This document shows, in pieces, positions 1 through 64,000 of a DNA stretch of 64,000 nt. The stretch is from Tissierellia bacterium. GTDB lineage: Bacteria > Bacillota > Clostridia > Tissierellales > Tepidimicrobiaceae. The translations under genes and the position numbers were made by a program. Position 1 is the stretch's first letter. The number at the start of each line of letters is the position of its first letter. The stretch spans positions 62,001-126,000 of the forward strand of contig JAAYHX010000006.1 of the NCBI GenBank assembly GCA_012735215.1, written 5' to 3'. The notes under the pieces are model-generated. The model saw only the letters and a program-made list of their open reading frames with translations, did no database searches and was not told the DNA's origin.

Positions 1-1
1 C

Positions 2-415
2 TTAGAGGGATTGAAAACAGCAGTAAAGTTAATACCAAGTCTTATAGCCATATTTATAGCCATAGGTATATTCAGGGGCTCTCAAGCTCTAGATATGCTG
101 ATTACCCTTTTAAATCCCCTAACGGATTTAACAAATATACCCAAGGAAGTTCTTCCATTAATACTAATAAGGCCTTTATCCGGTTCAGGAGCCTTGGCAG
201 CTGTAAGGGATATTATTAGCCATTATGGACCTGATTCCCTGCCGGGAATACTAGCTGCTGTCATGATGGGGTCCTCAGAGACCATATTTTATACAACAAG
301 CCTATACTATGGTTCTGTAGGTATAAAAGATTATCGATATACCCTCAAGGCTGCACTTATATCCTATGTAATTTCCGTATTCATTACAGTGACCATATGT
401 GGACTGTTACTATAG
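2..415 (+). CDS. spmB: Spore maturation protein B, 3' part
   Basis: Integral membrane protein of the SpmA/SpmB pair, which in Bacillus is needed for full dehydration of the spore core. The open frame enters from the left edge without a start, so the N-terminal part (roughly 40 residues of a ~175-residue family) is missing. Visible family features are the segment IFRGSQALD, the RPLSGSGAL loop, HGPDS, and SSETIFYTTSLYYGSVG, followed by a last hydrophobic helix. A TTG at 11 is internal and not a real start. spmA would be expected just upstream, outside the window. Identification by recalled similarity to Bacillus SpmB; confident. Confidence 0.9.
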   Translation, partial: LEGLKTAVKLIPSLIAIFIAIGIFRGSQALDMLITLLNPLTDLTNIPKEVLPLILIRPLSGSGALAAVRDIISHYGPDSLPGILAAVMMGSSETIFYTTSLYYGSVGIKDYRYTLKAALISYVISVFITVTICGLLL

Positions 416-455
416 GATTAAAGTTTAATATTTGCTTAGTCCTTTGTAATAATAA

Positions 456-610
456 ATAAAGCCCCGCCCTCCGCTTACGAAATTTGGAAAGCATCACCAC
501 TTGGAAAATAGGTTTGCAAATTCGCTTACCTGAAGAGTTGCAAACCTTTTTGATTTTCCTTGGTGGGTTGCTTTCAACAAATTTCTGCAAAGTCGGGCTT
601 GGGGCTTTAT
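456..610. repeat. Long imperfect palindrome, family A copy 1
   Basis: The arms pair almost end to end: ATAAAGCCCC at the left edge matches GGGGCTTTAT at the right edge, AAATTTGG...AAAGC pairs with GC TTTC AACAAATTT, and GGTTTGCAA pairs with TTGCAAACC near the tip. No convincing coding frame runs through it. A second copy lies at 25582-25712; the best-conserved stretch is about 38 bases starting at 474 here and near 25588 there. Could be a non-autonomous mobile palindrome or a structured RNA; the sequence alone does not decide. Confidence 0.7.
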
Positions 611-639
611 ATATTATGCTGTCCAAACTGCAGCCAAAA

Positions 640-804
640 GCATATAGCAAAGATTAGAGCCGACTCGAGAAGATTTGATTGAAGTATCCGGCGCAGCAAA
701 ACCATAAGATTTGCGTCTTAAGCGTTAGCGGTTACGCAAATCGGTTTTGCAAGCCGTGATACTTCACAAATCTTTGAGCCGGAGGCTCGTTCTTTGCTAT
801 ATGC
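640..804. repeat. Long imperfect palindrome, family B copy 1
   Basis: GCATATAGCAAAGA at the left edge pairs with TCTTTGCTATATGC at the right edge. Further in, AGATTTG pairs with CAAATCT, GAAGTATC with GATACTTC, and GCAAAACC with GGTTTTGC, giving a ~165-nt hairpin. The right arm (762-798) closely matches 33846-33882, which forms the transcript end of the ger operon, so this is a second dispersed palindrome family. It sits 30 bases from family A copy 1, and the two fill most of the 540-base gap between spmB and yabE. Confidence 0.65.
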
Positions 805-894
805 TTGCAAACTAGTATCATATGTATATTTTTCAAGTGTCAGTAATAGTGGGCTGAGCTTTATGTATTATACATGATAAATAAATATTAAAAG

Positions 895-941
895 AAAAAA
901 GAAAGCTCTACCTTAATAAATAATTAATAGTAGAGCTTTCT
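895..941 (-). terminator. Terminator of the yabE-like gene
   Basis: GAAAGCTCTAC and GTAGAGCTTTC form an 11-bp stem; on the minus strand the stem is followed by a run of T. It lies 15 bases past the stop of the 3D-domain gene. Confidence 0.85.
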
Positions 942-955
942 AATTTAATATAATA

Positions 956-1978
956 CTAATCTAACACATATACTTTTACTTTCCTCACACCAAAGCGTCT
1001 TACTTCACTACTGGAATTGAAAAATAAATCAATTCTGTTTCCTTTAATTGCTCCACCTGTGTCCTCAGCTACGCAGAAACCATAATCTTGTCTACCATCT
1101 AGAGATTTTACATATAGCTTGGTGCCTAGAGGAATTACCCTTGGGTCTACAGCTACTACCCCTGGTCTTGCCCTTGTTCCTGATGCTGTAATTCCATAGT
1201 ATTTATCACCTGGTCTTTTTCCTGTACTTTCATAAGACAGATCATAAGCTGTAGCTGTCATTGTAAGTACTTTCTTGTATCTAAAGCTGGTTCCTCTGGA
1301 TGAGGTAGCTACATTTCTTGTTCCTCTTTCAGTAATTTGTGGAACTGGTTCTTTTACAACTTCTTCTTCCACAACTTCTTCTGATACAAGTTCTCCATTT
1401 TCATATCTTTTATTTATTTTTTTGACCTTTAGTCCATTTTGGCCTTTTTGAGTTACCTTTTCTTGACCAATATCCATATTACTATTTTGCTTTACCAGGC
1501 TTTCATAGGGGATTGATTCTTCAACTTCTTCAAGGACTTCTTCTACTTCAATAACCTGGATTTCATCTCCAGGGGATACTGTTTCAGACAGATCAGGTAT
1601 AGTATAGTCCTTTTCCCCTAATTCCACTTGATTTTCCTTTAGTATATCTTCTACTCTATCGAAAATTGATTTGATTTCATACTTGCCTCCACCTATGCTC
1701 AGCATATAGGCATTAGACGTTTTTATGATTATATTCATATTGTTTTCTATTTTGGCATCTAATGGAACATTTATATAATCATCTTCATTAAGAACTATTT
1801 TCTCATTATCTAAAAAATCTTTGACGGTGTTTGCATAGGTTACTACTTCCCTAATTTCACCATCAATATCTAGAGTAATGTCCTTAGCACTGAGCATATA
1901 AGCTCCTAGAGATAGACTTGAGCAAATAGTGAGGACACCTAAAACCTTCAAGGCCTTAGCCTTGTTAATACTATTCAT
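956..1978 (-). CDS. yabE: 3D-domain protein with DUF348 and G5 domains (YabE/RpfB-like)
   Basis: Exported cell-wall protein of the YabE/resuscitation-promoting-factor-like group, probably a muralytic enzyme. Residues 1-28 form a signal/anchor helix. Two DUF348 repeats follow (about 32-75 and 85-130), then a G5-like region rich in Glu/Val (about 135-215), and a C-terminal 3D domain (about 250-340) with TATAYD, GITASGT, VVAVDP, IPLGTKLYV, DTGGAIKG and NRIDLF, which carry the three catalytic-type Asp residues. The start is placed at ATG 1978 because AGGAGGT lies 7 bases upstream; a frame-open ATG nine codons earlier has no such site. A close relative sits beside metG/rnmV/ksgA in Bacillus, as here. 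Confidence 0.85.
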   Translation of the reverse strand: MNSINKAKALKVLGVLTICSSLSLGAYMLSAKDITLDIDGEIREVVTYANTVKDFLDNEKIVLNEDDYINVPLDAKIENNMNIIIKTSNAYMLSIGGGKYEIKSIFDRVEDILKENQVELGEKDYTIPDLSETVSPGDEIQVIEVEEVLEEVEESIPYESLVKQNSNMDIGQEKVTQKGQNGLKVKKINKRYENGELVSEEVVEEEVVKEPVPQITERGTRNVATSSRGTSFRYKKVLTMTATAYDLSYESTGKRPGDKYYGITASGTRARPGVVAVDPRVIPLGTKLYVKSLDGRQDYGFCVAEDTGGAIKGNRIDLFFNSSSEVRRFGVRKVKVYVLD

Positions 1979-2008
1979 GACTTTACCTCCTATTTTTTGA
2001 CTCATTGT

Positions 2009-2037
2009 ATTCTAGTAAAAAATAATAGTTTTGTCAA
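2009..2037 (-). promoter_or_regulatory. Sigma-A-type promoter of the yabE-like gene
   Basis: On the minus strand, TTGACA (2032-2037) and TAGAAT (2009-2014) are separated by 17 bases and end about 30 bases before the start codon. The rest of the 329-base gap to 2307 holds a small hairpin around 2173-2192 (AATTCCAT/ATGGAATT) and the next gene's terminator; no riboswitch is recognisable. Confidence 0.7.
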
Positions 2038-2242
2038 ATCTATTTACAAAAATTGCTAGAATTATGTAAATTATTGACTTTTCTTCGTGTTCAATTTAGT
2101 ATTTCCCAAATTATTCAAAATATTACCTTTGTTAAAATAAATCCTGTAAGGGTGCTTATGGCTATGCTAGGTCAATTCCATAAAATGGAATTGAATTAAA
2201 TGTAAAGTCCTTCCATAAAATTATTAAATTTTTGTAACAAAA

Positions 2243-2284
2243 AGAAAGACTTCCGTATTATAACCTGTAAAAGGAAGTCTTTCT
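2243..2284 (-). terminator. Terminator of the Pro/Tyr-rich protein gene
   Basis: AGAAAGACTTCC and GGAAGTCTTTCT form a 12-bp stem, followed on the minus strand by TTTTTGTT. Confidence 0.85.
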
Positions 2285-2307
2285 AAGCTTTCTTGAACAA
2301 AAATTTA

Positions 2308-2673
2308 TTATCTTTCACTGGGAATATAATATGGACTTAATTTATGAAGGTCAATGTATTTAAACTTTTCATATTCTTCATTGGAGAATTCTGTTGTATG
2401 TGAATAGCTATTATATGGTGAATAATATCCGCATCTCATTCTCATGCAGACCTCCATACATTCCCTAAAATGAGGATCCATCATAGGATAATCCATATAG
2501 GGCATATTTGGTCCTACAGGATCTGGCTCATAATAGGGTTCATTATATATGGGCTCCATATCATAGGGGTCATGATATATAGGATGATCATAAAAAGGTT
2601 TTCTGCTGCAGGGGTCCATTGGATACAAGGGAGGTACTGCTGGTTGATTATATCTGTTGTCAGAGTCATGCAT
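2308..2673 (-). CDS. Small Pro/Tyr/Met/Asp-rich protein, spore-coat-like
   Basis: A 121-residue protein of unusual composition: residues 1-60 are almost entirely Pro, Tyr, Asp, Met and Asn, with repeated EPxY/DPxY units (DPYDMEP, NEPYYEPDP). A small Cys-containing segment follows (ECMEVCMRMRCGYY). The tail is more ordinary and ends in YYIPSER. Tyr/Pro-rich, Cys-containing small proteins are typical of clostridial spore coats, but no family is recognised and the coat role is inference. ATG 2673 is chosen because AAGGAGTGA lies 8 bases upstream; the GTG three codons earlier overlaps that site. It has its own terminator and appears monocistronic. Confidence 0.6.
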   Translation of the reverse strand: MHDSDNRYNQPAVPPLYPMDPCSRKPFYDHPIYHDPYDMEPIYNEPYYEPDPVGPNMPYMDYPMMDPHFRECMEVCMRMRCGYYSPYNSYSHTTEFSNEEYEKFKYIDLHKLSPYYIPSER

Positions 2674-2814
2674 GAAAATCACTCCTTTTTATAATTAGCT
2701 AATATCATTATATGTATCAGCCTTTATCTGGTCACAAGATTTAAATCCATCTTGACAAAACTAATAATTTCCTGTATATTGTTTAAATAAATAAGCCAAT
2801 ATTAATAGAAAAAG

Positions 2815-3066
2815 GTAATGAAGGGAAGAGTAGGTTTAATCTGAAACTATAGAGAGCCGGGATTGGTGGAAACCGGTGTTAAAGATTAAGCAGAAGATGG
2901 CCCCTAAACTTTACAGTTGAAGCTTAGTAGACTGTAACGGACAGCACCCGTTATTTAGTGCAAGGTTATGTTAGTAACCTAGTGAGGTTTAAACTGCGAA
3001 GTTTAAACGAAGTAGAGTGGTATCACGAAAATTAAGCCTTCGTCTCTATATGGGGATGAAGGCTTT
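2815..3066 (+). promoter_or_regulatory. T-box leader (tRNA-Met-type) of metG
   Basis: A ~250-nt leader with T-box architecture: a stem I region with AGAGAGCC near 2852, a specifier-loop-like GAAGATGGCC whose ATG (2897-2899) would be a Met codon, the T-box core AGAGTGGTATCACG (3014-3027), and a terminator hairpin AAGCCTTC/GAAGGCTT with T-run (3034-3066). TGGT in the core can pair with a tRNA ending in ACCA, which fits the A discriminator of tRNA-Met. The core deviates from the usual GGGTGGTACCGCG. Uncharged tRNA-Met should favour antitermination into metG. Confidence 0.85.
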
Positions 3067-3108
3067 TGTATTAATAAAAAGTGAAAAATACAAGAGGAGG
3101 GAAATCTA

Positions 3109-5034
3109 GTGAGTAAGAGATATTATTTGACCACCCCTATTTATTATCCAAGTGATAATCTTCACATTGGCCATACTTACACTACTGTTGCTGCTGATAC
3201 ATTAAAGAAATTTAAGCAAGCTCAGGGATATGAAGTATATTTTGTAACTGGTTCCGATGAACATGGTCAAAAGATAGAACAAAAGGCTAAAGAAAACAAT
3301 ATGGAACCTAAAGAATACGTTGACATGATAGTTGAAAACATAAAAAGACTTTGGAGTATGTTGGGAGTATCCTATGATAAGTTCATAAGGACTACCGATA
3401 AGGATCATGAAAAGGTGGTACAGAAGATATTTACCCAGTTATATGAACAGGGGGACATTTACAAATCCCATTATGAGGGCTGGTATTGTACACCCTGTGA
3501 ATCCTTCTGGACAGAAAGCCAGTTATTAGATGGCAAATGTCCTGACTGCGGCAGGGATGTTCAGTTGACAAAAGAAGAAGCCTACTTTTTCAGACTGTCC
3601 AAATATAAGGATAGGATAATCCAGCTATTTGAGGAAAATCCAGATTTTCTACAGCCTGAATCCAGAAGAAATGAAATGATTAACAACTTCTTGAAGGAAG
3701 GGCTAGAGGACATTTCCGTATCCAGAAGTACCTTTGATTGGGGAGTGAAAGTTCCTTTTGATCCAAAGCATGTGGTATATGTATGGATAGATGCCTTGGC
3801 TTGTTATATTACAGCACTAGGCTATGGAATGGATAATGATGAAAACTTCCAAAAGTTCTGGCCTGCTAATCTTCATCTAGTAGGTAAGGAAATAGTTAGA
3901 TTCCATACTATCATCTGGCCAGCACTGCTTATGGCATTGGGACTAGAGGTGCCAAAGAAGGTCTTTGGACATGGCTGGATTCTATTTGATGATGACAAAA
4001 TGTCAAAATCCAAGGGCAATGTAATCTATCCAGAACCGATAATAGATCTTTATGGTATAGATGCCTTTAGATATTTCTTATTAAGGGATTTTTCTTTTGG
4101 TCAAGATGGTTCCTTTACTAGGGAGAAATTTTTACAGAGAATTAACTCTGATTTAGCTAATGACCTAGGCAACCTAGTGAGCAGAACAGTTACCATGGTT
4201 GAAAAATACAATGATGGTATACTTCCTGAACCAGTATTAAAAGAAGAATTAGATAACTCCCTAGTGGAAGTAGCAGTAAATGCTAAGGAGAAGGTTGAAA
4301 AATACATGGATCAGTTGAACTTCTCTCAAGCCCTAGAGGAGATTTGGAAGGTAGTTAGAAGGACTAACAAGTATATAGATGAGACTACTCCATGGATATT
4401 GATAAAAGAAGGTAAAAAGGATAGACTTGACACAGTATTGTATAATCTAACTGAAAGCATAAGAATCATAGCTACATTAATTAGTCCATTTATGGAAAAC
4501 ACAGCTAAAGAGATCTTCAATCAAATTGGATTTAGTCATAAAATAGATTGGGAAGAGGCTAAAGAATGGGGTATTATAAAAGCAGGTACCAAAGTCAATA
4601 AAGGAAAAGTCCTATTCCCAAGAATGGATATAGCAAAGGAATTAGAAAAGCTTGAAGAAGCAAACCAAAAGCTAATAGAGGAAAGATCCAAAAAGGCTGA
4701 AGGAGAGGAAGAATATATAAGCATAGAAGACTTTGACAAGGTTAAATTAAAAGTGGCAGAAGTTATAGAAGTAAAAGACCATCCAAATGCTGATAAACTT
4801 TTAGTATTGAAGCTTAAGCTTGGGGATGAAATAAGACAGGTAGTTTCTGGAATAAAGAAATACTACTCAAAAGAGGATCTAGTTGGCAAAAAAGTTGTAG
4901 TTATAGCCAACTTAAAACCTGTAAAGTTAAGAGGAATAGAATCCAAAGGCATGATATTGGCAGCTGAAAAGGACGGGAAATTGACCTTGGTATCCACTTT
5001 AGAGGATATTGAATCAGGAGCTACTATTTCATAA
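3109..5034 (+). CDS. metG: Methionyl-tRNA synthetase with C-terminal tRNA-binding domain
   Basis: Class I aminoacyl-tRNA synthetase charging tRNA-Met in the cytoplasm. The HIGH signature is HIGH at residues 19-22 and the KMSKS loop is at 297-301. A one-knuckle zinc site is formed by C127, C130, C144 and C147 (CTPC...CPDC). The C-terminal ~100 residues (about 535-641, [17 protein letters not shown]) are the EMAPII/Arc1-like tRNA-binding domain that dimerises these enzymes. The GTG start at 3109 has GAGGAGGG upstream. It lies behind the T-box leader and 12 bases before tatD, so the block is probably co-transcribed. Length (641) is normal for the MetG-plus-tRNA-binding form. Confidence 0.97.
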
Positions 5035-5046
5035 GGAGATGAAGAA

Positions 5047-5814
5047 ATGCTAATAGACAGTCATGCTCATCTGGATGACGAAAGATTTGACAAGGATAGG
5101 GATGATATTATAAAATCCCTTTATGAGTCTTATGTTGAACTTGTGATAAATCCTGGAGCAGATTTAAATAGCAGTATAAAGGCTGTAGCCCTTGCAGAAA
5201 AATATGATAACATCTATGCAGCAGTGGGGGTCCATCCCCACTCTGCTTCTGAAATGGACCAATCTACAATGGACATACTAAGATCTTTTGCAGCTAGGGA
5301 AAAGGTAGTAGCCATAGGGGAAATTGGCCTAGACTACTATTATGACAATTCTCCAAGGGATGTTCAGAGAAGGTGGTTTAGAGAACAGCTAAGACTTGCT
5401 AAGGAGGTAGATCTCCCAGTCATAATCCACTCAAGGGATGCTGCAGGTGATACTATGGAAATACTTAAGGAGGAACAGGACGGAAGGCTTACTGGGGTAC
5501 TACACTGCTATTCTGGAAGTGTTGAGATGGCAGAAGAATACATTAAGTTAGGCTTTTATATATCCCTTGCAGGCCCTGTAACCTTTAAAAATGCCAAGGT
5601 TCCTAAGGAAGTAGCAAAAGCTGTACCCTTAGATAAGTTACTAATAGAAACTGATTCCCCCTATATGACACCGGAACCCTATAGGGGTAAAAGAAATGAA
5701 CCTAAATATGTAAGATATGTAGCAGAAACCATTGCAGAGCTAAGGGGGATTTCCTTAGAGGAGCTGGCAGAAAAAACTTCAGAAAATGCAAAGAAACTTT
5801 TTAAGATTAAATAA
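5047..5814 (+). CDS. tatD: TatD-family metal-dependent DNase
   Basis: TIM-barrel metal-dependent hydrolase of the TatD/YcfH family, about 255 residues as usual. Metal-binding signatures are seen in order: DSHAHLDD near the N terminus (HxH), GEIGLDYYY, IHSRDA, LHCYSGS and IETDSPYMTP. In Bacillus the gene also sits directly after metG and before yabE/rnmV. AAGGAGATGA precedes the ATG. Exact cellular substrate is not settled for the family (3'-5' exonuclease activity is known for some members). A REP-like palindrome begins right after the stop codon. Confidence 0.95.
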   Translation: MLIDSHAHLDDERFDKDRDDIIKSLYESYVELVINPGADLNSSIKAVALAEKYDNIYAAVGVHPHSASEMDQSTMDILRSFAAREKVVAIGEIGLDYYYDNSPRDVQRRWFREQLRLAKEVDLPVIIHSRDAAGDTMEILKEEQDGRLTGVLHCYSGSVEMAEEYIKLGFYISLAGPVTFKNAKVPKEVAKAVPLDKLLIETDSPYMTPEPYRGKRNEPKYVRYVAETIAELRGISLEELAEKTSENAKKLFKIK

Positions 5815-5837
5815 GACAGAGGGACGGTTCTCTTGTC
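5815..5837 (+). repeat. REP-like short palindrome, copy 1
   Basis: A 23-base imperfect palindrome beginning GACAGAGGGACGG and ending TTCTCTTGTC, immediately after the tatD stop. The identical 23-mer occurs on the other strand at 50388-50410, also just after a stop codon in sense orientation; a diverged copy (4 mismatches) is at 40085-40107. The shared sequence extends through TTATTT on the right. Confidence 0.8.
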
Positions 5838-5900
5838 TTATTTGTCTTAGATGAAATAGATTTCTTCATATATGAATTGGAATAAAAGGAGTAAGCATTT

Positions 5901-6446
5901 ATGATTAAAGAGATAATAGTAGTAGAAGGCAGGGACGATGTTACTGCAGTTAAAAATGCATTAGATGCAGAGGTCATAGCTACTGGAGGCTTTGGATATG
6001 ACAGGAAGTTTATTGAGAATCTAAAGAAGATATCGGAAAAGAGAGGTATTATAATACTGACAGACCCGGACTATGCCGGTGAGAAGATAAGAAAGGATTT
6101 GACTAAGCACATAAAAAATTGCAAACATGCCTTTATTAAACAAGGGAAAGCTTTAAAGAAAGGCAATATAGGTGTGGAGAATGCTACTAAAGAAGACATA
6201 CAAGAGGCAATACTAAAGGCTAGACCGGAGATCTTGGAGAAGAGAGAAGAGTTCAGCAAAAGGGACTTGATAGAACTAGGTCTAGCAGGTGGAGAAAACA
6301 GCAGTAGAAGGAGAGAACAAGTAGGAGAAATCCTAGGCATAGGCTACTGTAATGCTAAGCAGTTCTTAAATAGACTCAACAATTTTGGCATAACAAGAGA
6401 AGAACTCATAAAAGCAGTGGAGAGGATAGAAAAGAATGAAGGATAA
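5901..6446 (+). CDS. rnmV: Ribonuclease M5
   Basis: Toprim-domain nuclease that trims both ends of the 5S rRNA precursor in Gram-positive bacteria. The Toprim residues are visible: E9 in VVEGRDD and the DxD pair D55/D57 in LTDPDYAG. The C-terminal half (ENSSRRREQVGEILGIGYCNAKQFLNRLNNFGI, given here in pieces by its helices) is the family-specific region. Length of 181 is normal. The 3' end overlaps rsmA by 11 bases, implying translational coupling, as in Bacillus rnmV-ksgA. Confidence 0.95.
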   Translation: MIKEIIVVEGRDDVTAVKNALDAEVIATGGFGYDRKFIENLKKISEKRGIIILTDPDYAGEKIRKDLTKHIKNCKHAFIKQGKALKKGNIGVENATKEDIQEAILKARPEILEKREEFSKRDLIELGLAGGENSSRRREQVGEILGIGYCNAKQFLNRLNNFGITREELIKAVERIEKNEG

Positions 6447-7305
6447 GAGATTGTATTCCCCTAAGTATATAAGAGAATTACTGGATAGATATGGATTTGC
6501 CTTTTCAAAGCAATTGGGCCAAAATTTCCTCATAGATGGAAACATAGTAAGGAATATAGTTAAAAAGGCCGGCATTAATAAAGATGATTATGTGCTGGAA
6601 ATAGGGCCAGGCATTGGGACTTTGACGGAAGAGTTAGCCCTTCATAGCAAGAAGGTGGTGGCTGTAGAAATAGATAAAAGCCTCCTTCCAATACTGGATG
6701 AAACCCTAGCTGAGTACGATAATGTGGAAATAGTGCATGGAGATATACTTAAGGTAGATATAGAAAAGCTAATAGATGAAAGACTAGGAGGAGGGCCTGT
6801 CAAGGTTGTAGCCAACCTTCCCTACTATGTGACCACTCCCATAATAGCAATGCTGATTGAGAAGGATCTAAATATTGACTCAATAACTGTCATGATACAA
6901 AAGGAAGTGGCCGATAGGGTTGCTGCAGAACCTGGAACTAAACAGTATGGGTCTCTTACTGTTTTTGTAAACTTCTACTGTCATGTGGAAACTCTACTAT
7001 CGGTGCCAAAAACTGTATTTATGCCTAGACCAAAGGTAGATTCAGCTGTAATAAAGCTAGACTTAAAAAAGACCATAGATGATGTGGACAAGAAACTCTT
7101 TTTCAAAGTAGTAAGAACTGCCTTCAATCAGAGGAGAAAGACCATACTAAATTCCCTGACATCAGCCCAGCTACATGTAGATAAGGAAATGGTAAAGCAA
7201 ATACTAGAGGAATGTAACATTCCCCTTAATGAGAGAGCTGAAAATTTAAAAATAGAAGATTTTATCAAGATTAGTAAAAGATTAACCTCCTTGAACATAT
7301 ATTAA
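6436..7305 (+). CDS. rsmA: 16S rRNA dimethyladenosine transferase
   Basis: KsgA/RsmA methyltransferase that dimethylates the two adjacent adenines in the 3' hairpin of 16S rRNA, a late 30S assembly step. Seen: LGQNFLID at about 27-34, the SAM-binding EIGPGIGTLT at 55-64, the catalytic NLPYYVTTPI motif near 126, and the basic C-terminal domain with FNQRRKT. Length 289 is typical. It overlaps rnmV and is followed after 28 bases by an unrelated acidic protein with its own AGGAGG site. Confidence 0.97.
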   Translation: MKDKRLYSPKYIRELLDRYGFAFSKQLGQNFLIDGNIVRNIVKKAGINKDDYVLEIGPGIGTLTEELALHSKKVVAVEIDKSLLPILDETLAEYDNVEIVHGDILKVDIEKLIDERLGGGPVKVVANLPYYVTTPIIAMLIEKDLNIDSITVMIQKEVADRVAAEPGTKQYGSLTVFVNFYCHVETLLSVPKTVFMPRPKVDSAVIKLDLKKTIDDVDKKLFFKVVRTAFNQRRKTILNSLTSAQLHVDKEMVKQILEECNIPLNERAENLKIEDFIKISKRLTSLNIY

Positions 7306-7333
7306 TATAAAGATTAAAAAAGGAGGTTAACTG

Positions 7334-8626
7334 ATGCCAGGGGATTTTACATACTTTAGAAAATTTATAATCCTTAAAGACGACTATACAAGCCTTGAAA
7401 ATATCAACCCTAAGGGTCATGGCAAGATAGAGACCAGGGGGAATAGAGGCCTATTAAGATTGAACCTTGAAAACTGCGAAAAAGATCAGGCATACAGTAT
7501 ATATTTTCTCATGGGGAAAAAAGGAGAAGTAAAGGAATTGGATATGGGGAAAATATTCACTGATGATAGGGGCAAGGGTAGAGCTGACATTTCCATCAAT
7601 TTAAAGGATATTGAATTAAAGGGCTTTCCCATCCATAAGGTAGAGGCATTGGTAGTAAAAAGAGGTGACCATATAATTCTAGCCGGGAATATGGATAAGG
7701 ATAGCAAGGTTTTAGAAGAATATACAAGGTCTATTTTCAAAGAAACCATTGATAAGACTGAAGAACTAGAACAGCCCCTTGAAGAAGAGGAGCAGGTTGT
7801 AGAAGCTGATGATAAGGAAACTCAAGAGGATCTATCTAGGCACTTTCCAGTTGGATTTCTAGGGGGAGTGATTGAAAAAGAATCTAAGGAAGAGCCAAAA
7901 GAGGATGCTGAAAGAGATATACAAGATGAAGCTGAGGAAGGATTAGAAGAAGAGATTAAGGTAGAAGAAGTAAAGCAAGGTTGGCAGGAAGTGCCAGAAG
8001 AATTAGAGAAAGAAGCTGAAGAACAAGCAGAAGAGGAAAAAGTTATAGAAGAAACTAAGGAGGCCAGAGAAAAGGAAACAGAAGTACAAGACGCAATAGA
8101 AGAAGGCTATGAAACCTTTGAACCTTTTGAGCCTGATAGTCCATCTTATGAACAAATTGAATACATCCGCAGACTTAATCACAAGAATCAGATGACAGAT
8201 TATATATTAAGCGTGTTGAAGTATTTCCCACAAGTACAACCTTTTAAAATATACCTTCACGGATATACCTGGTGGAGAATAGATGATGATGGTTACAACT
8301 CCTATAAGGGCTTCTTGCCATATTATAACTATTTACTAAGTGCTGATTATAAATATCCATTTTTACATGATTCCACCACATGTTTAGATCAAATAAGAAA
8401 ATATGGCCACTATCTGTTTGGAATCTATTCTGAAGGCAATCAGGTTAAGTATTATGTGTATGCCATTCCAGGAAGGTTTACTACAGAGGAGCACCCCTTT
8501 AAAGGAATTACAGGATTTAATACCTGGTATGATTCTATTGACGAGGTGGGGTATTGGATACTTTATATAGATCCATTAATGGGCAAGATAATATATCCAA
8601 TAAATCCTATGACACCTGGGGATTAG
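7334..8626 (+). CDS. Unknown three-part protein with Glu-rich linker
   Basis: Not assigned to a named family. Three regions are visible in 430 residues. Residues 1-135 are a compact beta-rich domain (YFRKFIILKDD, GLLRLNLENC, YSIYFLMGKKGEVKEL). Residues about 140-265 are very acidic low-complexity sequence (long runs of Glu/Lys/Ala, likely helical or disordered). Residues about 266-430 form an aromatic C-terminal domain (KIYLHGYTWWRIDDDG, YGHYLFGIYSEGNQVKYYVYAIPG, GYWILYIDPLMGKIIYPI). No signal peptide or membrane helix. Position directly after rsmA with a good AGGAGG site (AAAGGAGGTTAACTG) suggests co-expression with that block. Aromatic C-terminal domains of this kind occur in clostridial spore-associated proteins, but a spore role is only a guess. 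Confidence 0.6.
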   Translation: MPGDFTYFRKFIILKDDYTSLENINPKGHGKIETRGNRGLLRLNLENCEKDQAYSIYFLMGKKGEVKELDMGKIFTDDRGKGRADISINLKDIELKGFPIHKVEALVVKRGDHIILAGNMDKDSKVLEEYTRSIFKETIDKTEELEQPLEEEEQVVEADDKETQEDLSRHFPVGFLGGVIEKESKEEPKEDAERDIQDEAEEGLEEEIKVEEVKQGWQEVPEELEKEAEEQAEEEKVIEETKEAREKETEVQDAIEEGYETFEPFEPDSPSYEQIEYIRRLNHKNQMTDYILSVLKYFPQVQPFKIYLHGYTWWRIDDDGYNSYKGFLPYYNYLLSADYKYPFLHDSTTCLDQIRKYGHYLFGIYSEGNQVKYYVYAIPGRFTTEEHPFKGITGFNTWYDSIDEVGYWILYIDPLMGKIIYPINPMTPGD

Positions 8627-8684
8627 ACTATACTTTGTAGAGCAATAGATAGTTGGCTTTAAAATCATATAGAATGTAAAAAAG

Positions 8685-8711
8685 AATGAGGACAGCTAAT
8701 CCTCATTTTTT
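8685..8711. terminator. Bidirectional terminator between the unknown gene and comFB-like gene
   Basis: AATGAGGA and TCCTCATT pair around a seven-base loop, with A-run on the left and T-run on the right. The comFB-like stop codon lies inside the hairpin. Confidence 0.75.
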
Positions 8712-8974
8712 CTGCAATTTTTACATATGATTTTCTTTGCCTCAATAATGCTTGCCACTACCGATATGCGCCTTTGCTTGTCCAAAAGAAATGCCTTTTT
8801 TTCACCTTCACTAACAGCAGAGGTGAAGTACTTGGGTTCTAAATTGTTAAGGGCTACAGATTTAATGTCATTAATGCATTTTTTATTGTCACATACCTTA
8901 TATTTTATGTTTACTTCTTGAAATATTTCATCTACTAGTATTTCCATATAGTTTTTTACCATCTTAACTACCAT
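8696..8974 (-). CDS. ComFB-like late competence family protein
   Basis: A 92-residue protein resembling Bacillus ComFB: an N-terminal helix (NYMEILVDEIF), KYKVCDNKKCINDIKSVALNNLEPKYFTS in the centre (shown by its pieces CDNKKC, ALNNLEP and KYFTS), and a C-terminal CKNC pair, giving four cysteines that could bind zinc. Function of ComFB is unclear even in Bacillus; in cyanobacteria related proteins bind cyclic dinucleotides. No other competence genes are nearby. The start at 8974 has a weak AAAGGG; an ATG four codons later is possible. Confidence 0.75.
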   Translation of the reverse strand: MVVKMVKNYMEILVDEIFQEVNIKYKVCDNKKCINDIKSVALNNLEPKYFTSAVSEGEKKAFLLDKQRRISVVASIIEAKKIICKNCRKNED

Positions 8975-9091
8975 CCCTTTAATTTTATCTTAGTGTACTA
9001 TTTATTATAATATACATTTACCTTCGGTTGTCAATTGAATTTTGATTAATAAAATTTTATGAGGGTAGTATATAATAAAGATAAAATTATG

Positions 9092-9120
9092 TTGACATAT
9101 ATACCCCGGTAGGGTATAAT
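9092..9120 (+). promoter_or_regulatory. Promoter with embedded CsoR-like operator
   Basis: TTGACA (9092-9097) and TATAAT (9115-9120) are 17 bases apart. The 17-base palindrome ATACCC-N5-GGGTAT (9101-9117) fills the spacer and enters the -10 box. The same half-sites recur at 10211-10227 before the selenoprotein gene. ATACCC/GGGTAT half-sites resemble the sites of CsoR/CstR/FrmR-type repressors; the identity of the regulator is inference and no such gene is in the window. Confidence 0.75.
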
Positions 9121-9157
9121 GAAAATAGAATATAGTTTAGATTAGGGAGGAATAAAA

Positions 9158-9391
9158 ATGGCAAAGGATGTAATAATCTACACAAGTAATACTTGCCCAT
9201 ATTGTGTAACTGCTAAGGAGTACTTGCAAGAAAAGGGTATATCATATACAGAAAAGAACATACAAGAAGATCTTACTGCTAGAAAAGAATTGATGGATAT
9301 GGGACACATGGGAGTGCCAGTGTTACTAATTGATGGAGAAGAAGTAGTTGGATTTAACAAACCCAAAATTGATGAGCTACTAGGCTTATAA
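9158..9391 (+). CDS. Glutaredoxin-like thiol oxidoreductase (CPYC)
   Basis: A 77-residue stand-alone thioredoxin-fold protein. The active site CPYC is at residues 13-16 after IIYTSNT; the cis-Pro segment MGVPVLLI and GEEVVGFN follow. Size and motifs match the short NrdH/YruB-type glutaredoxins, probably reducing disulfides in the cytoplasm. Some clostridial relatives of this group have selenocysteine at the first active-site position; here it is a TGC Cys. Strong RBS TAGGGAGGAA. Its promoter carries the CsoR-like operator shared with the HesB-like selenoprotein, so it probably responds to the same signal (metal, persulfide or similar; inference). Confidence 0.88.
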
Positions 9392-9402
9392 TAAGTCAAA
9401 GA

Positions 9403-9437
9403 AAATCCCTTTTGCGATGGCAAAAGGGATTTTTTTA
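9403..9437. terminator. Terminator between glutaredoxin and DUF1858 genes
   Basis: AAATCCCTTTTG pairs with CAAAAGGGATTT, followed by seven T on the plus strand; also usable from the minus strand (convergent genes). Confidence 0.85.
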
Positions 9438-9623
9438 TTATGAATTTAAAGCTTCTAATAGTTCAGATAGATCTATACCATGAACCATTGCAGCTTGCTC
9501 TAAGGATTCCATTTGGCTTGCAGGACATCCAATACATCCTAATCCAAAGCTCAATAGAGTGTCAACTGCCTCTGGTTTATTGCGAATGATTTCGCCAATT
9601 AAAGTGTCCTTTGTAATTTCCAT
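9438..9623 (-). CDS. DUF1858 redox-disulfide protein
   Basis: A 61-residue protein that is nearly all DUF1858 domain, the family also described as hybrid-cluster-protein-associated redox disulfide domain. The core is GLGCIGCPAS with a CxxC pair (residues about 34-37), preceded by the helix GEIIRNKPEAVD and followed by SLEQAAMVHGID. Likely a small redox or sulfur/NO-related partner protein; exact role unknown. The ATG at 9623 has GAGGAGG six bases upstream; a much longer frame-open extension (46 residues) has no RBS and is hydrophobic junk. Convergent with the glutaredoxin gene. Confidence 0.85.
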   Translation of the reverse strand: MEITKDTLIGEIIRNKPEAVDTLLSFGLGCIGCPASQMESLEQAAMVHGIDLSELLEALNS

Positions 9624-9773
9624 TTTAAACCTCCTCAATTTCCTAATATATTTCACTACATATTGCTTACCCAAGTATATTATAAGTATAACACAAGATA
9701 GATATAAATAAAATAATTTATTTAGCGTATAAAAAAAATCAAATTGGTTAATCTTATACAAGGAGGTGTTCTT

Positions 9774-10163
9774 ATGGAAAACAATAACAATGAAAGAAAT
9801 AGGGAGACTAGTGATAATAGAACTACTGATTGGAATATAGGAGAACTCATAATCAGATTGATAGTGACTGCCATTGTAATAGGAATTGCAGCATTCTTAA
9901 CTCCTGGTTTTTCCATAGATAATCTTTGGAGTCTTATAATGGCAGCTATAGTAATAGCAGTATTGGACTATCTAATTCAGAAATTTACCGGAGTCAATGC
10001 AAGTCCCTTTGGAAGGGGAATAACAGGATTTATTGTTGCTGCAATCATTCTTTATGCTACTAAGTTTATAGTTCCTGGATTTAACATATCCCTTTGGGGA
10101 GCTATAATTGGAGCTTTGGTTATAGGGATAATAGATGTGATAATTCCAGGAAGAGCCATGTAA
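9774..10163 (+). CDS. YvlD/phage-holin-4-like membrane protein
   Basis: A 129-residue membrane protein with a polar N-terminal tail (about 25 residues rich in Asn/Arg/Thr) and four hydrophobic helices: IGELIIRLIVTAIVIGIAA, SLIMAAIVIAVLDYL, FIVAAIILYA and AIIGALVIGIIDV. Two internally similar halves are visible (TPGFSIDNLWS... and VPGFNISLWGA...), the pattern of the YvlD family annotated as phage holin family 4. In Bacillus YvlD belongs to an envelope-stress operon. No phage genes surround it. ATG 9774 is chosen because AAGGAGGTG lies 6 bases upstream; the ten-codon longer frame lacks an RBS. Confidence 0.85.
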   Translation: MENNNNERNRETSDNRTTDWNIGELIIRLIVTAIVIGIAAFLTPGFSIDNLWSLIMAAIVIAVLDYLIQKFTGVNASPFGRGITGFIVAAIILYATKFIVPGFNISLWGAIIGALVIGIIDVIIPGRAM

Positions 10164-10193
10164 CCCTCTAAATTATCTTAGAGGGTTTTTTAT
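10162..10193 (+). terminator. Terminator of the YvlD-like gene
   Basis: AACCCTCTAA and TTAGAGGGTT form the stem, followed by TTTTTATTT. The stem starts at the stop codon. Confidence 0.85.
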
Positions 10194-10200
10194 TTAAATA

Positions 10201-10230
10201 TTGATTAACGATACCCTAATGGGGTATAAT
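10201..10230 (+). promoter_or_regulatory. Promoter with CsoR-like operator for the selenoprotein gene
   Basis: TATAAT at 10225-10230 with TTGATT at 10201-10206 (18-base spacer). The palindrome ATACCC-TAATG-GGGTAT (10211-10227) overlaps the -10 box in the same way as the 9101-9117 site. Seven of eight base pairs around the central A match. Confidence 0.75.
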
Positions 10231-10258
10231 TGTATTAAAAGTAGGAGGAGGAATAATA

Positions 10259-10555
10259 ATGAAAATAAAAATAACTGATATAGCAAAAGAACAACTATTG
10301 AAAGCTTTAAGCTCAAGAGAGGATAATAAACCTTTAAGAATATATATAGCCAGCTTTGGTTGAGGTGGTCCTTCCTTTGGATTAGCTCTGGATGAGCCAA
10401 AAGAAGATGACGTAAAGTATGAAGTAGATGATTTCACTTTTGTAATGGAAGAGCACATTGATGAAACTTTCAATTCCTTTACTATAGACTACAGCAATAG
10501 CTGGATTAGAAGAGGTTTTTCAGTTATACCAGATAGAAATGTATCTACCTGCTAA
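10259..10555 (+). CDS. HesB/IscA-like selenoprotein (UGA = Sec35)
   Basis: A 98-residue A-type iron-sulfur-carrier-like protein interrupted by one in-frame TGA at 10361-10363 (codon 35). Reading it as selenocysteine gives SFGUGGPSFGLALDEP, where the family's first conserved Cys is expected. The remainder is typical HesB/IscA: helix ITDIAKEQLLKAL, IYIASFG, FVMEEHIDE, FTIDYS, and a C-terminal Cys (STC) in place of the usual CGC. HesB-like selenoproteins are an established clostridial family. A SECIS-like hairpin starts seven bases after the TGA. AGGAGGAGG precedes the ATG. Gene callers will miss or split it. Role: probably sulfur/selenium or redox metabolism rather than bulk Fe-S assembly (inference). 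Confidence 0.9.
10371..10406 (+). promoter_or_regulatory. Putative bacterial SECIS element
   Basis: CTTCCTTTGG (10371-10380) pairs with CCAAAAGAAG (10397-10406) with one mismatch; within the loop GCTC (10385-10388) and GAGC (10394-10397) cap a UGGAU apical loop. The exposed G pair lies about 27 nt after the UGA, within the usual range for SelB-binding hairpins. Confidence 0.65.
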
Positions 10556-10740
10556 TAATTTTTAGTAGTTTGTGAAAGCTAAAGGGTAAATGTATTTTAC
10601 CCTTTAGCTTTTTGCATTATATGTATTAACTGATATAATGAAGATATAGAAATTAGGATTTTGTCAAATAAGCACTTTTATAAATATGTAAGTTTATGTT
10701 AAAATAAAGTGTACTAAAAGTACAAAAATATGATTAAATC

Positions 10741-10862
10741 CTTAGGGAATACAGGGGGTGATGATTAGTGGATTCTGGTCCTTTACCTGAACTGAGTGGA
10801 AGTATAATTATTTCAACAAAATTTAATAGGAAGAACACTGGTCATCACCAGCAAGTGTTCTT
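10741..10862 (+). promoter_or_regulatory. Structured 5' leader of mgtE
   Basis: The 323-base gap before mgtE holds a likely promoter (-10-like TAAAAT near 10700) and a structured leader. AAGAACACT (10831-10839) pairs with AGTGTTCTT (10854-10862), inner TGGT/ACCA extends it, and the hairpin ends at the ribosome binding site. GGTGATG (10757-10763) is complementary to CATCACC (10843-10849) in the hairpin, so two exclusive folds, or a pseudoknot, are possible. It does not show the canonical M-box sequence. Confidence 0.45.
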
Positions 10863-10878
10863 CTAGGGAGGCGATAAA

Positions 10879-12216
10879 ATGGATCTAAAAGAATTGGAAA
10901 TACTCCTTACACAAAAGAACTATGCAGCATTGAAAAAAGAGCTAGAAGAGATGAATCCTGTTGATGTGGCTGACCTATTACAATCCTTGGAAATTCACAA
11001 GGCCTTGATCGTGTTTAGAATGCTTTCAAAGGATTTGGCTGCAGAGGTATTTTCTTTCTTTTCCATCGATATGCAGAGGGATATAATAGGACTTATTACT
11101 GATAGGGAGTTAAAGGATATTATAGATGAGTTGTTTTTTGACGATATGATAGACATCATAGAAGAGATGCCTGCAAATGTGGTGAAGAAAATACTAGCCC
11201 ATGCAAAGGAAGAGGAAAGGAATCTAATCAACCAATTCTTAAGATATCCACCTGATTCAGCAGGCAGCATAATGACTATAGAATATGTAGATCTAAAAAA
11301 AGATATGACTGTCGGGGAAGCCCTAAGCCACATAAAGGGAACAGGGATAAATAAAGAAACAGTATATACCTGTTATGTGCTAGATAAAAACAGGAAGTTA
11401 GAAGGTATTGTATCTCTAAGAAACCTAGTTATAAGTGATGAAGATGAAGTCATAGAAGATATTATGAATACTGATGTAATATATGTTCACACCCATGATG
11501 ACCAGGAAAGTGTAGCAAATGTGTTTATTAAATATGGCTTTATAGCCTTACCTGTCGTGGATAAGGAGAACAGGCTTACAGGAATTATAACCGTAGATGA
11601 CATTATGGATGTTATGGAGCAGGAGGCAACAGAAGACTTTCAAAAGATGGCAGCTATGTCACCATCAGAGGAGGCATATTTAGACACAGGAGTATTGACC
11701 TTGGCCAGACACAGATTACCATGGCTTTTATTATTGATGATTTCCGCAACCTTTACAGGAAGAATAATGCTTAAATTTGAAGAGTTATTGTCATCCGTAG
11801 TTATTCTTAGTGCTTTTATTCCTATGCTTATGGATACTGGCGGGAATTCGGGAAATCAATCTTCGACGTTGATAATTAGAGGATTAGCTACTGGAGAACT
11901 ATCTATTCGTGATTGGTATAAAGTACTGTGGAAAGAGTTTAGAATCAGTATTATAGTTGGAATATTTCTTTCCCTAATAAATCTATTAAGGCTTATATAC
12001 ATTGAAAAGGTTGCATTTATAATAGCTTGTGTAATTTCCTTAACTACAGTAGTAACAGTTATTTCTGCAAAACTAGTAGGAGGTATCTTACCTATAATAG
12101 CTAAAAAGATTGGATTAGACCCAGCTATTATGGCAGGGCCAATAATTACAACTATAATAGATGCTTTGAGCTTAATGGTTTACTTTGGTATAGCAACTGC
12201 TTTGCTAGGATTATAA
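10879..12216 (+). CDS. mgtE: Magnesium transporter MgtE
   Basis: Mg2+ channel/transporter of the MgtE family (445 residues, normal length). The N domain (about 1-125, superhelical, MNPVDVADLLQSL, ELFFDDMIDIIEEMP) is followed by paired CBS domains (about 130-255, YVDLKKDMTVGEAL and GFIALPVVDKENRLTGIITVDDIM) that sense cytosolic Mg2+. Five C-terminal membrane helices follow (about 275-445) with the conserved MDTGGNSGNQSST loop and AGPIITTIIDALSLMVYF pore helix end. A long structured leader precedes it, suggesting RNA-level control. Monocistronic, closed by a terminator. Confidence 0.96.
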   Translation: MDLKELEILLTQKNYAALKKELEEMNPVDVADLLQSLEIHKALIVFRMLSKDLAAEVFSFFSIDMQRDIIGLITDRELKDIIDELFFDDMIDIIEEMPANVVKKILAHAKEEERNLINQFLRYPPDSAGSIMTIEYVDLKKDMTVGEALSHIKGTGINKETVYTCYVLDKNRKLEGIVSLRNLVISDEDEVIEDIMNTDVIYVHTHDDQESVANVFIKYGFIALPVVDKENRLTGIITVDDIMDVMEQEATEDFQKMAAMSPSEEAYLDTGVLTLARHRLPWLLLLMISATFTGRIMLKFEELLSSVVILSAFIPMLMDTGGNSGNQSSTLIIRGLATGELSIRDWYKVLWKEFRISIIVGIFLSLINLLRLIYIEKVAFIIACVISLTTVVTVISAKLVGGILPIIAKKIGLDPAIMAGPIITTIIDALSLMVYFGIATALLGL

Positions 12217-12248
12217 AAGAGCTAGAAATCGTTTCTAGCTCTTTTTTA
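12215..12248 (+). terminator. Terminator of mgtE
   Basis: AAAAGAGCTAGAAA pairs with TTTCTAGCTCTTTT, followed by TTATA; strong stem starting at the stop codon. Confidence 0.9.
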
Positions 12249-12347
12249 TATAATTCGAGTATATGATTATGACAAGTCAACCACAATTGGCACTTATATT
12301 ATTTTATTTCATAAAATATATTAATAACTGGTTTAGGGGGAAATAAT

Positions 12348-13697
12348 ATGGTTGCAGGTTACAATATCAGATGTGTTGATAAAGAAAAAGGTCGAGAATT
12401 GGTAATACCCCTAGAAAGGATGGTTGGTCTACTCTTAAAGAAGGAAATTGATGTGAATTTTCATATAGAAGCTTTAAAAGCTCAAGCAGTAGCTATTAGG
12501 ACAAATCTATTAAGGATTTCTGGCCCTATGGAGGTAAAGGATCTTGATGTGGATTTAGATTTGGAGTATGAACCTAATGAAAGGATAAGAAAAGTACTTG
12601 AGGAAACGGAGGGCATAATAATCACCTTCAATGGAAAGCCAATTGATGCTAAGTATCATGTTACCTGTGGAGGTAGTACGGAAAATTCGGAAAATGTATT
12701 AAAAAATTCTGTTACCTATTTGAGAAGGGTCCTATGTGATTACTGTAAGGATTCTCCCTATTGGTGGAAGGAAAAGAGCTTTTCAGTTGAGGAAATTGAG
12801 AAGATTTTAAAGATAAAGTTTCCTAAGATGGATGTGGTTGAAAGCCCTCAAATAGAAGGCTTTATGGAAAATATTGAAAAGGATCCATATGGAAGGGTAA
12901 AGTCCATTAAAATTGGCAATAAGGAGTTTACGGGATTAGAGTTAATGGAACTTCTATCTTTAAATTCTACCAGGTTCTCCATATACCCTTCCAGTATAAA
13001 GTTTGTATCTAGGGGTAAGGGTCATGGCATTGGCTTATGCCAATATGGAGCAAACAAGATGGCTGAAGAAGGCTATTCCTATAAGGAAATACTCAAATAC
13101 TACTATACAGGGGTGGAACTAGAGAACCTAGTAATGCCTAGTGAAGATAAGCCCCTATATGGCAAGAGGATAATGTTAGATCCTGGTCATGGAGGCAGTG
13201 ACACAGGCTATAAAGGCGATTATCTTGGCTTGTTGGAAAAGGATATAACTCTTAGCTTAGGCCTAAAGCTTAAGAAAAAGCTGGAGGACTTAGGAGCCAC
13301 TGTATACATGACTAGGGATGAAGATAAGAAAATACTGACCATTAAACGAATTGAGCAAGCTAACCACATAAAACCAGATTTTTTCATAAGCCTTCACCTA
13401 GATTACTTTCCAAGGTCTAGTGTAAAGGGAGTAGACATGTTCTATTTTAAGGGGGATGAGGAAAGCAGAGCCCTGGGATTATGCATATTGAAGAGAATAA
13501 AAGAAGAACAAATTCCTGCTAAGAGCATAAAGGAAGGTAATTTTTATATTTTTAGAGGAGTAAGCGTTAGTTCTCTTTTAATAGAAACAGGATATCTATC
13601 AAGTCAAGAGGAAGAGTATAGCCTAAATGAAGAAAAATATATGGAAAAGCTTGCGAATGCCATAGCAAAGGGGATAGTAGATTATTTTTTTTATTAG
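12348..13697 (+). CDS. SpoIID/LytB-domain and amidase_3 fusion protein
   Basis: A two-domain peptidoglycan hydrolase. Residues about 10-265 are a SpoIID/LytB-type domain: HIEALKAQAVAIRT with the catalytic-type Glu at 41, VTCGGSTENSENV, CDYCKDSPYWW and GKGHGIGLCQYGANKMAEEG. Residues about 270-449 are an N-acetylmuramoyl-L-alanine amidase of the amidase_3 class: LDPGHGGSDTG, a second zinc-type Glu after the helix start (LLEKDITLSL), ISLHLDYF, and the catalytic-type LLIETGYLS near the end. So the activities of SpoIID (glycan cleavage) and SpoIIP-like amidase (stem peptide removal) are on one chain. There is no signal peptide at the N terminus, although the RBS TAGGGGG fixes this start. How it reaches the wall is unclear. 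Proximity to veg and spore genes hints at a forespore or sporulation role (inference). Confidence 0.85.
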   Translation: MVAGYNIRCVDKEKGRELVIPLERMVGLLLKKEIDVNFHIEALKAQAVAIRTNLLRISGPMEVKDLDVDLDLEYEPNERIRKVLEETEGIIITFNGKPIDAKYHVTCGGSTENSENVLKNSVTYLRRVLCDYCKDSPYWWKEKSFSVEEIEKILKIKFPKMDVVESPQIEGFMENIEKDPYGRVKSIKIGNKEFTGLELMELLSLNSTRFSIYPSSIKFVSRGKGHGIGLCQYGANKMAEEGYSYKEILKYYYTGVELENLVMPSEDKPLYGKRIMLDPGHGGSDTGYKGDYLGLLEKDITLSLGLKLKKKLEDLGATVYMTRDEDKKILTIKRIEQANHIKPDFFISLHLDYFPRSSVKGVDMFYFKGDEESRALGLCILKRIKEEQIPAKSIKEGNFYIFRGVSVSSLLIETGYLSSQEEEYSLNEEKYMEKLANAIAKGIVDYFFY

Positions 13698-13714
13698 ATA
13701 TGTAAAAGTAGTAT

Positions 13715-13743
13715 TTGACAAAGGATAACTTTCATAGTATAAT
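13715..13743 (+). promoter_or_regulatory. veg promoter P1 (sigma-A)
   Basis: Perfect TTGACA (13715-13720), 17-base spacer, perfect TATAAT (13738-13743), starting 18 bases after the amidase stop. Confidence 0.85.
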
Positions 13744-13752
13744 ATTATGATT

Positions 13753-13781
13753 TTGACAAATACTATTTATTGTGTTATAAT
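13753..13781 (+). promoter_or_regulatory. veg promoter P2 (sigma-A)
   Basis: A second perfect TTGACA (13753-13758), 17-base spacer, perfect TATAAT (13776-13781), exactly 38 bases downstream of P1. The veg start codon is ~70 bases further; CCTGTTACAGG in the leader forms a small hairpin. Confidence 0.85.
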
Positions 13782-13851
13782 TAGCCTATGGGTGTCCCTT
13801 TACACTCCTTCGACCCCTGTTACAGGGAGAATACGATGGAAGGTGATCATT

Positions 13852-14121
13852 TTGTTAGAAAGGAATAGCTTGGCGAGAATTCGTAAAAATGTGGAGGGCT
13901 TTATTGGAAAGAAAGTAATTCTTAAGGCAAATAAGGGCAGAAAAAAGACGACAGTTAGAGAAGGAATATTGGAAGAAGTGTATCCAAGCTTGTTTGTAGT
14001 AAGAATAAGTAATAAGTTTGATTCAGTAAGAAGAGTGTCTTATACTTATTCGGATATTCTAACAGAGACAGTAGAACTTACAATTTGTGAGGATGATGAT
14101 AGACAGATTAAAATAGGCTAG
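13852..14121 (+). CDS. veg: Veg protein
   Basis: Small basic protein (89 residues) matching Bacillus Veg along its length: an N-terminal helix (IRKNVEGFIGKKV), LKANKGRKKTTVREGILEEVYPS (seen as KANKGRKKT and GILEEVYPS), FVVRI, and RVSYTYSDILTETVEL. In Bacillus Veg is highly expressed and affects biofilm matrix genes. The start is the TTG at 13852 behind GGAAGGTGA; the upstream ATG at 13747 lies inside promoter P2 and would add 35 residues with no family support. Located between peptidoglycan/sporulation genes as in Bacillus (yabG-veg-ispE region). Confidence 0.9.
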   Translation: MLERNSLARIRKNVEGFIGKKVILKANKGRKKTTVREGILEEVYPSLFVVRISNKFDSVRRVSYTYSDILTETVELTICEDDDRQIKIG

Positions 14122-14130
14122 ATAGCATTA

Positions 14131-14170
14131 AAAAGGGCTTCTATTTTTATGGAATAGGAGCCCTTTTATT
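14131..14170 (+). terminator. Terminator of veg
   Basis: AAAAGGGCTTCTAT and ATAGGAGCCCTTTT pair around a short loop, followed by ATTTTT. Confidence 0.85.
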
Positions 14171-14313
14171 TTTGAATATGCTTCATTCAAAACCCTAATT
14201 TTTATAGGAGTTAGTGTTAATTAGGTACTGGGTATAAAAAAATTGGATATAAAAAGGGCAGATAAAACATATACATTAAGGCAGATATAAGAAACAGAAG
14301 GAGGAAGGTTTGT

Positions 14314-14331
14314 ATGGATGAAAATTTCTGA
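14314..14331 (+). other. Five-codon upstream ORF before acoR
   Basis: ATG GAT GAA AAT TTC TGA directly follows the best ribosome binding site of the region (AGGAGGAAGG) and ends six bases before the acoR ATG, whose own site (GAAGGA) is poor and too close. It could drive coupled translation of acoR. Peptide significance unproven. Confidence 0.4.
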
Positions 14332-14336
14332 AGGAC

Positions 14337-16259
14337 ATGAAAAGGGCGTGGGAAAGGTATATTTATGGAGATACAATTGAAGATACAGTAAACCCAATAA
14401 TACAGCAATCCTGGCAAAGATGCAAAAGATACAAACTAAATCCAAAAGCTGGCCGGGGTAGAAAGGCCAGCCCTGAAAAGATCAACTACATAATGAATAA
14501 AAACAAGGAACTATTAATGGTGGCCCGTCCTATTATGGAGAATTTACATAGATTTGTTTTAGGCTCTGGTTTTGTAATAATACTAACAGATGATGAAGGC
14601 TATATAATTGAATCTATAGGAGATAAGATGACTAAGGACGAGGCCAAAAGAATGAACTTCTGCCTAGGTGCCCTATGGACTGAAGAAGAAGTTGGAACCA
14701 ATGCGATTGGATTATGCATTAAGGAAGAGAAACCTATTCAGGTAATTGGAGCAGAACACTACTGTGAAAGCCACCATCCTTGGACATGTTCTGCTGCACC
14801 TATCCACGACGATAAGGGAAATCTAATAGGAGTACTGGATATGTCAGGAAGCTGTTATAAAGCCCATAAACATACCTTGGGAATTGTAGTTGCAGCTGCC
14901 TATTCCATACAAAATGAGCTTTCGTTGATAAGATCCCACGAGCTAATAGATACCACAGTGGAATCTATTACAGATGGCATGATAATAGTGGACAAAACCT
15001 ATAAGATAAATAAGATGAACAATGTAGCTGAGAGGATATTGGGTATAAAGAGGCAGGAAGCCATTGGAATGGACATAAGGACTATATTAAGAGATGTAGT
15101 ATTTGAAGATATCCTATCCATGAAGACCTCTTGTTTAGAAAAGACAGATTGTGACTTTGTTATAGACAGCAAAAGAATTACCTGTAATGTTAAGATAACC
15201 TCTGTAAAAAGTGATAGCCAACTAATAGGTATAGTTATAATGTTTAGAGAGATGAAGCACTTGCATAAAACCATTAACATAGTAGCAGGTAATAGGGCTA
15301 GGTATTACTTTGATGACATATTGACCATAAATGATAGAATGAAAAGGGCTATAAAGGATGCAGAGAAATTTGCTAGAACAAGGGGCTGTGTCTTGATTGA
15401 GGGGGAAAGTGGAACAGGTAAGGAGTTGTTTGCCCATTCAATCCATAACTTCAGTAACAGAAGGGATGGTCCCTTTGTGGCTGTCAACTGTGCCTCTATA
15501 CCCAGAGAGCTGGTTGAAAGTGAACTATTTGGATATGAAAAAGGAGCTTTTACTGGAGCGGTGAAAGAAGGAAAGCCTGGCAAGTTTGAATTGGCCAATG
15601 GGGGCACTATTTTCCTAGATGAAATTGGGGAACTGCCCTTGGATTTGCAAGCGAAACTACTGAGAGTCCTTGACAGCTATACAGTTACCAGAATTGGAGG
15701 AAAATACGAAAAGAAGCTGGATGTGAGGGTGGTATGTGCCACTAATAGGAACCTAATGGCAGAGGTTAAGAGGAAAAACTTCAGGGAGGATTTATATTAT
15801 CGGCTCAATGTATTTAAGGTAAATATTCCTCCTTTAAAGGAGAGAAAGGAAGATATTAAAATATACATTGATCACTTTATAAACAGACTCAATAGGATCA
15901 ACTTTACTAATAAGAAGGTCAGCTTCCAATTCATATCCTATGCAGAAAACTACATTTGGCAGGGCAATGTAAGGGAATTGGAAAATGTTATTGAACGAGC
16001 CTATTATCTATGTGATGAGGAAGTGATCACTGAAAGATATCTGCCTGATGAAATACGCTATTATGGAGTATTGGAAAGTAATGATAAACTAGACAATCCC
16101 ATTCCAACCATTGAAGGGGCTGAGAAACAAGCCATAATTAATGCCCTTATAAATACTAGGGGCCATGTGATAGAGGCAGGGAAAAAATTGAACATGAGTA
16201 AATCTACTATATACAGAAAGATAACAAAATACAACATAGATGCTAGCCTTTTTAGATAA
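14337..16259 (+). CDS. acoR: Sigma-54-dependent activator of acetoin catabolism (AcoR-type)
   Basis: Enhancer-binding transcription activator working with sigma-54 RNA polymerase. Domains: an AcoR-like N-terminal part with GAF domain (about 60-195, [29 protein letters not shown]), a PAS-like segment (about 200-310), an AAA+ ATPase (about 320-555) with Walker A GESGTGKE near 355, the sigma-54-contacting GAFTGA near 403, [12 protein letters not shown], and RENLYYRL-like [12 protein letters not shown], and a Fis-type helix-turn-helix at the end ([20 protein letters not shown]). It sits upstream of a perfect sigma-54 promoter and the aco genes, which makes acetoin dehydrogenase the obvious target. 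Start with WERY close to the N terminus as in AcoR relatives; see the short upstream ORF. Confidence 0.93.
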
Positions 16260-16266
16260 GATTACA

Positions 16267-16312
16267 TTTCCCATAATTGGGAATCATTTCCCGGTTATGG
16301 GAATTTTTTTAT
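16267..16312 (+). terminator. Terminator of acoR
   Basis: TTCCCATAATTGGGAA and TTCCCGGTTATGGGAA form a 16-bp stem with two wobble/mismatch positions, followed by TTTTTTTA. Confidence 0.9.
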
Positions 16313-16327
16313 TTATAAGGGCTTCTC

Positions 16328-16364
16328 AATTGTTTACCCCATTCCAATATTATGCCGAACAATT
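16328..16364 (+). promoter_or_regulatory. Candidate AcoR enhancer (upstream activating sequence)
   Basis: AATTGTT (16328-16334) and AACAATT (16358-16364) form an inverted repeat with a 23-base gap, 36 bases before the -24 box. Position suits an enhancer but no experimental site is known for comparison here. Confidence 0.4.
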
Positions 16365-16399
16365 CTTAATAATATGGTAATTCAGAATAATAAATATTA

Positions 16400-16415
16400 T
16401 GGCATGAAACTTGCA
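16400..16415 (+). promoter_or_regulatory. Sigma-54 promoter of the aco operon
   Basis: TGGCATG-AAAC-TTGCA matches the -24/-12 consensus exactly, with GG and GC separated by 10 bases. It is the only such site noticed in the window and lies between the sigma-54 activator gene and the aco genes. Confidence 0.92.
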
Positions 16416-16455
16416 TTATTGATTTTATGAATACTGGTATAAAGGGGGGAGTCCT

Positions 16456-16812
16456 ATCAAAAGGTTTATTTTAGAGTTTGGAATGGGGGTTGATTTTCAC
16501 GGTCAGGATGTAAACAGGGCAGCAGAGAAAGCAGTCCTTGATGCCGTATCAAGAAGCTGCCTTTGTGGACTTCAGGAGGTACTCAATATTGAAGATTTCA
16601 AGGAGCAGGTTGCAGTCAATGTGACCCTGTCGGTATCGAGACCTGATGAGATTGATCCAGAGAGAATTAAAAAATGCCTTCCCATAGGCAAGAAGAAAGT
16701 TACTGCAGTAAAAGGAGGGCTTCAAGTACCTGGCCTATTCATTCCTGAATTTGGAGATAAGGACAACAGCATTGAGGCAGTACTTGCCTGTGTGGAAGTA
16801 GAAATAATTTAA
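16456..16812 (+). CDS. Lin0512-family protein, probable non-AUG start
   Basis: A ~118-residue protein of the Lin0512 family (function unknown, often beside 2-oxo-acid/acetoin dehydrogenase genes). Conserved features: EFGMGVDFHGQD, the helix AAEKAVLDAVS, VNVTLSVSRPDEID, and a GGLQVPGLFIPEFGDKD stretch (seen as GGLQVPG and PEFGDKD). The first ATG is at 16483, but the family N terminus (KRFILEFGMGVD) is encoded in the same frame upstream, and the perfect RBS AAAGGGGGGAG ends five bases before an ATC codon at 16456. That ATC, or less likely the ATT at 16468, appears to be the start; a sequencing error is the alternative. First gene of the aco operon; 14 bases before acoA. Confidence 0.75.
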   Translation: MKRFILEFGMGVDFHGQDVNRAAEKAVLDAVSRSCLCGLQEVLNIEDFKEQVAVNVTLSVSRPDEIDPERIKKCLPIGKKKVTAVKGGLQVPGLFIPEFGDKDNSIEAVLACVEVEII

Positions 16813-16826
16813 AGGGGGGAGTTTAA

Positions 16827-17810
16827 TTGGATTTATCAAGAGAAAAACTAATCCACATGTATAAGACAATGAAGAGGATTAGGGAATTTGAAAACAAGGC
16901 TGGAGAGCTATTTGCAGAAGGAAGTATACCAGGATTTGTTCACTTATATATAGGAGAGGAAGCAGTAGCCACGGGAGTCTGTGCTAATCTAAAAGATTCT
17001 GATTTTATCACCAGTACCCATAGGGGTCATGGCCACATTGTAGCCAAGGGTGGAGACTTAAAGTATATGTTTGCTGAGCTCTTTGGAAAGGCAACAGGTT
17101 ATTGTAAGGGTAAAGGAGGGTCCATGCATATAGCAGATGCTGACAAAGGAATTCTTGGAGCCAATGGAATAGTAGGTGCAGGCCATAATATTGCAGTAGG
17201 AGCAGGCTTAACCGCCAAGTATAAGGGGGCCGACCAGGTGTGCGTCTGCTTCTTTGGTGATGGTTCTACCAACCAGGGAACCTTCCACGAATCCTTGAAT
17301 CTAGCGAGCATTTGGAAGCTACCTGTAATCTTCGTATGTGAAAACAACCTATATGGAATTTCCATGCATCAATCTAGACACCAGGCTATTCAGGATGTGG
17401 CAGATAGGGCAGTAGCATATAATATTCCAGGTGTAGTTGTGGACGGAAATGATGTATTGGCAGTATATGAAACTGCAAAGGAAGCCATAGAGAGGGCTAG
17501 AAATGGTCAGGGGCCAACCCTAATAGAATGTAAGACCTATAGGCACAGGGGCCACTTTGAAGGGGATCCAGTAGTCTATAGGGATGAAGAGGAAGTAAAG
17601 GAATGGCTTGCTAAGGATCCTATCCCAAGATTAATAAACTATATGCTTGACAATGACATAGTGACTGAAGAGGATATAAAGAAGATTGATGAAGAAGTAG
17701 ATGCTGAAATAAAAGAAGCTATTAAGTTTGCAGAAGAAAGTCCATATCCTCCTTTAGAGGCTGCTGTTGAAGACATATATACCGATTTAGTAGAGGAGGT
17801 AAGAAGATGA
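16827..17810 (+). CDS. acoA: Acetoin dehydrogenase E1 component, alpha subunit
   Basis: Thiamine-diphosphate-dependent E1 alpha subunit that cleaves acetoin with AcoB, passing the acetyl group to lipoyl-AcoC. The TPP-binding motif is GDGSTNQGTFHESLN...ENN (about 148-180). Also seen: HLYIGEEAVATG, THRGHGH, KGGSMHIAD and YRHRGHFEGDP. TTG start at 16827 behind AAAGGGGGGAG. The 3' end overlaps acoB by four bases (ATGA). Could in principle serve another 2-oxo acid, but acoX and AcoR alongside point to acetoin. Confidence 0.94.
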   Translation: MDLSREKLIHMYKTMKRIREFENKAGELFAEGSIPGFVHLYIGEEAVATGVCANLKDSDFITSTHRGHGHIVAKGGDLKYMFAELFGKATGYCKGKGGSMHIADADKGILGANGIVGAGHNIAVGAGLTAKYKGADQVCVCFFGDGSTNQGTFHESLNLASIWKLPVIFVCENNLYGISMHQSRHQAIQDVADRAVAYNIPGVVVDGNDVLAVYETAKEAIERARNGQGPTLIECKTYRHRGHFEGDPVVYRDEEEVKEWLAKDPIPRLINYMLDNDIVTEEDIKKIDEEVDAEIKEAIKFAEESPYPPLEAAVEDIYTDLVEEVRR

Positions 17811-18781
17811 TAAAGACTATTACTTATTCTGAGGCTATTAGAGAAGGTATGAGAAAGAGAATGAAGGAAGACCCAAATGTACTCATCATGGGAGAAGACG
17901 TAGGAGAATTTGGTGGCTGCTTTGGGGTTACTGGAGATTTGATAAAGGAGTTTGGAGCGGAAAGAGTTAGGGATACTCCTATATCTGAAGGGGCAATAGT
18001 TGGATGTGCTGTTGGAGTAGCTGCTACTGGTCTTAGGCCAATAGCTGAGCTTATGTTCATTGATTTTGTAACTGTGGGTATGGATCAATTAGTAAATCAA
18101 GCAGCTAAGATGAGGTATATGTTCGGGGGCAAGATAACCTTGCCAATGGTATTAAGAATGCCTGCAGGAGCAGGGACAAGGGCGGCAGCTCAACACTCTC
18201 AATCCCTAGAGGCATGGCTAACCCATGTGCCAGGGCTTAAAGCAGTATATCCTTCAACTCCCCAGGATGCTTATGGTTTGATTTTGAGCTCCATAGATGA
18301 TGACAATCCTGTGGTATTCTTAGAACATAAGATCCTATATGCCTTTTCGGGAGGAGTGGATCTGGATATTGATCCCATACCATTAGGACTTGCAGATGTG
18401 AAGAGAGAGGGAGAAGATGTGACCATAATTGCGACAGCTAGGATGGTCCATGAAGCTCTGGCTGCTGCAGAGGAATTGTCCAAGGAGGGAATAGAAGCAG
18501 AGGTTGTAGATCCAAGAACCCTATATCCATTAGACAAGGAGACCATATTCAGATCTGTAGAAAAGACCAACAAGGTACTAATAGTGACAGAGGAAACAAA
18601 GAGGGGAAGCTATGCAGGAGAGATTGCAGCCATAATAGCTGAAGAGCGTTTTGACTATCTAGATGGGCCTATAGTAAGGGTTTGCTGTTTAGATACTCCA
18701 ATTCCATTTTCACCAGTTTTAGAAGACTATGTGATACCAGACTCTAAGGACATAATCAATGCTGTTAAAAAGATGTTTTAA
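17807..18781 (+). CDS. acoB: Acetoin dehydrogenase E1 component, beta subunit
   Basis: Transketolase-like beta subunit of the E1 heterotetramer (324 residues). Typical stretches: REGMRKRMKEDPNV, MGEDVGEFGGCFG, DTPISEGAIVGCAVG, MFIDFVTVGMDQ, QHSQSLEAWLTHVPGLK (as QHSQSLEAW), VVFLEHKILY, and the C-terminal transketolase domain with DPRTLYPLDKE. Starts within the acoA stop codon, so translation is coupled. Confidence 0.94.
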   Translation: MIKTITYSEAIREGMRKRMKEDPNVLIMGEDVGEFGGCFGVTGDLIKEFGAERVRDTPISEGAIVGCAVGVAATGLRPIAELMFIDFVTVGMDQLVNQAAKMRYMFGGKITLPMVLRMPAGAGTRAAAQHSQSLEAWLTHVPGLKAVYPSTPQDAYGLILSSIDDDNPVVFLEHKILYAFSGGVDLDIDPIPLGLADVKREGEDVTIIATARMVHEALAAAEELSKEGIEAEVVDPRTLYPLDKETIFRSVEKTNKVLIVTEETKRGSYAGEIAAIIAEERFDYLDGPIVRVCCLDTPIPFSPVLEDYVIPDSKDIINAVKKMF

Positions 18782-18783
18782 TA

Positions 18784-18807
18784 AAGAGGCAACTTAGGTT
18801 GCCTCTT
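18784..18807 (+). other. Intra-operon hairpin between acoB and acoX
   Basis: AAGAGGCAAC pairs perfectly with GTTGCCTCTT around TTAG. No T-run follows, so it is more likely an mRNA processing or stability element (or weak attenuator) than a terminator. Confidence 0.5.
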
Positions 18808-18822
18808 CTATGAGGTGAGAAA

Positions 18823-19818
18823 ATGAAAGCTATTGGAATAATAGCCAATCCAGCATCAGGAAAGGATATTCGGAGATTAGTATCCCATGCAACAGTTGTA
18901 GATAACAATGAAAAGGTCAACATAGTAAAGAGGATAATACTGTCAGCTCAAGGCTGCGGAGTGGAAAGAATATATATAATGCCTGACACCTTTCTAATTG
19001 GATATAAGGCTATAGAGGATCTGAAGATATCCAAAGAGCTTAATATAGATGTTGAAATACTCAATATGAACATAAAGGGGAATGTGACGGATACCATTAG
19101 GGCAACTGAAATCATGGAGAAAATAGGAGTTAAGTGCATTGTAGTTTTGGGAGGGGATGGTACCAATAGAGCCGTAGCAAAAGCCATCACTAATACACCC
19201 CTTATAGGTGTATCTACGGGAACCAACAATGTTTATCCTGAAATGATAGAAGGAACAGTAGTAGGGATGGCAGCCGGGGTAATTGCTTCACAGACCTGCA
19301 ATATAGGGGAAACCTGCATGAGGGATAAAAGGGTTGAAGTATTTAGAGATGGACAGCTAGTTGATATAGCTTTAGTAGACTGCGTCATTTCCAAACAAAC
19401 CTACGTAGGATCCAAGGCCATATGGAATATAGAGGAAATAGACCAAGTAATAGTATCTAGAGCACATCCTGCAGCAATTGGCTTTTCAACAATCGTTGGC
19501 ACCAGCCTTATAGTGGAAGAGGAGGATGATTTTGGAGCTTTAATCCAGGTGAATTCGGGAAGAGATAGAGTAATAGTTCCCATAGCGGCGGGTACCATTC
19601 AAGAGATATTAGTAGATAAACCAAGGATACTTGGCTTGGATGAGTCAGTCCATTTCAAGCCAACCTATAATGGAATAATGGCCCTTGATGGGGAAAGGGA
19701 AGTTCCCTTTAAGGCTGGAGAGGATATTGAAATCAAGGTGACACGCAGGGGACCCTATAGGGTAATCATAGATAGAACCTTGGAACTTGCTCAAAGAAAT
19801 GGATTCTTTAAAAGATAA
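18823..19818 (+). CDS. acoX: AcoX, ATP-NAD-kinase-like protein of acetoin operons
   Basis: A 331-residue protein of the ATP-NAD/diacylglycerol-kinase-like fold found in acetoin operons; enzymatic role unproven. Seen: IIANPASGKD at the N terminus, the kinase-type VVLGGDGTNRAVAKAI near 104-119, GVSTGTNNVYPEM, and a beta-rich C-terminal half ending in TRRGPYRVIIDRT. Its RBS (ATGAGGTGAGAAA) follows the hairpin after acoB. The tail overlaps no other gene; acoC starts 19 bases later. Confidence 0.88.
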   Translation: MKAIGIIANPASGKDIRRLVSHATVVDNNEKVNIVKRIILSAQGCGVERIYIMPDTFLIGYKAIEDLKISKELNIDVEILNMNIKGNVTDTIRATEIMEKIGVKCIVVLGGDGTNRAVAKAITNTPLIGVSTGTNNVYPEMIEGTVVGMAAGVIASQTCNIGETCMRDKRVEVFRDGQLVDIALVDCVISKQTYVGSKAIWNIEEIDQVIVSRAHPAAIGFSTIVGTSLIVEEEDDFGALIQVNSGRDRVIVPIAAGTIQEILVDKPRILGLDESVHFKPTYNGIMALDGEREVPFKAGEDIEIKVTRRGPYRVIIDRTLELAQRNGFFKR

Positions 19819-19837
19819 ATATATGGGAGGCATGGAC

Positions 19838-21142
19838 ATGGCGAATAAGATAATAATGCCAAAGCTTGGCTTAACTATGAAGGAAGGAAAAATTATCAAA
19901 TGGTACAAAAAAGAAAATGAAGGGGTTAAGGCAGGAGAAAAGCTATTCAGCATTGAAACGGATAAGCTTACCAATGATGTGGAAGCAAAAGAAGATGGAG
20001 TTTTGAGAAAGGTAATTCGTGATGAAGGAGAAGTAGTTCCTTGCTTGGAGCCAGTTGGGATTATAGGGAGTGCTGATGAAGATATATCAGCTCTATTAAG
20101 TGAAATAGACTTGCCTCAAGTAGAGAAGGAAAAAAAGAAGGAAGATAAGGATGTAGCTGTTGAGGGTAAAAGAATCGAGACTAAAAGGGATGGAAGAGTA
20201 AGAATATCCCCAGTAGCCAAGAAATTGGCCTTAGAGCATAACATAGATATATCGGAAATAGTAGGCTCCGGACCCAATGGAAGAATTGTACTTGAAGATG
20301 TGGAAAAATACATTGAAAAGAAAGAAAAGATTAAAACAACGCCAGCAGCTGCAAAGCTTGCTAAGGAATTAGATGTGGATATATCACAAATAGATAAGGC
20401 TGACAGGATTAGAAAAGAAGATATATATAAATTCCACAGGGGCAGAAGGCTCTCTGAAATTGCAGAAGCCAAGGAAGAGAGAATACCTATGAGCACCATG
20501 AGGAAGATAATAGCTGAAAGGATGTTAGATAGCTGGAGTAAGGCACCAGCCGTTCACTTTGATATAAGGGTGGACACTACAAGGATGAAGGAGCTTAGAC
20601 AGCAGCTAAAGCCAGTAGCAAATATAACCTATACAGACATACTGGTTGCAATCACCTCAAGAGTACTACTCCAGTTCCCCTTACTCAATGGGACAATAGA
20701 TGGAGAAGACCTTATCATAAGGAACTATGTAAATATGGGAGTTGCAGTTGCTCTTGAGGATGGATTGTTGGTACCGGTAGTTAAACACAGCCATATGAAA
20801 GGACTTAAGGAGATATCTGATGAGATAAAGGATTTGTCCTATAGGGCAAGAAATAACCAATTAACCACTGATGAGATAAGTGGAGGCACCTTTACCATAA
20901 CTAACTTAGGAATGTTTGGAATAGAGTCCTTTACTCCAATAATCAATCAGCCAGAATCGGCCATACTTGGAGTTAATGCTATTGTAGATACTCCAGTAGT
21001 GGAAAATGGCAATATAGTAGTAAGGTCCATGATGAATTTATCCTTAACAGCTGACCACAGGATAATAGATGGTGCAGTGGCTGCCCAATTCCTAGCTAAG
21101 CTGAAGGAGTATTTGGAAAACCCAGCCCTACTCTTGCTATAA
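19838..21142 (+). CDS. acoC: Dihydrolipoamide acetyltransferase E2 with two subunit-binding domains
   Basis: E2 core enzyme of the acetoin dehydrogenase complex, transferring the acetyl group from lipoamide to CoA. Residues 1-80 are a lipoyl domain with modified Lys43 in IETDKLTND. Unusually, two peripheral-subunit-binding domains follow in tandem: about 121-160 (ISPVAKKLALEHNIDISEI, then GPNGRI) and about 167-200 (TTPAAAKLAKELDVDISQI, then RIRKEDI). The catalytic acyltransferase domain ends with ADHRIIDGAVAAQFL (His and Asp of HxxxDG). The start is the ATG at 19838, seven bases after GGGAGG; a 17-codon upstream extension lies inside acoX. Confidence 0.93.
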   Translation: MANKIIMPKLGLTMKEGKIIKWYKKENEGVKAGEKLFSIETDKLTNDVEAKEDGVLRKVIRDEGEVVPCLEPVGIIGSADEDISALLSEIDLPQVEKEKKKEDKDVAVEGKRIETKRDGRVRISPVAKKLALEHNIDISEIVGSGPNGRIVLEDVEKYIEKKEKIKTTPAAAKLAKELDVDISQIDKADRIRKEDIYKFHRGRRLSEIAEAKEERIPMSTMRKIIAERMLDSWSKAPAVHFDIRVDTTRMKELRQQLKPVANITYTDILVAITSRVLLQFPLLNGTIDGEDLIIRNYVNMGVAVALEDGLLVPVVKHSHMKGLKEISDEIKDLSYRARNNQLTTDEISGGTFTITNLGMFGIESFTPIINQPESAILGVNAIVDTPVVENGNIVVRSMMNLSLTADHRIIDGAVAAQFLAKLKEYLENPALLLL

Positions 21143-21156
21143 GGGGGTAATAGAGT

Positions 21157-22551
21157 ATGAGAGTTGTCATTTTAGGAGGAGGTCCGGCAGGCTATGTAGC
21201 TGCTGTCAGATTAGCCCAATTGGGAGCAGAAGTCACATTAATAGAAAAAGAGCATATAGGAGGAACCTGTCTCAATGAGGGCTGCATACCTACAAAGGTA
21301 CTTCTTAATACCACAGAACTATATGATAGATTAAGGAAGGATTCAACAGGCCTAGGTTTAGAGATAGATAGACTTACGCTGAACTGGCAAGCTGTTCAGG
21401 AGAGAAAGAATTTAGTAGTACTTCAATTGGTAGACGGGGTAAAGACTCTCCTTGAAACAAACAAGATTAATGTAATCAATGGAACAGGTAGATTTTTGAC
21501 TAAAAATGAGATAGAGGTGATTACAGGTAGCAAGGAAAGGCTGGTATTGTCCTTTGATAAGGCTATTATAGCTACCGGGTCGGTACCCATTATGATTCCT
21601 ATTCCAGGGGCGGATTTAGAAGGGGTATTGAATAGCACAGAGGCCTTATCATTAGACTCAGTACCTGAAAGCATATGTGTAATTGGCGGAGGAATAATTG
21701 GGGTAGAACTGTCCAACATTTTTTCCAATGTAGGCACTAAGGTCACCATAGTAGAGCTGCTACCAGAAATTGTGGCCAATATGGACCAGGATATTGTAGA
21801 GTGTTTAAAGAACCAACTGATTGAATCTGGTATTGATATTTATGTAAAATCAAAGGTTGAAAGGATAGAAAAACAAGGGGATCAGCTCAATGTAGTGGTA
21901 TCTACTCCCCAGGGAGTAAAAGAAGTAGTATCGGAAAAGGTACTCATGGCAACTGGAAGGAAGCCTAATACTGAAGGATTAGGTTTAGAAGAGATAGGTA
22001 TAAAGACTGATAGGGGTGCCATAGTTGTTGATGATTCTATGAGAACCAGTGTTGACAATGTATATGCCATAGGAGATTGTAATGGAAAGGTTCTTCTTGC
22101 CCATGCTGCTTCAGCCCAGGGAATTGTAGCAGCTGATAGCATAATGGGCAGATTCACTCCCATGGACTTTAAAACCGTACCCTACTGTGTCTATACAAAA
22201 CCAGAGCTTGCATCGGTAGGCTTAACTGAAAAACAAGCTTTAGAGCAAGGTTACCAGATAAAAACAAGTAAATTTCCTTTATATGCCAACGGTAAATCTG
22301 TAATCATGGGAGACGTGAACGGATTAGTAAAATTTGTAGTAGACAAGGATACTGATGAAATACTAGGGCTCAGTCTAGCGGGCAACAATGCTACAGAACT
22401 AATTCATATAGGAGCCCTTGCCATAAGGCTAGAAGCTACAGTAGATGAAATCCTTACAACCATCTATGCTCATCCTACTGTAAGTGAATCAATCCTAGAA
22501 GCAGCCCATGGCATAAAGGGATGGCCAATACACTTGCCAGCAATAGAATAG
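21157..22551 (+). CDS. acoL: Dihydrolipoamide dehydrogenase E3
   Basis: FAD disulfide oxidoreductase regenerating lipoamide with NAD+ (464 residues, no fused lipoyl domain). Seen: the N-terminal Rossmann GGGPAGYVAA, the redox pair in GGTCLNEGCIPTK, the NAD-binding GGGIIGVELS near 179, YAIGDCNGKVLLAHAASAQG (as AIGDCNG and HAASAQG), and the C-terminal HPTVSE with the catalytic His. Last gene of the aco operon, closed by a terminator. Symbol follows operon context; it could also be called lpdA. Confidence 0.94.
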   Translation: MRVVILGGGPAGYVAAVRLAQLGAEVTLIEKEHIGGTCLNEGCIPTKVLLNTTELYDRLRKDSTGLGLEIDRLTLNWQAVQERKNLVVLQLVDGVKTLLETNKINVINGTGRFLTKNEIEVITGSKERLVLSFDKAIIATGSVPIMIPIPGADLEGVLNSTEALSLDSVPESICVIGGGIIGVELSNIFSNVGTKVTIVELLPEIVANMDQDIVECLKNQLIESGIDIYVKSKVERIEKQGDQLNVVVSTPQGVKEVVSEKVLMATGRKPNTEGLGLEEIGIKTDRGAIVVDDSMRTSVDNVYAIGDCNGKVLLAHAASAQGIVAADSIMGRFTPMDFKTVPYCVYTKPELASVGLTEKQALEQGYQIKTSKFPLYANGKSVIMGDVNGLVKFVVDKDTDEILGLSLAGNNATELIHIGALAIRLEATVDEILTTIYAHPTVSESILEAAHGIKGWPIHLPAIE

Positions 22552-22577
22552 GGATACGAATATTTCGTATCCCTTTA
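22551..22577. terminator. Terminator between acoL and adh
   Basis: GGGATACGAA and TTCGTATCCC form a perfect stem around TAT, then TTTACTT. Convergent genes; serves acoL best. Confidence 0.8.
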
Positions 22578-22596
22578 CTTATGATCTATAAAGCAT

Positions 22597-23655
22597 CTAT
22601 TCAACAAATACTACAGGTTTAATTAGATCTTGTTGCTTATCTTTCATCATTAATAAAGCTTTTTCTATATGTTCAAAGCCATGGAATTTGTGAGTTACTA
22701 ATCTTGATGGGTCTATTCTATTGTACTTAACAAGATTTATTAGTTTTTCCATTCTGTTTCTTCCGCCAGGAGTTAATCCTCCAATTATTGTTTTATGAGC
22801 CATCCCGTTACCCCAGTCAAGCCTTGGAATGGGTAGTGTATCTCCCTCTCCAAAGTAGTTTACATTTGATATAGTTCCGCCAGGTTTAACTATTTTTACA
22901 GCGGTCTTTAGAATATCAGAGCCCGCTCCTGCTATTATAACTCTGTCTACACCTTTTCCGCCTGTTAGATCCATTATTTGTTCATCAATTGGACCGTTCC
23001 TATAGTTTACAATATCAGTAGCGCCGTAGTATTCTGCTGCTTCAATCAATGCTTTTCTACTTCCTATTCCTATTATTCTGCTGGCACCAAGTAGTTTAGC
23101 CCCTGCTACACTCATTAAACCTACAGGTCCTATTCCTATTACTGCAACAGCATCTCCTAATTCAATATTTGCCAACTCTGCACCATGGAATCCTGTGGTC
23201 ACCATGTCAGACAACATAACTGCAGCTTCAAGGGGTATATCGTCAGGTAAATGTGCTAGGTTCATATCTGCATCGTTAACATGGAAGTACTCACCAAAAA
23301 CTCCATCCTTAATATTAGAGTATTTCCATCCTGCTAGCATCCCACCAGAATGCATATGATAACCTTGTTGAACTTCTATAGTCCTCCAGTCTGGTGTAAT
23401 GGCGGGAACTACAACCTTATCCCCTGGTTTGAAATCCTTAACTTCTTTACCTACTTCTACAACTTCCCCTACTGCTTCGTGACCTAATATAAGATCTGTT
23501 CTTTCCCCTAAGGCACCTTCAAATACTGTGTGAATATCGGATGTACAAGGAGAAACAGCCAATGGTCTGACAATTGCATCATAAGGACCTGCCACTGGCT
23601 TCTCCTTTTCTATCCAACCTACTTTGTTTATGCCTAACATGGCAAAACTTTTCAT
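22597..23655 (-). CDS. adh: NADP-dependent secondary alcohol dehydrogenase
   Basis: Zinc medium-chain dehydrogenase very close to the isopropanol dehydrogenases of Clostridium beijerinckii and Thermoanaerobacter brockii. Zinc ligands sit exactly at C37, H59 and D150 (with E60), and the NADP-specificity residues S199, R200 and Y218 are all present. Length 352 is the family norm. It would interconvert ketones/acetoin-type carbonyls and secondary alcohols in the cytoplasm. RBS GGGGGAGGAG. A 13-base motif 34 bases upstream of the start is shared with the paralogue at 50416-51474. Convergent with the aco operon, and beside an AraC-type regulator. Confidence 0.95.
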   Translation of the reverse strand: MKSFAMLGINKVGWIEKEKPVAGPYDAIVRPLAVSPCTSDIHTVFEGALGERTDLILGHEAVGEVVEVGKEVKDFKPGDKVVVPAITPDWRTIEVQQGYHMHSGGMLAGWKYSNIKDGVFGEYFHVNDADMNLAHLPDDIPLEAAVMLSDMVTTGFHGAELANIELGDAVAVIGIGPVGLMSVAGAKLLGASRIIGIGSRKALIEAAEYYGATDIVNYRNGPIDEQIMDLTGGKGVDRVIIAGAGSDILKTAVKIVKPGGTISNVNYFGEGDTLPIPRLDWGNGMAHKTIIGGLTPGGRNRMEKLINLVKYNRIDPSRLVTHKFHGFEHIEKALLMMKDKQQDLIKPVVFVE

Positions 23656-23688
23656 GTACTCCTCCCCCTTTTATAAATTTCTACTATC

Positions 23689-23701
23689 TACATTGTTAAT
23701 T
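23689..23701 (-). promoter_or_regulatory. 13-base motif shared by both adh promoters, copy 1
   Basis: On the plus strand TACATTGTTAATT; the identical 13-mer occurs at 51509-51521 before the second adh, at 34 and 35 bases from the respective start codons. Nearby further TTGTTAATT/AATTGTT-like half-sites occur (for example 23720-23735). Candidate operator or promoter core. Confidence 0.5.
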
Positions 23702-23774
23702 TTACAACAATTCTAGGGGGTCATCAATTAACAAAATTGTGGATTGTAAAAAAAATAACAATCATTTTTGTCAA

Positions 23775-25184
23775 CTAAACCTCGAAGAAATACAGGATAT
23801 TAGCCTCTGGAATATTTTGGGATATTATGTCGCCAATGGCGTTTGCCATGTTTAATGATTCCTCATCATTGTAGTTGATAAAAAAGTTCCATTTTTTAAC
23901 GGTTACCATCCTATAACGATGGATACATTGTTCTACAAAGCTTTGAACTGCTTCTTCATACCAATCCTCTTCTAAATAACTACAGCTAAGCCTTATATCC
24001 ATGTTAAACTCTGATGTCTCACTGAAGTTAACCAGTATATCTATGTTTTGCCAGTTGAAGTAAGGAGTGTTATCCTTTAGCTTAAAGTTGTTAGGGCTAA
24101 AAAGTTCGATTACGGCATTTCTAGGAGACCTTTGGGGGCTTATCTTGTCGAATTTATAAAGATGTTTCATCCTCACGAAGCTATCAAATAAATAGTTGGT
24201 TTTCCAGGTGCCGTTTTGGGCATATTCGGGAAAGACTATCTTCTTCATATAGTCATGAATAAGCTCTTCAATTTCTGATAATTTTAAATTATAGCAGTCA
24301 AATTCTCCTTCCATGTAAGAAAGGCAAGATTTTCTGTGTTCTAGTGGGCTGCAGCCATACCATCTTTTAAAGTGCTTGTAGTAGTATTTGACATGAGAAA
24401 ATCCACAGTACTGGGCAATATTTGCTATACTCATATTGGTTGTAAGAAGTAGAAACTCTGATTTTAATACCCGTTCATAGTTGAGCCTTTCTACAAAACT
24501 GAAGCTGCTTAAATCCTTCCAGAAATGTGAGAAGTAGTTTTCGGTTATATATTCTTCCTTTGCTATATCTTCTAAGGTGATTTTGTCCTGATAGTGTTCA
24601 TGGATATATTTGACGATCCTATGGTATCTATCAAGCTGTAGCTGGCTGATGTGTTCGCTGCTTTTTTTGAGGAACTGTAACCAGTTAAACTCCTTCACCA
24701 TAGAGGAAATCAACTGATACATGGAGTCCTTGAGCAAGTCAGCAGACATAGGATCTTTGCTTATGGCATCCATAAGCACGCTCATAATAAGGTTTCTAAA
24801 TCTGGTCTTATATCCTTTTTTTACTTCATCATCTACATTGTCGCTTTCTGATTTGATAGTGCCTCTATGGTACATGTTATTTCTAAAAAACATGTATTTA
24901 ATATATGGGAATTTTTCCTCATAATAATTTAAGTCCACATATAGGCAAACTACAATTGATCTGTCCGGGCTTTTTATTGAGTGGATGGTTTGATTGTTTA
25001 TAAACCAAAAATCTCCTTCCTTTACTATTATCTTTTCAAAATTTGCCGTTACTTCTATATTCCCTTTAATAGGTAAAATTATTTCAGTAACATCTTCATG
25101 CCAGTGGATGGGACATTTGTTTATGGATTGTACTTGAATGGTAAAGGGTGTATCCTCGCTGAATTGAATAGCTTCCTTTTTCAT
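23775..25184 (-). CDS. AraC-family regulator with C-terminal extension
   Basis: Transcription regulator of 469 residues. Residues about 1-100 form a cupin-like sensor (IHWHEDVTEIILPIKG, VKEGDFWFINNQTIHSI). The double helix-turn-helix is in the middle, about 190-290 (ITLEDIAKEEYITENYFSHFWK by its pieces LEDIAKEEYI and ENYFSHFW, then MSIANIAQYCGFSHVKYYYKHFK). About 180 residues follow, where most AraC proteins end; WYEEAVQSFVEQCIHRY and VKKWNFFINYN recall the partial GH39-like barrel appended to some AraC regulators. Divergence is not seen (adh is on the same strand, 120 bases downstream), so control of adh is suggested by proximity only. Confidence 0.85.
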   Translation of the reverse strand: MKKEAIQFSEDTPFTIQVQSINKCPIHWHEDVTEIILPIKGNIEVTANFEKIIVKEGDFWFINNQTIHSIKSPDRSIVVCLYVDLNYYEEKFPYIKYMFFRNNMYHRGTIKSESDNVDDEVKKGYKTRFRNLIMSVLMDAISKDPMSADLLKDSMYQLISSMVKEFNWLQFLKKSSEHISQLQLDRYHRIVKYIHEHYQDKITLEDIAKEEYITENYFSHFWKDLSSFSFVERLNYERVLKSEFLLLTTNMSIANIAQYCGFSHVKYYYKHFKRWYGCSPLEHRKSCLSYMEGEFDCYNLKLSEIEELIHDYMKKIVFPEYAQNGTWKTNYLFDSFVRMKHLYKFDKISPQRSPRNAVIELFSPNNFKLKDNTPYFNWQNIDILVNFSETSEFNMDIRLSCSYLEEDWYEEAVQSFVEQCIHRYRMVTVKKWNFFINYNDEESLNMANAIGDIISQNIPEANILYFFEV

Positions 25185-25794
25185 TTTTATCCCCCTTTAT
25201 AGATGTAGAAAGGTATAATCGACTAGTCCTGTGATTTGTTTAAATTATATCATAGTTTACCTTTTATATGTAATAAAAGGAATAAAATTATTTTATAGAA
25301 TATAAATGTCAATAAAAGAAAAATATCCGACACGGGGGTCGGATTTGTAGGGAAATGAGTAATAATTATGTTATTATGGGGAAGAAAGACCATTTGGGAA
25401 GTCTCTTCTTCATTATATGTCGATATTTGAGATAAGGTAAATAGGCCTTTGGTATGATATAGGGCTCTGTTTATCTTATCGGAAGGGTTTCCCTTATGAT
25501 AAGTTTAAACACACTGGGCTCTATTCTTTGTTAGTATGCCTTTTACCAGAGCTAAGCTTGCAGCATAATTTATATAGGTCAGCCTCTCCTTACAAGATTT
25601 GGAAAGCATCACCACTGGGAAAATAGATTTATTTAAAGCAAATTGCAAAGACTCTGCTTCCCACTCCTTCAATTAAATCTTTACTTGGTGGGTTTTGCCT
25701 CTGCTAGTAGGCTACAACCAATGATAAATCTTCGTTTTGGCCTTAACAGACAGGCTATAACAACTGTTAGTAATTATTAAATACTTAGTTAGAA
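25185..25794. other. 610-base gene-free, hairpin-rich gap
   Basis: Between the AraC gene and speE no coding frame is supportable. It contains the AraC promoter region (25185-25260), a small GC hairpin ATCCGAC/GTCGGAT (25329-25347), an AAGAAAGAC/GTCTCTTCTT hairpin near 25382-25412, a GATAAGGTAAATA/TGTTTATCTTATC imperfect repeat near 25430-25480, the stem CTTATC-AAGGG/CCCTT-GATAAG near 25476-25503, and the long family A palindrome at 25582-25712. Confidence 0.6.
25582..25712. repeat. Long imperfect palindrome, family A copy 2
   Basis: Shares ATTTGGAAAGCATCACCACT and the following GGGAAAATAG with copy 1 (474-511) and the GGTGGGTT of the opposite arm. Left arm GCCT...ATAGATTTA pairs with TAAATCT...AGGC. 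Loop sequence differs from copy 1. Confidence 0.65.
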
Positions 25795-26643
25795 TCAATC
25801 TTTATTCATTATCTCCAATATATAGTTTGGTAGGTAAAAGGCCCCTTGATGAACCTTTTCATTATAATATCTTGTTTCTAATCCAAGCTTTTTCCACTGA
25901 TAAGCCTCCTGATCCCTTAGAGGATCATATTTCTTTGAGGCAAAACCAAACAACCAGTGGCCTGAGGGATAGGTTGGAATATTAGCTTGATAGACTCTTG
26001 CTACAGGGTATATATCCTGTAGCTTCTCTATAGCCCTTTTAAATTCCCGCCTATCTTGCTCAAAATAGGCAGACTCACACTGATTTACTAGTATTCCATC
26101 ATCTGTCAAAGCCCTATAGCAGTTGGAATAGAATTCCTTAGTAAAAAGTCCTTCGCCTGGACCTATAGGGTCTGTCGAATCTATAATTATAAGGTCGTAG
26201 ACACTCTCTTTACCTTTGATAAATTCAACACCATCTTCAAAGAAACTATTGATTCTATCATCATCAAATCCTTTGCTTACAAAGGGAAGATACTTCTTAG
26301 ACACTTCCACTACCCTTTCATCTATTTCAACAAAATCTATATTTTCTATGGTCTTATATCTTATAAGTTCCCTTAAAGTCCCTCCGTCACCTGCACCAAC
26401 TACCAATACATTTTTGATGTTTAAATTTACTGCCATGGGAACATGGACTATCATCTCGTGGTATACAAACTCGTCCTTTTCAGTTAACATCAAAAATCCA
26501 TCAATTACTAGCACCTTGCCGTATTCGTAAGTGTCCAGCACATCTATTTGTTGAAAGGGACTTTTTAAAGAACAGAGTTGTTTCTTTACCTTAAAGGAAA
26601 ACTTGCTAAACTCATTGTGCATTTCAGTAAACCATAATTCCAT
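25795..26643 (-). CDS. speE: Spermidine synthase
   Basis: Aminopropyltransferase (282 residues) moving aminopropyl from decarboxylated SAM to putrescine, releasing methylthioadenosine. Seen: the N-terminal beta domain (LWFTEMHNEFSKFSFKVKK by its start), YHEMIVHVPM, the nucleotide-binding VLVVGAGDGGTLRELIRY (as GAGDGG), VEIDERVVEVSKKYLP, IIDSTDPIGPGEGLFTKEFY (gate-keeping loop with catalytic Asp in DSTDP), and PTYPSGHWLFGFASK. Follows speD by 12 bases on the same strand: a two-gene operon. The methylthioadenosine it makes is the entry substrate of the operon at 57-61 kb. Confidence 0.96.
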   Translation of the reverse strand: MELWFTEMHNEFSKFSFKVKKQLCSLKSPFQQIDVLDTYEYGKVLVIDGFLMLTEKDEFVYHEMIVHVPMAVNLNIKNVLVVGAGDGGTLRELIRYKTIENIDFVEIDERVVEVSKKYLPFVSKGFDDDRINSFFEDGVEFIKGKESVYDLIIIDSTDPIGPGEGLFTKEFYSNCYRALTDDGILVNQCESAYFEQDRREFKRAIEKLQDIYPVARVYQANIPTYPSGHWLFGFASKKYDPLRDQEAYQWKKLGLETRYYNEKVHQGAFYLPNYILEIMNKD

Positions 26644-26655
26644 CCCATATCCTCC

Positions 26656-27072
26656 TTATCCTATTTCCTGCTTATACACAATCTTGTCGTATTTATTATG
26701 GGAATAGGCCTTTATTTTATCTACATCACCTCTGTCCACTTCCATGGTCTCTGTTTTTTCAGCCTTTAATTTATCCTTAAGGTATTCAAAGGCAGCCCAG
26801 GGATCTACTTCTTGACCGCAGGTAAATAGATCTATAGCTGCATAACCATATTCTGGCCAGGTATGAATGGCTAGGTGGGATTCTTGAATGACTACGACTC
26901 CACTAACTCCATAGGGATTAAAGGTGTGAAATACTGACTTTACCACTGTGGCCTTGGATTTTATTGCTGCATCTACCATATGTTTTTCTATGGTTTCTGT
27001 ATCCTTTAGAATATCTACATCACAGTTGTAAAATTCAGCTAAGATATGCCTACCTAGTCTTCTATCTTCCAT
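26656..27072 (-). CDS. speD: S-adenosylmethionine decarboxylase proenzyme
   Basis: Pyruvoyl enzyme of the short class (SpeH/SpeD type 1b, 138 residues) making decarboxylated SAM for SpeE. Self-cleavage is expected between E64 and S65 in [18 protein letters not shown] (here by its core [11 protein letters not shown]), giving the pyruvoyl group on S65; H70 and C85 (FTCG) are the other processing residues. RBS AAGGAGGTTG before the ATG. First gene of speD-speE. Confidence 0.96.
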
Positions 27073-27332
27073 TTTAACAACCTCCTTTATAGTATTTAGT
27101 TGATTACTGCTACATGCAATTGTTGAAAAACTGAAAGGTTGTAGGAATATTTAATAATAATAAACTTGGAGTTTATAATTGATAAACTGATTGGCAATAT
27201 TATAATATTAATAATTTCATTTGCTGTCAACAATTTTGAGCAAATAACTTATAAAAATTTAATCATGTTTTTGGACACCTACACATATACTTTTTTATAG
27301 GATGTATAATGTACTGTAATGGGGGGTTTGAG

Positions 27333-28874
27333 ATGGAAATAGTCAAGGATATTCTCAAGGTTGAAGAACGGATAGGCTATAGAGAAGTGGAAACGTTGGT
27401 GGAAACTGAGACATATGTAGATCAGACAAAACCTGATATAGACCAGGTCCTCTGGGCAGATGGGAAAGTTGAAATTCTAAGCACAAAGATCATTCAAGAT
27501 AAAATACTTATAAATGGTTTAGTAAAATTTAAGGTAGTTTATAAATCAAAGGAAGATGAATTGAATATATATCCACTGGAGGCTAATAGCGACTTTAAAG
27601 AGGAAATAGTCATTGAAGGTATTGATGAATCTATGGCTGTAGACGTAAATCCAAGTGTAGAATATATAGAATTTGATTTGGTAGATGAAAGAAAGGTATT
27701 GCTAAATGGATTGATTAACCTGTCAGCAAGGGTAGAAAAGTCTAATTCTGTAGAGATAATAAATGAGATAACAGAAAAAAGCAACCTGCAGCTTTTAAAA
27801 GAAAAGATACAATACAATGATATAGTAAGCAGGGAAGAATCCTATGCCTTGATCAAGGAGGCTTTTGAAGTAGGAGAAAGCCAACCACCAATCTTAGAAG
27901 TGCTGAAGGTGGATATGAATCCTTATGAAAAGGAGCTGAACATATCCAGCGACAGGATCATAGTATCTGGGGTACTTGAGTGTTCAGTAATATACTTTGG
28001 AGGGAACAAACTAAATTCCATAAAGAGAGAAATACCCTTTACCCACTTCATGGATACTGAAAATGTTGAGTACGACACTAAATGCCAGCTGAAGATGGAA
28101 GCGGTAAGTGGAGAATATGAGGTCAGAGAAAATCTTGAAGGCCAGTCAAAGATACTGGATCTAGAGGCAAAGGTTAGAATTTCAGCAAAGCTATATAATC
28201 AGAAGGAAAAGGAAGTAATCATAGATGCCTATTCTACCCAAGAAAAGCTAAAATTACAGATGGATGAGATGAAGATAATGGAAAATGTAAAGGAAATAAT
28301 CAATAAAGAGCAAATATCCAAAGAGATAAGCCACAGAGAGTTTAAGGAGATATATGCAATTGAAGGCAGCCCCAAAATTATAGACAATCAATATGTAGAT
28401 GACAAGATTCTTGTGGAGGGGATACTGCCCATAACCATATACTATATGGATAAGATAGGAGATAGTATTACCACCTGCAAGGAGGAAATTCCCTATAAAT
28501 TCTATGTAAATGGGGAAGCCATGGGCAAGGATGTGGTCATAAACACAGAATCTAACCTAGAAAACATAAGGTATACCTTGAAGGATGATGTATTGATAAT
28601 AGATGTAACTGTAAGAAATCAAATATCAGTAAATAGGGAAAGGAAGATCAAGGTAGTAAATAATATAGAAGAAACTGGAGAGTTAATAGATAATAAGAAG
28701 AGACCAAGCATAATAGTCTATATAGTTCAAAAACATGACCAGCTATGGGATATAGCTAAGAGGTACAATACAACCATGGAGGAGATAATTGAATCCAACA
28801 ACATAATTAATCCATCAAACCTAATGCCAGGAGAGAAAATCGTAATAGAAAAGAAAGTAGATATAGATTTTTAA
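27333..28874 (+). CDS. sipL: SPOCS/DUF3794-LysM spore coat morphogenetic protein (SipL-like)
   Basis: A 513-residue protein with several DUF3794 (SPOCS) repeats over residues about 30-440 (GYREVETLVETETYV at the start; repeats contain KILINGLVKFKVVY, ILVEGILPITIYY) and a C-terminal LysM domain (about 458-505: VQKHDQLWDIAKRYNTT, NPSNLMPGEKIVI). This is the architecture of C. difficile SipL, which binds SpoIVA and anchors the coat to the forespore. Start ATG 27333 follows GGGGGGTTTGAG; the eight-codon longer frame lacks an RBS. ispE follows, then spoIIR further down, an order also recalled for C. difficile. Confidence 0.88.
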   Translation: MEIVKDILKVEERIGYREVETLVETETYVDQTKPDIDQVLWADGKVEILSTKIIQDKILINGLVKFKVVYKSKEDELNIYPLEANSDFKEEIVIEGIDESMAVDVNPSVEYIEFDLVDERKVLLNGLINLSARVEKSNSVEIINEITEKSNLQLLKEKIQYNDIVSREESYALIKEAFEVGESQPPILEVLKVDMNPYEKELNISSDRIIVSGVLECSVIYFGGNKLNSIKREIPFTHFMDTENVEYDTKCQLKMEAVSGEYEVRENLEGQSKILDLEAKVRISAKLYNQKEKEVIIDAYSTQEKLKLQMDEMKIMENVKEIINKEQISKEISHREFKEIYAIEGSPKIIDNQYVDDKILVEGILPITIYYMDKIGDSITTCKEEIPYKFYVNGEAMGKDVVINTESNLENIRYTLKDDVLIIDVTVRNQISVNRERKIKVVNNIEETGELIDNKKRPSIIVYIVQKHDQLWDIAKRYNTTMEEIIESNNIINPSNLMPGEKIVIEKKVDIDF

Positions 28875-28940
28875 CATCACACACTAATATTTTATGATAT
28901 AATATATCCGTCAATTTTATAAAAGGAGAATATAGAACCT

Positions 28941-29795
28941 ATGGAAGAAGTAGTTATAGAGGCATATGGGAAGATAAACCTGGCACTAGATGTGTTGTAT
29001 CCTAGAGATGACGGATATCATGAGATTGACACCATAATGCAGCAGATTGATTTAAAGGATACTCTTATTCTAAGAAATATTGATGAAGACAAGGTGATAA
29101 TAGAGAGTAATTGTAAGGACATCCCCTTAGATGAAACTAACCTGGTTTACAAGGCTTGGGAAAAGATAGTAAAAGAAGCTAATTTGAAAAGAGGAATCCA
29201 TATAACCATTCATAAGAATATTCCAGTAGCTGCCGGTTTGGCTGGTGGAAGTACAAACGCAGCAGCTGTTCTCAAAGGCTTAAACATATTATGGGACTTA
29301 AACCTATCCCAAAAGAGGCTTATGGAAATCGGGATGGAGATTGGTGCTGATGTGCCTTTCTGCATACTAGGAGGAACTGCTCATGCTAAGGGAATAGGGG
29401 AGAAGCTTACAAGGATTAAAAGCTTTTCAAACAAGCTAATCCTTCTTGCAAATATTGGTAAGGAAGTATCTACTGCAGATGTATATGATAGGCTAGATTT
29501 ACAGAATAGGCAAGATAGGATTCCAATAGATAAGCTAGTAGAATATATAGAAGAAGATATGGTAATAGAACTATCCCAAAATATAGCAAATGTAATGGAA
29601 TCAGTGGTTATAGAGGACTATCCAGTTATAGCAGAAATAAAAGAACATATGATGAGGCATGGGGCTTTGGGAAGCCTTATGAGCGGTAGTGGTCCCACTG
29701 TATTTGGAATATTTGATGATGAAGAAAAGCTTCTACGATGTAAAGAATTTTTGGAAAGGAAAGTAGAAAAAGTATTTTTAGCTAAAACAATATAA
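28941..29795 (+). CDS. ispE: 4-diphosphocytidyl-2-C-methyl-D-erythritol kinase
   Basis: GHMP kinase of the MEP isoprenoid pathway (284 residues). Seen: AYGKINLALDVL with the catalytic-type Lys, DGYHEIDTIMQQID, the ATP loop PVAAGLAGGSTNAAAVL (as AGLAGGSTNAA), GADVPFCILGGTA, and LMSGSGPTVFGIF near the C terminus. Promoter-like TATGATATAATAT precedes it; a terminator follows immediately. Confidence 0.96.
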   Translation: MEEVVIEAYGKINLALDVLYPRDDGYHEIDTIMQQIDLKDTLILRNIDEDKVIIESNCKDIPLDETNLVYKAWEKIVKEANLKRGIHITIHKNIPVAAGLAGGSTNAAAVLKGLNILWDLNLSQKRLMEIGMEIGADVPFCILGGTAHAKGIGEKLTRIKSFSNKLILLANIGKEVSTADVYDRLDLQNRQDRIPIDKLVEYIEEDMVIELSQNIANVMESVVIEDYPVIAEIKEHMMRHGALGSLMSGSGPTVFGIFDDEEKLLRCKEFLERKVEKVFLAKTI

Positions 29796-29803
29796 ATATG
29801 TAT

Positions 29804-29856
29804 AAAAGGCCCACTTTCTGCTTACTATAAGTAAGTAGCAGGAGGTGGGCTTTTTT
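29804..29856 (+). terminator. Terminator of ispE overlapping the next RBS
   Basis: AAAAGGCCCAC...CTGCTTACT pairs with AGTAAGTAGCAG...GTGGGCTTTTTT. The right arm contains AGGAGG, the apparent Shine-Dalgarno of the next small gene. Confidence 0.8.
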
Positions 29857-30061
29857 GTTTGGATTTTTATATTGGTTAAAAGATAGATACAATCTGTTTA
29901 CACCATTTATATTCATATTTATAGCCATGCTGTCCATGATACACGATGGCAGAAGATATAAGTCAAAAAATAATAATAAAGAATACAAGATAATAAAAGC
30001 TTTTTCCTACTCCTATATAGTATTAGGAATAGTGATATTTGTGCTCTTATGGATTAGTTAG
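29855..30061 (+). CDS. Small two-helix membrane protein upstream of ger operon
   Basis: A 68-residue protein with two membrane helices (about 14-30, FTPFIFIFIAMLSMI; about 46-66, AFSYSYIVLGIVIFVLLW) and a basic loop (RRYKSKNNNKEYK). It resembles the short CLC_0170-type membrane proteins seen beside clostridial germination operons, but this is a weak recollection. The TTG start at 29855 has AGGAGG nine bases upstream, inside the ispE terminator stem. Nine bases separate its stop from gerKA-like gene, so it is probably the first gene of the germinant-receptor operon. Confidence 0.6.
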   Translation: MFGFLYWLKDRYNLFTPFIFIFIAMLSMIHDGRRYKSKNNNKEYKIIKAFSYSYIVLGIVIFVLLWIS

Positions 30062-30070
30062 GAGGATAAT

Positions 30071-31561
30071 ATGGTGGATAAGATTTCAAAGGACATAAAG
30101 GAGAATGTTGAGAAGTTCAAAAACACATTTAAAGACGCTGATGACCTAGTCTATAGGAACATAAAGATAGGAAAAAAGAATAAAAAAGAAGCCTACTTAA
30201 TATTCATAGATGGAATGGTGGATAAGTCTGTAATAAGCGACTATGCCATTGAAGTCTTATTTGATGAAATGGAAATAGATGAATCCAATTTGGATTCCTA
30301 TAAGACTTCCTTATCAGAAAAGATATCCGAGGAATCAATTGCAGTACATGATGTAAAAGAAGAAGATTCCTATGATAAATTAGTTGATATGATATTAGCT
30401 GGAGAAACTGTATTGTTAATAGATGGGTCAGATAAAGCTCTTATACTGTCTACAAGAGGTTGGCCTACAAGGGGTGTACAGGAGCCTCAGACTGAAACTG
30501 TGGTAAGAGGTCCAAGGGATGGATTTGTAGAAACACTGCGATTCAACACTGCTCTTTTAAGAAGACATATAAGAGATCCTAAGCTAAAGATCAAAACCTT
30601 ACAAGTAGGCAGAAGGTCAAAGACTGATGTGGCAGTTGTATATATTGAAGATATTGCAAATGATAAGATAGTAGAGGAAGTCATAAATAGGATTAATAAA
30701 ATTGACATAGATTACTTACCAGGAAGTGCAGCTATGGAAGCACTAATTGAAGATAGCTATCTATCCCTTTTTCCCCAATTGGAAAACACTGAACGACCTG
30801 ATTCTGCAGCAGCTTCCCTTTTAGAAGGCAGAGTTGTAATTATTGTTGATAACACTCCTTTCGTTTTGATGGTGCCTGCTACAATAGGTACCTTATTTCA
30901 ATCAACGGAAGATTATTATAGCCGATGGCCAATTGGTACTTTAGTAAGGTTTGTAAGGATACTATCTGCAATTCTTACAGCTGTATCCCCAGCTTTATAT
31001 ATAGCTTTTACTGCCTATCATCCAGGGCTAATACCTACAGCATTTACCCTATACTTAGCTGCCAGTAGGGTAAATGTGCCTTTCCCCGCAGTAATAGAAG
31101 CATTCCTAATGGAAATCACCATTGAAATACTAAGGGAATCTGGTACCAGAATTGCAGGACCTATAGGTACTACCATAGGTATAGTTGGTGGTATTATCAT
31201 TGGGCAAGCAGCCGTAGAAGCTGGTATAGTTAGCCCTCTAAAGATAATCATAACAGCAATAACTACTATTTCATTTTTTGCGATACCCAGTTATGAATGG
31301 GCTTCATCCTTGAGGATTATCAGATTTGCATTTATGTTTTTGGCTGCAGTACTAGGTCTTTATGGGCTTATGTTGGGGATAGCCATACTAATAGTCCACT
31401 TAGCAAAACTAGAAAGCTTCACAGTGCCATTTTCAGCTCCTTATTCTGGCCTAGGTTTAAAAGAAGGGGACTTAAAGGACACGTTAGTAAAAGCGCCTAT
31501 ACAAAAATTAAAACGCAGACCACAATTTACATTCCCCAAGGATAAAACGAGAATGAAGTAA
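30071..31561 (+). CDS. gerKA: Spore germinant receptor, A subunit
   Basis: GerA-family A subunit of an inner-membrane nutrient germinant receptor (496 residues). A soluble N-terminal region (1-~270) includes TRGWPTRGVQEPQTETVVRGPRDGF (seen as QEPQTETVVRGPRDGF) and the LLEGRVVIIVDNTPFVLM transition; then several membrane helices with WPIGTLVRFVRIL, GLIPTAFTLYLA, VNVPFPAVIEAFLMEITIEILRESGTRI (by VPFPAVIEA and REAG-like RESGTRIAGPIG). Followed by B and C subunits. The nutrient recognised cannot be told; symbol is generic. Confidence 0.93.
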   Translation: MVDKISKDIKENVEKFKNTFKDADDLVYRNIKIGKKNKKEAYLIFIDGMVDKSVISDYAIEVLFDEMEIDESNLDSYKTSLSEKISEESIAVHDVKEEDSYDKLVDMILAGETVLLIDGSDKALILSTRGWPTRGVQEPQTETVVRGPRDGFVETLRFNTALLRRHIRDPKLKIKTLQVGRRSKTDVAVVYIEDIANDKIVEEVINRINKIDIDYLPGSAAMEALIEDSYLSLFPQLENTERPDSAAASLLEGRVVIIVDNTPFVLMVPATIGTLFQSTEDYYSRWPIGTLVRFVRILSAILTAVSPALYIAFTAYHPGLIPTAFTLYLAASRVNVPFPAVIEAFLMEITIEILRESGTRIAGPIGTTIGIVGGIIIGQAAVEAGIVSPLKIIITAITTISFFAIPSYEWASSLRIIRFAFMFLAAVLGLYGLMLGIAILIVHLAKLESFTVPFSAPYSGLGLKEGDLKDTLVKAPIQKLKRRPQFTFPKDKTRMK

Positions 31562-31571
31562 AGGTGATAAT

Positions 31572-32666
31572 ATGAAAAAAAATGAAACCATATCCAATTT
31601 ACAAATAAGAAACTTGCTAATTACTACTGTTATTGGTGTAGGCATATTATCCTTACCAAACCAGATGGTTACCATTTTGGATAACGATGGCTGGATACCC
31701 ATCATATTTGGTGGTTTGTTGGTTATACCCTTTGCTGTAATGTTGGATAGAGTTTATAAGCTTTATCCTGATAAAAATATCTATCAAATAGGTAGGGAGG
31801 TTTATGGAAAATTCATATTTAATATTTTTATGATAATTATACTAATGTATTTTGTAATACAGGATGCTTATGTAGCCAGGATCTTTGCAGAAGTGGTAAA
31901 GGCTTACCTATTAGAAACTACTCCTATAGAAGTTATTATAATAACCATATTATTCATATCTGCCTATCTAGCTAGATGCGAAATCCAAGTATTAGGTAGA
32001 GTTGCTACTTTGGTTTATGTTATTTTAATAACTCTAGTTGGCTTTTTAGTACTTATTAGCCTACCAGATGCAGACCCAACAAATATGCTTCCTGTTTTCA
32101 ATGCAGACTTTAAAAAGCTTCCCAGTGCAATTACAGGGGCCCTTTTTTCCTATGCTGGTTATGAAGTAGTATTCATAGCCTATTCTTCATCAGATGATAA
32201 GAATAACACATTAAAATACATTATAAGAGGTCTATTAGTTGTAATTGGTATATACTTAATAGTATTTGTAATAACCCTATCTTTATTTGGAATTGATCAG
32301 GTAAAAAGGCAAATCTGGCCTACTATTGCCATAGCCAATGAGGTGGATTTGCCCGGATATTTTTTAGAAGACCTAGAGGGTATAATATTGGCTCTTTGGG
32401 TTGTGATTGTTTATTCCACATTGGGACCTTTATTATTTGCTGCTAGCAGGATTTTTTTAAATATCTTTACTACAAAGTCCCATGACTTTATTGTACTTTT
32501 ATTAATTCCTATTATATACGTGATTTCAATACTACCTGTAAATGTAGTTGAGGTTTATGAAAAATTTGGAAAGGTATCAAATTATTTTATAGCTGCTTCC
32601 ATAATGGGTATACCAGCTGTTCTATTTATTGGAGCATTAGTGAAAAAGAGGAGGAGTAAAGCATGA
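31572..32666 (+). CDS. gerKB: Spore germinant receptor, B subunit (permease-like)
   Basis: GerAB-type amino-acid/polyamine/organocation-like permease (364 residues, about ten membrane helices) thought to bind the nutrient germinant. Seen: helix 1 with NLLITTVIGVGILSLP, YFVIQDAYVARIFAEVVK, the loop ALFSYAGYEVVFIAYS, and the last helix before a basic KKRRSKA tail. The stop overlaps gerKC by four bases. RBS AAAGGTGATAAT. Confidence 0.93.
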   Translation: MKKNETISNLQIRNLLITTVIGVGILSLPNQMVTILDNDGWIPIIFGGLLVIPFAVMLDRVYKLYPDKNIYQIGREVYGKFIFNIFMIIILMYFVIQDAYVARIFAEVVKAYLLETTPIEVIIITILFISAYLARCEIQVLGRVATLVYVILITLVGFLVLISLPDADPTNMLPVFNADFKKLPSAITGALFSYAGYEVVFIAYSSSDDKNNTLKYIIRGLLVVIGIYLIVFVITLSLFGIDQVKRQIWPTIAIANEVDLPGYFLEDLEGIILALWVVIVYSTLGPLLFAASRIFLNIFTTKSHDFIVLLLIPIIYVISILPVNVVEVYEKFGKVSNYFIAASIMGIPAVLFIGALVKKRRSKA

Positions 32667-33787
32667 AAAAGCTATTGGTCCTATTGCTAATAAGTTCACT
32701 CATGCTTACTTCTGGATGCTGGGATAGCAGAGAAATAGAGGAAAGGCTATTTGTAACTGCAATAGCTGTAGATATAAATGAAGAGGTTCAAGAAGGGAAT
32801 GTTAATAGATTAATCATAACATACAAATATCCCAATATTAATACCATTGGAAAGAATTCAGGTAGTGGACCTATTAATTTTACCTTATCAATACCAGCCA
32901 GTGGTATATCTGAAGAATCAACAGCATTTATGGGAGAAGCACCTTTCCCTTTCTATTTCAAGCACTTGAAGGTTATCATATTTTCTAAGGAGCTGCTAGA
33001 ACATGAAGAATTAGTAAGACATATTTTAGATGAGCTAAATAGGTCTCCCCAAATCAACAAAAGGGCTAGAATAGCGGTAACAGAAGGAAAAGCCAGAGAT
33101 GTGTTAAAAGTTACTGGTGACCAAGAGTATCGAATAGAAGGTAGTATCTATCAAGTATTAAGAAATAATAAATTTACCAACAGGTTTACTGTTAAAAGCC
33201 TAACGGACTTAATAACGGATTTTGATGTTACTGGGGTTACCATTGTTCCAAGGATAAGTATAGTAAGTGGGAAATTTGTAGTATCTGGAGGATGTATATT
33301 AAAGAACTATAAATTTTTAGCTTGGGTTGATCAAAACCAAAATAGAGCTATAAATATAATGAATGGAATAATAGGATTAGAAAATATAGATACCATTTAT
33401 AATGGCATACTGTTGTCCTATACAGTTACAAGAGGTTCTTCCAGAAAAAAAGTAACATTTGATGATGGAATAACTGTAAGATTTGATATTAAACTTGAAG
33501 GATATCTACAAGGATATAATATATCTCAAAAGAATCTAGTGTATGATGAGAAAACCTTGAAAGGCATAGAAAATAACATAGCAGAGGAATTGGAGAAAAA
33601 GATACTAGATACTAGAAAATTTTTAGATGAAATAGGTGCACCTTTATTTGGAGTTGGTGAACATGTAAGTAAATTTCACCCTAAAATGTGGAAGCAGGTA
33701 AAAGACAATTGGCAAGAAATGATGCCAGAGGTTAAATTTCAGTTGAATATAGATGTAAATATAAGAAGAACAGGACTCACTAAGTAG
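32663..33787 (+). CDS. gerKC: Spore germinant receptor, C subunit lipoprotein
   Basis: Ger(x)C-family lipoprotein (374 residues). The lipobox is LTSGC with Cys19 after a hydrophobic leader; WDSREIEERLFVTAIAVD is the family N terminus (as CWDSREIEER). Also ESTAFMGEAPFPFYFKHLKVIIFSKELLE (by its end LKVIIFSKELLE) and the C-terminal domain with HPKMWKQVKDNWQEM. ATG overlaps the gerKB stop. The transcript ends in a long hairpin that is a member of the dispersed family B palindromes. Confidence 0.94.
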   Translation: MKKLLVLLLISSLMLTSGCWDSREIEERLFVTAIAVDINEEVQEGNVNRLIITYKYPNINTIGKNSGSGPINFTLSIPASGISEESTAFMGEAPFPFYFKHLKVIIFSKELLEHEELVRHILDELNRSPQINKRARIAVTEGKARDVLKVTGDQEYRIEGSIYQVLRNNKFTNRFTVKSLTDLITDFDVTGVTIVPRISIVSGKFVVSGGCILKNYKFLAWVDQNQNRAINIMNGIIGLENIDTIYNGILLSYTVTRGSSRKKVTFDDGITVRFDIKLEGYLQGYNISQKNLVYDEKTLKGIENNIAEELEKKILDTRKFLDEIGAPLFGVGEHVSKFHPKMWKQVKDNWQEMMPEVKFQLNIDVNIRRTGLTK

Positions 33788-33802
33788 ATTATATGAATAT
33801 AA

Positions 33803-33882
33803 GAGAGCCAGTCTCCAAAGTTTTGTCAAGTACTCCACTTAAGAGCTTGACAAATCTTGGAGAAGGAGGCTCATTTTTTGCT
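33803..33882 (+). terminator. ger operon terminator, family B palindrome copy 2
   Basis: GAGAGCC...TTTTGTCAAG pairs with CTTGACAAATCTTGGAGA...GGCTC, followed by ATTTTTTG. Bases 33846-33882 match 762-798 of family B copy 1 at about 31 of 37 positions, but here the loop is short and a T-run makes it a workable terminator. Confidence 0.75.
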
Positions 33883-33938
33883 TTCCTATCCAATTTTAGA
33901 CCCCATTATAATATAATAAATAATATAGAGGTTTATTT

Positions 33939-34142
33939 TTGAAAAAGGGGATTGTTATTATGTTTGGATGTTTAATTTCCTTTATTGTCTTGATTTTTTC
34001 CATTATTTTAACTTTTGTCATTTTAATTTTCACAGGAGTTTCTATTACTCTTGGGCTATTTCTTGGATTGCTAGCTAAAATATTAATTCCTTTCATATTG
34101 ATTGGAATAGGAATTAATTTAATTATTAGGAAAAGAAGTTGA
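33939..34142 (+). CDS. Small two-helix hydrophobic protein
   Basis: A 60- to 67-residue, very hydrophobic protein with two membrane helices (FGCLISFIVLIFSIILTFVILIF split by GVSITLGLFLGLLAKILIPFILIGIGINLI, here named only by their ends FGCLIS...LIF and LGLFLG...GINL) and a basic RKRS end. No family recognised. Start is uncertain: TTG 33939 has AGAGG seven bases upstream, and ATG 33960 has AAAGGGG nine upstream. It stands alone between the ger operon and spoIIR. Low-complexity hydrophobic ORFs can be spurious, but the good RBS and uninterrupted helices favour a real gene. Confidence 0.5.
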   Translation: MKKGIVIMFGCLISFIVLIFSIILTFVILIFTGVSITLGLFLGLLAKILIPFILIGIGINLIIRKRS

Positions 34143-34249
34143 CCCAGCAATTATATCTATAACTAACTAAAAATACTCAATCTGGTATAAAAAAACAAAA
34201 GAAGGAGATAATTATTGCTAAAGGAAAAATAAATCGAGGAGGAAATTTA

Positions 34250-34900
34250 ATGAAAAATAAGATTCTTGCTTTGGCACTAATTATTTCCATTATTTGTTTA
34301 TTAAATCTTAATTCAAATAGTCAGGAAGCTTACATGGATATAAAGGATGAGATAATTAGATTACATGTAAAGGCTAATAGCGATACTAAAGAAGATCAGG
34401 CTTTGAAATTAAAGGTCAGAGATAAAATACTTGAGGAAACCAAACCCTTACTTGAAAACTCAAAATCCATACAAGAAACTAGATCTATAGTTGAAAAGAA
34501 TATAGCTAGTATTAAGTCTATTGCACAACAGGTGGTTAAGGAAGAGGGAAAGGAATACGATATAGATGTTTATTTTGGCAAGGAAAACTTTCCTACTCGA
34601 AAGTATGGAGAGCTAGTATTACCAGCAGGGGAGTACGAAACCCTTTTAGTAACCATAGGGGAAGGGAAGGGGCAAAACTGGTGGTGTGTAATGTTTCCCC
34701 CCTTATGCTTTGTTGAAATGAACCATGGAATAGCTGCCAATGTGGAGGAGGATTTAAGCATAGATGTTGCTAATGTGGATGGAGATTCTAACCTATTATT
34801 AACCGATAATAATCCCTCCTTTATATTAAAGTCCAAGATAGTTGAACTACTCGAGAGGACAAAACTATATATGGCTACTAGATTTGCTTTGTGGAACTAA
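34250..34900 (+). CDS. spoIIR: Stage II sporulation protein R
   Basis: Secreted forespore signal protein (216 residues) that triggers SpoIIGA-dependent processing of pro-sigma-E in the mother cell. Signal sequence at residues 1-~22 (ILALALIISIICLLNL). Family stretches: DEIIRLHVKANSDTKEDQALKLKVRD (as RLHVKANSDTKEDQ), FPTRKYGELVLPAGEYE, GEGKGQNWWCVMFPPLCF and a C-terminal amphipathic helix. RBS CGAGGAGG. A forespore sigma-F promoter is expected but none is clear. Convergent with the rocB-like gene. Confidence 0.95.
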   Translation: MKNKILALALIISIICLLNLNSNSQEAYMDIKDEIIRLHVKANSDTKEDQALKLKVRDKILEETKPLLENSKSIQETRSIVEKNIASIKSIAQQVVKEEGKEYDIDVYFGKENFPTRKYGELVLPAGEYETLLVTIGEGKGQNWWCVMFPPLCFVEMNHGIAANVEEDLSIDVANVDGDSNLLLTDNNPSFILKSKIVELLERTKLYMATRFALWN

Positions 34901-34902
34901 AA

Positions 34903-34926
34903 AAAGGCTGTAACAACAGCCTTTTA
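34903..34926. terminator. Shared terminator of spoIIR and the rocB-like gene
   Basis: AAAGGCTG pairs with CAGCCTTT, flanked by A-run and T-run, so it can act on both converging transcripts. Confidence 0.75.
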
Positions 34927-36573
34927 CTCATTTAACAAGCCCCTTATGGTATCATGTATAAGTCTTGGAGCCACATGGAAGGAGTAGTGTTTCTCCAGCC
35001 TTTCTGTGAACTTATGAGCATCCTTTCCAAAGGGACCTATATTTACAACAGGTAGATTCAGAGTTTGCATATCCTCTATAGGCAAGCTATATTTTATACC
35101 AAATCCAGGCATGTTGTTTTTCAAGGAATCGATAGCATTCTCATCCTTTGGAGCTGAAACATAGCTTAAATCGGAAATATAAGGATAGAATTTCTTAATC
35201 CTAATCTCATATTCAGATTCAGTCTTATCTATTACCTCTCTCACTACATTGAGCAATTTTTCTTCCAGTTCAGAATCGCCTTTTACATGATTATGAGGAT
35301 AGTAGGGTGGGGATAAATATGCTATCACTACTGGATCCTTATCTGACCACATACTATGAACAGCTTCTACCAATCTCAGTGCATGTATTCTTTCATCTAT
35401 TCTTTCCTCTGCTAGAAGCTTTTGATTCAAATCATCTATTCTTTTGTCTAATTCCAATCCTCTTTCTTCTTTTACCCTATTGTACAGTTCCTCATAGGAC
35501 ATAACTCTTGCCTTCCATGGAAGCCTTTCAAAGGGGAAGTTATTAGCCTTACAGTATTTTTCATACTCTGTATTTAAATTGCTTATAACCTTTTCAAAGG
35601 CTATCCTAGCGCCTTCCAATATTTTCTCCAATACTTCATCGGGAGTGCTTTTATGGGTGCTATAATTGAAATACAAGTAGCTAGTTCTTGCAGTTTGGAC
35701 CGAATACTCAGTTTTTAAATCCTGCTGCCTTAAAGATATAGGGGGAACGGTAACTTCTCCTTCAGCTTTGTCGCAATATTTGGTGTTGAAATCTATTTCT
35801 TCTACTATAGCTGAGGATATGTGGTTAGGATCAATGCCTCTAAAAGGATCTCCTCCATGGGCTTCAGAGCCAGCCACATAAAAGGAAGGCATCAGTTTTC
35901 CAACAGTTCCTACATAGATGTATCTACTATCGTCCCCTTCATATCGTGGAGCCATATAGTCTGCATCTATAACAGCTTGGTAGTCAAAATTTTCCTCCTC
36001 CATTAGCTTAACCAACTCTTTAACCACTGAAAGCATTCCACCAGAATTGCCTTCTTCATCACAAACAGCAGCAAATACTAGATTTCCTTCTAAATCTTCC
36101 ACATGGTCAGAAAACATTTCTACCAAGGTCATCAGGGTGGCAACCCCACACTTCATATCAAATATACCTCTTCCAAATAGGTATCTACCAGATTCTAAGT
36201 CCTTCAGAGCCTCTTCTGGAAGGGATAGATTCTTTAATTTCTCTGCTAGCTCTAAAGGTTTAGTGGCGTATTCCTTTATATCACCATAATCTGAAATGCC
36301 TACAGTATCAGTATGTCCTATTAAAATAACCGTCTTATTGCTTTTTTTCTTTTCCCCTTTAACAATGGCCATGACACTCTTCCTATTAAGATTGTCATCT
36401 TCTACAGGAACATATTTAACCCTTTCAGGATGATTAATAAAATAATTCATTTCCCTAAACCTATCATATATTCTTTCTACTACATTGTTTTCTTCTGCTG
36501 TACCTACTATACTGAGGATTTGGGTTAATTCTAGTGTTAGATTTTTAATTTTTTTATCTATACCTGTCAACAT
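34924..36573 (-). CDS. rocB: M20-family peptidase, RocB-like
   Basis: Zinc peptidase/deacylase-type protein of 549 residues resembling Bacillus RocB (arginine utilisation; activity unproven). M20 signatures: VILIGHTDTVGISDYGD with metal His/Asp, LFGRGIFDMKCGVATLM with the bridging Asp, AAVCDEEGNSGGM with the catalytic Glu pair, and KDAHKFTERLEKHYSFHVAP near the end. The lid/dimer domain contains GSEAHGGDPFRGIDPNH. Single gene on the minus strand; RBS TAGGAGGAGA. The catabolic substrate may be an N-acylated amino acid or dipeptide (inference). Confidence 0.88.
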   Translation of the reverse strand: MLTGIDKKIKNLTLELTQILSIVGTAEENNVVERIYDRFREMNYFINHPERVKYVPVEDDNLNRKSVMAIVKGEKKKSNKTVILIGHTDTVGISDYGDIKEYATKPLELAEKLKNLSLPEEALKDLESGRYLFGRGIFDMKCGVATLMTLVEMFSDHVEDLEGNLVFAAVCDEEGNSGGMLSVVKELVKLMEEENFDYQAVIDADYMAPRYEGDDSRYIYVGTVGKLMPSFYVAGSEAHGGDPFRGIDPNHISSAIVEEIDFNTKYCDKAEGEVTVPPISLRQQDLKTEYSVQTARTSYLYFNYSTHKSTPDEVLEKILEGARIAFEKVISNLNTEYEKYCKANNFPFERLPWKARVMSYEELYNRVKEERGLELDKRIDDLNQKLLAEERIDERIHALRLVEAVHSMWSDKDPVVIAYLSPPYYPHNHVKGDSELEEKLLNVVREVIDKTESEYEIRIKKFYPYISDLSYVSAPKDENAIDSLKNNMPGFGIKYSLPIEDMQTLNLPVVNIGPFGKDAHKFTERLEKHYSFHVAPRLIHDTIRGLLNE

Positions 36574-36781
36574 TTAATCTCCTCCTAAGATGAAAAATAA
36601 AAGCAAAAATAATCATTAAGCTTATAAAATTTATACTACTAATACTGATAAAAATCAAATAAATCTTTTCCTATAATTGGATGGGAATGAACCCCTTAGC
36701 TTTTCTATTTTTGAATAATTTTTTTATTAATACAAAAAATAAAGTACCAGAACAATATATGGAAGGAGGATAAAATTTCAC

Positions 36782-37501
36782 ATGCTAAAAAGCCGTAAGA
36801 AGTTTACCCTATTAACTTTTGTATTAGTCTTAGCTATTCTTTCAGGAATATTTATATACGAACAGGAAAATAAGCAAGTTTCCTATAGTAAAAAGTACCT
36901 TGCTCCAAGAGTTCTTTATTGGGGTTCTCAAGGGGAAGATGTGAAAAAGGTTCAATGGAGGCTTGTTCAATGGAAATATCTAATTGGTGAAGTTGATGGT
37001 ATATATGGTCCAGAAACCTATAGGGCAGTTAGAAGATTCCAGGAAAAAAATGGACTTAAGGTAGATGGAGTAGTAGGACCTGAAACAGCTGCAGCCTTAG
37101 GAATTTCACTAGGTGAGGCTCAACCGGCTTCTGCTACAGGTCTCAACAGGCAATCAGATGAATATCTGCTAGCCAGATGTATCCATGGTGAAGCAAGAGG
37201 GGAGCCATATATAGGGAAGGTAGCAGTAGCAGCAGTAGTATTAAATAGGGTAGAGCATCCAGACTTTCCTAATACAATAGCAGGAGTAATATATCAGCCT
37301 TTGGCCTTTACTGCTGTAGCTGATGGCCAGATCAATCTAACTCCCAACAAAGATGCCATAAGGGCTGCACGGGATGCCTTAAATGGATGGGATCCTACCT
37401 ATGGAGCCCTATACTACTGGAACCCAGTTACAGCAACAAGCAAGTGGATTTGGTCTAGAAAAGTAACCCTTAAGATAGGGAAACACTGGTTTGGAGTATA
37501 G
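36782..37501 (+). CDS. sleB: Spore cortex-lytic enzyme SleB
   Basis: Lytic transglycosylase degrading cortex peptidoglycan at germination (239 residues). Leader/anchor helix at 6-25; peptidoglycan-binding domain at about 45-110 (LYWGSQGEDVKKVQWRL, VDGIYGPETYRAVRRFQ, VDGVVGPETAAAL); hydrolase_2 catalytic domain at about 130-239 with LLARCIHGEARGEPY carrying the catalytic Glu, VAAVVLNRVEHPDFP and YWNPVTATSKWIW. GGAAGGAGGA is 15 bases upstream of the ATG, a little far. ypeB follows after 11 bases, the usual pair. A forespore (sigma-G) promoter is expected; TGAATA near 36712 is a weak candidate. Confidence 0.95.
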   Translation: MLKSRKKFTLLTFVLVLAILSGIFIYEQENKQVSYSKKYLAPRVLYWGSQGEDVKKVQWRLVQWKYLIGEVDGIYGPETYRAVRRFQEKNGLKVDGVVGPETAAALGISLGEAQPASATGLNRQSDEYLLARCIHGEARGEPYIGKVAVAAVVLNRVEHPDFPNTIAGVIYQPLAFTAVADGQINLTPNKDAIRAARDALNGWDPTYGALYYWNPVTATSKWIWSRKVTLKIGKHWFGV

Positions 37502-37512
37502 GAGGTGATAGA

Positions 37513-38892
37513 GTGGATAGAGATAATAGGAGTAATAGAAGATGGTGGATTGCCCCAAGCATACTAGGATTGGCTCTAATACTGTCTGTGGCTTGGGGAT
37601 ATAGGGAATATACCGTAAGAAAGGATATGGAAGTTACACTGGAAAATGCCTATCAAAGGCTATTCTTCGATGTAAAAAAACACGTAGAAAACGTGCAAAC
37701 TAACCTTTCCAAGGCTATGGTAGCTAACTCTAGAGAGCAAAATGTTCTGCTTCTATCTCAGATAATGAATGAAGCCTACTTTGCTCAGGATAAGCTAGCC
37801 CAGCTACCTGTACCTCAAGCAGATATTGCCAAGACTGAAAAGTTCTTAAACCAGGCAGCTGACTACAGCTATTATCTAATTAGAACCCATTTAGATGGAA
37901 AACCATTGACCAATGAACAGAGGGGACAGTTAGCAAACTTACAGGAAAACTCTGCTGCATTTAATAAGGAATTAACAGAACTTCAAGCACAGCTAGCAAA
38001 AGACAACTTTGTAATAGGTTCCCTCAGTAAAAGACAAACCACAAAGGTACGAAAAGGAAATGAAAACATATTCCAGACTACTCTAGTAAACATAGACAAA
38101 AATATGGCCAAAGTTCCAAGACTAATATATGATGGTCCCTTTGCAGATGAGATGATAGACAGAAAGCCAGTAGGATTAACAGGGCAGAATATATCTAGAG
38201 AAAGGGCAATGAGCATTGCTAAAAGTTTTTTTGGGTCAAATAAGGTCAGCAAGATTACCCCTTTTGAAGAAGGTAAGCATATAGATGAAATAGCAATTCC
38301 TTCCTACACCTTTAGTATACAGCCATCAAATGCAAAGGATGCAACTGCATACATTGGTATATCTAAAAAAGGTGGCCATGTAATATGGATGAGAAATGCA
38401 AGGCCTCTAGGCCAGGAAAAATTAACCATAGAGCAAGCTCAAAGGAAGGCTTTAGAGTTTTTGGAGGCAAAAGGATTCAAGAATATGGAACCTAATTACA
38501 ATCAAAAATATGATGGTGGAGTCTTGTTTAACTTTGTACTGACAGAAGACAATGTGACCATATACCCAGACCTTATAAAGGTAAAAGTGGCCTTAGATAA
38601 TGGGGAGATAGTAGGATTTGACGCTGTCCAATTCTATTCATATCATCAAGATAGAAATATAAGTAAGCCAAAGCTATCCCTAGAGGAGGCTAGGAACAAA
38701 CTTAGAGATGATTTTGAAGTAAATTCACAAAGGCTGGCTATAATACCTAAGGGAAAAGATGAAGTAATGTGCTATGAATTTAAAGGAAAGTACATGAATG
38801 GAGATTTCATAATATATGTAAACGCAGATAATGGTAAAGAAGAAGATGTATTGCAATTGGTGATAGACGAAAATGGAACCCTAACATTCTAG
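37513..38892 (+). CDS. ypeB: Germination protein YpeB
   Basis: Membrane-anchored partner required for SleB stability and localisation in the spore (459 residues). N-terminal membrane helix (WWIAPSILGLALILSVAWGY by its core LGLALILSVAWGY), a helical region (about 35-200), then PepSY-like repeats (about 210-445: SRERAMSIAKSFFG, TIEQAQRKALEFLEAKGF, SLEEARNKLRDDF). GTG start at 37513 behind TAGGAGGTGATAGA. Directly downstream of sleB. Confidence 0.95.
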   Translation: MDRDNRSNRRWWIAPSILGLALILSVAWGYREYTVRKDMEVTLENAYQRLFFDVKKHVENVQTNLSKAMVANSREQNVLLLSQIMNEAYFAQDKLAQLPVPQADIAKTEKFLNQAADYSYYLIRTHLDGKPLTNEQRGQLANLQENSAAFNKELTELQAQLAKDNFVIGSLSKRQTTKVRKGNENIFQTTLVNIDKNMAKVPRLIYDGPFADEMIDRKPVGLTGQNISRERAMSIAKSFFGSNKVSKITPFEEGKHIDEIAIPSYTFSIQPSNAKDATAYIGISKKGGHVIWMRNARPLGQEKLTIEQAQRKALEFLEAKGFKNMEPNYNQKYDGGVLFNFVLTEDNVTIYPDLIKVKVALDNGEIVGFDAVQFYSYHQDRNISKPKLSLEEARNKLRDDFEVNSQRLAIIPKGKDEVMCYEFKGKYMNGDFIIYVNADNGKEEDVLQLVIDENGTLTF

Positions 38893-38896
38893 AAAT

Positions 38897-38924
38897 AAAA
38901 GAGGGAGCTTATGCTCCTTCTTTC
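38897..38924 (+). terminator. Terminator of sleB-ypeB
   Basis: GAGGGAGC pairs with GCTCCTTC around TTAT, followed by TTTCC; moderate strength. Confidence 0.6.
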
Positions 38925-39003
38925 CAATATGATTCTAATATTAAATATATATTGTAAATTCCCCATGATACTAATAAAATATAAAAGAAGGGGGAATTTA
39001 TTT

Positions 39004-39810
39004 ATGGATAACAGACCAATTGGAGTATTTGATTCTGGAATAGGTGGATTGACAGTACTTAAAGAAATAGCTGAGCAGCTACCAGGAGAAGATGTAGTCT
39101 ACTTTGGAGATACAGCCAGAATCCCATATGGTTCCAGATCCAAGGAAACAGTAATCAGATACTTCCTACAATCAGCAAGATTTCTACTAACAAAAAACAT
39201 AAAAGCTATAGTAATAGCTTGTAACACAGCCTCTGCAATGGCCATGGAGGAAGCCCAGAAGGAGTTTGACATACCTATAATTGGAGTAATCGAGCCAGGA
39301 GCTAAGGCAGCGGTTGCAGCAACCAAAAATGCTAAAATAGGAGTAATAGGTACAAAGGGAACCATAAATAGCCAGTCCTATCAGAAAACCATTAGGAGAC
39401 TCCTCCCTTCAGCCGAAATCATAGGAGTTGCCTGTCCTCTATTTGTTCCCATAGTGGAAGAAGGCTGGGAAAATTCCGATGTAGCCTTCATGGTGGCTAG
39501 GCACTACCTTTTAGAATTAAAGGAGCACAATATTGACTCCATAGTATTAGGATGTACCCACTATCCTGCCTTAAGGTATACCATAGATAAGGTATTTGAT
39601 GGAAAGGTAAACTTAATAAATCCTGCCTATGAAACGGCTAAGGTTGTAAAGGCTATGTTAAAGGAAAAGAATATGCTCTCATCCAAACTGGATGATGGGA
39701 AGCACTGTTTTTATGTAAGTGATGATCCTGAAAGCTTCAAAAGGGTTGGAGGCAACATATTAAAGAATGAAATTGAGCAAATTGAAAAAGTTACTATAGA
39801 GGAATTATAG
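39004..39810 (+). CDS. murI: Glutamate racemase
   Basis: Cofactor-independent racemase supplying D-glutamate for peptidoglycan (268 residues). The two catalytic cysteines lie in VIACNTASAMA and VLGCTHYPAL; also PIGVFDSGIGGLTVLKE at the N terminus and YFGDTARIPYGS. ATG 39004 chosen with AAGAAGGGGG upstream; a 31-codon upstream extension is hydrophobic, overlaps the previous terminator and lacks family similarity. Confidence 0.96.
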   Translation: MDNRPIGVFDSGIGGLTVLKEIAEQLPGEDVVYFGDTARIPYGSRSKETVIRYFLQSARFLLTKNIKAIVIACNTASAMAMEEAQKEFDIPIIGVIEPGAKAAVAATKNAKIGVIGTKGTINSQSYQKTIRRLLPSAEIIGVACPLFVPIVEEGWENSDVAFMVARHYLLELKEHNIDSIVLGCTHYPALRYTIDKVFDGKVNLINPAYETAKVVKAMLKEKNMLSSKLDDGKHCFYVSDDPESFKRVGGNILKNEIEQIEKVTIEEL

Positions 39811-39831
39811 GCACTTAAGGTGCCTATAATT
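39803..39831 (+). terminator. Hairpin at murI end
   Basis: A perfect 12-bp stem, AATTATAGGCAC/GTGCCTATAATT, with the murI stop codon inside. Only TATCTTATA follows, so termination is likely but weak. Confidence 0.6.
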
Positions 39832-39874
39832 TATCTTATACTGCTGAAAGTTAAGCAATATACCATGTTACAGC

Positions 39875-40127
39875 CTATAAGAAGCTGTAAAGCATACTAA
39901 AGTTTTCTCGACAAGCTCTCCAATACAAAATCACCAAATATAATCTAAAATAATTAAAATAACTTTCTTTTCTAGGGACACTCTTAATGAATTTACCTGC
40001 CTGATTTCCAGCATAAGCTCTATATAAAGATTTAATACATAAGCAATATGGAGGATCTTTCTCTTGTATTACAGGACATAATAAGACAGAGGTACCATTC
40101 TTTTGTCTGATTTTGTGATTTATACTC
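39875..40127 (-). other. Possible coding remnant in murI-kamA gap
   Basis: About 84 codons are open on the minus strand with no start or RBS, ending at the TAG at 39875-39877. The central part reads like real protein (CPVIQEKDPPYCLCIKSL then YRAYAGNQAGKF), with normal amino-acid use, but no family is recognised. The frame runs through the REP-like copy at 40085-40107. Probably a decayed gene; chance is not excluded. The rest of the 349-base gap shows nothing else. Confidence 0.25.
40085..40107 (+). repeat. REP-like short palindrome, diverged copy
   Basis: Begins GACAGAGGTACC and ends TTTTGTC; 19 of 23 positions match the copies at 5815 and 50388. Lies 53 bases before kamA. Confidence 0.65.
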
Positions 40128-40159
40128 TGTCAAGCATTTTACAAAAAAGAGGTGTTTTT

Positions 40160-41419
40160 ATGAGAAAATACAGGGAAATTCAGCTGTGGGAGGGCATTAC
40201 AAGTAGCCAGTGGATGGACTGGCATTGGCAGGTGAGAAACAGAATAACCGATGTAAATACCCTAAGGAAAGTCATCAGTATAAGTGAAAAGGAAAAGGCA
40301 GATATTGAAAAAGTTCTCAAAAAGTTTCCAATGGGCATAACTCCATACTATGCCACATTAATGGATCCAGAGGACCCTGCATGTCCCATAAGAAAGCAGG
40401 CAGTGCCTACCATTATGGAAATGAATCACAGCGTAGCAGATATGGAGGACCCATTAGCAGAAGATGAAGATTCCCCTGTGCCAAGTATAACCCATAGATA
40501 TCCGGACAGAGTATTATTTCTGATAACTGACCAGTGTTCCATGTACTGTAGGCACTGCAGCCGAAGAAGATTTACAGGAAAGAAGAATTCAAGGATATGG
40601 AAGGATAGAATAGATAGGGCTATAGACTACATTAGAAATAGACCTGAAGTTAGGGATGTACTTTTATCAGGAGGAGATGCTTTACTGGTATCAGACGAAA
40701 AATTGGAGTACATAATCAAAGAATTAAGATCAATTCCACATGTGGAAATAATACGCCTAGGTACTCGTACTCCTGTAGTTTTACCTATGAGAATTACCGA
40801 TAGTTTAGTAACTATGCTGAAGAAGTACCATCCCATATGGTTAAACACCCATTTTAATCATCCTAAGGAAGTTAATGAGTATTCTAAGGAAGCCATAGAA
40901 AGGCTTGCAGATGCAGGCATTCCATTGGGCAATCAGTCAGTCTTATTAAGAGGGGTAAATGACTGTCCTCATATAATGAAGGAGTTAGTCCATAAGCTAG
41001 TAAAGATGAGAGTGCGACCCTACTATATCTATCAATGTGATCTGTCTATGGGGATAGAGCATTTTAGAACTAGAATATCCAAGGGCATAGAGATTATTGA
41101 GGCTTTGAGAGGGCACACCTCTGGTTTTGCAGTGCCTACCTTTGTAGTAGATGCCCCTGGAGGAGGGGGGAAGATTCCTGTAATGCCTCAATACCTAATA
41201 AGTCAATCGCCCACCAAGGTAGTATTGAGAAACTATGAGGGCTTGATCACTACTTATACAGAACCTCAGTACATTGAGGAGCCCTGCAAATGCTCAACTT
41301 GTGCTGGAGAAGGGGGAAAAGTTACCACTGGCGTAGCTAAAATACTTGAAGGAGAAGAAGTAAAACATATTGAGCCTAAGGAACTTGAAAGGAAGAAGAG
41401 AAGGACTATAGAATACTAA
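40160..41419 (+). CDS. kamA: Lysine 2,3-aminomutase
   Basis: Radical-SAM, PLP-dependent enzyme converting L-lysine to beta-lysine (419 residues). The iron-sulfur cysteines are C126, C130 and C133 (CSMYCRHC); GGDALL follows; the substrate/PLP loop [20 protein letters not shown] (as [15 protein letters not shown]) carries the Asp that in lysine mutases reads the side-chain amine, favouring lysine over glutamate as substrate. A C-terminal Cys cluster [11 protein letters not shown] fits the zinc site. ATG 40160 chosen with AGAGGTG upstream; the 19-codon longer frame overlaps the REP-like repeat. None of the other lysine-fermentation genes are adjacent. Confidence 0.92.
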
Positions 41420-41449
41420 AACAGGTGGATGCTAAGCATTCACCTGTTT
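41417..41449 (+). terminator. Terminator of kamA
   Basis: AAAACAGGTG...GC pairs with GC...CACCTGTTTT; strong stem starting at the stop codon. Confidence 0.85.
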
Positions 41450-41649
41450 TGCTTTAGAGGAAATAAACTAACAATCTAAATTTATATAGAAAATATTCAA
41501 AAAATTATGGAAATAAGAAAGTTAAGCTTGTCAAAAAGCGCTACCTGTGGTACCATATACCTAATACATATAGTACTATAGACCTAGATAATATAGCATA
41601 AAAACCTAAGACTCGTAATATTATAGCACTAGTTAAGGGGGGGATAGTC

Positions 41650-43371
41650 ATGGTAAACAACTTGCAAGTAGATTCTATGGATTTTATCAAGAATCAGTCA
41701 AGTGGTATTGCAGATATGTTAATAATAAAGCAAAATGAAATACTGAACCTATTAGGATACGATATGTCCTTGACAATGTTGTTTAACAACTCATTTAATA
41801 TAGCAATGATAAGAACTGTATCTGTTAAGGATGAAAGATTAAGCTCTTTACAAATACCACGTACAATTTTTATTAATAAGAGAACCAATCTTCAAATAAA
41901 AAGATTAGTAGAGACTAGGGATATATTAGAAAACCATCTTGAGGATTATAAGTTAGTAGAGGAGATGGAGTCGGAATTATATATACCCCTATTTGGGCCT
42001 GCAGATTTAATGGGACTCCCTTCAAGACTTATAGGTTGCCTATATTTAGGTTCAGCCGGATACAAAAAAGTTTCCCTTAGCAGTATTTCAAGCTTTAAAG
42101 TAAGCAATATAATTATGGATATATCCAGGCTACTCCTTTTCAAATACGTAAAACTAAAAGAACAGGAACACTTGATGGATCTAACAAGCTTATTTGTAGA
42201 TATTTTAGGAAAGAAAGAGCTGTATCTACCAAGCCATAGCTTTAATGTAGCTAGTTTAGCAAAAGAAATTGGAATAGCCCTGGGTTACTCTGATGATAAG
42301 CTTCGGGAACTTGCCCTAGCAGGCTTACTGCATGATATAGGTAAAACTATGGTAGATTCCAATATACTGAGAAAATCTGATAAGCTTTCAGAAGAGGAAT
42401 ATGAAAAGGTAAAGAAACATTCAATATATGGGGAGAGTATTGCAAGATATCTGTTGAAAGGCAATTTTAAATTTGAAAAGATACCAAGAATAATAAAACA
42501 CCATCATGAACGCTATGATGGGACAGGTTATCCTGATGGCTTGGAAAAGGAATCGGTACCTTTTGAAAGCTACATAATAGGTATAGCTGATGCGGTAGAT
42601 GCCATGATGATGGAACGGCCCTATAAGAAAGCCTACCCATTGGACAAGGTCCTTGAAGAACTCTATGCTAATAAAGGAAAACAATTCCACCCCCAGTTGG
42701 TGGATATTATGGTAACTAGAATTAGCAAGGCACAAAAACAAGTAAAGAAGGAGATTTACTCTGGAATTAGCTCCTCATCCCTCATATTGAATCTAGGGGA
42801 TGAATATAGAATTTTAGAGGGAACTCTTTTTAATTATGGTAGCTATTATGTATTCGAGCCATTTGCTGATTATGATGTATCTAATATAGATTTGTCTAAT
42901 ATAAACCATATAGAAATTGTAGTAAAAGGGGTGAACAATCTAAATTATTATGAGGTAAAGCTGGAGGACTTAGAAGACAGACTCTTTTATATTTCTTCTA
43001 TACAGCTTGTTCCTTCACCTAATTGTTTCAGCCTTAATTGGACCCTTAAGGGACTTTTATATGAAGCAGATAAAAGGGCAGGATCCTTTATCAACATAGT
43101 GAGGATAGGCGGAGATTCAATGCTCTTTTATATTCATAGAGATATGATTAAAGAAGAGGTCAAGTATGGCCTACCTCTAAAAGTAAAGATCCTATTTGAA
43201 GACAGTCATGAGGATATTACAGGTGTTATAGTACGATCCTATAATCTTGGAGCTAATAGATATTTTGATTTTAAATATACCAATATTCCTGATTCAAAGA
43301 GAGATAGTATTTATAGACAGTTGTTCAGAAAACAAATGGAACTTAGAAAGGCCATAGCTAGGTATAGCTAG
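41650..43371 (+). CDS. HD-GYP domain protein, probable cyclic-di-GMP phosphodiesterase
   Basis: Cytoplasmic 573-residue protein. Residues about 1-175 look like a degenerate GAF-type sensor (SELYIPLFGPAD, RLIGCLYLGSAG). The HD-GYP domain covers about 180-360: SHSFNVASLAKEIG, LLHDIGK with H228-D229, KKHSIYGESIA, HHHERYDGTGYPDG with GYP near 293, and ADAVDAMMMERPYKKA. Residues about 370-573 resemble a YcgR/PilZ-type pair of beta domains (GDEYRILEGTLF, MLFYIHRDMIKEEVKYGLPLKVKI by LPLKVKI), though the RxxxR/DxSxxG signature is not seen. Likely hydrolyses cyclic di-GMP or a related dinucleotide. Start has a GGGGGGG site. Monocistronic. Confidence 0.85.
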   Translation: MVNNLQVDSMDFIKNQSSGIADMLIIKQNEILNLLGYDMSLTMLFNNSFNIAMIRTVSVKDERLSSLQIPRTIFINKRTNLQIKRLVETRDILENHLEDYKLVEEMESELYIPLFGPADLMGLPSRLIGCLYLGSAGYKKVSLSSISSFKVSNIIMDISRLLLFKYVKLKEQEHLMDLTSLFVDILGKKELYLPSHSFNVASLAKEIGIALGYSDDKLRELALAGLLHDIGKTMVDSNILRKSDKLSEEEYEKVKKHSIYGESIARYLLKGNFKFEKIPRIIKHHHERYDGTGYPDGLEKESVPFESYIIGIADAVDAMMMERPYKKAYPLDKVLEELYANKGKQFHPQLVDIMVTRISKAQKQVKKEIYSGISSSSLILNLGDEYRILEGTLFNYGSYYVFEPFADYDVSNIDLSNINHIEIVVKGVNNLNYYEVKLEDLEDRLFYISSIQLVPSPNCFSLNWTLKGLLYEADKRAGSFINIVRIGGDSMLFYIHRDMIKEEVKYGLPLKVKILFEDSHEDITGVIVRSYNLGANRYFDFKYTNIPDSKRDSIYRQLFRKQMELRKAIARYS

Positions 43372-43389
43372 ACTTCTTATTAGATCTTT

Positions 43390-43428
43390 AATCATGCTTA
43401 TCATTTTTGAGATAAGCATGATTTTCTT
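43390..43428 (+). terminator. Terminator of the HD-GYP gene
   Basis: AATCATGCTTATC pairs with GATAAGCATGATT, then TTCTTG. Confidence 0.85.
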
Positions 43429-43538
43429 GTTTATATAGGAAAATATCAATGCTTTTACTACAAACTTTGCACTGAACAAGCACTTGGTGTAATATAATAG
43501 TTATCATACATATATTTGAATTATTTTGGAGGTATAAG

Positions 43539-44003
43539 ATGATATTTTCAATCCTATTGTTGCTAAAGGTATTGCTATTTATGAGTATAACCAATATAGA
43601 ACATAATAAGGGGATAATTTTTTTTACTAGCTTGGTAGTAACCCTTCTTATCTTTAGCCTAGTTCATTTTAGTCAATATAGAAGAAAAAACCTTTTGGGG
43701 CTTATTATATATGGGTTTATATCTTTCATTATGTTTGCAGATGTCATGTACTATTCCCACTTTAACATATTACCAACAGTTAAGTTGCTGGGCCTTATGG
43801 GGCAAGTGGGTGCTGTGGGAGATAGTCTTAAGGAACTCTTTACAATTAAGAATGCTATATTTCTATTGGACCTGCCCTTTATAATATTCTTTGTTATAAA
43901 AAGTCCTAGAAATGAATCAAAGGTTTATGATAGAAAAATTAGGTGGGGAGTGCCAATATCTCTTTTGGCAGTTCTTGTATGTTTATTGATATTCTTGGCA
44001 TAA
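43539..44003 (+). CDS. LTA-synthase-like protein, N-terminal membrane part (frameshifted)
   Basis: A 154-residue fragment with four to five membrane helices, the usual N-terminal membrane domain of LtaS/sulfatase-type lipoteichoic acid synthases; KLLGLMGQVGAVGDSLKELF and the helix before the stop (WGVPISLLAVLVCLLIFLA, named by its end VCLLIFLA) fit. It stops at 44001-44003 just where the family continues into the extracellular linker, and that continuation (ELLGPVSNQEFFSYHIKDI, as GPVSNQEFF) is found in the -1 frame. RBS TTGGAGGTATAAG. Either a natural frameshift mutation or a sequence error; the pair should be viewed as one gene. Confidence 0.7.
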   Translation: MIFSILLLLKVLLFMSITNIEHNKGIIFFTSLVVTLLIFSLVHFSQYRRKNLLGLIIYGFISFIMFADVMYYSHFNILPTVKLLGLMGQVGAVGDSLKELFTIKNAIFLLDLPFIIFFVIKSPRNESKVYDRKIRWGVPISLLAVLVCLLIFLA

Positions 44004-45922
44004 AGGAGCTCCTTGGACCTGTCAGCAATCAAGAGTTTTTTTCCTATCACATTAAGGATATAAAAAGTGCTCTAATAGGTGATGATAAAGCAGAAGGAAC
44101 AGGTCTTATAATACAAGAGGATTTAGAACAATTGAGTAAAGAAAACAAACAAATTAAGGGGGAATACACTGGTCTTGGAAAGGGCAAGAACTTAATAGTT
44201 ATACAAGTAGAAGCCCTACAAAACTTCGTCATAGATCTAGTCTATGAAGGCCAAGAGATAACTCCCAATTTAAATCGCTTGATAAGGGAAAGTGGAAGCT
44301 TCTACTTCGACAACTACTATCAGCATATAGGAAGGGGGAACACCTCCGATGCAGAATTTGTAACAAATAACTCTCTCTATCCTGCGTATGACTATCCAAC
44401 CTATGAAGAATATGCAGATAACACCTTCTATGGGCTGCCTTGGATATTGAGGGACAATAAGTATACAGCCTGGGTCTTTCATGGATATAAGAAGGAATTC
44501 TGGAATAGGGAGAAGGCCTATGTGAATCTAGGTTTTGAAAGATTTATATCAGAAGAAGACTATGAATTTACAGAGAAGGAATCCATTGGATTTGGAATAA
44601 TTGATGAAGTCTTTTTCAGCCAAACCTTAGACTATATAAAGGAGCTGGATAATGTAGATGAAAATCCCTTTTATGCCTTTATTATCACCCTTACAAGCCA
44701 TACTCCTTTTAATATGCCTGGACATCTTCAAACCATTAAACTAAGGGAAGAGCATATAAACACCATGCTTGGGAACTATCTACAGGCAATTCATTATGCG
44801 GATAAGGCTTTAGGAGAATTCCTTGAGGGACTAAGAAGGGAAGGCTACTATGATAATTCAGTAGTTGCTATTTATGGAGATCACTTTGCCATATTTGGAA
44901 GTGAGCAAAGGGACAGAGATATTATGTCTGATTTACTAAACAAGCCCTACAACCTAGGAGATATAATGAATGTACCTCTTATCATTCACATTCCAGGCTT
45001 GGAGGATAATAAGACCATAAGCAAAATAGGGAGTCAGCTAGACTTTTTACCTACTATATTGAATATTATGGGATACGAGAATCAAAAGGGAATAATGTTT
45101 GGAAAGGATCTATTAAACTATGAAGGAGATAATTTTGTAGCACCTTTAGTTTATGCAGTGAAGGGATCCTTTATAACTGATGATGTGATATTCTACATGT
45201 CAAGGGATGGCATATTCAAAAACAGCTATGCCATAGACAGAAAGACTAATGAAAAAATTGAAGATATAGAATCTTTAAGACCTATATATGAGAAGGTAAT
45301 AGAAGATATAAATAAGTCTCACTATATATTGAAACATGATTTATTAAAACAGCTAATTGAAAGTGGAGGAAAAGCAGATATAGATGGGTTGGAAATTAGC
45401 AATCTTCCCTTGGAAGATAGCATACCTAAATGTGTTGATAATCCTATATATCAACTTAAGGAAAATACAGTAGCAGGCAAAAGAGTAATTTCTGTAGAGG
45501 TTAAATGGGATAGCAATAAGGAAAAGGTCCTTTTAAAGGATGGGACAAATATAGATAAGCTGATTCAGTTTATGAAGGATAATAAGGATGTCTATATAGT
45601 ATTGAGGACTTCTGAAGAGGATGAATCCATTTTTCTTAAGATAAAGGATGATTACAAGGAGGTTATAGATAGGCTTATTGTGGAGATGAAAAACTTTGAA
45701 AGCCTTGCGGAATTAACTGGTCGTGCTTATAGATATGTAATGCTCAACCTGAACAGCAACCAGTATTCAGAAGAAGATGTAGTAGAATTCTTAAAGAGGA
45801 GTCCTTTGGCGGCAGTTATAGTAGATGGCAATTCTTATAGTAAGTCTCTTGTTGAAAAAGTAAAGGGAATGAATATACCAGTGTACTTGGATTACAGTTA
45901 TGAAATGAAAGTAGTACAATAA
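43943..45922 (+). CDS. LTA-synthase-like protein, sulfatase part with C-terminal extension (frameshifted)
   Basis: The catalytic part, in the -1 frame. Real coding probably begins near 44000 (KELLGPVSNQ) after the break; the frame itself opens at 43943 with no RBS. Sulfatase-fold signatures: VIQVEALQNFVIDL with metal Glu, GRGNTSDAEFVTNNSLYP with the nucleophile Thr, FHGYKKEFWNRE, and VAIYGDHFAIF with metal Asp-His. Expected to polymerise glycerol phosphate outside the membrane. After the enzyme domain (about residue 430 of this frame) there are some 220 extra residues (VYIVLRTSEEDES, YKEVIDRLIVEMKNFESL, AVIVDGNSYSK, VYLDYSYE) resembling the later strands of a GDPD/PI-PLC-type barrel, without catalytic His/Glu at their start. 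Confidence 0.75.
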   Translation: MGSANISFGSSCMFIDILGIKELLGPVSNQEFFSYHIKDIKSALIGDDKAEGTGLIIQEDLEQLSKENKQIKGEYTGLGKGKNLIVIQVEALQNFVIDLVYEGQEITPNLNRLIRESGSFYFDNYYQHIGRGNTSDAEFVTNNSLYPAYDYPTYEEYADNTFYGLPWILRDNKYTAWVFHGYKKEFWNREKAYVNLGFERFISEEDYEFTEKESIGFGIIDEVFFSQTLDYIKELDNVDENPFYAFIITLTSHTPFNMPGHLQTIKLREEHINTMLGNYLQAIHYADKALGEFLEGLRREGYYDNSVVAIYGDHFAIFGSEQRDRDIMSDLLNKPYNLGDIMNVPLIIHIPGLEDNKTISKIGSQLDFLPTILNIMGYENQKGIMFGKDLLNYEGDNFVAPLVYAVKGSFITDDVIFYMSRDGIFKNSYAIDRKTNEKIEDIESLRPIYEKVIEDINKSHYILKHDLLKQLIESGGKADIDGLEISNLPLEDSIPKCVDNPIYQLKENTVAGKRVISVEVKWDSNKEKVLLKDGTNIDKLIQFMKDNKDVYIVLRTSEEDESIFLKIKDDYKEVIDRLIVEMKNFESLAELTGRAYRYVMLNLNSNQYSEEDVVEFLKRSPLAAVIVDGNSYSKSLVEKVKGMNIPVYLDYSYEMKVVQ

Positions 45923-45946
45923 AAAGCCCTTTTTAGGGCTTTTCTT
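45921..45946. terminator. Bidirectional terminator after the LTA-synthase-like gene
   Basis: AAAAGCCCT pairs with AGGGCTTTT, followed by CTTG; lies between converging genes. Confidence 0.75.
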
Positions 45947-47015
45947 GTTCCTTAAACCATTCAACAAAATGTTCCATTAGTATCAGTACTCCACTGTAGT
46001 TTAAGTGGGCATCATCTCTAAAGTTTTCATTTGTGAATAGATTTTTTTCTAGGTTTATCATGTTATAATCTATATAGGATACATTCAGCTCTTTTGCAAA
46101 GGCTGCAACCTTTTTGTGGAGCATATGATAGTTATTTATATATTCCATAGATACATTAGCAATAGGTGCTGTAACAAACAATATATTAATATTATTATCC
46201 CTGCATAGATCAACTATTTTTCTTACATACCCTTTCTGGGTCTCATTAAATTCCCATTTAGCACCATCAAAACCAACAAACTGATTTGTTTCATAGTATT
46301 CTGATGAAGGTATTACAATATCCGAATATATAAACCCTCTACCCTTATGGTAAGATACACCTTCTTTTGGGATAGGTTCGGGATTGGGATTGATATCTTC
46401 ATCTAGGGTTTGGTTTTTAGTATTACTTATTCTATCAACAACCACTTTCGTCAGGTTTTTATTCCAATAAGCAAAAACATCCTGCTGATACCTTATTGGC
46501 TTAAGGTAGTACTTTATTTTTTCATTTATAGGAAAAACATCTCTTATGAATTCCCTCCTAAAATCATTATCATCAATGGCAGATATCACAGAGTCTGCCT
46601 GTTTCAGGTCAAATTCATCATCCAGCATATCCCAATATATTTCAAATACTACTGTTCTGGGGCTTTGACTTTCTAGTGCTTTTTTTAATAGATGATAACT
46701 TGTATCAGGATGTTGTAAGGGGCTTCCAAGATTGAAGCTATAGGTACCCAATGCCTTGTCTACTATTTCTGGATCAAAAGTACAATAGGAGTGGGATGAT
46801 CCTATGAACAGTATATCTAAACTATTTGGAGGCATAGCAAAGTATTCATCCATTGCCTTTTCAAAATTGGATACTATGACATTTTTATTCTTTATATGCT
46901 CATAGTATTTGCCCACTTGGATCAGTATAGCAATCAATAGGAGCATAAAAACTATTAATTTTATACATATGGATATTTTCTTTCTAAAACTGGAAGTATA
47001 TGAATTGACTTGCAT
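45933..47015 (-). CDS. SGNH-type membrane-anchored protein, partner of MBOAT
   Basis: A 360-residue protein with one N-terminal membrane helix (ICIKLIVFMLLLIAILIQV, by its core FMLLLIAILI) and an extracellular SGNH-hydrolase-like domain: the nucleophile block LFIGSSHSYCTFD, the middle Gly/Asn (SFNLGSPLQ) and the Asp-His pair DDAHLNYSG near the C terminus. Proteins of this kind (DltD-, AlgX-, PatB-like) act with MBOAT acyltransferases to place acyl groups on surface polymers. The gene overlaps the MBOAT gene by 32 bases, strong evidence for a pair. Confidence 0.8.
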   Translation of the reverse strand: MQVNSYTSSFRKKISICIKLIVFMLLLIAILIQVGKYYEHIKNKNVIVSNFEKAMDEYFAMPPNSLDILFIGSSHSYCTFDPEIVDKALGTYSFNLGSPLQHPDTSYHLLKKALESQSPRTVVFEIYWDMLDDEFDLKQADSVISAIDDNDFRREFIRDVFPINEKIKYYLKPIRYQQDVFAYWNKNLTKVVVDRISNTKNQTLDEDINPNPEPIPKEGVSYHKGRGFIYSDIVIPSSEYYETNQFVGFDGAKWEFNETQKGYVRKIVDLCRDNNINILFVTAPIANVSMEYINNYHMLHKKVAAFAKELNVSYIDYNMINLEKNLFTNENFRDDAHLNYSGVLILMEHFVEWFKEQEKP

Positions 47016-48450
47016 TAAAGAATACCCCCATTGTCAGAATAATCAATATTAAAACCATATAAAAGCTTCCTTCTATCAAAAAGTTAGAACTATTTAGTAA
47101 AACATGTATTGGTTTTCTTCTAGACAGAAATTCAATGAAGATCAAAAATACTATTGAGGCTAATCCAAGTAAAAACTCAAAGAAGCTAAGTCCCATATTA
47201 TTAGAGGCAGCATAAAGATATTCTATTTCTCTCCACCTACCTATATCTACAAACAGATTTTTTACAATATATACCGCATCTGAGATGGAGTTAGCCCTGA
47301 AGAATATCCATGCAAAGCATACTAGGATAAAAGTAAACAGAACTTGTATGACCTTCCACAGGAAAGATCCTTCAAGCCTTAATACTGATTTGATCTTCTT
47401 TCTATATTTATAAGTAGTGGTTCCAATTATCTGGTATATTCCATGAAGACCTCCCCAGATAACAAAGGTCCAGTTGGCTCCGTGCCATAGACCACTTACC
47501 AAAAACACAAGCATAGTGTTAAAATAATATCTTGCCCTACTTACTCTATTTCCTCCTAAAGGTATATATAGGTAGTCCTTAAACCAAGTGGAAAGGGATA
47601 TATGCCACCTTCTCCAAAACTCCTTTATTCCCTTTGAAAAATATGGTCTTTTAAAGTTTTGCATCAAATCTATGCCGAGTATTTTAGCAGTTCCTATGGC
47701 AATATCTGAATAGCCGGAAAAATCACAGTATATTTGGAAGGCAAACAGTACTGTTGCTATTACTAAATATATTCCCGAAAAATCCTGTGGGGAGTTGTAA
47801 ACTGTATCAACAGCGATAGCTAACCTATCAGCAACTACTACCTTTTTAAAATATCCCAACAGAGCAATTTTAATTCCATCTAAAGTTCTTTCTATATCGA
47901 AAGATACCTCTTTTTCAAACTGAGGTAGGAGTCTATCGGCTCTTTCAATAGGTCCTGCTACTAGTTGAGGAAAGAATGTTACATACAATGATAATTTGAA
48001 GAAATTTTTCTCGGGTTCTATTTCTTCCCTGTAAACATCAATAGTATAGCTTAAAGTTTGAAATGTATAAAAGGATATTCCCATAGGAAGAAATACATCA
48101 AAGGATTCAACTGGATAGTTGAAATTTAAGTAGTTGGCTAGTGTAATCAGTGTATCGTTGATAAAGGGCAAGTATTTGTAGAATATTAGCACTCCGAAGC
48201 TTATAGAAAGGCTTAGAATTAAGGAGATTTTTCTAACCTTTCTACTATTGGACTTATGTACAATTAAAGCACCAATATAGTTTACAAAGCAGCACAGAAT
48301 TATCAGGAGTATGTAAATAGGTTTCCATGCCATGTAAAATATATAGGAACTTATAAGAAGCAAAATCCATCTTAATCTATATGGTAAAATATAGTAAAGC
48401 AGCGTTATGACAGTGAAGAAAATTATAAATTCAATTGAGTTAAAAAGCAT
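46984..48450 (-). CDS. MBOAT-family O-acyltransferase (DltB/AlgI-like)
   Basis: Polytopic membrane acyltransferase (488 residues, ten or more helices). Family blocks: MGISFYTFQTLSYTIDVYR, FFPQLVAGPIERADRLLPQ, KRPYFSKGIKEFWRRWHISLSTWFKDYLYIPLGGNR (by EFWRRWHISLSTWF and YIPLGGNR) with one conserved His, and GLWHGANWTFVIWGGLHG with the catalytic His. Moves acyl (probably acetyl) across the membrane to its SGNH partner. Start set at ATG 48450, six bases after AGGTGAGG; a GTG four codons upstream overlaps that site. Its neighbour on the other side of the SGNH gene is an LTA-synthase-like gene, so lipoteichoic acid or another envelope glycan is a reasonable target (inference). Confidence 0.9.
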   Translation of the reverse strand: MLFNSIEFIIFFTVITLLYYILPYRLRWILLLISSYIFYMAWKPIYILLIILCCFVNYIGALIVHKSNSRKVRKISLILSLSISFGVLIFYKYLPFINDTLITLANYLNFNYPVESFDVFLPMGISFYTFQTLSYTIDVYREEIEPEKNFFKLSLYVTFFPQLVAGPIERADRLLPQFEKEVSFDIERTLDGIKIALLGYFKKVVVADRLAIAVDTVYNSPQDFSGIYLVIATVLFAFQIYCDFSGYSDIAIGTAKILGIDLMQNFKRPYFSKGIKEFWRRWHISLSTWFKDYLYIPLGGNRVSRARYYFNTMLVFLVSGLWHGANWTFVIWGGLHGIYQIIGTTTYKYRKKIKSVLRLEGSFLWKVIQVLFTFILVCFAWIFFRANSISDAVYIVKNLFVDIGRWREIEYLYAASNNMGLSFFEFLLGLASIVFLIFIEFLSRRKPIHVLLNSSNFLIEGSFYMVLILIILTMGVFFNASQFIYFQF

Positions 48451-48620
48451 AGCACACCTCACCTAGAAATACTCATTATATTATAGATTATTACCATTGA
48501 TAAAGCAAGGAAGGTTAATACATACATGAAATATTTACTTGATTATTTAACCAATTGCCAGGTATTAAACCAATCCCTCTGGGCAGTCTATGTATAAAGT
48601 AAATTATATGGAGGGTTTAT

Positions 48621-49220
48621 ATGAGTACATTGCTTTACATTAAGGCAAATCCAAAACCAGAGGGCTATTCAAGGACATTTAAAATATCTGATAGCTTTCT
48701 TGAAGAATATAAGAAGGCAAATCCTAGGGATCAAATTATAACCCTTGATTTGTATAAGGAGAATATAGATTTTGTGAGAAGGAATGATATGTATGTGATT
48801 AGCAAAAAGGAAAAGGATAAGGATCATCCTATTATAAAGTATGCCTATCAATTTGCTGAAGCTGATAAATATGTAATTGCAGCTCCTATGTGGAATCTAA
48901 GCTTTCCTGCAATACTTAAGGCCTATATTGATTATATCTGTGTTGTGGGTATTACCTTTAAATACACTGAAGGAGGTTCGGTTGGCCTATTAAAGGGCAA
49001 GAAGGCTCTATTTATTACTTCCAGGGGAGGGAATTACTCAGTTGAACCCTTTTTCCAGTTTGAAATGGGGGAAAGATACCTAAGGGCTATAATGAGTTTC
49101 TTTGGAATAGATGACTTTACAACAATTGCAGCAGAAGAACTGGACATAATAGGCAAGGATGTAAAGGTTATATTAGGAAAGACCATTGAAGTAGCTAAAG
49201 CAATAGCTAGAAGCTTTTAG
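48621..49220 (+). CDS. azoR: FMN-dependent NADH-azoreductase
   Basis: Flavodoxin-fold quinone/azo reductase (199 residues) binding FMN and reducing quinones or azo dyes with NADH, probably for electrophile detoxification. Seen: LLYIKANPKPEGYSRTFKIS (phosphate loop, as KANPKPEGYSRT), APMWNLSFPAILKAYIDYI (isoalloxazine loop, as PMWNLSFPA), and SRGGNYS. GGAGGG before the ATG. Single gene. Confidence 0.9.
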   Translation: MSTLLYIKANPKPEGYSRTFKISDSFLEEYKKANPRDQIITLDLYKENIDFVRRNDMYVISKKEKDKDHPIIKYAYQFAEADKYVIAAPMWNLSFPAILKAYIDYICVVGITFKYTEGGSVGLLKGKKALFITSRGGNYSVEPFFQFEMGERYLRAIMSFFGIDDFTTIAAEELDIIGKDVKVILGKTIEVAKAIARSF

Positions 49221-49341
49221 TATTTGTAAAGGCATTAATATGATTGACAAGTAGTTCTTGATTTAGTAAATTTATATCAACATATAGTTGGAATAATTAC
49301 AAAGGGTACAAAAGGTACCCTATAATTTTCGGAGGTGTACC

Positions 49342-50316
49342 ATGTTAATAGATATACATGGGGATATATGGACCGATGTGGCTGTAAAGAGAAGCTTGGG
49401 AGAGAAGGATATAATCAAAAGGTACCACCTAGAAAGATTCAACAAGGGAGGCATGGTTGGAGGTACCTTTATTGTGTGGATTGATCCTCCTTATGACGAA
49501 AGGCCTAAGGAGAGGTTTATAGAGATCATAAAACATATGTGTCAAGAGCTGTGGGAGAATAAGGATATTATAAAGGTTATATATAATGTAGAGGATTTTT
49601 ATAAGGCAGTGGGAGAGAGAAAGCTGGCAGTGTTACTTGGTATGGAGGGATTAAGTCCTCTAGGAGAGGATTTAGAAGGTATATATACACTCTATCAGCT
49701 GGGTTTTAGGCAGATCAGCCTTACTTGGAATGAAGAAAATGCCTTTGCCACAGGGGCAAGAGGGGATAAGGATAGGGGTCTTACAGACTTGGGGAAAGAG
49801 GCCATAAGGATAATGGAGGATTTAGGAATTATACTGGATGTATCCCATGCAAATGATAGAAGCTTCTGGGATATATATAAATTTGCAACTAAGCCAATTA
49901 TAGCTTCCCACTCCAATGCAAGGGCACTTTGTCCAGCCCCTAGAAACCTTGCTGATAAACAGATAAAAGCCATAGGAGAAAGTGGAGGGCTTGTAGGCAT
50001 TAATGCTTTCAATGAATTCATACATGTGGATAGGGACAAGAGAAATGTAAACTACCTCATAAACCATATTGAGCATATAGTCGAACTAATTGGAATAGAT
50101 CATGTGGCCTTTGGATTTGACTTCTTTGAATATCTAGAGGAAGACACCTCTCAAACCTTTATAGAAGATCCCTATAGGGGGACGCCGGGTATAGAGGACA
50201 TATCTAGAGCCCCTAATCTAATAAAGAAGCTTAAGGAAAGGGGTTTCTCAGAGGAAGACATAGAAAAGATAAGCTATAGAAATTTCTTGCGCTTGATGAA
50301 TAGAATACTTAAATAA
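49342..50316 (+). CDS. M19-family dipeptidase (membrane-dipeptidase type)
   Basis: Zinc dipeptidase of the renal-dipeptidase family (324 residues). Seen: DIHGDIW near the N terminus (HxD zinc site), LLGMEGLSPL (bridging Glu), LTWNEENAFATGA, LDVSHANDRSFWDI and IASHSNARAL (His ligands), GLVGIN and HVAFGFDFF. No signal peptide or anchor, so it is cytoplasmic despite the family name. Fits peptide-fed amino-acid fermentation. RBS TCGGAGGTG. Ends in a perfect hairpin. Confidence 0.9.
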   Translation: MLIDIHGDIWTDVAVKRSLGEKDIIKRYHLERFNKGGMVGGTFIVWIDPPYDERPKERFIEIIKHMCQELWENKDIIKVIYNVEDFYKAVGERKLAVLLGMEGLSPLGEDLEGIYTLYQLGFRQISLTWNEENAFATGARGDKDRGLTDLGKEAIRIMEDLGIILDVSHANDRSFWDIYKFATKPIIASHSNARALCPAPRNLADKQIKAIGESGGLVGINAFNEFIHVDRDKRNVNYLINHIEHIVELIGIDHVAFGFDFFEYLEEDTSQTFIEDPYRGTPGIEDISRAPNLIKKLKERGFSEEDIEKISYRNFLRLMNRILK

Positions 50317-50364
50317 AAAATCACTCCCCTCTAATCAAATATTTGATTAGAGGGGAGTGATTTT
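50317..50364. terminator. Bidirectional terminator, perfect 24-bp stem
   Basis: AAAATCACTCCCCTCTAATC continues to AAAT and is exactly complementary to the following 24 bases ending GGGGAGTGATTTT. Serves the dipeptidase gene and, reversed, transcripts from adh. Confidence 0.85.
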
Positions 50365-50387
50365 ATACTATAGGGGTGTATAAATAA

Positions 50388-50410
50388 GACAAGAGAACCG
50401 TCCCTCTGTC
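50388..50410 (-). repeat. REP-like short palindrome, copy identical to 5815-5837
   Basis: On the minus strand it is the same 23-mer as after tatD, starting five bases after the adh stop codon, in sense with adh, and again followed by TTATTT. Confidence 0.8.
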
Positions 50411-50415
50411 CTATT

Positions 50416-51474
50416 TTAGTCTATAAACACCAATGGTTTGATTAAGTCCCTTGGTTTATCAACCATTAAGTAGAAGGCTTCTTCTATAGCTTCAAATCCA
50501 TCGAACTTGTGAGTGATTAACTTACCAGGATCAACACGATTAGCTTGAACTAGGGCTAACAATCTTTCCATTCTCTTTCTTCCACCTGGGCATAATCCAC
50601 CCTTGATAGTCTTGTGGCCTGTTAAAGCTAATATAGCATCAATTGGAATATTGAAGGATGGGATCTCTGTAAATACATTCAAGTTTGCGATATTCCCTCC
50701 TGGCTTGGTCACTGCTATACATTTATAGAAGGTATCTACATCACCTCCAGCAATTATAGCTGCATCCACACCCTTTCCATTAGTGATTTCCATAATTTGT
50801 TCTGCTATATCTCCGTCCCTGTAGTTTACTATATGAGTTGCACCGTATTCCTTAGCTAATTCTACACAATTAGGTCTTGAACCTATGGCAATAAGTTGTC
50901 CTGCTCCCATCAGCTTAGAACCTGCAACAGCCATTAGACCAACAGGACCAATTCCTGCAACTAAAACAGTGTCTCCAAATTTTACTTCTGCTAGTTCTGG
51001 TCCGTGGAATCCTGTGGTCATCATGTCTGGAATCATACTAGCAGCTTCAAGAGATATATCATCTGGCAGCAAAGCGGCATTCATATCTACAGAACGAATT
51101 TTGATTTTATCAGCAAAGGTACCATCTTCATAGCTTGAGAAATTGATTCCATAGCATGGGCCACCTGCATGTTGATGATAGCCATCTTGGATATCTGGAT
51201 GCTCCCAAGTTGGTGTTACTGCAGGAATGATTACCCTATCTCCCACTTTAAAGTCCTTAACCTCTGAACCTACTTCTATGATCTCTCCAATGCATTCATG
51301 TCCTAGGATCCTATTTATTAGGTGATCTCCCTCTAGTTCATAAGCGGAATGCACATCTGAAGAACAAGGTGCAATAGCTACTGGTCTAGCTATGGCATCT
51401 CTTGGACCACATACTGGATCTGGCTTTTCCATCCAACCTACTTTACCTTTTTCTATTACTCCAAACCCTCTCAA
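50416..51474 (-). CDS. adh: NADP-dependent secondary alcohol dehydrogenase, second copy
   Basis: Paralogue of the enzyme at 22597-23655. Zinc ligands C37, H59 and D150 and the NADP-type S199, R200 and Y218 are conserved, and length (352) is identical, but substrate-pocket regions differ (for example QHAGGPCYGINF against MHSGGMLAGWKY), suggesting a different alcohol. TTG start at 51474 behind AAGGGAGGGGG. It shares the promoter-proximal 13-mer with its paralogue but has no regulator next to it. Confidence 0.93.
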   Translation of the reverse strand: MRGFGVIEKGKVGWMEKPDPVCGPRDAIARPVAIAPCSSDVHSAYELEGDHLINRILGHECIGEIIEVGSEVKDFKVGDRVIIPAVTPTWEHPDIQDGYHQHAGGPCYGINFSSYEDGTFADKIKIRSVDMNAALLPDDISLEAASMIPDMMTTGFHGPELAEVKFGDTVLVAGIGPVGLMAVAGSKLMGAGQLIAIGSRPNCVELAKEYGATHIVNYRDGDIAEQIMEITNGKGVDAAIIAGGDVDTFYKCIAVTKPGGNIANLNVFTEIPSFNIPIDAILALTGHKTIKGGLCPGGRKRMERLLALVQANRVDPGKLITHKFDGFEAIEEAFYLMVDKPRDLIKPLVFID

Positions 51475-51508
51475 TATACTCCCCCTCCCTTAAAAGGATA
51501 ATATTGTA

Positions 51509-51521
51509 TACATTGTTAATT
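51509..51521 (-). promoter_or_regulatory. 13-base motif shared by both adh promoters, copy 2
   Basis: TACATTGTTAATT on the plus strand, 35 bases from the adh start. Further AATTGTT-like half-sites occur about 45 bases upstream (AGAATTGTTGAATT). Confidence 0.5.
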
Positions 51522-51697
51522 ATATAACCAACTAAAGCCTAATTCCATTGACAGAATTGTTGAATTGACCATTTTAGAACTATCATATATGTTAATTATT
51601 TGATATTCTTCATCTTTTCCCTTGGAATGTAAAGTGCTATAATGGATTTAAAATAATGGATTTAATTACAAAATCTATAGGAAGGGAATGAGGCAAG

Positions 51698-52513
51698 GTG
51701 AAAAAGCTAGGTTTTATTGGCTGTGGCAATATGGGAGAAGCTATGCTTGCTGGTGCATTAAAGGGTGGCTTTGTAAGTGGTCAGGATGTTCTTGTACATA
51801 CAAATACAGATAAGAGGCTAACAGAATTAAACCAGAAGTATGGAATTATTCAGGCTAAGGACAACCAAGATGTGGCTCACAATTCAAAGATCATAGTTTT
51901 TGCTGTAAAGCCTAATCTATACAATAGGGTGATTGAGGAAATAAAAGAAGTGGTCCATGAGGATTCCATAATAGTAGTAATAGCTCCCAGCTTTTCCATT
52001 GATCTAGTGAAGAAGACATTCAATAAGAATGTAAAGGTAGCAAGGGCAATGCCTAATACCCCTGCCCTTGTAGGCTGTGGGGTTTCGGGTATTTGCTTTT
52101 CCGATAACATGACTGAGAATGAAAAGAAGGAAGTAATGGATTTCTTCAACTGTTTTGGCATAGCCATAGAAGTAAAAGAAGAGCTTATGAAGGCTGTTGG
52201 TTCTGTAAGCGGTTCTTCCCCTGCCTTCATATACATGCTTATAGAGGCTATGGCAGATGGTGCAGTCTTATTGGGACTATCCCGTAAGGATGCCTACAAA
52301 TTTGCTGCAAAGTCCGTAGAAGGGGCCGCTAGAATGGTATTGGAAACAGAAAGGCATCCAGGAGAGCTTAAGGATGCAGTTTGCTCCCCTGGAGGAACTA
52401 CTATTGAAGGAGTGGTGGAGCTAGAGAGAAATGGTTTTAAAGGCAACATAGTTCAGGCCATGTTAAAATCAGCGGAAAAGTTTAAAAGGATGGAAGAGGA
52501 AGCTAGCAGATAA
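51698..52513 (+). CDS. proC: Pyrroline-5-carboxylate reductase
   Basis: NAD(P)H-dependent last step of proline synthesis (271 residues). N-terminal Rossmann GFIGCGNMGEAMLAG; AMPNTPALVGCGVSG; the C-terminal dimer domain with VGSVSGSSPAFIYMLIEAMADG (by SGSSPAFIYM) and SPGGTTIEGVVELE. GTG start at 51698. In amino-acid fermenters it also links ornithine/proline interconversion. Ends in a terminator shared with the chemoreceptor. Confidence 0.95.
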   Translation: MKKLGFIGCGNMGEAMLAGALKGGFVSGQDVLVHTNTDKRLTELNQKYGIIQAKDNQDVAHNSKIIVFAVKPNLYNRVIEEIKEVVHEDSIIVVIAPSFSIDLVKKTFNKNVKVARAMPNTPALVGCGVSGICFSDNMTENEKKEVMDFFNCFGIAIEVKEELMKAVGSVSGSSPAFIYMLIEAMADGAVLLGLSRKDAYKFAAKSVEGAARMVLETERHPGELKDAVCSPGGTTIEGVVELERNGFKGNIVQAMLKSAEKFKRMEEEASR

Positions 52514-52518
52514 AATAG

Positions 52519-52550
52519 AAAAATCCGACCAATTTACTTGGTCGGATTTT
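52519..52550. terminator. Terminator between proC and chemoreceptor gene
   Basis: AAAATCCGACCAA pairs perfectly with TTGGTCGGATTTT around a five-base loop; usable in both directions. Confidence 0.85.
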
Positions 52551-52553
52551 CAA

Positions 52554-54572
52554 CTAGTCTACCTTAACTTGTGCCGCCAACAGGCTAAGCTTTTCTGCTA
52601 CTTTTTTATTTCTTTCCATGGCTTCATTTATTTCAGAAATGGCTTCAACAACATTTAGATTCTTTTCTGCAATATCCTGGGTTGCTAAAGTGGATTCATC
52701 TATGGTTCTTGAAATCTCATTAATTGATGTTGTCATTTGATTTACGGAAGCAGTTAATTCTTGAGAGTTTGCACTTAAGTCTGCTAGTATGGAGTTTAAT
52801 AGAGCCCCATCATCTTTGTATTGTTCTACTGCTTCAACTAACATATCGTAGTCTTTGACTACATTCTTTTCAAGAAACTCAGATAGCTTGGTAGTATTCT
52901 CTACTAGTAGGTTTACTGAACCGATTATGGTGTCATTAACTGTTTTTATTTCTTCAACAGTCTTATGGGATGTTTCAGCAAGTTTACGTATTTCATCAGC
53001 TACTACTGAGAAGCCCCTTCCTGCTTCTCCTGCTCTTGCAGCTTCAATGGCTGCATTTAATGCTAATAGATTGGTTTGCTCTGTAATCTCCAGTATAGCA
53101 TTGGATAGTACATTTATCTTATCTACATTCTTAGAGGACTCTATTGCATGGGCTATCTGTTCTTTAGCCCTTCTATAGATGTTCATAGTTTCGTCTCTTG
53201 ATACTTTAAACTGAACATTTAACTCTTCAGCCCTAGAGCTTATTTCGGCGGATGTATTTGCTCCTTCCTCTACCTTTTGAGCAAAATCCATTAAGGCCTT
53301 GTCTATTTCAATAGATGACTCGGATATAGATGAGGTTGTGGCAGTTATTTCCTCCATTCCAGCTGATAGCTCTTCTGTTGTAGCTGAGTTATTGTCCGCT
53401 TGTTCCAATAGATAGTTTAGCCTTTCTACTGCCTTAGAGGTTACTTCCTGGTTTATGTTGATGGATTCTCTGAGTTCTTCAGCAAATCTTCTTAAACTGT
53501 TTATGATCGCTTGATAGGATTTAAGCATGGTTCCAACTTCGTCTTTTCTGTTTAAAAGGTTCTTGCTTATATCATCCTTAAGATCAAGGTTGCCTATGTT
53601 TTCAGCTATACTAGTACAGTTTAGTATTGGCTTTGAAATAGAATTTGCCAGATATAAGGAGATTATTAAAGCTAGTACTATGATTATTCCAGCAGCAATA
53701 GCTGTAAACATAATGGTTTGATTAATTTCAGCTAGTGCTACATCAGCAGATATAGCCAAACCTACCTTCCAATTTGTTTCCTCTGTATCGCTAAGGAGGA
53801 ATATTCTATCTACACCATCATAATCAGCCAAGATTCTATCTTTAATATCTAGGTTTTCTGCCTTCGCATCTTCTGCAGAAACAAAGCTTTCTAGCTTTCC
53901 ATCCAATATTGATGATATGTTGGTATAGGCTTCTGCTGTTGGGTTGTACTCTTCATTGCGGTGGGTGATAATGTTTCCGTTGCCGTCTAACAGGAAGGCG
54001 TAGGAATTATCCATTAGTTCTAATTGATTCACATTTTCTATAATGTAGGTAATGGCCATATCACAGCCCATTACTCCTAATAGCTGTCCGTCCTTTAGTA
54101 AGGGCATGGATAGGGTGATTATTACGTCTCCAGTTCTAGCATCTACATAAGGCTCGGATATTACCAATTCCTTGCTGCTTGCAGCATTTTTATACCAGTC
54201 TCTATCTGTTGCTACATAGTCTTCTGGCGGAACCCATCCACTGCCTGCAATCAAGGTGTTATCTGGCAAGGCCACATAGTATTCTGTGCCTGGATTGTTG
54301 TCAGTTTCCATCTTTAAGTAGGCAAATAGGTAACCATATCTAAACTCGTTGTTATATATGACGTTGTTAGCCAATTTGGTAAGAGAGTTCTTTTCTACTG
54401 ATATCCACTTGTCTATCGTCTTTGAGGTGTTTGAAGCAGTGGTTATTAAACCTTGATGTATTTCTTCCTTCAATCTGTTAATAGAGATAGCATAGTTTAG
54501 GATACTAATAGATACAATACTTATTATGGATATTAGTACAATGGATAGAATGATTTTGTTTTTTATTTTCAT
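52554..54572 (-). CDS. Methyl-accepting chemotaxis protein with dCache sensor
   Basis: Transmembrane chemoreceptor of 672 residues. Helix 1 (about 7-29, [19 protein letters not shown] by its core), an extracellular dCache_1 domain (about 35-275; [24 protein letters not shown] by [39 protein letters not shown] by [11 protein letters not shown]), helix 2 (about 285-310), HAMP, and the cytoplasmic signalling tip [38 protein letters not shown] (by [16 protein letters not shown]). PYVDARTGD and WY resemble amino-acid-binding dCache domains, so an amino acid ligand is plausible. Start set at 54572 with AAGGAAGGGA; an 11-codon longer frame lacks an RBS. Confidence 0.93.
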
Positions 54573-54844
54573 ATATAAATCCCTTCCTTTATCATTAATA
54601 ATCATATCTCACAAAAGATATCGGCATAAATGGGTGAAAAGTTGAGAAATGTAAGATTAATTAAATATTTCACAAAGATTTGGCATATTATGTCATATTT
54701 TATGTTATTGGTATCAAAAAGTAATATTATTCCATAATCCAAATTATATGATATATATTGGACTATTTGTTTTTTAGGCAGCAGCTTGTGGTATAATATA
54801 TTGGGAGTCTCATTTTGGGTCAAATCAAAGGGGGAAGGTACTAA

Positions 54845-56206
54845 ATGAAATTAGAGATATTTGACTTTATTGACAGGACTGTAGCAATGGTGGAAGATAT
54901 GAAGGAGGACTTGGATGAGAGCAACAGGGAATTAGAATACTTCTTTAGGGAGAAATTTTTAAGCTATGATAGCATACTAAATATATCATCCCGGGTAAAG
55001 ACTAGCAATAGCTTAAAAGAGAAGATCTTTAGAAACAACTTTTATTTATTATATAAAACCCCTGAGGAACTTATAAAAAACTTGTCAGACTTAATAGGTC
55101 TGAGGATCGAGTGTAGGTTCATTGAGGATGAAGATGATGTATACAAAAAGGTCCTAAAGGAATTTAACATCCCAGCGGAGGATGACTATTATCATACAGA
55201 GGATAATCCATGCATTCAGCTCAAGCTTGATGGAAAACAACCTCGAATACAGAAGAATGGTTTCAAAATATACAAGATAGATGGCAAATATATAAGGAAG
55301 GACATGACAATAAAATTTGAGCTTCAGATTAAGTCCCTAGTAAATGTATTTTGGGGAGAAGCAGAACACAAGGTTTTGTATAAGAACTACAAGTACCTTC
55401 TTTCGGAAGATCTATTTAGGGATATCATGTACTCTCTTAAGGAAAATCTCCAGATGGTGGATAAACAACTGATGATACTATACAATCACCTAAAGGAATT
55501 AGACGAGTCAGATATTCATAAGAGGAAGGAACAACTAGAAGCCATCTTGTCAAAGATCATATACGATATTTACTCAGATAAAACAAAAGAGGAGTTTGGA
55601 ATAGTTTTAGACTATAGAAAGTCTTGCGACATACTGGTTTCCTATGTGTTGAAGCAGCACGAGCAAAGTGAACCAATGAACTATGATAAGGTATATCTAA
55701 AAGTATTATCCCGCCTATACCAGCTTAGGGAAAGTGATATGGATTTAAATGATTATATACGATTTGAAAGGGAAATCAATTTTCAAGACCAATTCTCAAG
55801 GAAGATAGGAGAGGCCATATTAGAGATCATCAACAAGGATTTCAAATGGAATTTGCTCTTTAAGATACTCTTCATGATAGAGCCTGGAAGCAATGCTGAT
55901 GAATTTGAAAAGTTCATCCTATTCTTAAGGGATAGGTTTTTAAATAATCTAAAGCTTAGTGAAGGATTAAACTCTCGCTTTAATGATGAAGAAAAACAAG
56001 AAATCACCATGTATATAATGGACCTGATTGCAGATACCTTCATTGCTAAAAGGGAGATAGAGTTTATAAATGACGACAACATAAACTGTATGAACAAGAA
56101 GATAAATGTAACCTTAAAAAAGGTTATGAACTATGACATGTGGAAGGAAAACCTAAACTATTTTACTGATGAGATAAGGAGAAATATAAATGGTTATAAC
56201 CACTGA
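54845..56206 (+). CDS. Divergent RelA/SpoT-domain protein with long C-terminal region
   Basis: A 453-residue protein whose first ~215 residues carry a RelA/SpoT nucleotidyltransferase (alarmone synthetase) domain: SSRVKTSNSLKEKIFR, DLIGLRIECRF (with a metal-type Glu/Asp neighbourhood), and FELQIKSLVNVFWGEAEHKVLYK (by ELQIKS and FWGEAEHKVLYK). The loop that usually reads NGYRSLH is NGFKIYKI here, so the guanine-stacking Tyr is Phe and the His is gone. Residues 216-453 are an all-helical extension of unknown type. Small alarmone synthetases are usually ~210-260 residues, so this is twice as long. It may make another nucleotide or be regulatory. Promoter -10 TATAAT near 54793; RBS AAAGGGGGAAGG. 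Confidence 0.75.
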   Translation: MKLEIFDFIDRTVAMVEDMKEDLDESNRELEYFFREKFLSYDSILNISSRVKTSNSLKEKIFRNNFYLLYKTPEELIKNLSDLIGLRIECRFIEDEDDVYKKVLKEFNIPAEDDYYHTEDNPCIQLKLDGKQPRIQKNGFKIYKIDGKYIRKDMTIKFELQIKSLVNVFWGEAEHKVLYKNYKYLLSEDLFRDIMYSLKENLQMVDKQLMILYNHLKELDESDIHKRKEQLEAILSKIIYDIYSDKTKEEFGIVLDYRKSCDILVSYVLKQHEQSEPMNYDKVYLKVLSRLYQLRESDMDLNDYIRFEREINFQDQFSRKIGEAILEIINKDFKWNLLFKILFMIEPGSNADEFEKFILFLRDRFLNNLKLSEGLNSRFNDEEKQEITMYIMDLIADTFIAKREIEFINDDNINCMNKKINVTLKKVMNYDMWKENLNYFTDEIRRNINGYNH

Positions 56207-56234
56207 TCTGATGTAAGTCAGGTCAGTTTTTTTA
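56202..56234 (+). terminator. Terminator of the RelA/SpoT-domain gene
   Basis: ACTGATCTGA pairs with TCAGGTCAGT around six bases, followed by seven T. Confidence 0.85.
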
Positions 56235-56313
56235 CCCTTCTTTTACCCTATTGTAACCCTTTTACGATAAGAATTGGATATACTTATAACAAAGTAGAAA
56301 GGAGTGGTGTTGG

Positions 56314-56970
56314 GTGAGGGAGATGAGGAAATTAACAATCATTATCTTAGTTATAGGCTTGTTTTTAGCTTCCTTTGTATACTATGCAGTAGGTTTTGAC
56401 AAGGGGCAGGAAATGCAGGAAGGGGAACTGCCACAAAATGAGCAAGTAGATGAGGGACTGATATATGATTATATTAGATTTACTGGAAGGGTAATGGAAA
56501 TCAATCAAGAAGAGGACCTATACTCCTTCTTGGTCGAAAGAGAGGATGAAGAGGAACCTTATGATAAGATGATATTTACCCTGGAAGAGGATGCCATATT
56601 GGTTACCAATATGCTGGATGAGTCTGTTGGTAAGGAGGATATAAAGGTAGGAACTAAGGTGTCTGTATTCTTTCATAAGGACACCCCTGTGCTGGACAGT
56701 TATCCATCTAGAGCTGGCTGTGACGTGGTAGCCATTTTGGAAGAAGGTGGAGTGTCAAATGTTGAAGTATACGAATTTGATAAGGATCTAGTAAGCACAG
56801 ATGGTATTCTTATGATTCTCCCTGATGAAAAAACCATTATAGTGGATACTGGGGGCAACAAGTTAACTGAAGAGGCCATTAAGAACAAGAAGGCTATAGT
56901 ACTTTATGAAGTTGCTGAATTAAGCCTACCAGCCAAAACTGTTCCCAAAAAGGTAATAGTATTTGATTAG
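56314..56970 (+). CDS. Exported/anchored protein of unknown function
   Basis: A 218-residue protein with one N-terminal membrane helix (about 6-26, TIIILVIGLFLASFVYYAV by its core VIGLFLASFVYY) and an acidic extracellular remainder. Two beta-rich units seem related: about 48-125 (IRFTGRVMEINQEEDLYSFLV, IFTLEEDAILVTN, IKVGTKVSVFFHKD) and about 140-218 (DGILMILPDEKTIIVDTGGNKL, ELSLPAKTVPKKVIVFD). No lipobox Cys. Family not recognised. GTG start at 56314 behind GAAAGGAGTGG. Stands alone between terminators. Confidence 0.65.
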   Translation: MREMRKLTIIILVIGLFLASFVYYAVGFDKGQEMQEGELPQNEQVDEGLIYDYIRFTGRVMEINQEEDLYSFLVEREDEEEPYDKMIFTLEEDAILVTNMLDESVGKEDIKVGTKVSVFFHKDTPVLDSYPSRAGCDVVAILEEGGVSNVEVYEFDKDLVSTDGILMILPDEKTIIVDTGGNKLTEEAIKNKKAIVLYEVAELSLPAKTVPKKVIVFD

Positions 56971-57031
56971 GTAGAGGGACTTGACAAAAGCTAACATTTT
57001 TTACACTAAAATACTACAGATTACTTACAAT

Positions 57032-57076
57032 AACTTTCTTTATTGGTGCCAGGCCATCAATAAAGAAAGTTTTTTG
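57032..57076 (+). terminator. Terminator of the exported-protein gene
   Basis: AACTTTCTTTATTG...GCC pairs with GGC...CAATAAAGAAAGTT, then TTTTTGTG. From here to 57262 no promoter or riboswitch is obvious. Confidence 0.85.
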
Positions 57077-57262
57077 TGTTTTAGCCTATACTCCCTTGTG
57101 GACTCCACCAGCTTAAATATAGACTTAATTTCCAAAGAATGATAATATTTTCATAAGGTACAATTTATTTGATAGCACAAGTAGGGATATATTCCATAGA
57201 AAATCTTAATACTGATATACAGATTGGGAATATTGAGGATACATAGGAAAGGAGATGAAGAT

Positions 57263-58300
57263 ATGGATAGAATAAAAACTATTGAGTTTAAAGATAATAT
57301 TCTGCATCTAATAGATCAGAGAAAATTGCCCCTCTCCTACCAAATATTTCAGTGTACTAGCTATAGGGATGTGGATTTTGCCATTAAGGATATGGTGGTT
57401 AGAGGTGCACCAGCCATAGGGGTAGCTGGGGCCTATGGAGTAGTTTTAGCAGCCAAGGAATTCATAGATTGCGATAGGGATGACTTCCTAATTCATATGG
57501 ATGAAGCTTTAGAGATATTAAATAGATCAAGGCCTACAGCTGTAAACCTCATGTGGGCTATAAACAAAATGAGGAGTATAATTGAAGAGAATAAGGATCT
57601 GCCACCAGCAGACCTGTATGACAAGCTAAGACAAGAGGCAGATCGTATGCTAAAGCAGGATATTGATACCAATAGGAAGATGGGCAAGGTTGGCAATGAA
57701 ATTGTTAATGAAAAAGCAACTATTTTAACCCATTGCAATACAGGAGCTTTAGCTACTGCAGGCTTTGGAACAGCCCTAGGGGTTATAAGGGAGGCCTTTT
57801 ACAGTGGAAAGGACATATTCGTATATGCTGATGAGACCAGGCCAAGACTACAAGGAGCAAGGCTTACAGCCTGGGAATTGCTAGAGGAAGGTATACCTTG
57901 CAAGCTTATTGCTGATAGTGCAGCTGCAACCCTAATAAGGGATAAGAAGATTGACCTCATCCTAGTAGGGGCAGACAGGATAGCCTTAAATGGGGATACA
58001 GCAAACAAGATAGGCACTTTTATGCTGTCCGTATTGGCTAAGGAATATGAGGTGCCCTTTTACGTAGTTGCTCCAACAAGCACCATAGACTTTGATATAG
58101 AAACAGGAGATGAAATAATCATAGAAGAAAGGGATAACTCCGAAGTTACCCACATGGAAGGCATAAGGATTGCACCAGAGGGAATAGATGTATACAACCC
58201 TGCCTTTGATGTAACTCCCCATGAGAATATAACTGGCATAATTACTGAGGAGGGGATTATTAAATCTCCCTTTAGGGAGAACATATTGAAGCTTAAATAA
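57263..58300 (+). CDS. mtnA: Methylthioribose-1-phosphate isomerase
   Basis: Aldose-ketose isomerase (345 residues) converting 5-methylthioribose-1-phosphate to the ribulose form. Seen: DMVVRGAPAIGVAGAYG, RPTAVNLMWAINKM, THCNTGALATAGFGTALGV (catalytic Cys, by HCNTGALAT), DETRPRLQGARLTAWEL (by DETRPRLQG), GADRIALNGDTANKIGT (catalytic Asp). ATG 57263 with GGAAAGGAGATG; a 13-codon longer frame has no RBS. mtnP follows after 15 bases: first gene of an MTA salvage operon. Confidence 0.95.
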   Translation: MDRIKTIEFKDNILHLIDQRKLPLSYQIFQCTSYRDVDFAIKDMVVRGAPAIGVAGAYGVVLAAKEFIDCDRDDFLIHMDEALEILNRSRPTAVNLMWAINKMRSIIEENKDLPPADLYDKLRQEADRMLKQDIDTNRKMGKVGNEIVNEKATILTHCNTGALATAGFGTALGVIREAFYSGKDIFVYADETRPRLQGARLTAWELLEEGIPCKLIADSAAATLIRDKKIDLILVGADRIALNGDTANKIGTFMLSVLAKEYEVPFYVVAPTSTIDFDIETGDEIIIEERDNSEVTHMEGIRIAPEGIDVYNPAFDVTPHENITGIITEEGIIKSPFRENILKLK

Positions 58301-58315
58301 GAGGAGGATGAAATC

Positions 58316-59083
58316 ATGGAAAAGGCCATAATTGGAGGAACGGGTGTATATGATGCTGGCAAGGGAGCCTATTCTAAAGTTATAGAAACAGAATATGGAA
58401 AAGTGGAAGTAGATGTACTTAAGCTGAATGGAGAAGAAATAGTCTTCCTAGCTAGGCACGGAAAAGGTCATTCACTACCACCCCACAGGATAAACTACAG
58501 GGCAAATATGATGGCATTAAAAAAGTTGGGAGTAAAATGTATATACGCTACCGCAGCAGTAGGCTCATGTAATGAATATTATGCTCCAGGGGATATTGTG
58601 GTAATTAGGGATTTTATTGATTTTACCAAGAGTAGGCCAGTAACCTTTTTTGAAGGAGAAGATGGTACTGTAGTCCATGTGGATATGAAGGACCCCTACT
58701 GTAGAAATTTAAGGAAGAGATTTTATGAAGCGTCCAGTTCACAACTATTACACATTATAGGAGATGCAGTATATGCCTGTACTGAAGGGCCTAGATTTGA
58801 AACAGCAGCAGAAATCAAGATGTATAGGATGCTGGGAGCAGACGTGGTAGGGATGACTTCTGTTCCTGAAGTGGTGTTAGCAAAAGAGCTGGGCATGTGC
58901 TATGCTACTGTAGGCATAATCACCAATTGGTGTACTGGCTTTGAAAAGGATATGGCTATAGGCAATATGCAGCAAATTCTTGAAGTCAGTAGATATAAGG
59001 TTACGGAAGTTTTCCTACAGGTATTCAGGGAAGGGTTAGACCAAGATAACTGCAATTGTAATAATTCAATTTTAAAACTTTGA
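58316..59083 (+). CDS. mtnP: 5'-Methylthioadenosine phosphorylase
   Basis: PNP/MTAP-family phosphorylase (255 residues) splitting methylthioadenosine to adenine and methylthioribose-1-phosphate, the MtnA substrate. Seen: IIGGTGVYD, LARHGKGHSLPPHRINYRAN (phosphate and ribose sites, by RHGKGHSLPPH), ATAAVGSCNE, CTEGPRFETAAEIKM (by EGPRFET), GMTSVPEVVLAKEL. A related enzyme, methylthioinosine phosphorylase, cannot be excluded. It lies directly after mtnA, which argues for MTA. Confidence 0.92.
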   Translation: MEKAIIGGTGVYDAGKGAYSKVIETEYGKVEVDVLKLNGEEIVFLARHGKGHSLPPHRINYRANMMALKKLGVKCIYATAAVGSCNEYYAPGDIVVIRDFIDFTKSRPVTFFEGEDGTVVHVDMKDPYCRNLRKRFYEASSSQLLHIIGDAVYACTEGPRFETAAEIKMYRMLGADVVGMTSVPEVVLAKELGMCYATVGIITNWCTGFEKDMAIGNMQQILEVSRYKVTEVFLQVFREGLDQDNCNCNNSILKL

Positions 59084-59116
59084 TTAGGATATAAGCTAGA
59101 AAGGAGTATACATGTA

Positions 59117-60301
59117 ATGAAAGACAAAAACTATAAATTTGAAACCATGGCCATACACGGCACAGGTGATAAAAATGCAAATAATGCCCTAAATCCTCCT
59201 ATATATCAGACTTCAACCTTTGTATTCAATGATATCGATCATGTAGAAAAGGTCATGTCCTTTGAAAGCGATGACTATGTTTATACAAGAGGAAACAATC
59301 CTACTCTACGCCTATTTGAAAACACTATGGCCCTTTTGGAAGAAGGGGCTGGTGCCGTTGCCTTTTCATCAGGCATGGCTGCTATAAGCTCTGTGCTCTT
59401 TTCCCTATTAAAGCCAGCAGATAAGGTAATAGCCCATAAAACCCTATATGGGTCTACTTACAACGTGATTAACAGCTTGCTTCCTAAATATGGCGTAAGT
59501 TCAGAGCTTGTGGATTTAAGGGAAATAGGCGAGCTTGTTGATGTAATAGATGAGAAGACTAAGGTAATATATTTTGAGACCCCTTCCAATCCTGACCTTA
59601 CAGTATTGGATATAGAGCAGATTTGTGCCCTTGCTAAGAAAAGGAATGTAAAGGTTGTGGTTGACAACACTTTTGCCACACCATATTTTCAAAAGCCTTT
59701 GACCTTAGGTGCAGATGTAGTAGTACATAGTGCTACCAAGTATATATGTGGTCATGGGGATGTAATAGGAGGGGTAGCAGTTGCAAAGGATTTAGACTAT
59801 GTTCACTATCTTAAATTTGACTACATGTGTGAATTTGGCGGGGTTATGAGCCCCTTCAACGCCTGGCTGCTTCTTAGAGGATTGAAGACCCTGCCCATAA
59901 GGATGAGAGAACATGAAAAGAATGCTATAAAGGTAGCTGAATATCTAAATAGTCATCCTAAGATCAAGAAGGTAAACTATCCAGGACTTGAGAATTTTGA
60001 TGGCCATAAGCTGGCTAAAGAACAGATGAGGGGCTTTGGCGCTGTTATAAGCTTTGAGGTAGACGGAAGCTTGGATGAAGCTAAAAGGGTGGTCAACTCC
60101 GTTAGGCTTGCAAAGCTAGCAGTATCCTTAGGGGACTGTGAAACTCTTATAGAGCTTCCAGCAGCCATGACCCACAGAGGATACCCTAAAGAGGAACTTG
60201 AGAGATTTGGATTAACAGAGAGCATGATAAGAATCTCTGTTGGCTTAGAGCATTATGAAGATATAATTGAAGATCTGGATAGGGCTTTATCTTCAATCTA
60301 A
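59117..60301 (+). CDS. megL: Methionine gamma-lyase-type PLP enzyme
   Basis: Cys/Met-metabolism PLP enzyme (394 residues). Seen: NPPIYQTSTFVF, YTRGNNPTLRLFE, SSGMAAISSVLFSLL, ETPSNPDLTVLDI, and the PLP lysine in VHSATKYICGHGDVIGG (by SATKYICGHGD). Best fit is methionine gamma-lyase (Met to methanethiol, ammonia and 2-oxobutyrate), but the pocket Cys expected after LYG is Ser here (LYGST), so related gamma-lyase activities remain possible. Sits inside the mtn operon between mtnP and the aldolase. Confidence 0.85.
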   Translation: MKDKNYKFETMAIHGTGDKNANNALNPPIYQTSTFVFNDIDHVEKVMSFESDDYVYTRGNNPTLRLFENTMALLEEGAGAVAFSSGMAAISSVLFSLLKPADKVIAHKTLYGSTYNVINSLLPKYGVSSELVDLREIGELVDVIDEKTKVIYFETPSNPDLTVLDIEQICALAKKRNVKVVVDNTFATPYFQKPLTLGADVVVHSATKYICGHGDVIGGVAVAKDLDYVHYLKFDYMCEFGGVMSPFNAWLLLRGLKTLPIRMREHEKNAIKVAEYLNSHPKIKKVNYPGLENFDGHKLAKEQMRGFGAVISFEVDGSLDEAKRVVNSVRLAKLAVSLGDCETLIELPAAMTHRGYPKEELERFGLTESMIRISVGLEHYEDIIEDLDRALSSI

Positions 60302-60342
60302 AGGATATTGAAGAATAGACAGCCATAGAGAGGATGATATAC

Positions 60343-60987
60343 ATGTTGATGGAAAAAGAGAGAAGGCTTATTGTAGAATTTGGTAGAAGGCTGGTGACTT
60401 CTGGCCTTACCAGTGGCACGGGAGGGAACCTGAGCATATATAACAGGGAAGAAAAACTAATGGCTATTAGTCCATCTGGAATAGATTACTTTGATATTGA
60501 ACCAGAAAATGTGGCAGTATTGAATATTGAAGGGGAAATCATAGATGGCAACAAAAAGCCCTCCAGCGAAGTGGAACTCCACAGGATATTCTATGAAAGA
60601 AGAAGGGATATTGATGCCATAATCCATACCCACACAATCTATGCAACTACTTTAGCATGTTTAAACTGGGCCCTGCCTCCAGTACACTATATGGTAGCTT
60701 TAGCAGGAAAGGATGTAAGATGTGCCCCTTACGCCACCTTTGGTACTAAAGAGTTGGCAGAAAATGCCTTTGAAGCTATGAAGGATAGAAAGGCAGTTCT
60801 TTTGGCAAACCATGGTTTACTTACAGGAGGCAGTAGCTTGGAAGAGGCCTTTAATATTACAGAACAGATTGAATACTGTGCTGAGCTATACTACAGGACT
60901 AAATCCATAGGTGAACCAGTAATACTTTCCCAAGAAGAGATGGACCTAATGAAGGAAAAATTCAAAACTTATGGTCAAGGTAAATGA
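60343..60987 (+). CDS. Class II aldolase, methylthioribulose-1-phosphate/fuculose-1-phosphate type
   Basis: Zinc aldolase of the AraD/FucA family (214 residues). Metal ligands: Glu in SSEVELHRIFY, HTHTIYATTLA and the later His in LLANHGLLTGG; SGTGGNLSIYN near the start binds phosphate. In the known DHAP shunt such an aldolase cleaves 5-methylthioribulose-1-phosphate (or 5-deoxyribulose-1-phosphate) to dihydroxyacetone phosphate and an aldehyde. Presence after mtnA-mtnP makes that the likely role; no mtnB/C/D dehydratase-enolase set is seen. Start ATG 60343 with GAGAGG nine bases upstream; 60334 is an alternative. Confidence 0.85.
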   Translation: MLMEKERRLIVEFGRRLVTSGLTSGTGGNLSIYNREEKLMAISPSGIDYFDIEPENVAVLNIEGEIIDGNKKPSSEVELHRIFYERRRDIDAIIHTHTIYATTLACLNWALPPVHYMVALAGKDVRCAPYATFGTKELAENAFEAMKDRKAVLLANHGLLTGGSSLEEAFNITEQIEYCAELYYRTKSIGEPVILSQEEMDLMKEKFKTYGQGK

Positions 60988-61459
60988 TAAAAGAGGCTGT
61001 TTCAAAATAGAAAACCCATAAAGAAAAACAGGTCAGAGAGCGCTAGCTCAAAGACCTGTTTTTAGTATAATTTAACTGGCATGAAAAACTATACTAGAGT
61101 AATCATAAATCAAAAAAAGCAGCTGATTTTTAGTTTAGATTTGACTAATAATTTTGATGGGAAGACGAGGTTTTCCTGTTAGTTGTTAACTTTGGTATAA
61201 AAAAAGAGATGTTTAATAACTAATTTATTAGTTATTATACGGCATCTTTTATGTTATATTAAGATTTATTTTAAACTTTGTTATAAATATGTCATAAAAA
61301 CATATAATTGGGTATAAATATTCAATGAAATAATTGACATAGGGATTAGTTTAGGTAATAATAATAGGAAATAGTGTTAATATTCGTTATCATGAATGTT
61401 CACCTATGCAATATTGCATAAAATAAGACTAAAGTCCTAGAAGTGAGGAGGGAATTAAC
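60988..61459. other. 472-base gap before hutU
   Basis: Holds a string resembling some IS ends (GAGGCTGTTTCAAAATAG, 60993-61010), the terminator at 61024-61064, a second hairpin at 61205-61251 (AATAACTAAT/ATTAGTTATT inside AGATG/CATCT), and the hutU promoter area. No gene supported. Confidence 0.5.
61024..61064 (+). terminator. Terminator of the mtn/megL operon
   Basis: AAAAACAGGTC pairs with GACCTGTTTTT, with an inner GAGC/GCTC stem; T-run follows. Confidence 0.85.
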
Positions 61460-63490
61460 ATGATTAGCAACAATGATATTTCAAAAGCAATGACCATTGA
61501 CCTAGGTCACATATTTGATGAACTACCTCCTATGCCTAAATTTGTAGAAGGTATAAGGAGAGCACCAAAGAGGGAATTTACACTATCCAAGAAGGAAACA
61601 GAAATAGCACTCAAAAATGCTCTCAGGTATATACCAGAAAAGTGGCATGAAGAACTAGCGCCTGAATTCTTAGATGAACTTCTTACCTACGGCAGAATAT
61701 ATGGATACAGATTTAGACCAGAAGGAAGAATCTACGGAAAACCAATAGATGAATATAAGGGAAAATGCGTTGAAGGAAAAGCTTTTCAAGTAATGATAGA
61801 TAACAATCTTGACTTTGAAGTAGCCCTCTATCCCTACGAGCTAGTTACCTATGGAGAAACAGGACAAGTATGCCAAAACTGGATGCAGTATAGGTTGATA
61901 AAGAGATACTTGGAAGAATTAACAGATCATCAAACTCTAGTAATAGCCTCAGGGCACCCATTGGGATTATTCAGATCCAATCCTAATAGCCCAAGGGTGA
62001 TAATAACTAATGCTTTGATGGTAGGCATGTTTGACGATCAAAAACATTGGATAAAGGCTACAGCTATGGGAGTTGCCAACTATGGCCAGATGACTGCAGG
62101 AGGTTGGATGTATATTGGGCCTCAGGGCATAGTACATGGAACCTACAACACCATCCTAAATGCAGGGAGAATAAAACTGGGCATAGAAGATGACTTAAGA
62201 GGGCATCTATTTGTTAGCTCCGGCCTAGGCGGCATGAGTGGAGCCCAAGGAAAGGCCGTAAAGATAGCCAAGGGAGTAGGAATAATAGCAGAAGTGGATT
62301 ACTCAAGGATACAAACAAGGTTAGACCAAGGCTGGATAGATATAGTTGTAGATGACATGGAGGAAACTTTCAGGCTTGCAAAAGAGTACATGAACAAGAA
62401 AGAACCAATAGCCATAGCCTATTATGGTAATATAGTTGACTTGCTAGAATATGCAGTGAAAAACAATGTACACATAGAGCTCTTATCAGACCAAACCTCC
62501 TGCCACGTACCCTATGATGGCGGTTACTGTCCACAGGGAATTACCTTTGAAGAGAGAACTAGGTTACTTGCTACAGATAAGGACAAGTTTGTAGAGCTTG
62601 TAAACAAGTCCTTAATTCACCACTTTGAACTCATAAAAGAACTAGTAAACAGGGGAACTTATTTCTTCGACTATGGAAACAGCTTCATGAAGGCTGTATT
62701 TGATGCAGGAGCAAAGGATATAGCTAAAGACGGAGTAGATGAAAGTGAAGGATTTATATTCCCATCCTATGTAGAGGACATAATGGGGCCAATGCTATTT
62801 GACTATGGATATGGACCCTTCAGATGGGTATGCTTAAGTGGAAAGCATGAGGACTTAATCAAGACAGATAAGGCAGCTATGGAGTGCATAGATCCAAATA
62901 GAAGATTCCAAGACAGAGATAACTGGGTATGGATTAGAGACGCAGAGGAGAACAAGCTAGTTGTAGGAACTCAAGCTCGAATCCTATATCAGGATGCCCT
63001 TGGTAGGATGAATATAGCCCTAAAGTTCAATGAGATGGTAAGGAAGGGAGAAATAGGTCCAGTGATGATAGGAAGGGACCATCACGATACCGGAGGTACT
63101 GATTCACCCTTCAGAGAGACATCTAACATATATGATGGAAGTAATATAATGGCAGACATGGCAACCCACTGTTTTGCAGGAAATGCAGCAAGGGGTATGA
63201 GCTTGGTAGCTTTACACAATGGGGGAGGAGTAGGTATAGGCAAGGCCATAAATGGAGGCTTTGGACTAGTACTAGATGGAAGCGAAAGAATAGACAATAT
63301 AATAAAGCAAGCAATGCCTTGGGATGTAATGGTAGGAGTGGCAAGGAGATCCTGGGCTAGAAATGAAAACTCAATTGAAACAGTGATTGACTACAACAAC
63401 AGATTTAAGGATTCAGACCACATTACCCTTCCATACATTGCTGATGATGAGTTGGTTAAAAAACTAGTGGGAGAAAAATACCATAAATAG
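61460..63490 (+). CDS. hutU: Urocanate hydratase
   Basis: Histidine-degradation enzyme converting urocanate to imidazolonepropionate with tightly bound NAD (676 residues, the longer clostridial form). Seen: YGETGQVCQNWMQYRLIKRYLE (by GETGQVCQNWMQY), VIASGHPLGLFRS, TAGGWMYIGPQGIVHGTYNT (by GGWMYIGPQGIVHGT), the NAD-site SSGLGGMSGAQGKA, SDQTSCHVPYDGGYCPQG (by DQTSCHVPYDGGY), and FRWVCLSGKHED with the catalytic Cys. RBS GAGGAGGG. hutH follows after 114 bases. Confidence 0.96.
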   Translation: MISNNDISKAMTIDLGHIFDELPPMPKFVEGIRRAPKREFTLSKKETEIALKNALRYIPEKWHEELAPEFLDELLTYGRIYGYRFRPEGRIYGKPIDEYKGKCVEGKAFQVMIDNNLDFEVALYPYELVTYGETGQVCQNWMQYRLIKRYLEELTDHQTLVIASGHPLGLFRSNPNSPRVIITNALMVGMFDDQKHWIKATAMGVANYGQMTAGGWMYIGPQGIVHGTYNTILNAGRIKLGIEDDLRGHLFVSSGLGGMSGAQGKAVKIAKGVGIIAEVDYSRIQTRLDQGWIDIVVDDMEETFRLAKEYMNKKEPIAIAYYGNIVDLLEYAVKNNVHIELLSDQTSCHVPYDGGYCPQGITFEERTRLLATDKDKFVELVNKSLIHHFELIKELVNRGTYFFDYGNSFMKAVFDAGAKDIAKDGVDESEGFIFPSYVEDIMGPMLFDYGYGPFRWVCLSGKHEDLIKTDKAAMECIDPNRRFQDRDNWVWIRDAEENKLVVGTQARILYQDALGRMNIALKFNEMVRKGEIGPVMIGRDHHDTGGTDSPFRETSNIYDGSNIMADMATHCFAGNAARGMSLVALHNGGGVGIGKAINGGFGLVLDGSERIDNIIKQAMPWDVMVGVARRSWARNENSIETVIDYNNRFKDSDHITLPYIADDELVKKLVGEKYHK

Positions 63491-63604
63491 TATGATAATC
63501 TGCGGCTATTATGAATTCAAATACTAGTGAATGAATATAATTTAATGACAGTTAATCATGTTGATTACTGTACCTGTAAATACAATTGCAAAGGGGGACC
63601 TGTT

Positions 63605-64000
63605 TTGAACAAGGTGATCGTTAATGGAGAAACTTTAACTTTGAAGGATATAGTTCAAGTATGTAGGTATTACAGAGAGGTTGAACTATCTGAAGAAGCA
63701 AAAGAGAGTATCTTGAAATCAAGAAAAGTAGTTGATGACTTTGTAGAAAATGAACAGGTGGTATATGGAATAACAACAGGTTTTGGGAAGTTCAGTGATG
63801 TAACCATATCTAAAGAGGATTCAAAACTATTACAGCATAATCTTATAGTATCCCATGCTGTAGGAGCAGGCAAGCCTTTCCCAACAGAAGTAGTTAGAGG
63901 TATGATGCTTCTAAGAATAAACAGCCTTGCAAAGGGTTATTCAGGGGTCAGGCTTGAAACCATAGAGACCATGGTAGATATGTTGAATAAGGGAGTACAT
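63605..64000 (+). CDS. hutH: Histidine ammonia-lyase, 5' part
   Basis: First 132 codons of the enzyme that deaminates histidine to urocanate, feeding HutU; the gene runs off the right edge before the MIO-forming Ala-Ser-Gly. Family features: VVYGITTGFGKFSDV, QHNLIVSHAVGAGKP, RGMMLLRINSLAKGYSGVR (by MMLLRINSLAKGYSG) and ETIETMVDMLNKGV. TTG start at 63605, seven bases after AAAGGGGG. Order hutU-hutH suggests one operon. Confidence 0.95.
   Translation, partial: MNKVIVNGETLTLKDIVQVCRYYREVELSEEAKESILKSRKVVDDFVENEQVVYGITTGFGKFSDVTISKEDSKLLQHNLIVSHAVGAGKPFPTEVVRGMMLLRINSLAKGYSGVRLETIETMVDMLNKGVH

What the first reader, a model, noticed from the sequence alone, without database searches (positions are those of the whole stretch)
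10259..10555. HesB/IscA-like selenoprotein with in-frame UGA and SECIS hairpin
A TGA at codon 35 sits exactly where the A-type iron-sulfur carrier family has its first Cys, giving GUGGPSFG. A stem-loop with UGGAU tip starts seven bases later. The gene is invisible to standard callers, which see only fragments. The C-terminal CGC is reduced to a single Cys, so it is probably not an ordinary Fe-S carrier.
Basis: partly seen in the sequence, partly recalled or inferred. Interest (0 to 1): 0.75.

Follow-up and report, generated by a model that had tools for sequence, protein, structure and literature searches.

The report
Selenoprotein under a shared redox switch
This is very probably a real selenium-containing protein of a family known for about twenty years whose job nobody knows; its promoter, like that of a neighbouring glutaredoxin gene, carries a DNA site of the kind read by copper- and sulfur-sensing repressors, which gives a regulatory clue to what the protein may do.

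Summary
The finding holds. Window 10259-10555 (+) encodes a 98-residue A-type (IscA/HesB-like) protein with TGA at codon 35, where Cys homologues have their first Cys. The gene was found in 18 of 20 same-family genomes, always with that TGA. Selection is equal before and after it. The codons of the SECIS tip are frozen (GCTCTGGATGAG in 18 of 18). The genome has selA, selB, a TGA-bearing selD and tRNA-Sec. By homology it is a new member of the known 'HesB-like' selenoprotein family, though below both curated cut-offs. New here: its promoter contains ATACCCTAATGGGGTAT, a CsoR-family-type operator. The only other exact copy at this spacing in the held 1.885-Mb assembly sits in the promoter of the glutaredoxin gene 1.1 kb upstream. 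A box of this form precedes hesB-Sec in 18 of 18 family orthologues and 29 of 76 others in the phylum sample (15 of 30 families), but 0 of 21 Cys-type loci held. Six csoR-like loci beside aspS/tcdA carry it too, five followed by thioredoxin. I infer that hesB-Sec belongs to a thiol-redox regulon under a CsoR-family repressor, with Sec35 and the C-terminal Cys98 as working ligands. Regulator, inducer and chemistry are untested.

The parts
10259..10555 (+). hesB-Sec gene: A-type (IscA/HesB-like) selenoprotein, 98 residues, Sec35 and one Cys (Cys98, the last residue)
10361..10363 (+). in-frame TGA read as selenocysteine (codon 35)
   Evidence: TGA in 18 of 18 family orthologues found; aligns with TGC/TGT of 21 Cys-type homologues
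10384..10398 (+). SECIS tip: stem-loop with apical loop UGGAU (10389-10393)
   Evidence: 27 aligned sequences, two pairs with changes on both sides, three invariant pairs; synonymous sites frozen
10211..10227 (+). operator-like palindrome ATACCCTAATGGGGTAT in the hesB-Sec promoter
10201..10230 (+). sigma-70-type promoter TTGATT-18-TATAAT; the box lies in the spacer and overlaps the second hexamer
   Evidence: 10 of 12 matches; a consensus match only
10162..10187 (+). intrinsic-terminator-like site after the gene upstream, which suggests that hesB-Sec is transcribed on its own
9101..9117 (+). second exact copy of the palindrome, ATACCCCGGTAGGGTAT, in the glutaredoxin promoter
   Evidence: only these two exact copies at this spacing in the held assembly
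9092..9120 (+). sigma-70-type promoter TTGACA-17-TATAAT before the glutaredoxin gene (12 of 12 matches), the box in its spacer and overlapping the second hexamer
   Evidence: consensus match
9158..9391 (+). glutaredoxin (CPYC; nearest to YruB-like glutaredoxins, below the cut-offs of that and of the UXX-star model), proposed co-regulated partner
   Evidence: box at the same place in 14 of 17 family loci where it could be seen

Best explanation
The gene makes a HesB-like selenoprotein: UGA at codon 35 is decoded as Sec with the help of a SECIS tip at 10384-10398 (well supported by comparison, not shown biochemically). Its transcription, and that of the glutaredoxin at 9158-9391, is controlled through the palindrome ATACCC-N5-GGGTAT by a CsoR-family (PF02583) repressor, most likely the one encoded in the aspS-tcdA-rseC-csoR cluster (G000:C4:43444) (inferred). 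The repressor would leave the DNA when its cysteines meet soft metal ions such as Cu(I) or reactive sulfur (persulfide/polysulfide) (inferred from the family). The protein keeps only Sec35 and the terminal Cys98 in place of the three Cys of IscA. I propose that it takes up the inducing species, forming a Se-S(n) or Se-metal-S adduct between Sec35 and Cys98, and that the co-regulated glutaredoxin (thioredoxin in other lineages) releases it (inference, no direct evidence).
For: Sec. Box: exact pattern at only two places in the assembly, the glutaredoxin and hesB-Sec promoters; strict box before hesB-Sec in 18 of 18 family orthologues and 47 of 94 in all, against a mean of 0.05 (maximum 2) in 1000 first-order Markov resamplings, 0 of 21 Cys-type loci and 0 of 94 downstream stretches; of 8 boxes before 575 other long ORFs, 6 are the hesB box itself seen from a divergent ORF and the other 2, both in L209, precede trxB-trxA and a 4Fe-4S protein gene. 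CsoR family: the published S. lividans csoR operator contains ATACCCCTGGTGGGTAT, three central bases away from the glutaredoxin box (PMC3902906 Table 1, passage); all 28 genomes outside the family with a strict box have PF02583 genes, against 31 of 39 without, and 20 of 20 in the family; a box lies before the csoR-like gene in six of the seven aspS/tcdA-linked loci held from outside the family, five of the six followed by thioredoxin; a csoR-like gene lies directly beside hesB-Sec in two of 94 loci, in one of them (L182) with a boxed hesB-Sec and a rhodanese gene downstream. One Sec and one Cys in 18 of 18.
Against: No binding, expression or chemistry was tested. 47 of 94 hesB-Sec genes have no strict box (47 of the 76 outside the family). 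The family's own csoR-like gene (20 of 20 loci) has no box within 140 nt. With two mismatches allowed the box is not enriched in the genome over the reversed control (89 against 91 per strand), nor is the shorter TACC-N6-GGGTA (8 strand hits against 9), so the regulon cannot be extended by loose matches; other spacings were not searched genome-wide. L163, the other locus with an adjacent csoR-like gene, has no box. One genome (G328) has a loose box and no PF02583 gene. The regulator's middle His is His or Tyr within the family, so the inducer cannot be told. Nine of 94 hesB-Sec proteins have no Cys at all, which a universal Sec-Cys mechanism does not explain. The PF02583 comparison is not corrected for kinship.
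Confidence: 0.5

Rival explanations
1. A selenocysteine version of an ordinary A-type carrier: Sec35 replaces one cluster ligand and the protein delivers Fe-S clusters or iron, and the promoter box only ties it to copper stress, which damages Fe-S clusters (recalled).
For: PF01521 over the gathering score; sequence relation to solved A-type proteins 2apn, 1nwb, 1s98; Sec aligns with the first Cys; a box precedes a 4Fe-4S protein gene in L209.
Against: Only one Cys is left in the family, and only 3 of 94 hesB-Sec proteins have CxC in their last 20 residues. The box ties it to glutaredoxin and, elsewhere, thioredoxin genes. Recalled: IscA uses three Cys.
Confidence: 0.2
2. A pure soft-metal buffer: under a copper-type CsoR, Sec35 and Cys98 bind Cu(I) (or Hg, Cd) two-coordinately, and the glutaredoxin keeps the ligands reduced.
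For: The box resembles a copper CsoR operator; the nine csoR-like genes with a box before them all have Cys and His-x3-Cys at the places that I recall for copper sensors, and in L228 the gene is followed by HMA-domain and DsbD/CcdA-like genes.
Against: In this genome a separate csoR-like gene lies beside copZ/copA-like genes, and the promoter of that copA has a different G-tract palindrome. The regulator of the aspS cluster has Tyr in place of the middle His here. In L182 the neighbour lacks that His, as CstR does (recalled), and a rhodanese follows hesB-Sec.
Confidence: 0.3
3. The palindrome is not a CsoR-family operator but the site of another regulator, or a 5' mRNA hairpin.
For: In several family promoters it lies near or after the likely start of transcription (by eye), and the scan also lists it as terminator-like. 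No protein-DNA evidence exists.
Against: In the glutaredoxin promoter it lies in the 17-nt spacer and second hexamer of a perfect sigma-70 consensus. In the 18 family promoters TACC and GGGTA never vary, rather than covary. It matches a published CsoR operator and precedes csoR-like genes.
Confidence: 0.2
4. Pseudogene, sequencing error or genome-wide reading of TGA as an amino acid.
For: The frame is interrupted by TGA.
Against: Same TGA in 18 of 18 orthologues found, with purifying selection on both sides. TGA ends another gene of the window, 16827-17810, and TGG is in use. Sec machinery present.
Confidence: 0.01

Closest known systems
HesB-like selenoprotein family (TIGR01911 / NF038090; PMC1794560 Table 1, PMC13188914 Table 1)
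   Same: A-type by sequence, Sec at the first Cys, UxGP motif (UGGP here), SECIS tip, Sec machinery; HesB-like is already listed for the clostridium Alkaliphilus metalliredigenes in 2006.
   Different: Scores below both curated cut-offs (79.2 of 85 and 56.1 of 66.35); only one Cys, at the very end; operator-like box in the promoter, for which I found no mention in print (with their limits).
IscA / ErpA / SufA A-type Fe-S carriers (PF01521)
   Same: Sequence relation over the Pfam gathering score; residue 98 aligns with a C-terminal Cys of HI1723 (2apn).
   Different: Sec in place of the first Cys; one Cys only; no strict promoter box in the 21 Cys-type loci held.
CsoR operators (S. lividans, PMC3902906) and CstR persulfide regulons (E. 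faecalis, PMC9405070); passages seen
   Same: G-tract pseudopalindrome TACC..GGTA in the promoter; thiol/sulfur genes (rhodanese, CoA-disulfide-reductase-like, thioredoxin) nearby in some loci.
   Different: Here the most widely boxed target seen is a selenoprotein gene; the regulator is not adjacent in this genome and its inducer is unknown.

Membership tests
HesB-like selenoprotein (TIGR01911/NF038090) | In-frame UGA aligned with the first Cys of HesB/IscA | tested here: met
HesB-like selenoprotein (TIGR01911/NF038090) | UxGP motif (PMC13188914 Table 1) | tested here: met
   UGGP in 18 of 18
HesB-like selenoprotein (TIGR01911/NF038090) | Bacterial SECIS just after the UGA | tested here: met
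   Tip conserved with two covarying pairs and frozen synonymous sites; lower stem weakly supported; no bSECISearch run
HesB-like selenoprotein (TIGR01911/NF038090) | Sec-decoding machinery in the genome | tested here: met
HesB-like selenoprotein (TIGR01911/NF038090) | NCBI curated score cut-offs (85 and 66.35 bits) | tested here: not met
   79.2 and 56.1 with C for U, 72.9 and 54.1 with X. Both are still its two best NCBIfam matches. Of nine other family members scored singly none passes NF038090 and one passes TIGR01911 (L034, 68.5). In the phylum sample no match of any of 398 genomes passes NF038090 (translated frames), so that cut-off does not separate this clade from other Sec members. By the strict rule I file it as 'HesB-like selenoprotein by homology', not as a formal hit of either model.
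HesB-like selenoprotein (TIGR01911/NF038090) | Selenium in the protein | not testable with these tools
   needs 75Se or mass spectrometry; PMC11097638 says the M. maripaludis HesB-like selenoprotein was identified via mutagenesis and 75Se labelling (passage)
A-type Fe-S carrier (PF01521) | Sequence match over the Pfam gathering score | tested here: met
   31.8 against 26.3
A-type Fe-S carrier (PF01521) | Three Cys ligands (C..CxC; recalled) | tested here: not met
   one Sec and one Cys
A-type Fe-S carrier (PF01521) | Binds and transfers Fe-S clusters | not testable with these tools
   none
CsoR-family regulon | Operator of the published form in the promoter | tested here: met
   (resemblance to a published site; binding not tested)
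CsoR-family regulon | A PF02583 regulator in the genome | tested here: met
   two genes
CsoR-family regulon | Regulator binds the site and responds to its inducer | not testable with these tools
   none

The most novel reading that the evidence does not exclude
In many lineages of this phylum the HesB-like selenoprotein is a main target of a CsoR-family repressor that governs a small thiol-redox regulon (hesB-Sec, glutaredoxin, thioredoxin, thioredoxin reductase). The orphan selenoprotein family would thus be a stress-induced Sec/Cys acceptor for Cu(I) or reactive sulfur rather than a housekeeping Fe-S carrier.
Probability: 0.6. Interest if true: 0.7.

Novelty: new member of a known kind. Interest (0 to 1): 0.5.

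Why it matters
HesB-like selenoproteins have been known for about twenty years without a function; a 2024 study still calls it not clear and mentions, as an unpublished observation, that a disruption mutant of M. maripaludis was not impaired in nitrogen fixation (PMC11097638, passage). An operator-like box shared with glutaredoxin and thioredoxin genes names a regulator family, a set of inducers to try (copper, sulfide/polysulfide, selenite) and partner enzymes, so the question becomes testable. It also points to a selenoprotein clade that scores below current annotation cut-offs.

Tried and rejected
Fold of the window SECIS stretch alone: not better than shuffles. AlphaFold of the protein alone: mean pLDDT 37.6, unusable, so no fold search was run. 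Viral contigs: none of 41 pattern hits encodes a relative. The genome-contig scan found one relative, a Desulfitobacterium Cys form (L035). Box with two mismatches, and the shorter TACC-N6-GGGTA: no enrichment over the reversed control. A spacing variant TACCAGCTAGGGTA lies about 1.2 kb from the csoR-like gene in L140; not followed. Control by the csoR-like gene beside copZ/copA: made less likely by the different palindrome before copA, not excluded. Pseudogene and TGA reassignment: rejected. Constancy of the half-sites in the phylum-wide box set says nothing, because the search pattern fixes them; I use only the 18 family promoters for that point. Paper searches: of five HesB+CsoR papers I looked at passages of two, where the CsoR hit was an author name; the other three were seen only as listings. 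The one HesB+CstR paper is about zeolite catalysis (listing). Of 106 selenoprotein+CsoR papers ten listings were seen, and of 73 papers with two of four terms fifteen. No call names the organism or its phylum; Bacillota is my guess from gene content.

Full report
Observation. The frame 10259-10555 (+) read with TGA as Sec gives a 98-residue protein with U35 and C98. It matches Pfam Fe-S_biosyn over its gathering score. Its two best NCBIfam matches are the two HesB-like selenoprotein models, both below their cut-offs (79.2 of 85; 56.1 of 66.35). With X instead of C at the Sec position the scores fall to 72.9 and 54.1.

Selenocysteine. Of 20 genomes held from the same family (the window's own included), 18 carry the gene, each with one in-frame TGA; the two without a match are G001 (86% complete) and G008 (92% complete, 7% contaminated). 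All 20 have a selB match; 19 have one over the cut-off, and in G003 it lies in pieces on different contigs. The window's genome has selD, selA and selB in a row (C14:75392-79756; the selD itself holds one TGA) and a tRNA-Sec with anticodon TCA. In 48 aligned loci (L017 is the window's own; its duplicate L043 left out) the column is TGA in 27 and TGC or TGT in 21. pN/pS is 0.289 before and 0.274 after the TGA among the 15 family members of equal length; three of other length were left out. TGA also ends another gene of the window.

SECIS. Eight to eleven codons after the Sec codon all 18 family members read GCTCTGGATGAG. Elsewhere in the same genes CTG is 5% of Leu and GAG 21% of Glu codons. 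In 27 Sec loci the Leu codon is CTG in 27 and the Glu codon GAG in 27, while Cys-type homologues vary. The stem 10384-10398 has three invariant pairs and two pairs with changes on both sides. Its covariation score and its count of cells changed on both sides (9, mean 3.7) exceed all 500 shuffles, a control that does not allow for kinship; the count of pairs so changed does not (334 of 500 reach it). In 94 Sec loci the tip CTCTGGA stands at the same place in 64 and one codon later in 3, CTTTGGA at the same place in 11, and 8 show none of the variants looked for. The stretch alone folds no better than shuffles.

One Sec, one Cys. In the 18 family members the only Cys is the last residue. It aligns with a C-terminal Cys of HI1723 (2apn). 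Of 94 Sec proteins, 62 end in Cys, 48 have one Cys in all, 9 have none, and 3 have CxC in the last 20 residues.

The promoter box. Upstream of hesB-Sec lies ATACCCTAATGGGGTAT (10211-10227), overlapping a TTGATT-18-TATAAT promoter-like site. The exact pattern ATACCC-N5-GGGTAT occurs at two places in the 1,885,111 bases held (25 contigs). The other, 9101-9117, lies in a perfect TTGACA-17-TATAAT consensus about 40 bases before the glutaredoxin gene 9158-9391. Three more places have one mismatch; up to two mismatches there is no excess over the reversed control (89 against 91 per strand), nor for the shorter TACC-N6-GGGTA (8 against 9 strand hits). Other spacings were not searched genome-wide. The 94 hesB-Sec loci are the 18 family loci, L065, and the other 75 TGA-bearing matches read with their surroundings. 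The strict box ([AG]TACC-N4-6-GGGTA[TC], within 150 nt of the start) precedes hesB-Sec in 18 of 18 family loci and 47 of 94 in all; the looser form in 57 of 94. Outside the family this is 29 of 76 loci and 15 of 30 families. Controls: first-order Markov resamplings of the upstream stretches 0.05 on average (maximum 2 in 1000 runs), Cys-type loci held 0 of 21, downstream stretches 0 of 94. Before other ORFs of 150 codons or more in the same loci 8 of 575 had a box. Six of these are the hesB box itself seen from a divergent ORF; the other two, both in L209, precede trxB-trxA and a 4Fe-4S protein gene. At the glutaredoxin the box is present in 14 of 17 family loci where the place is on the contig, and in L065; the three without are of one genus.

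Which regulator. The box has the form of CsoR-family operators: the S. lividans csoR site contains ATACCCCTGGTGGGTAT (PMC3902906, Table 1 passage). PF02583 genes: two in this genome, present in 20 of 20 family genomes, in 28 of 28 other genomes with a strict box and in 31 of 39 without (kinship not corrected). One of the eight genomes without PF02583, G328, has a loose box. One of the two genes here lies beside a copZ-like gene, in a cluster led by a copA-like ATPase whose promoter has a different palindrome, ACCCCCAGGGGGG. The other is in an aspS-tcdA-rseC-csoR cluster (Pfam: class II tRNA synthetase, ThiF, RseC), conserved in 20 of 20 family genomes and without a box within 140 nt of its own. 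Outside the family I hold 30 PF02583 loci, the best-scoring ones. Nine have a box in a relaxed form within 140 nt of the matched region. Seven lie beside aspS or tcdA; six of these seven have the box, 31-62 nt before the matched region. In five of the six a thioredoxin gene follows (Pfam thioredoxin in four; in L239 read from the sequence). Three of those six come from genomes whose hesB-Sec has no strict box (G022, G057, G174). A PF02583 gene adjoins hesB-Sec in L182 and L163 (2 of 94). In L182 hesB-Sec has the box, the regulator lacks the middle His, as CstR does (recalled), and a rhodanese gene follows hesB-Sec; L163 has no box. These links make a CsoR-family repressor the likeliest reader of the box and a thiol-redox regulon the likeliest setting. 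Whether the inducer is copper or reactive sulfur is open; CstR senses persulfides through two Cys (PMC9774590, passage).

Mechanism. Supported by comparison: the Sec codon, its SECIS tip, one Sec and one Cys, the box and its spread. Inferred: repressor binding, inducer, Sec35-Cys98 adduct and its release by glutaredoxin. Against it: half of the hesB-Sec genes have no strict box, and nine proteins have no Cys.

Known or new. The HesB-like selenoprotein is listed for bacteria including Alkaliphilus metalliredigenes in PMC1794560 (table passages) and as UxGP family TIGR01911 in PMC13188914 (passages). PMC11097638 says its function is not clear (passages). I found no paper linking it to a CsoR-type operator (searches, whose hits I saw only in part). 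So the gene is a new member of a known kind; the regulatory link is the new part.

Noticed in passing
G000:C14:75392-76315 (L037): selD is itself interrupted by one TGA, so it is probably a selenoprotein too; it stands in a row with selA and selB.
   Followed up: partly
window 2809-3050: T-box leader (Rfam RF00230, 124.7 bits) just upstream of the methionine--tRNA ligase gene 3109-5034.
   Followed up: partly
window 9438-9623 (-): Hybrid-cluster-protein-associated redox disulfide protein (TIGR03980; DUF1858) between the glutaredoxin and hesB-Sec, on the other strand, seen at this place in most family loci; no strict box listed before it.
   Followed up: partly
window 3109-13697 and L070-L087: The gene order around hesB-Sec (metG-tatD-rnmV-ksgA ... 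glutaredoxin-DUF1858-holin-like-hesB-Sec-mgtE) is largely kept in the family loci and in L087 of another family (tatD, rnmV and ksgA named by eye).
   Followed up: yes
L167, L185, L186, L192: hesB-Sec follows selB in four loci of two other families (selB over the cut-off in all four, selA before it tested and over the cut-off in L167 and L185).
   Followed up: partly
L209 (G148): Boxes of the same kind lie before trxB-trxA and before a 4Fe-4S protein gene near a hesB-Sec gene that has none.
   Followed up: partly
L162 (G077): CoA-disulfide-reductase-like gene (453.8 bits, cut-off 458) directly upstream of a boxed hesB-Sec.
   Followed up: partly
L228, L233: csoR-like genes with a relaxed box lead a row of HMA-domain, DsbD/CcdA-like (Pfam in L228) and TlpA-like (by eye) genes, another thiol/metal redox set.
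   Followed up: partly
L149 (G303), about 274 nt before hesB-Sec: A second box lies before a short remnant that starts like a second hesB-type gene, upstream of the boxed hesB-Sec; possible tandem duplicate with one decayed copy (by eye).
   Followed up: no
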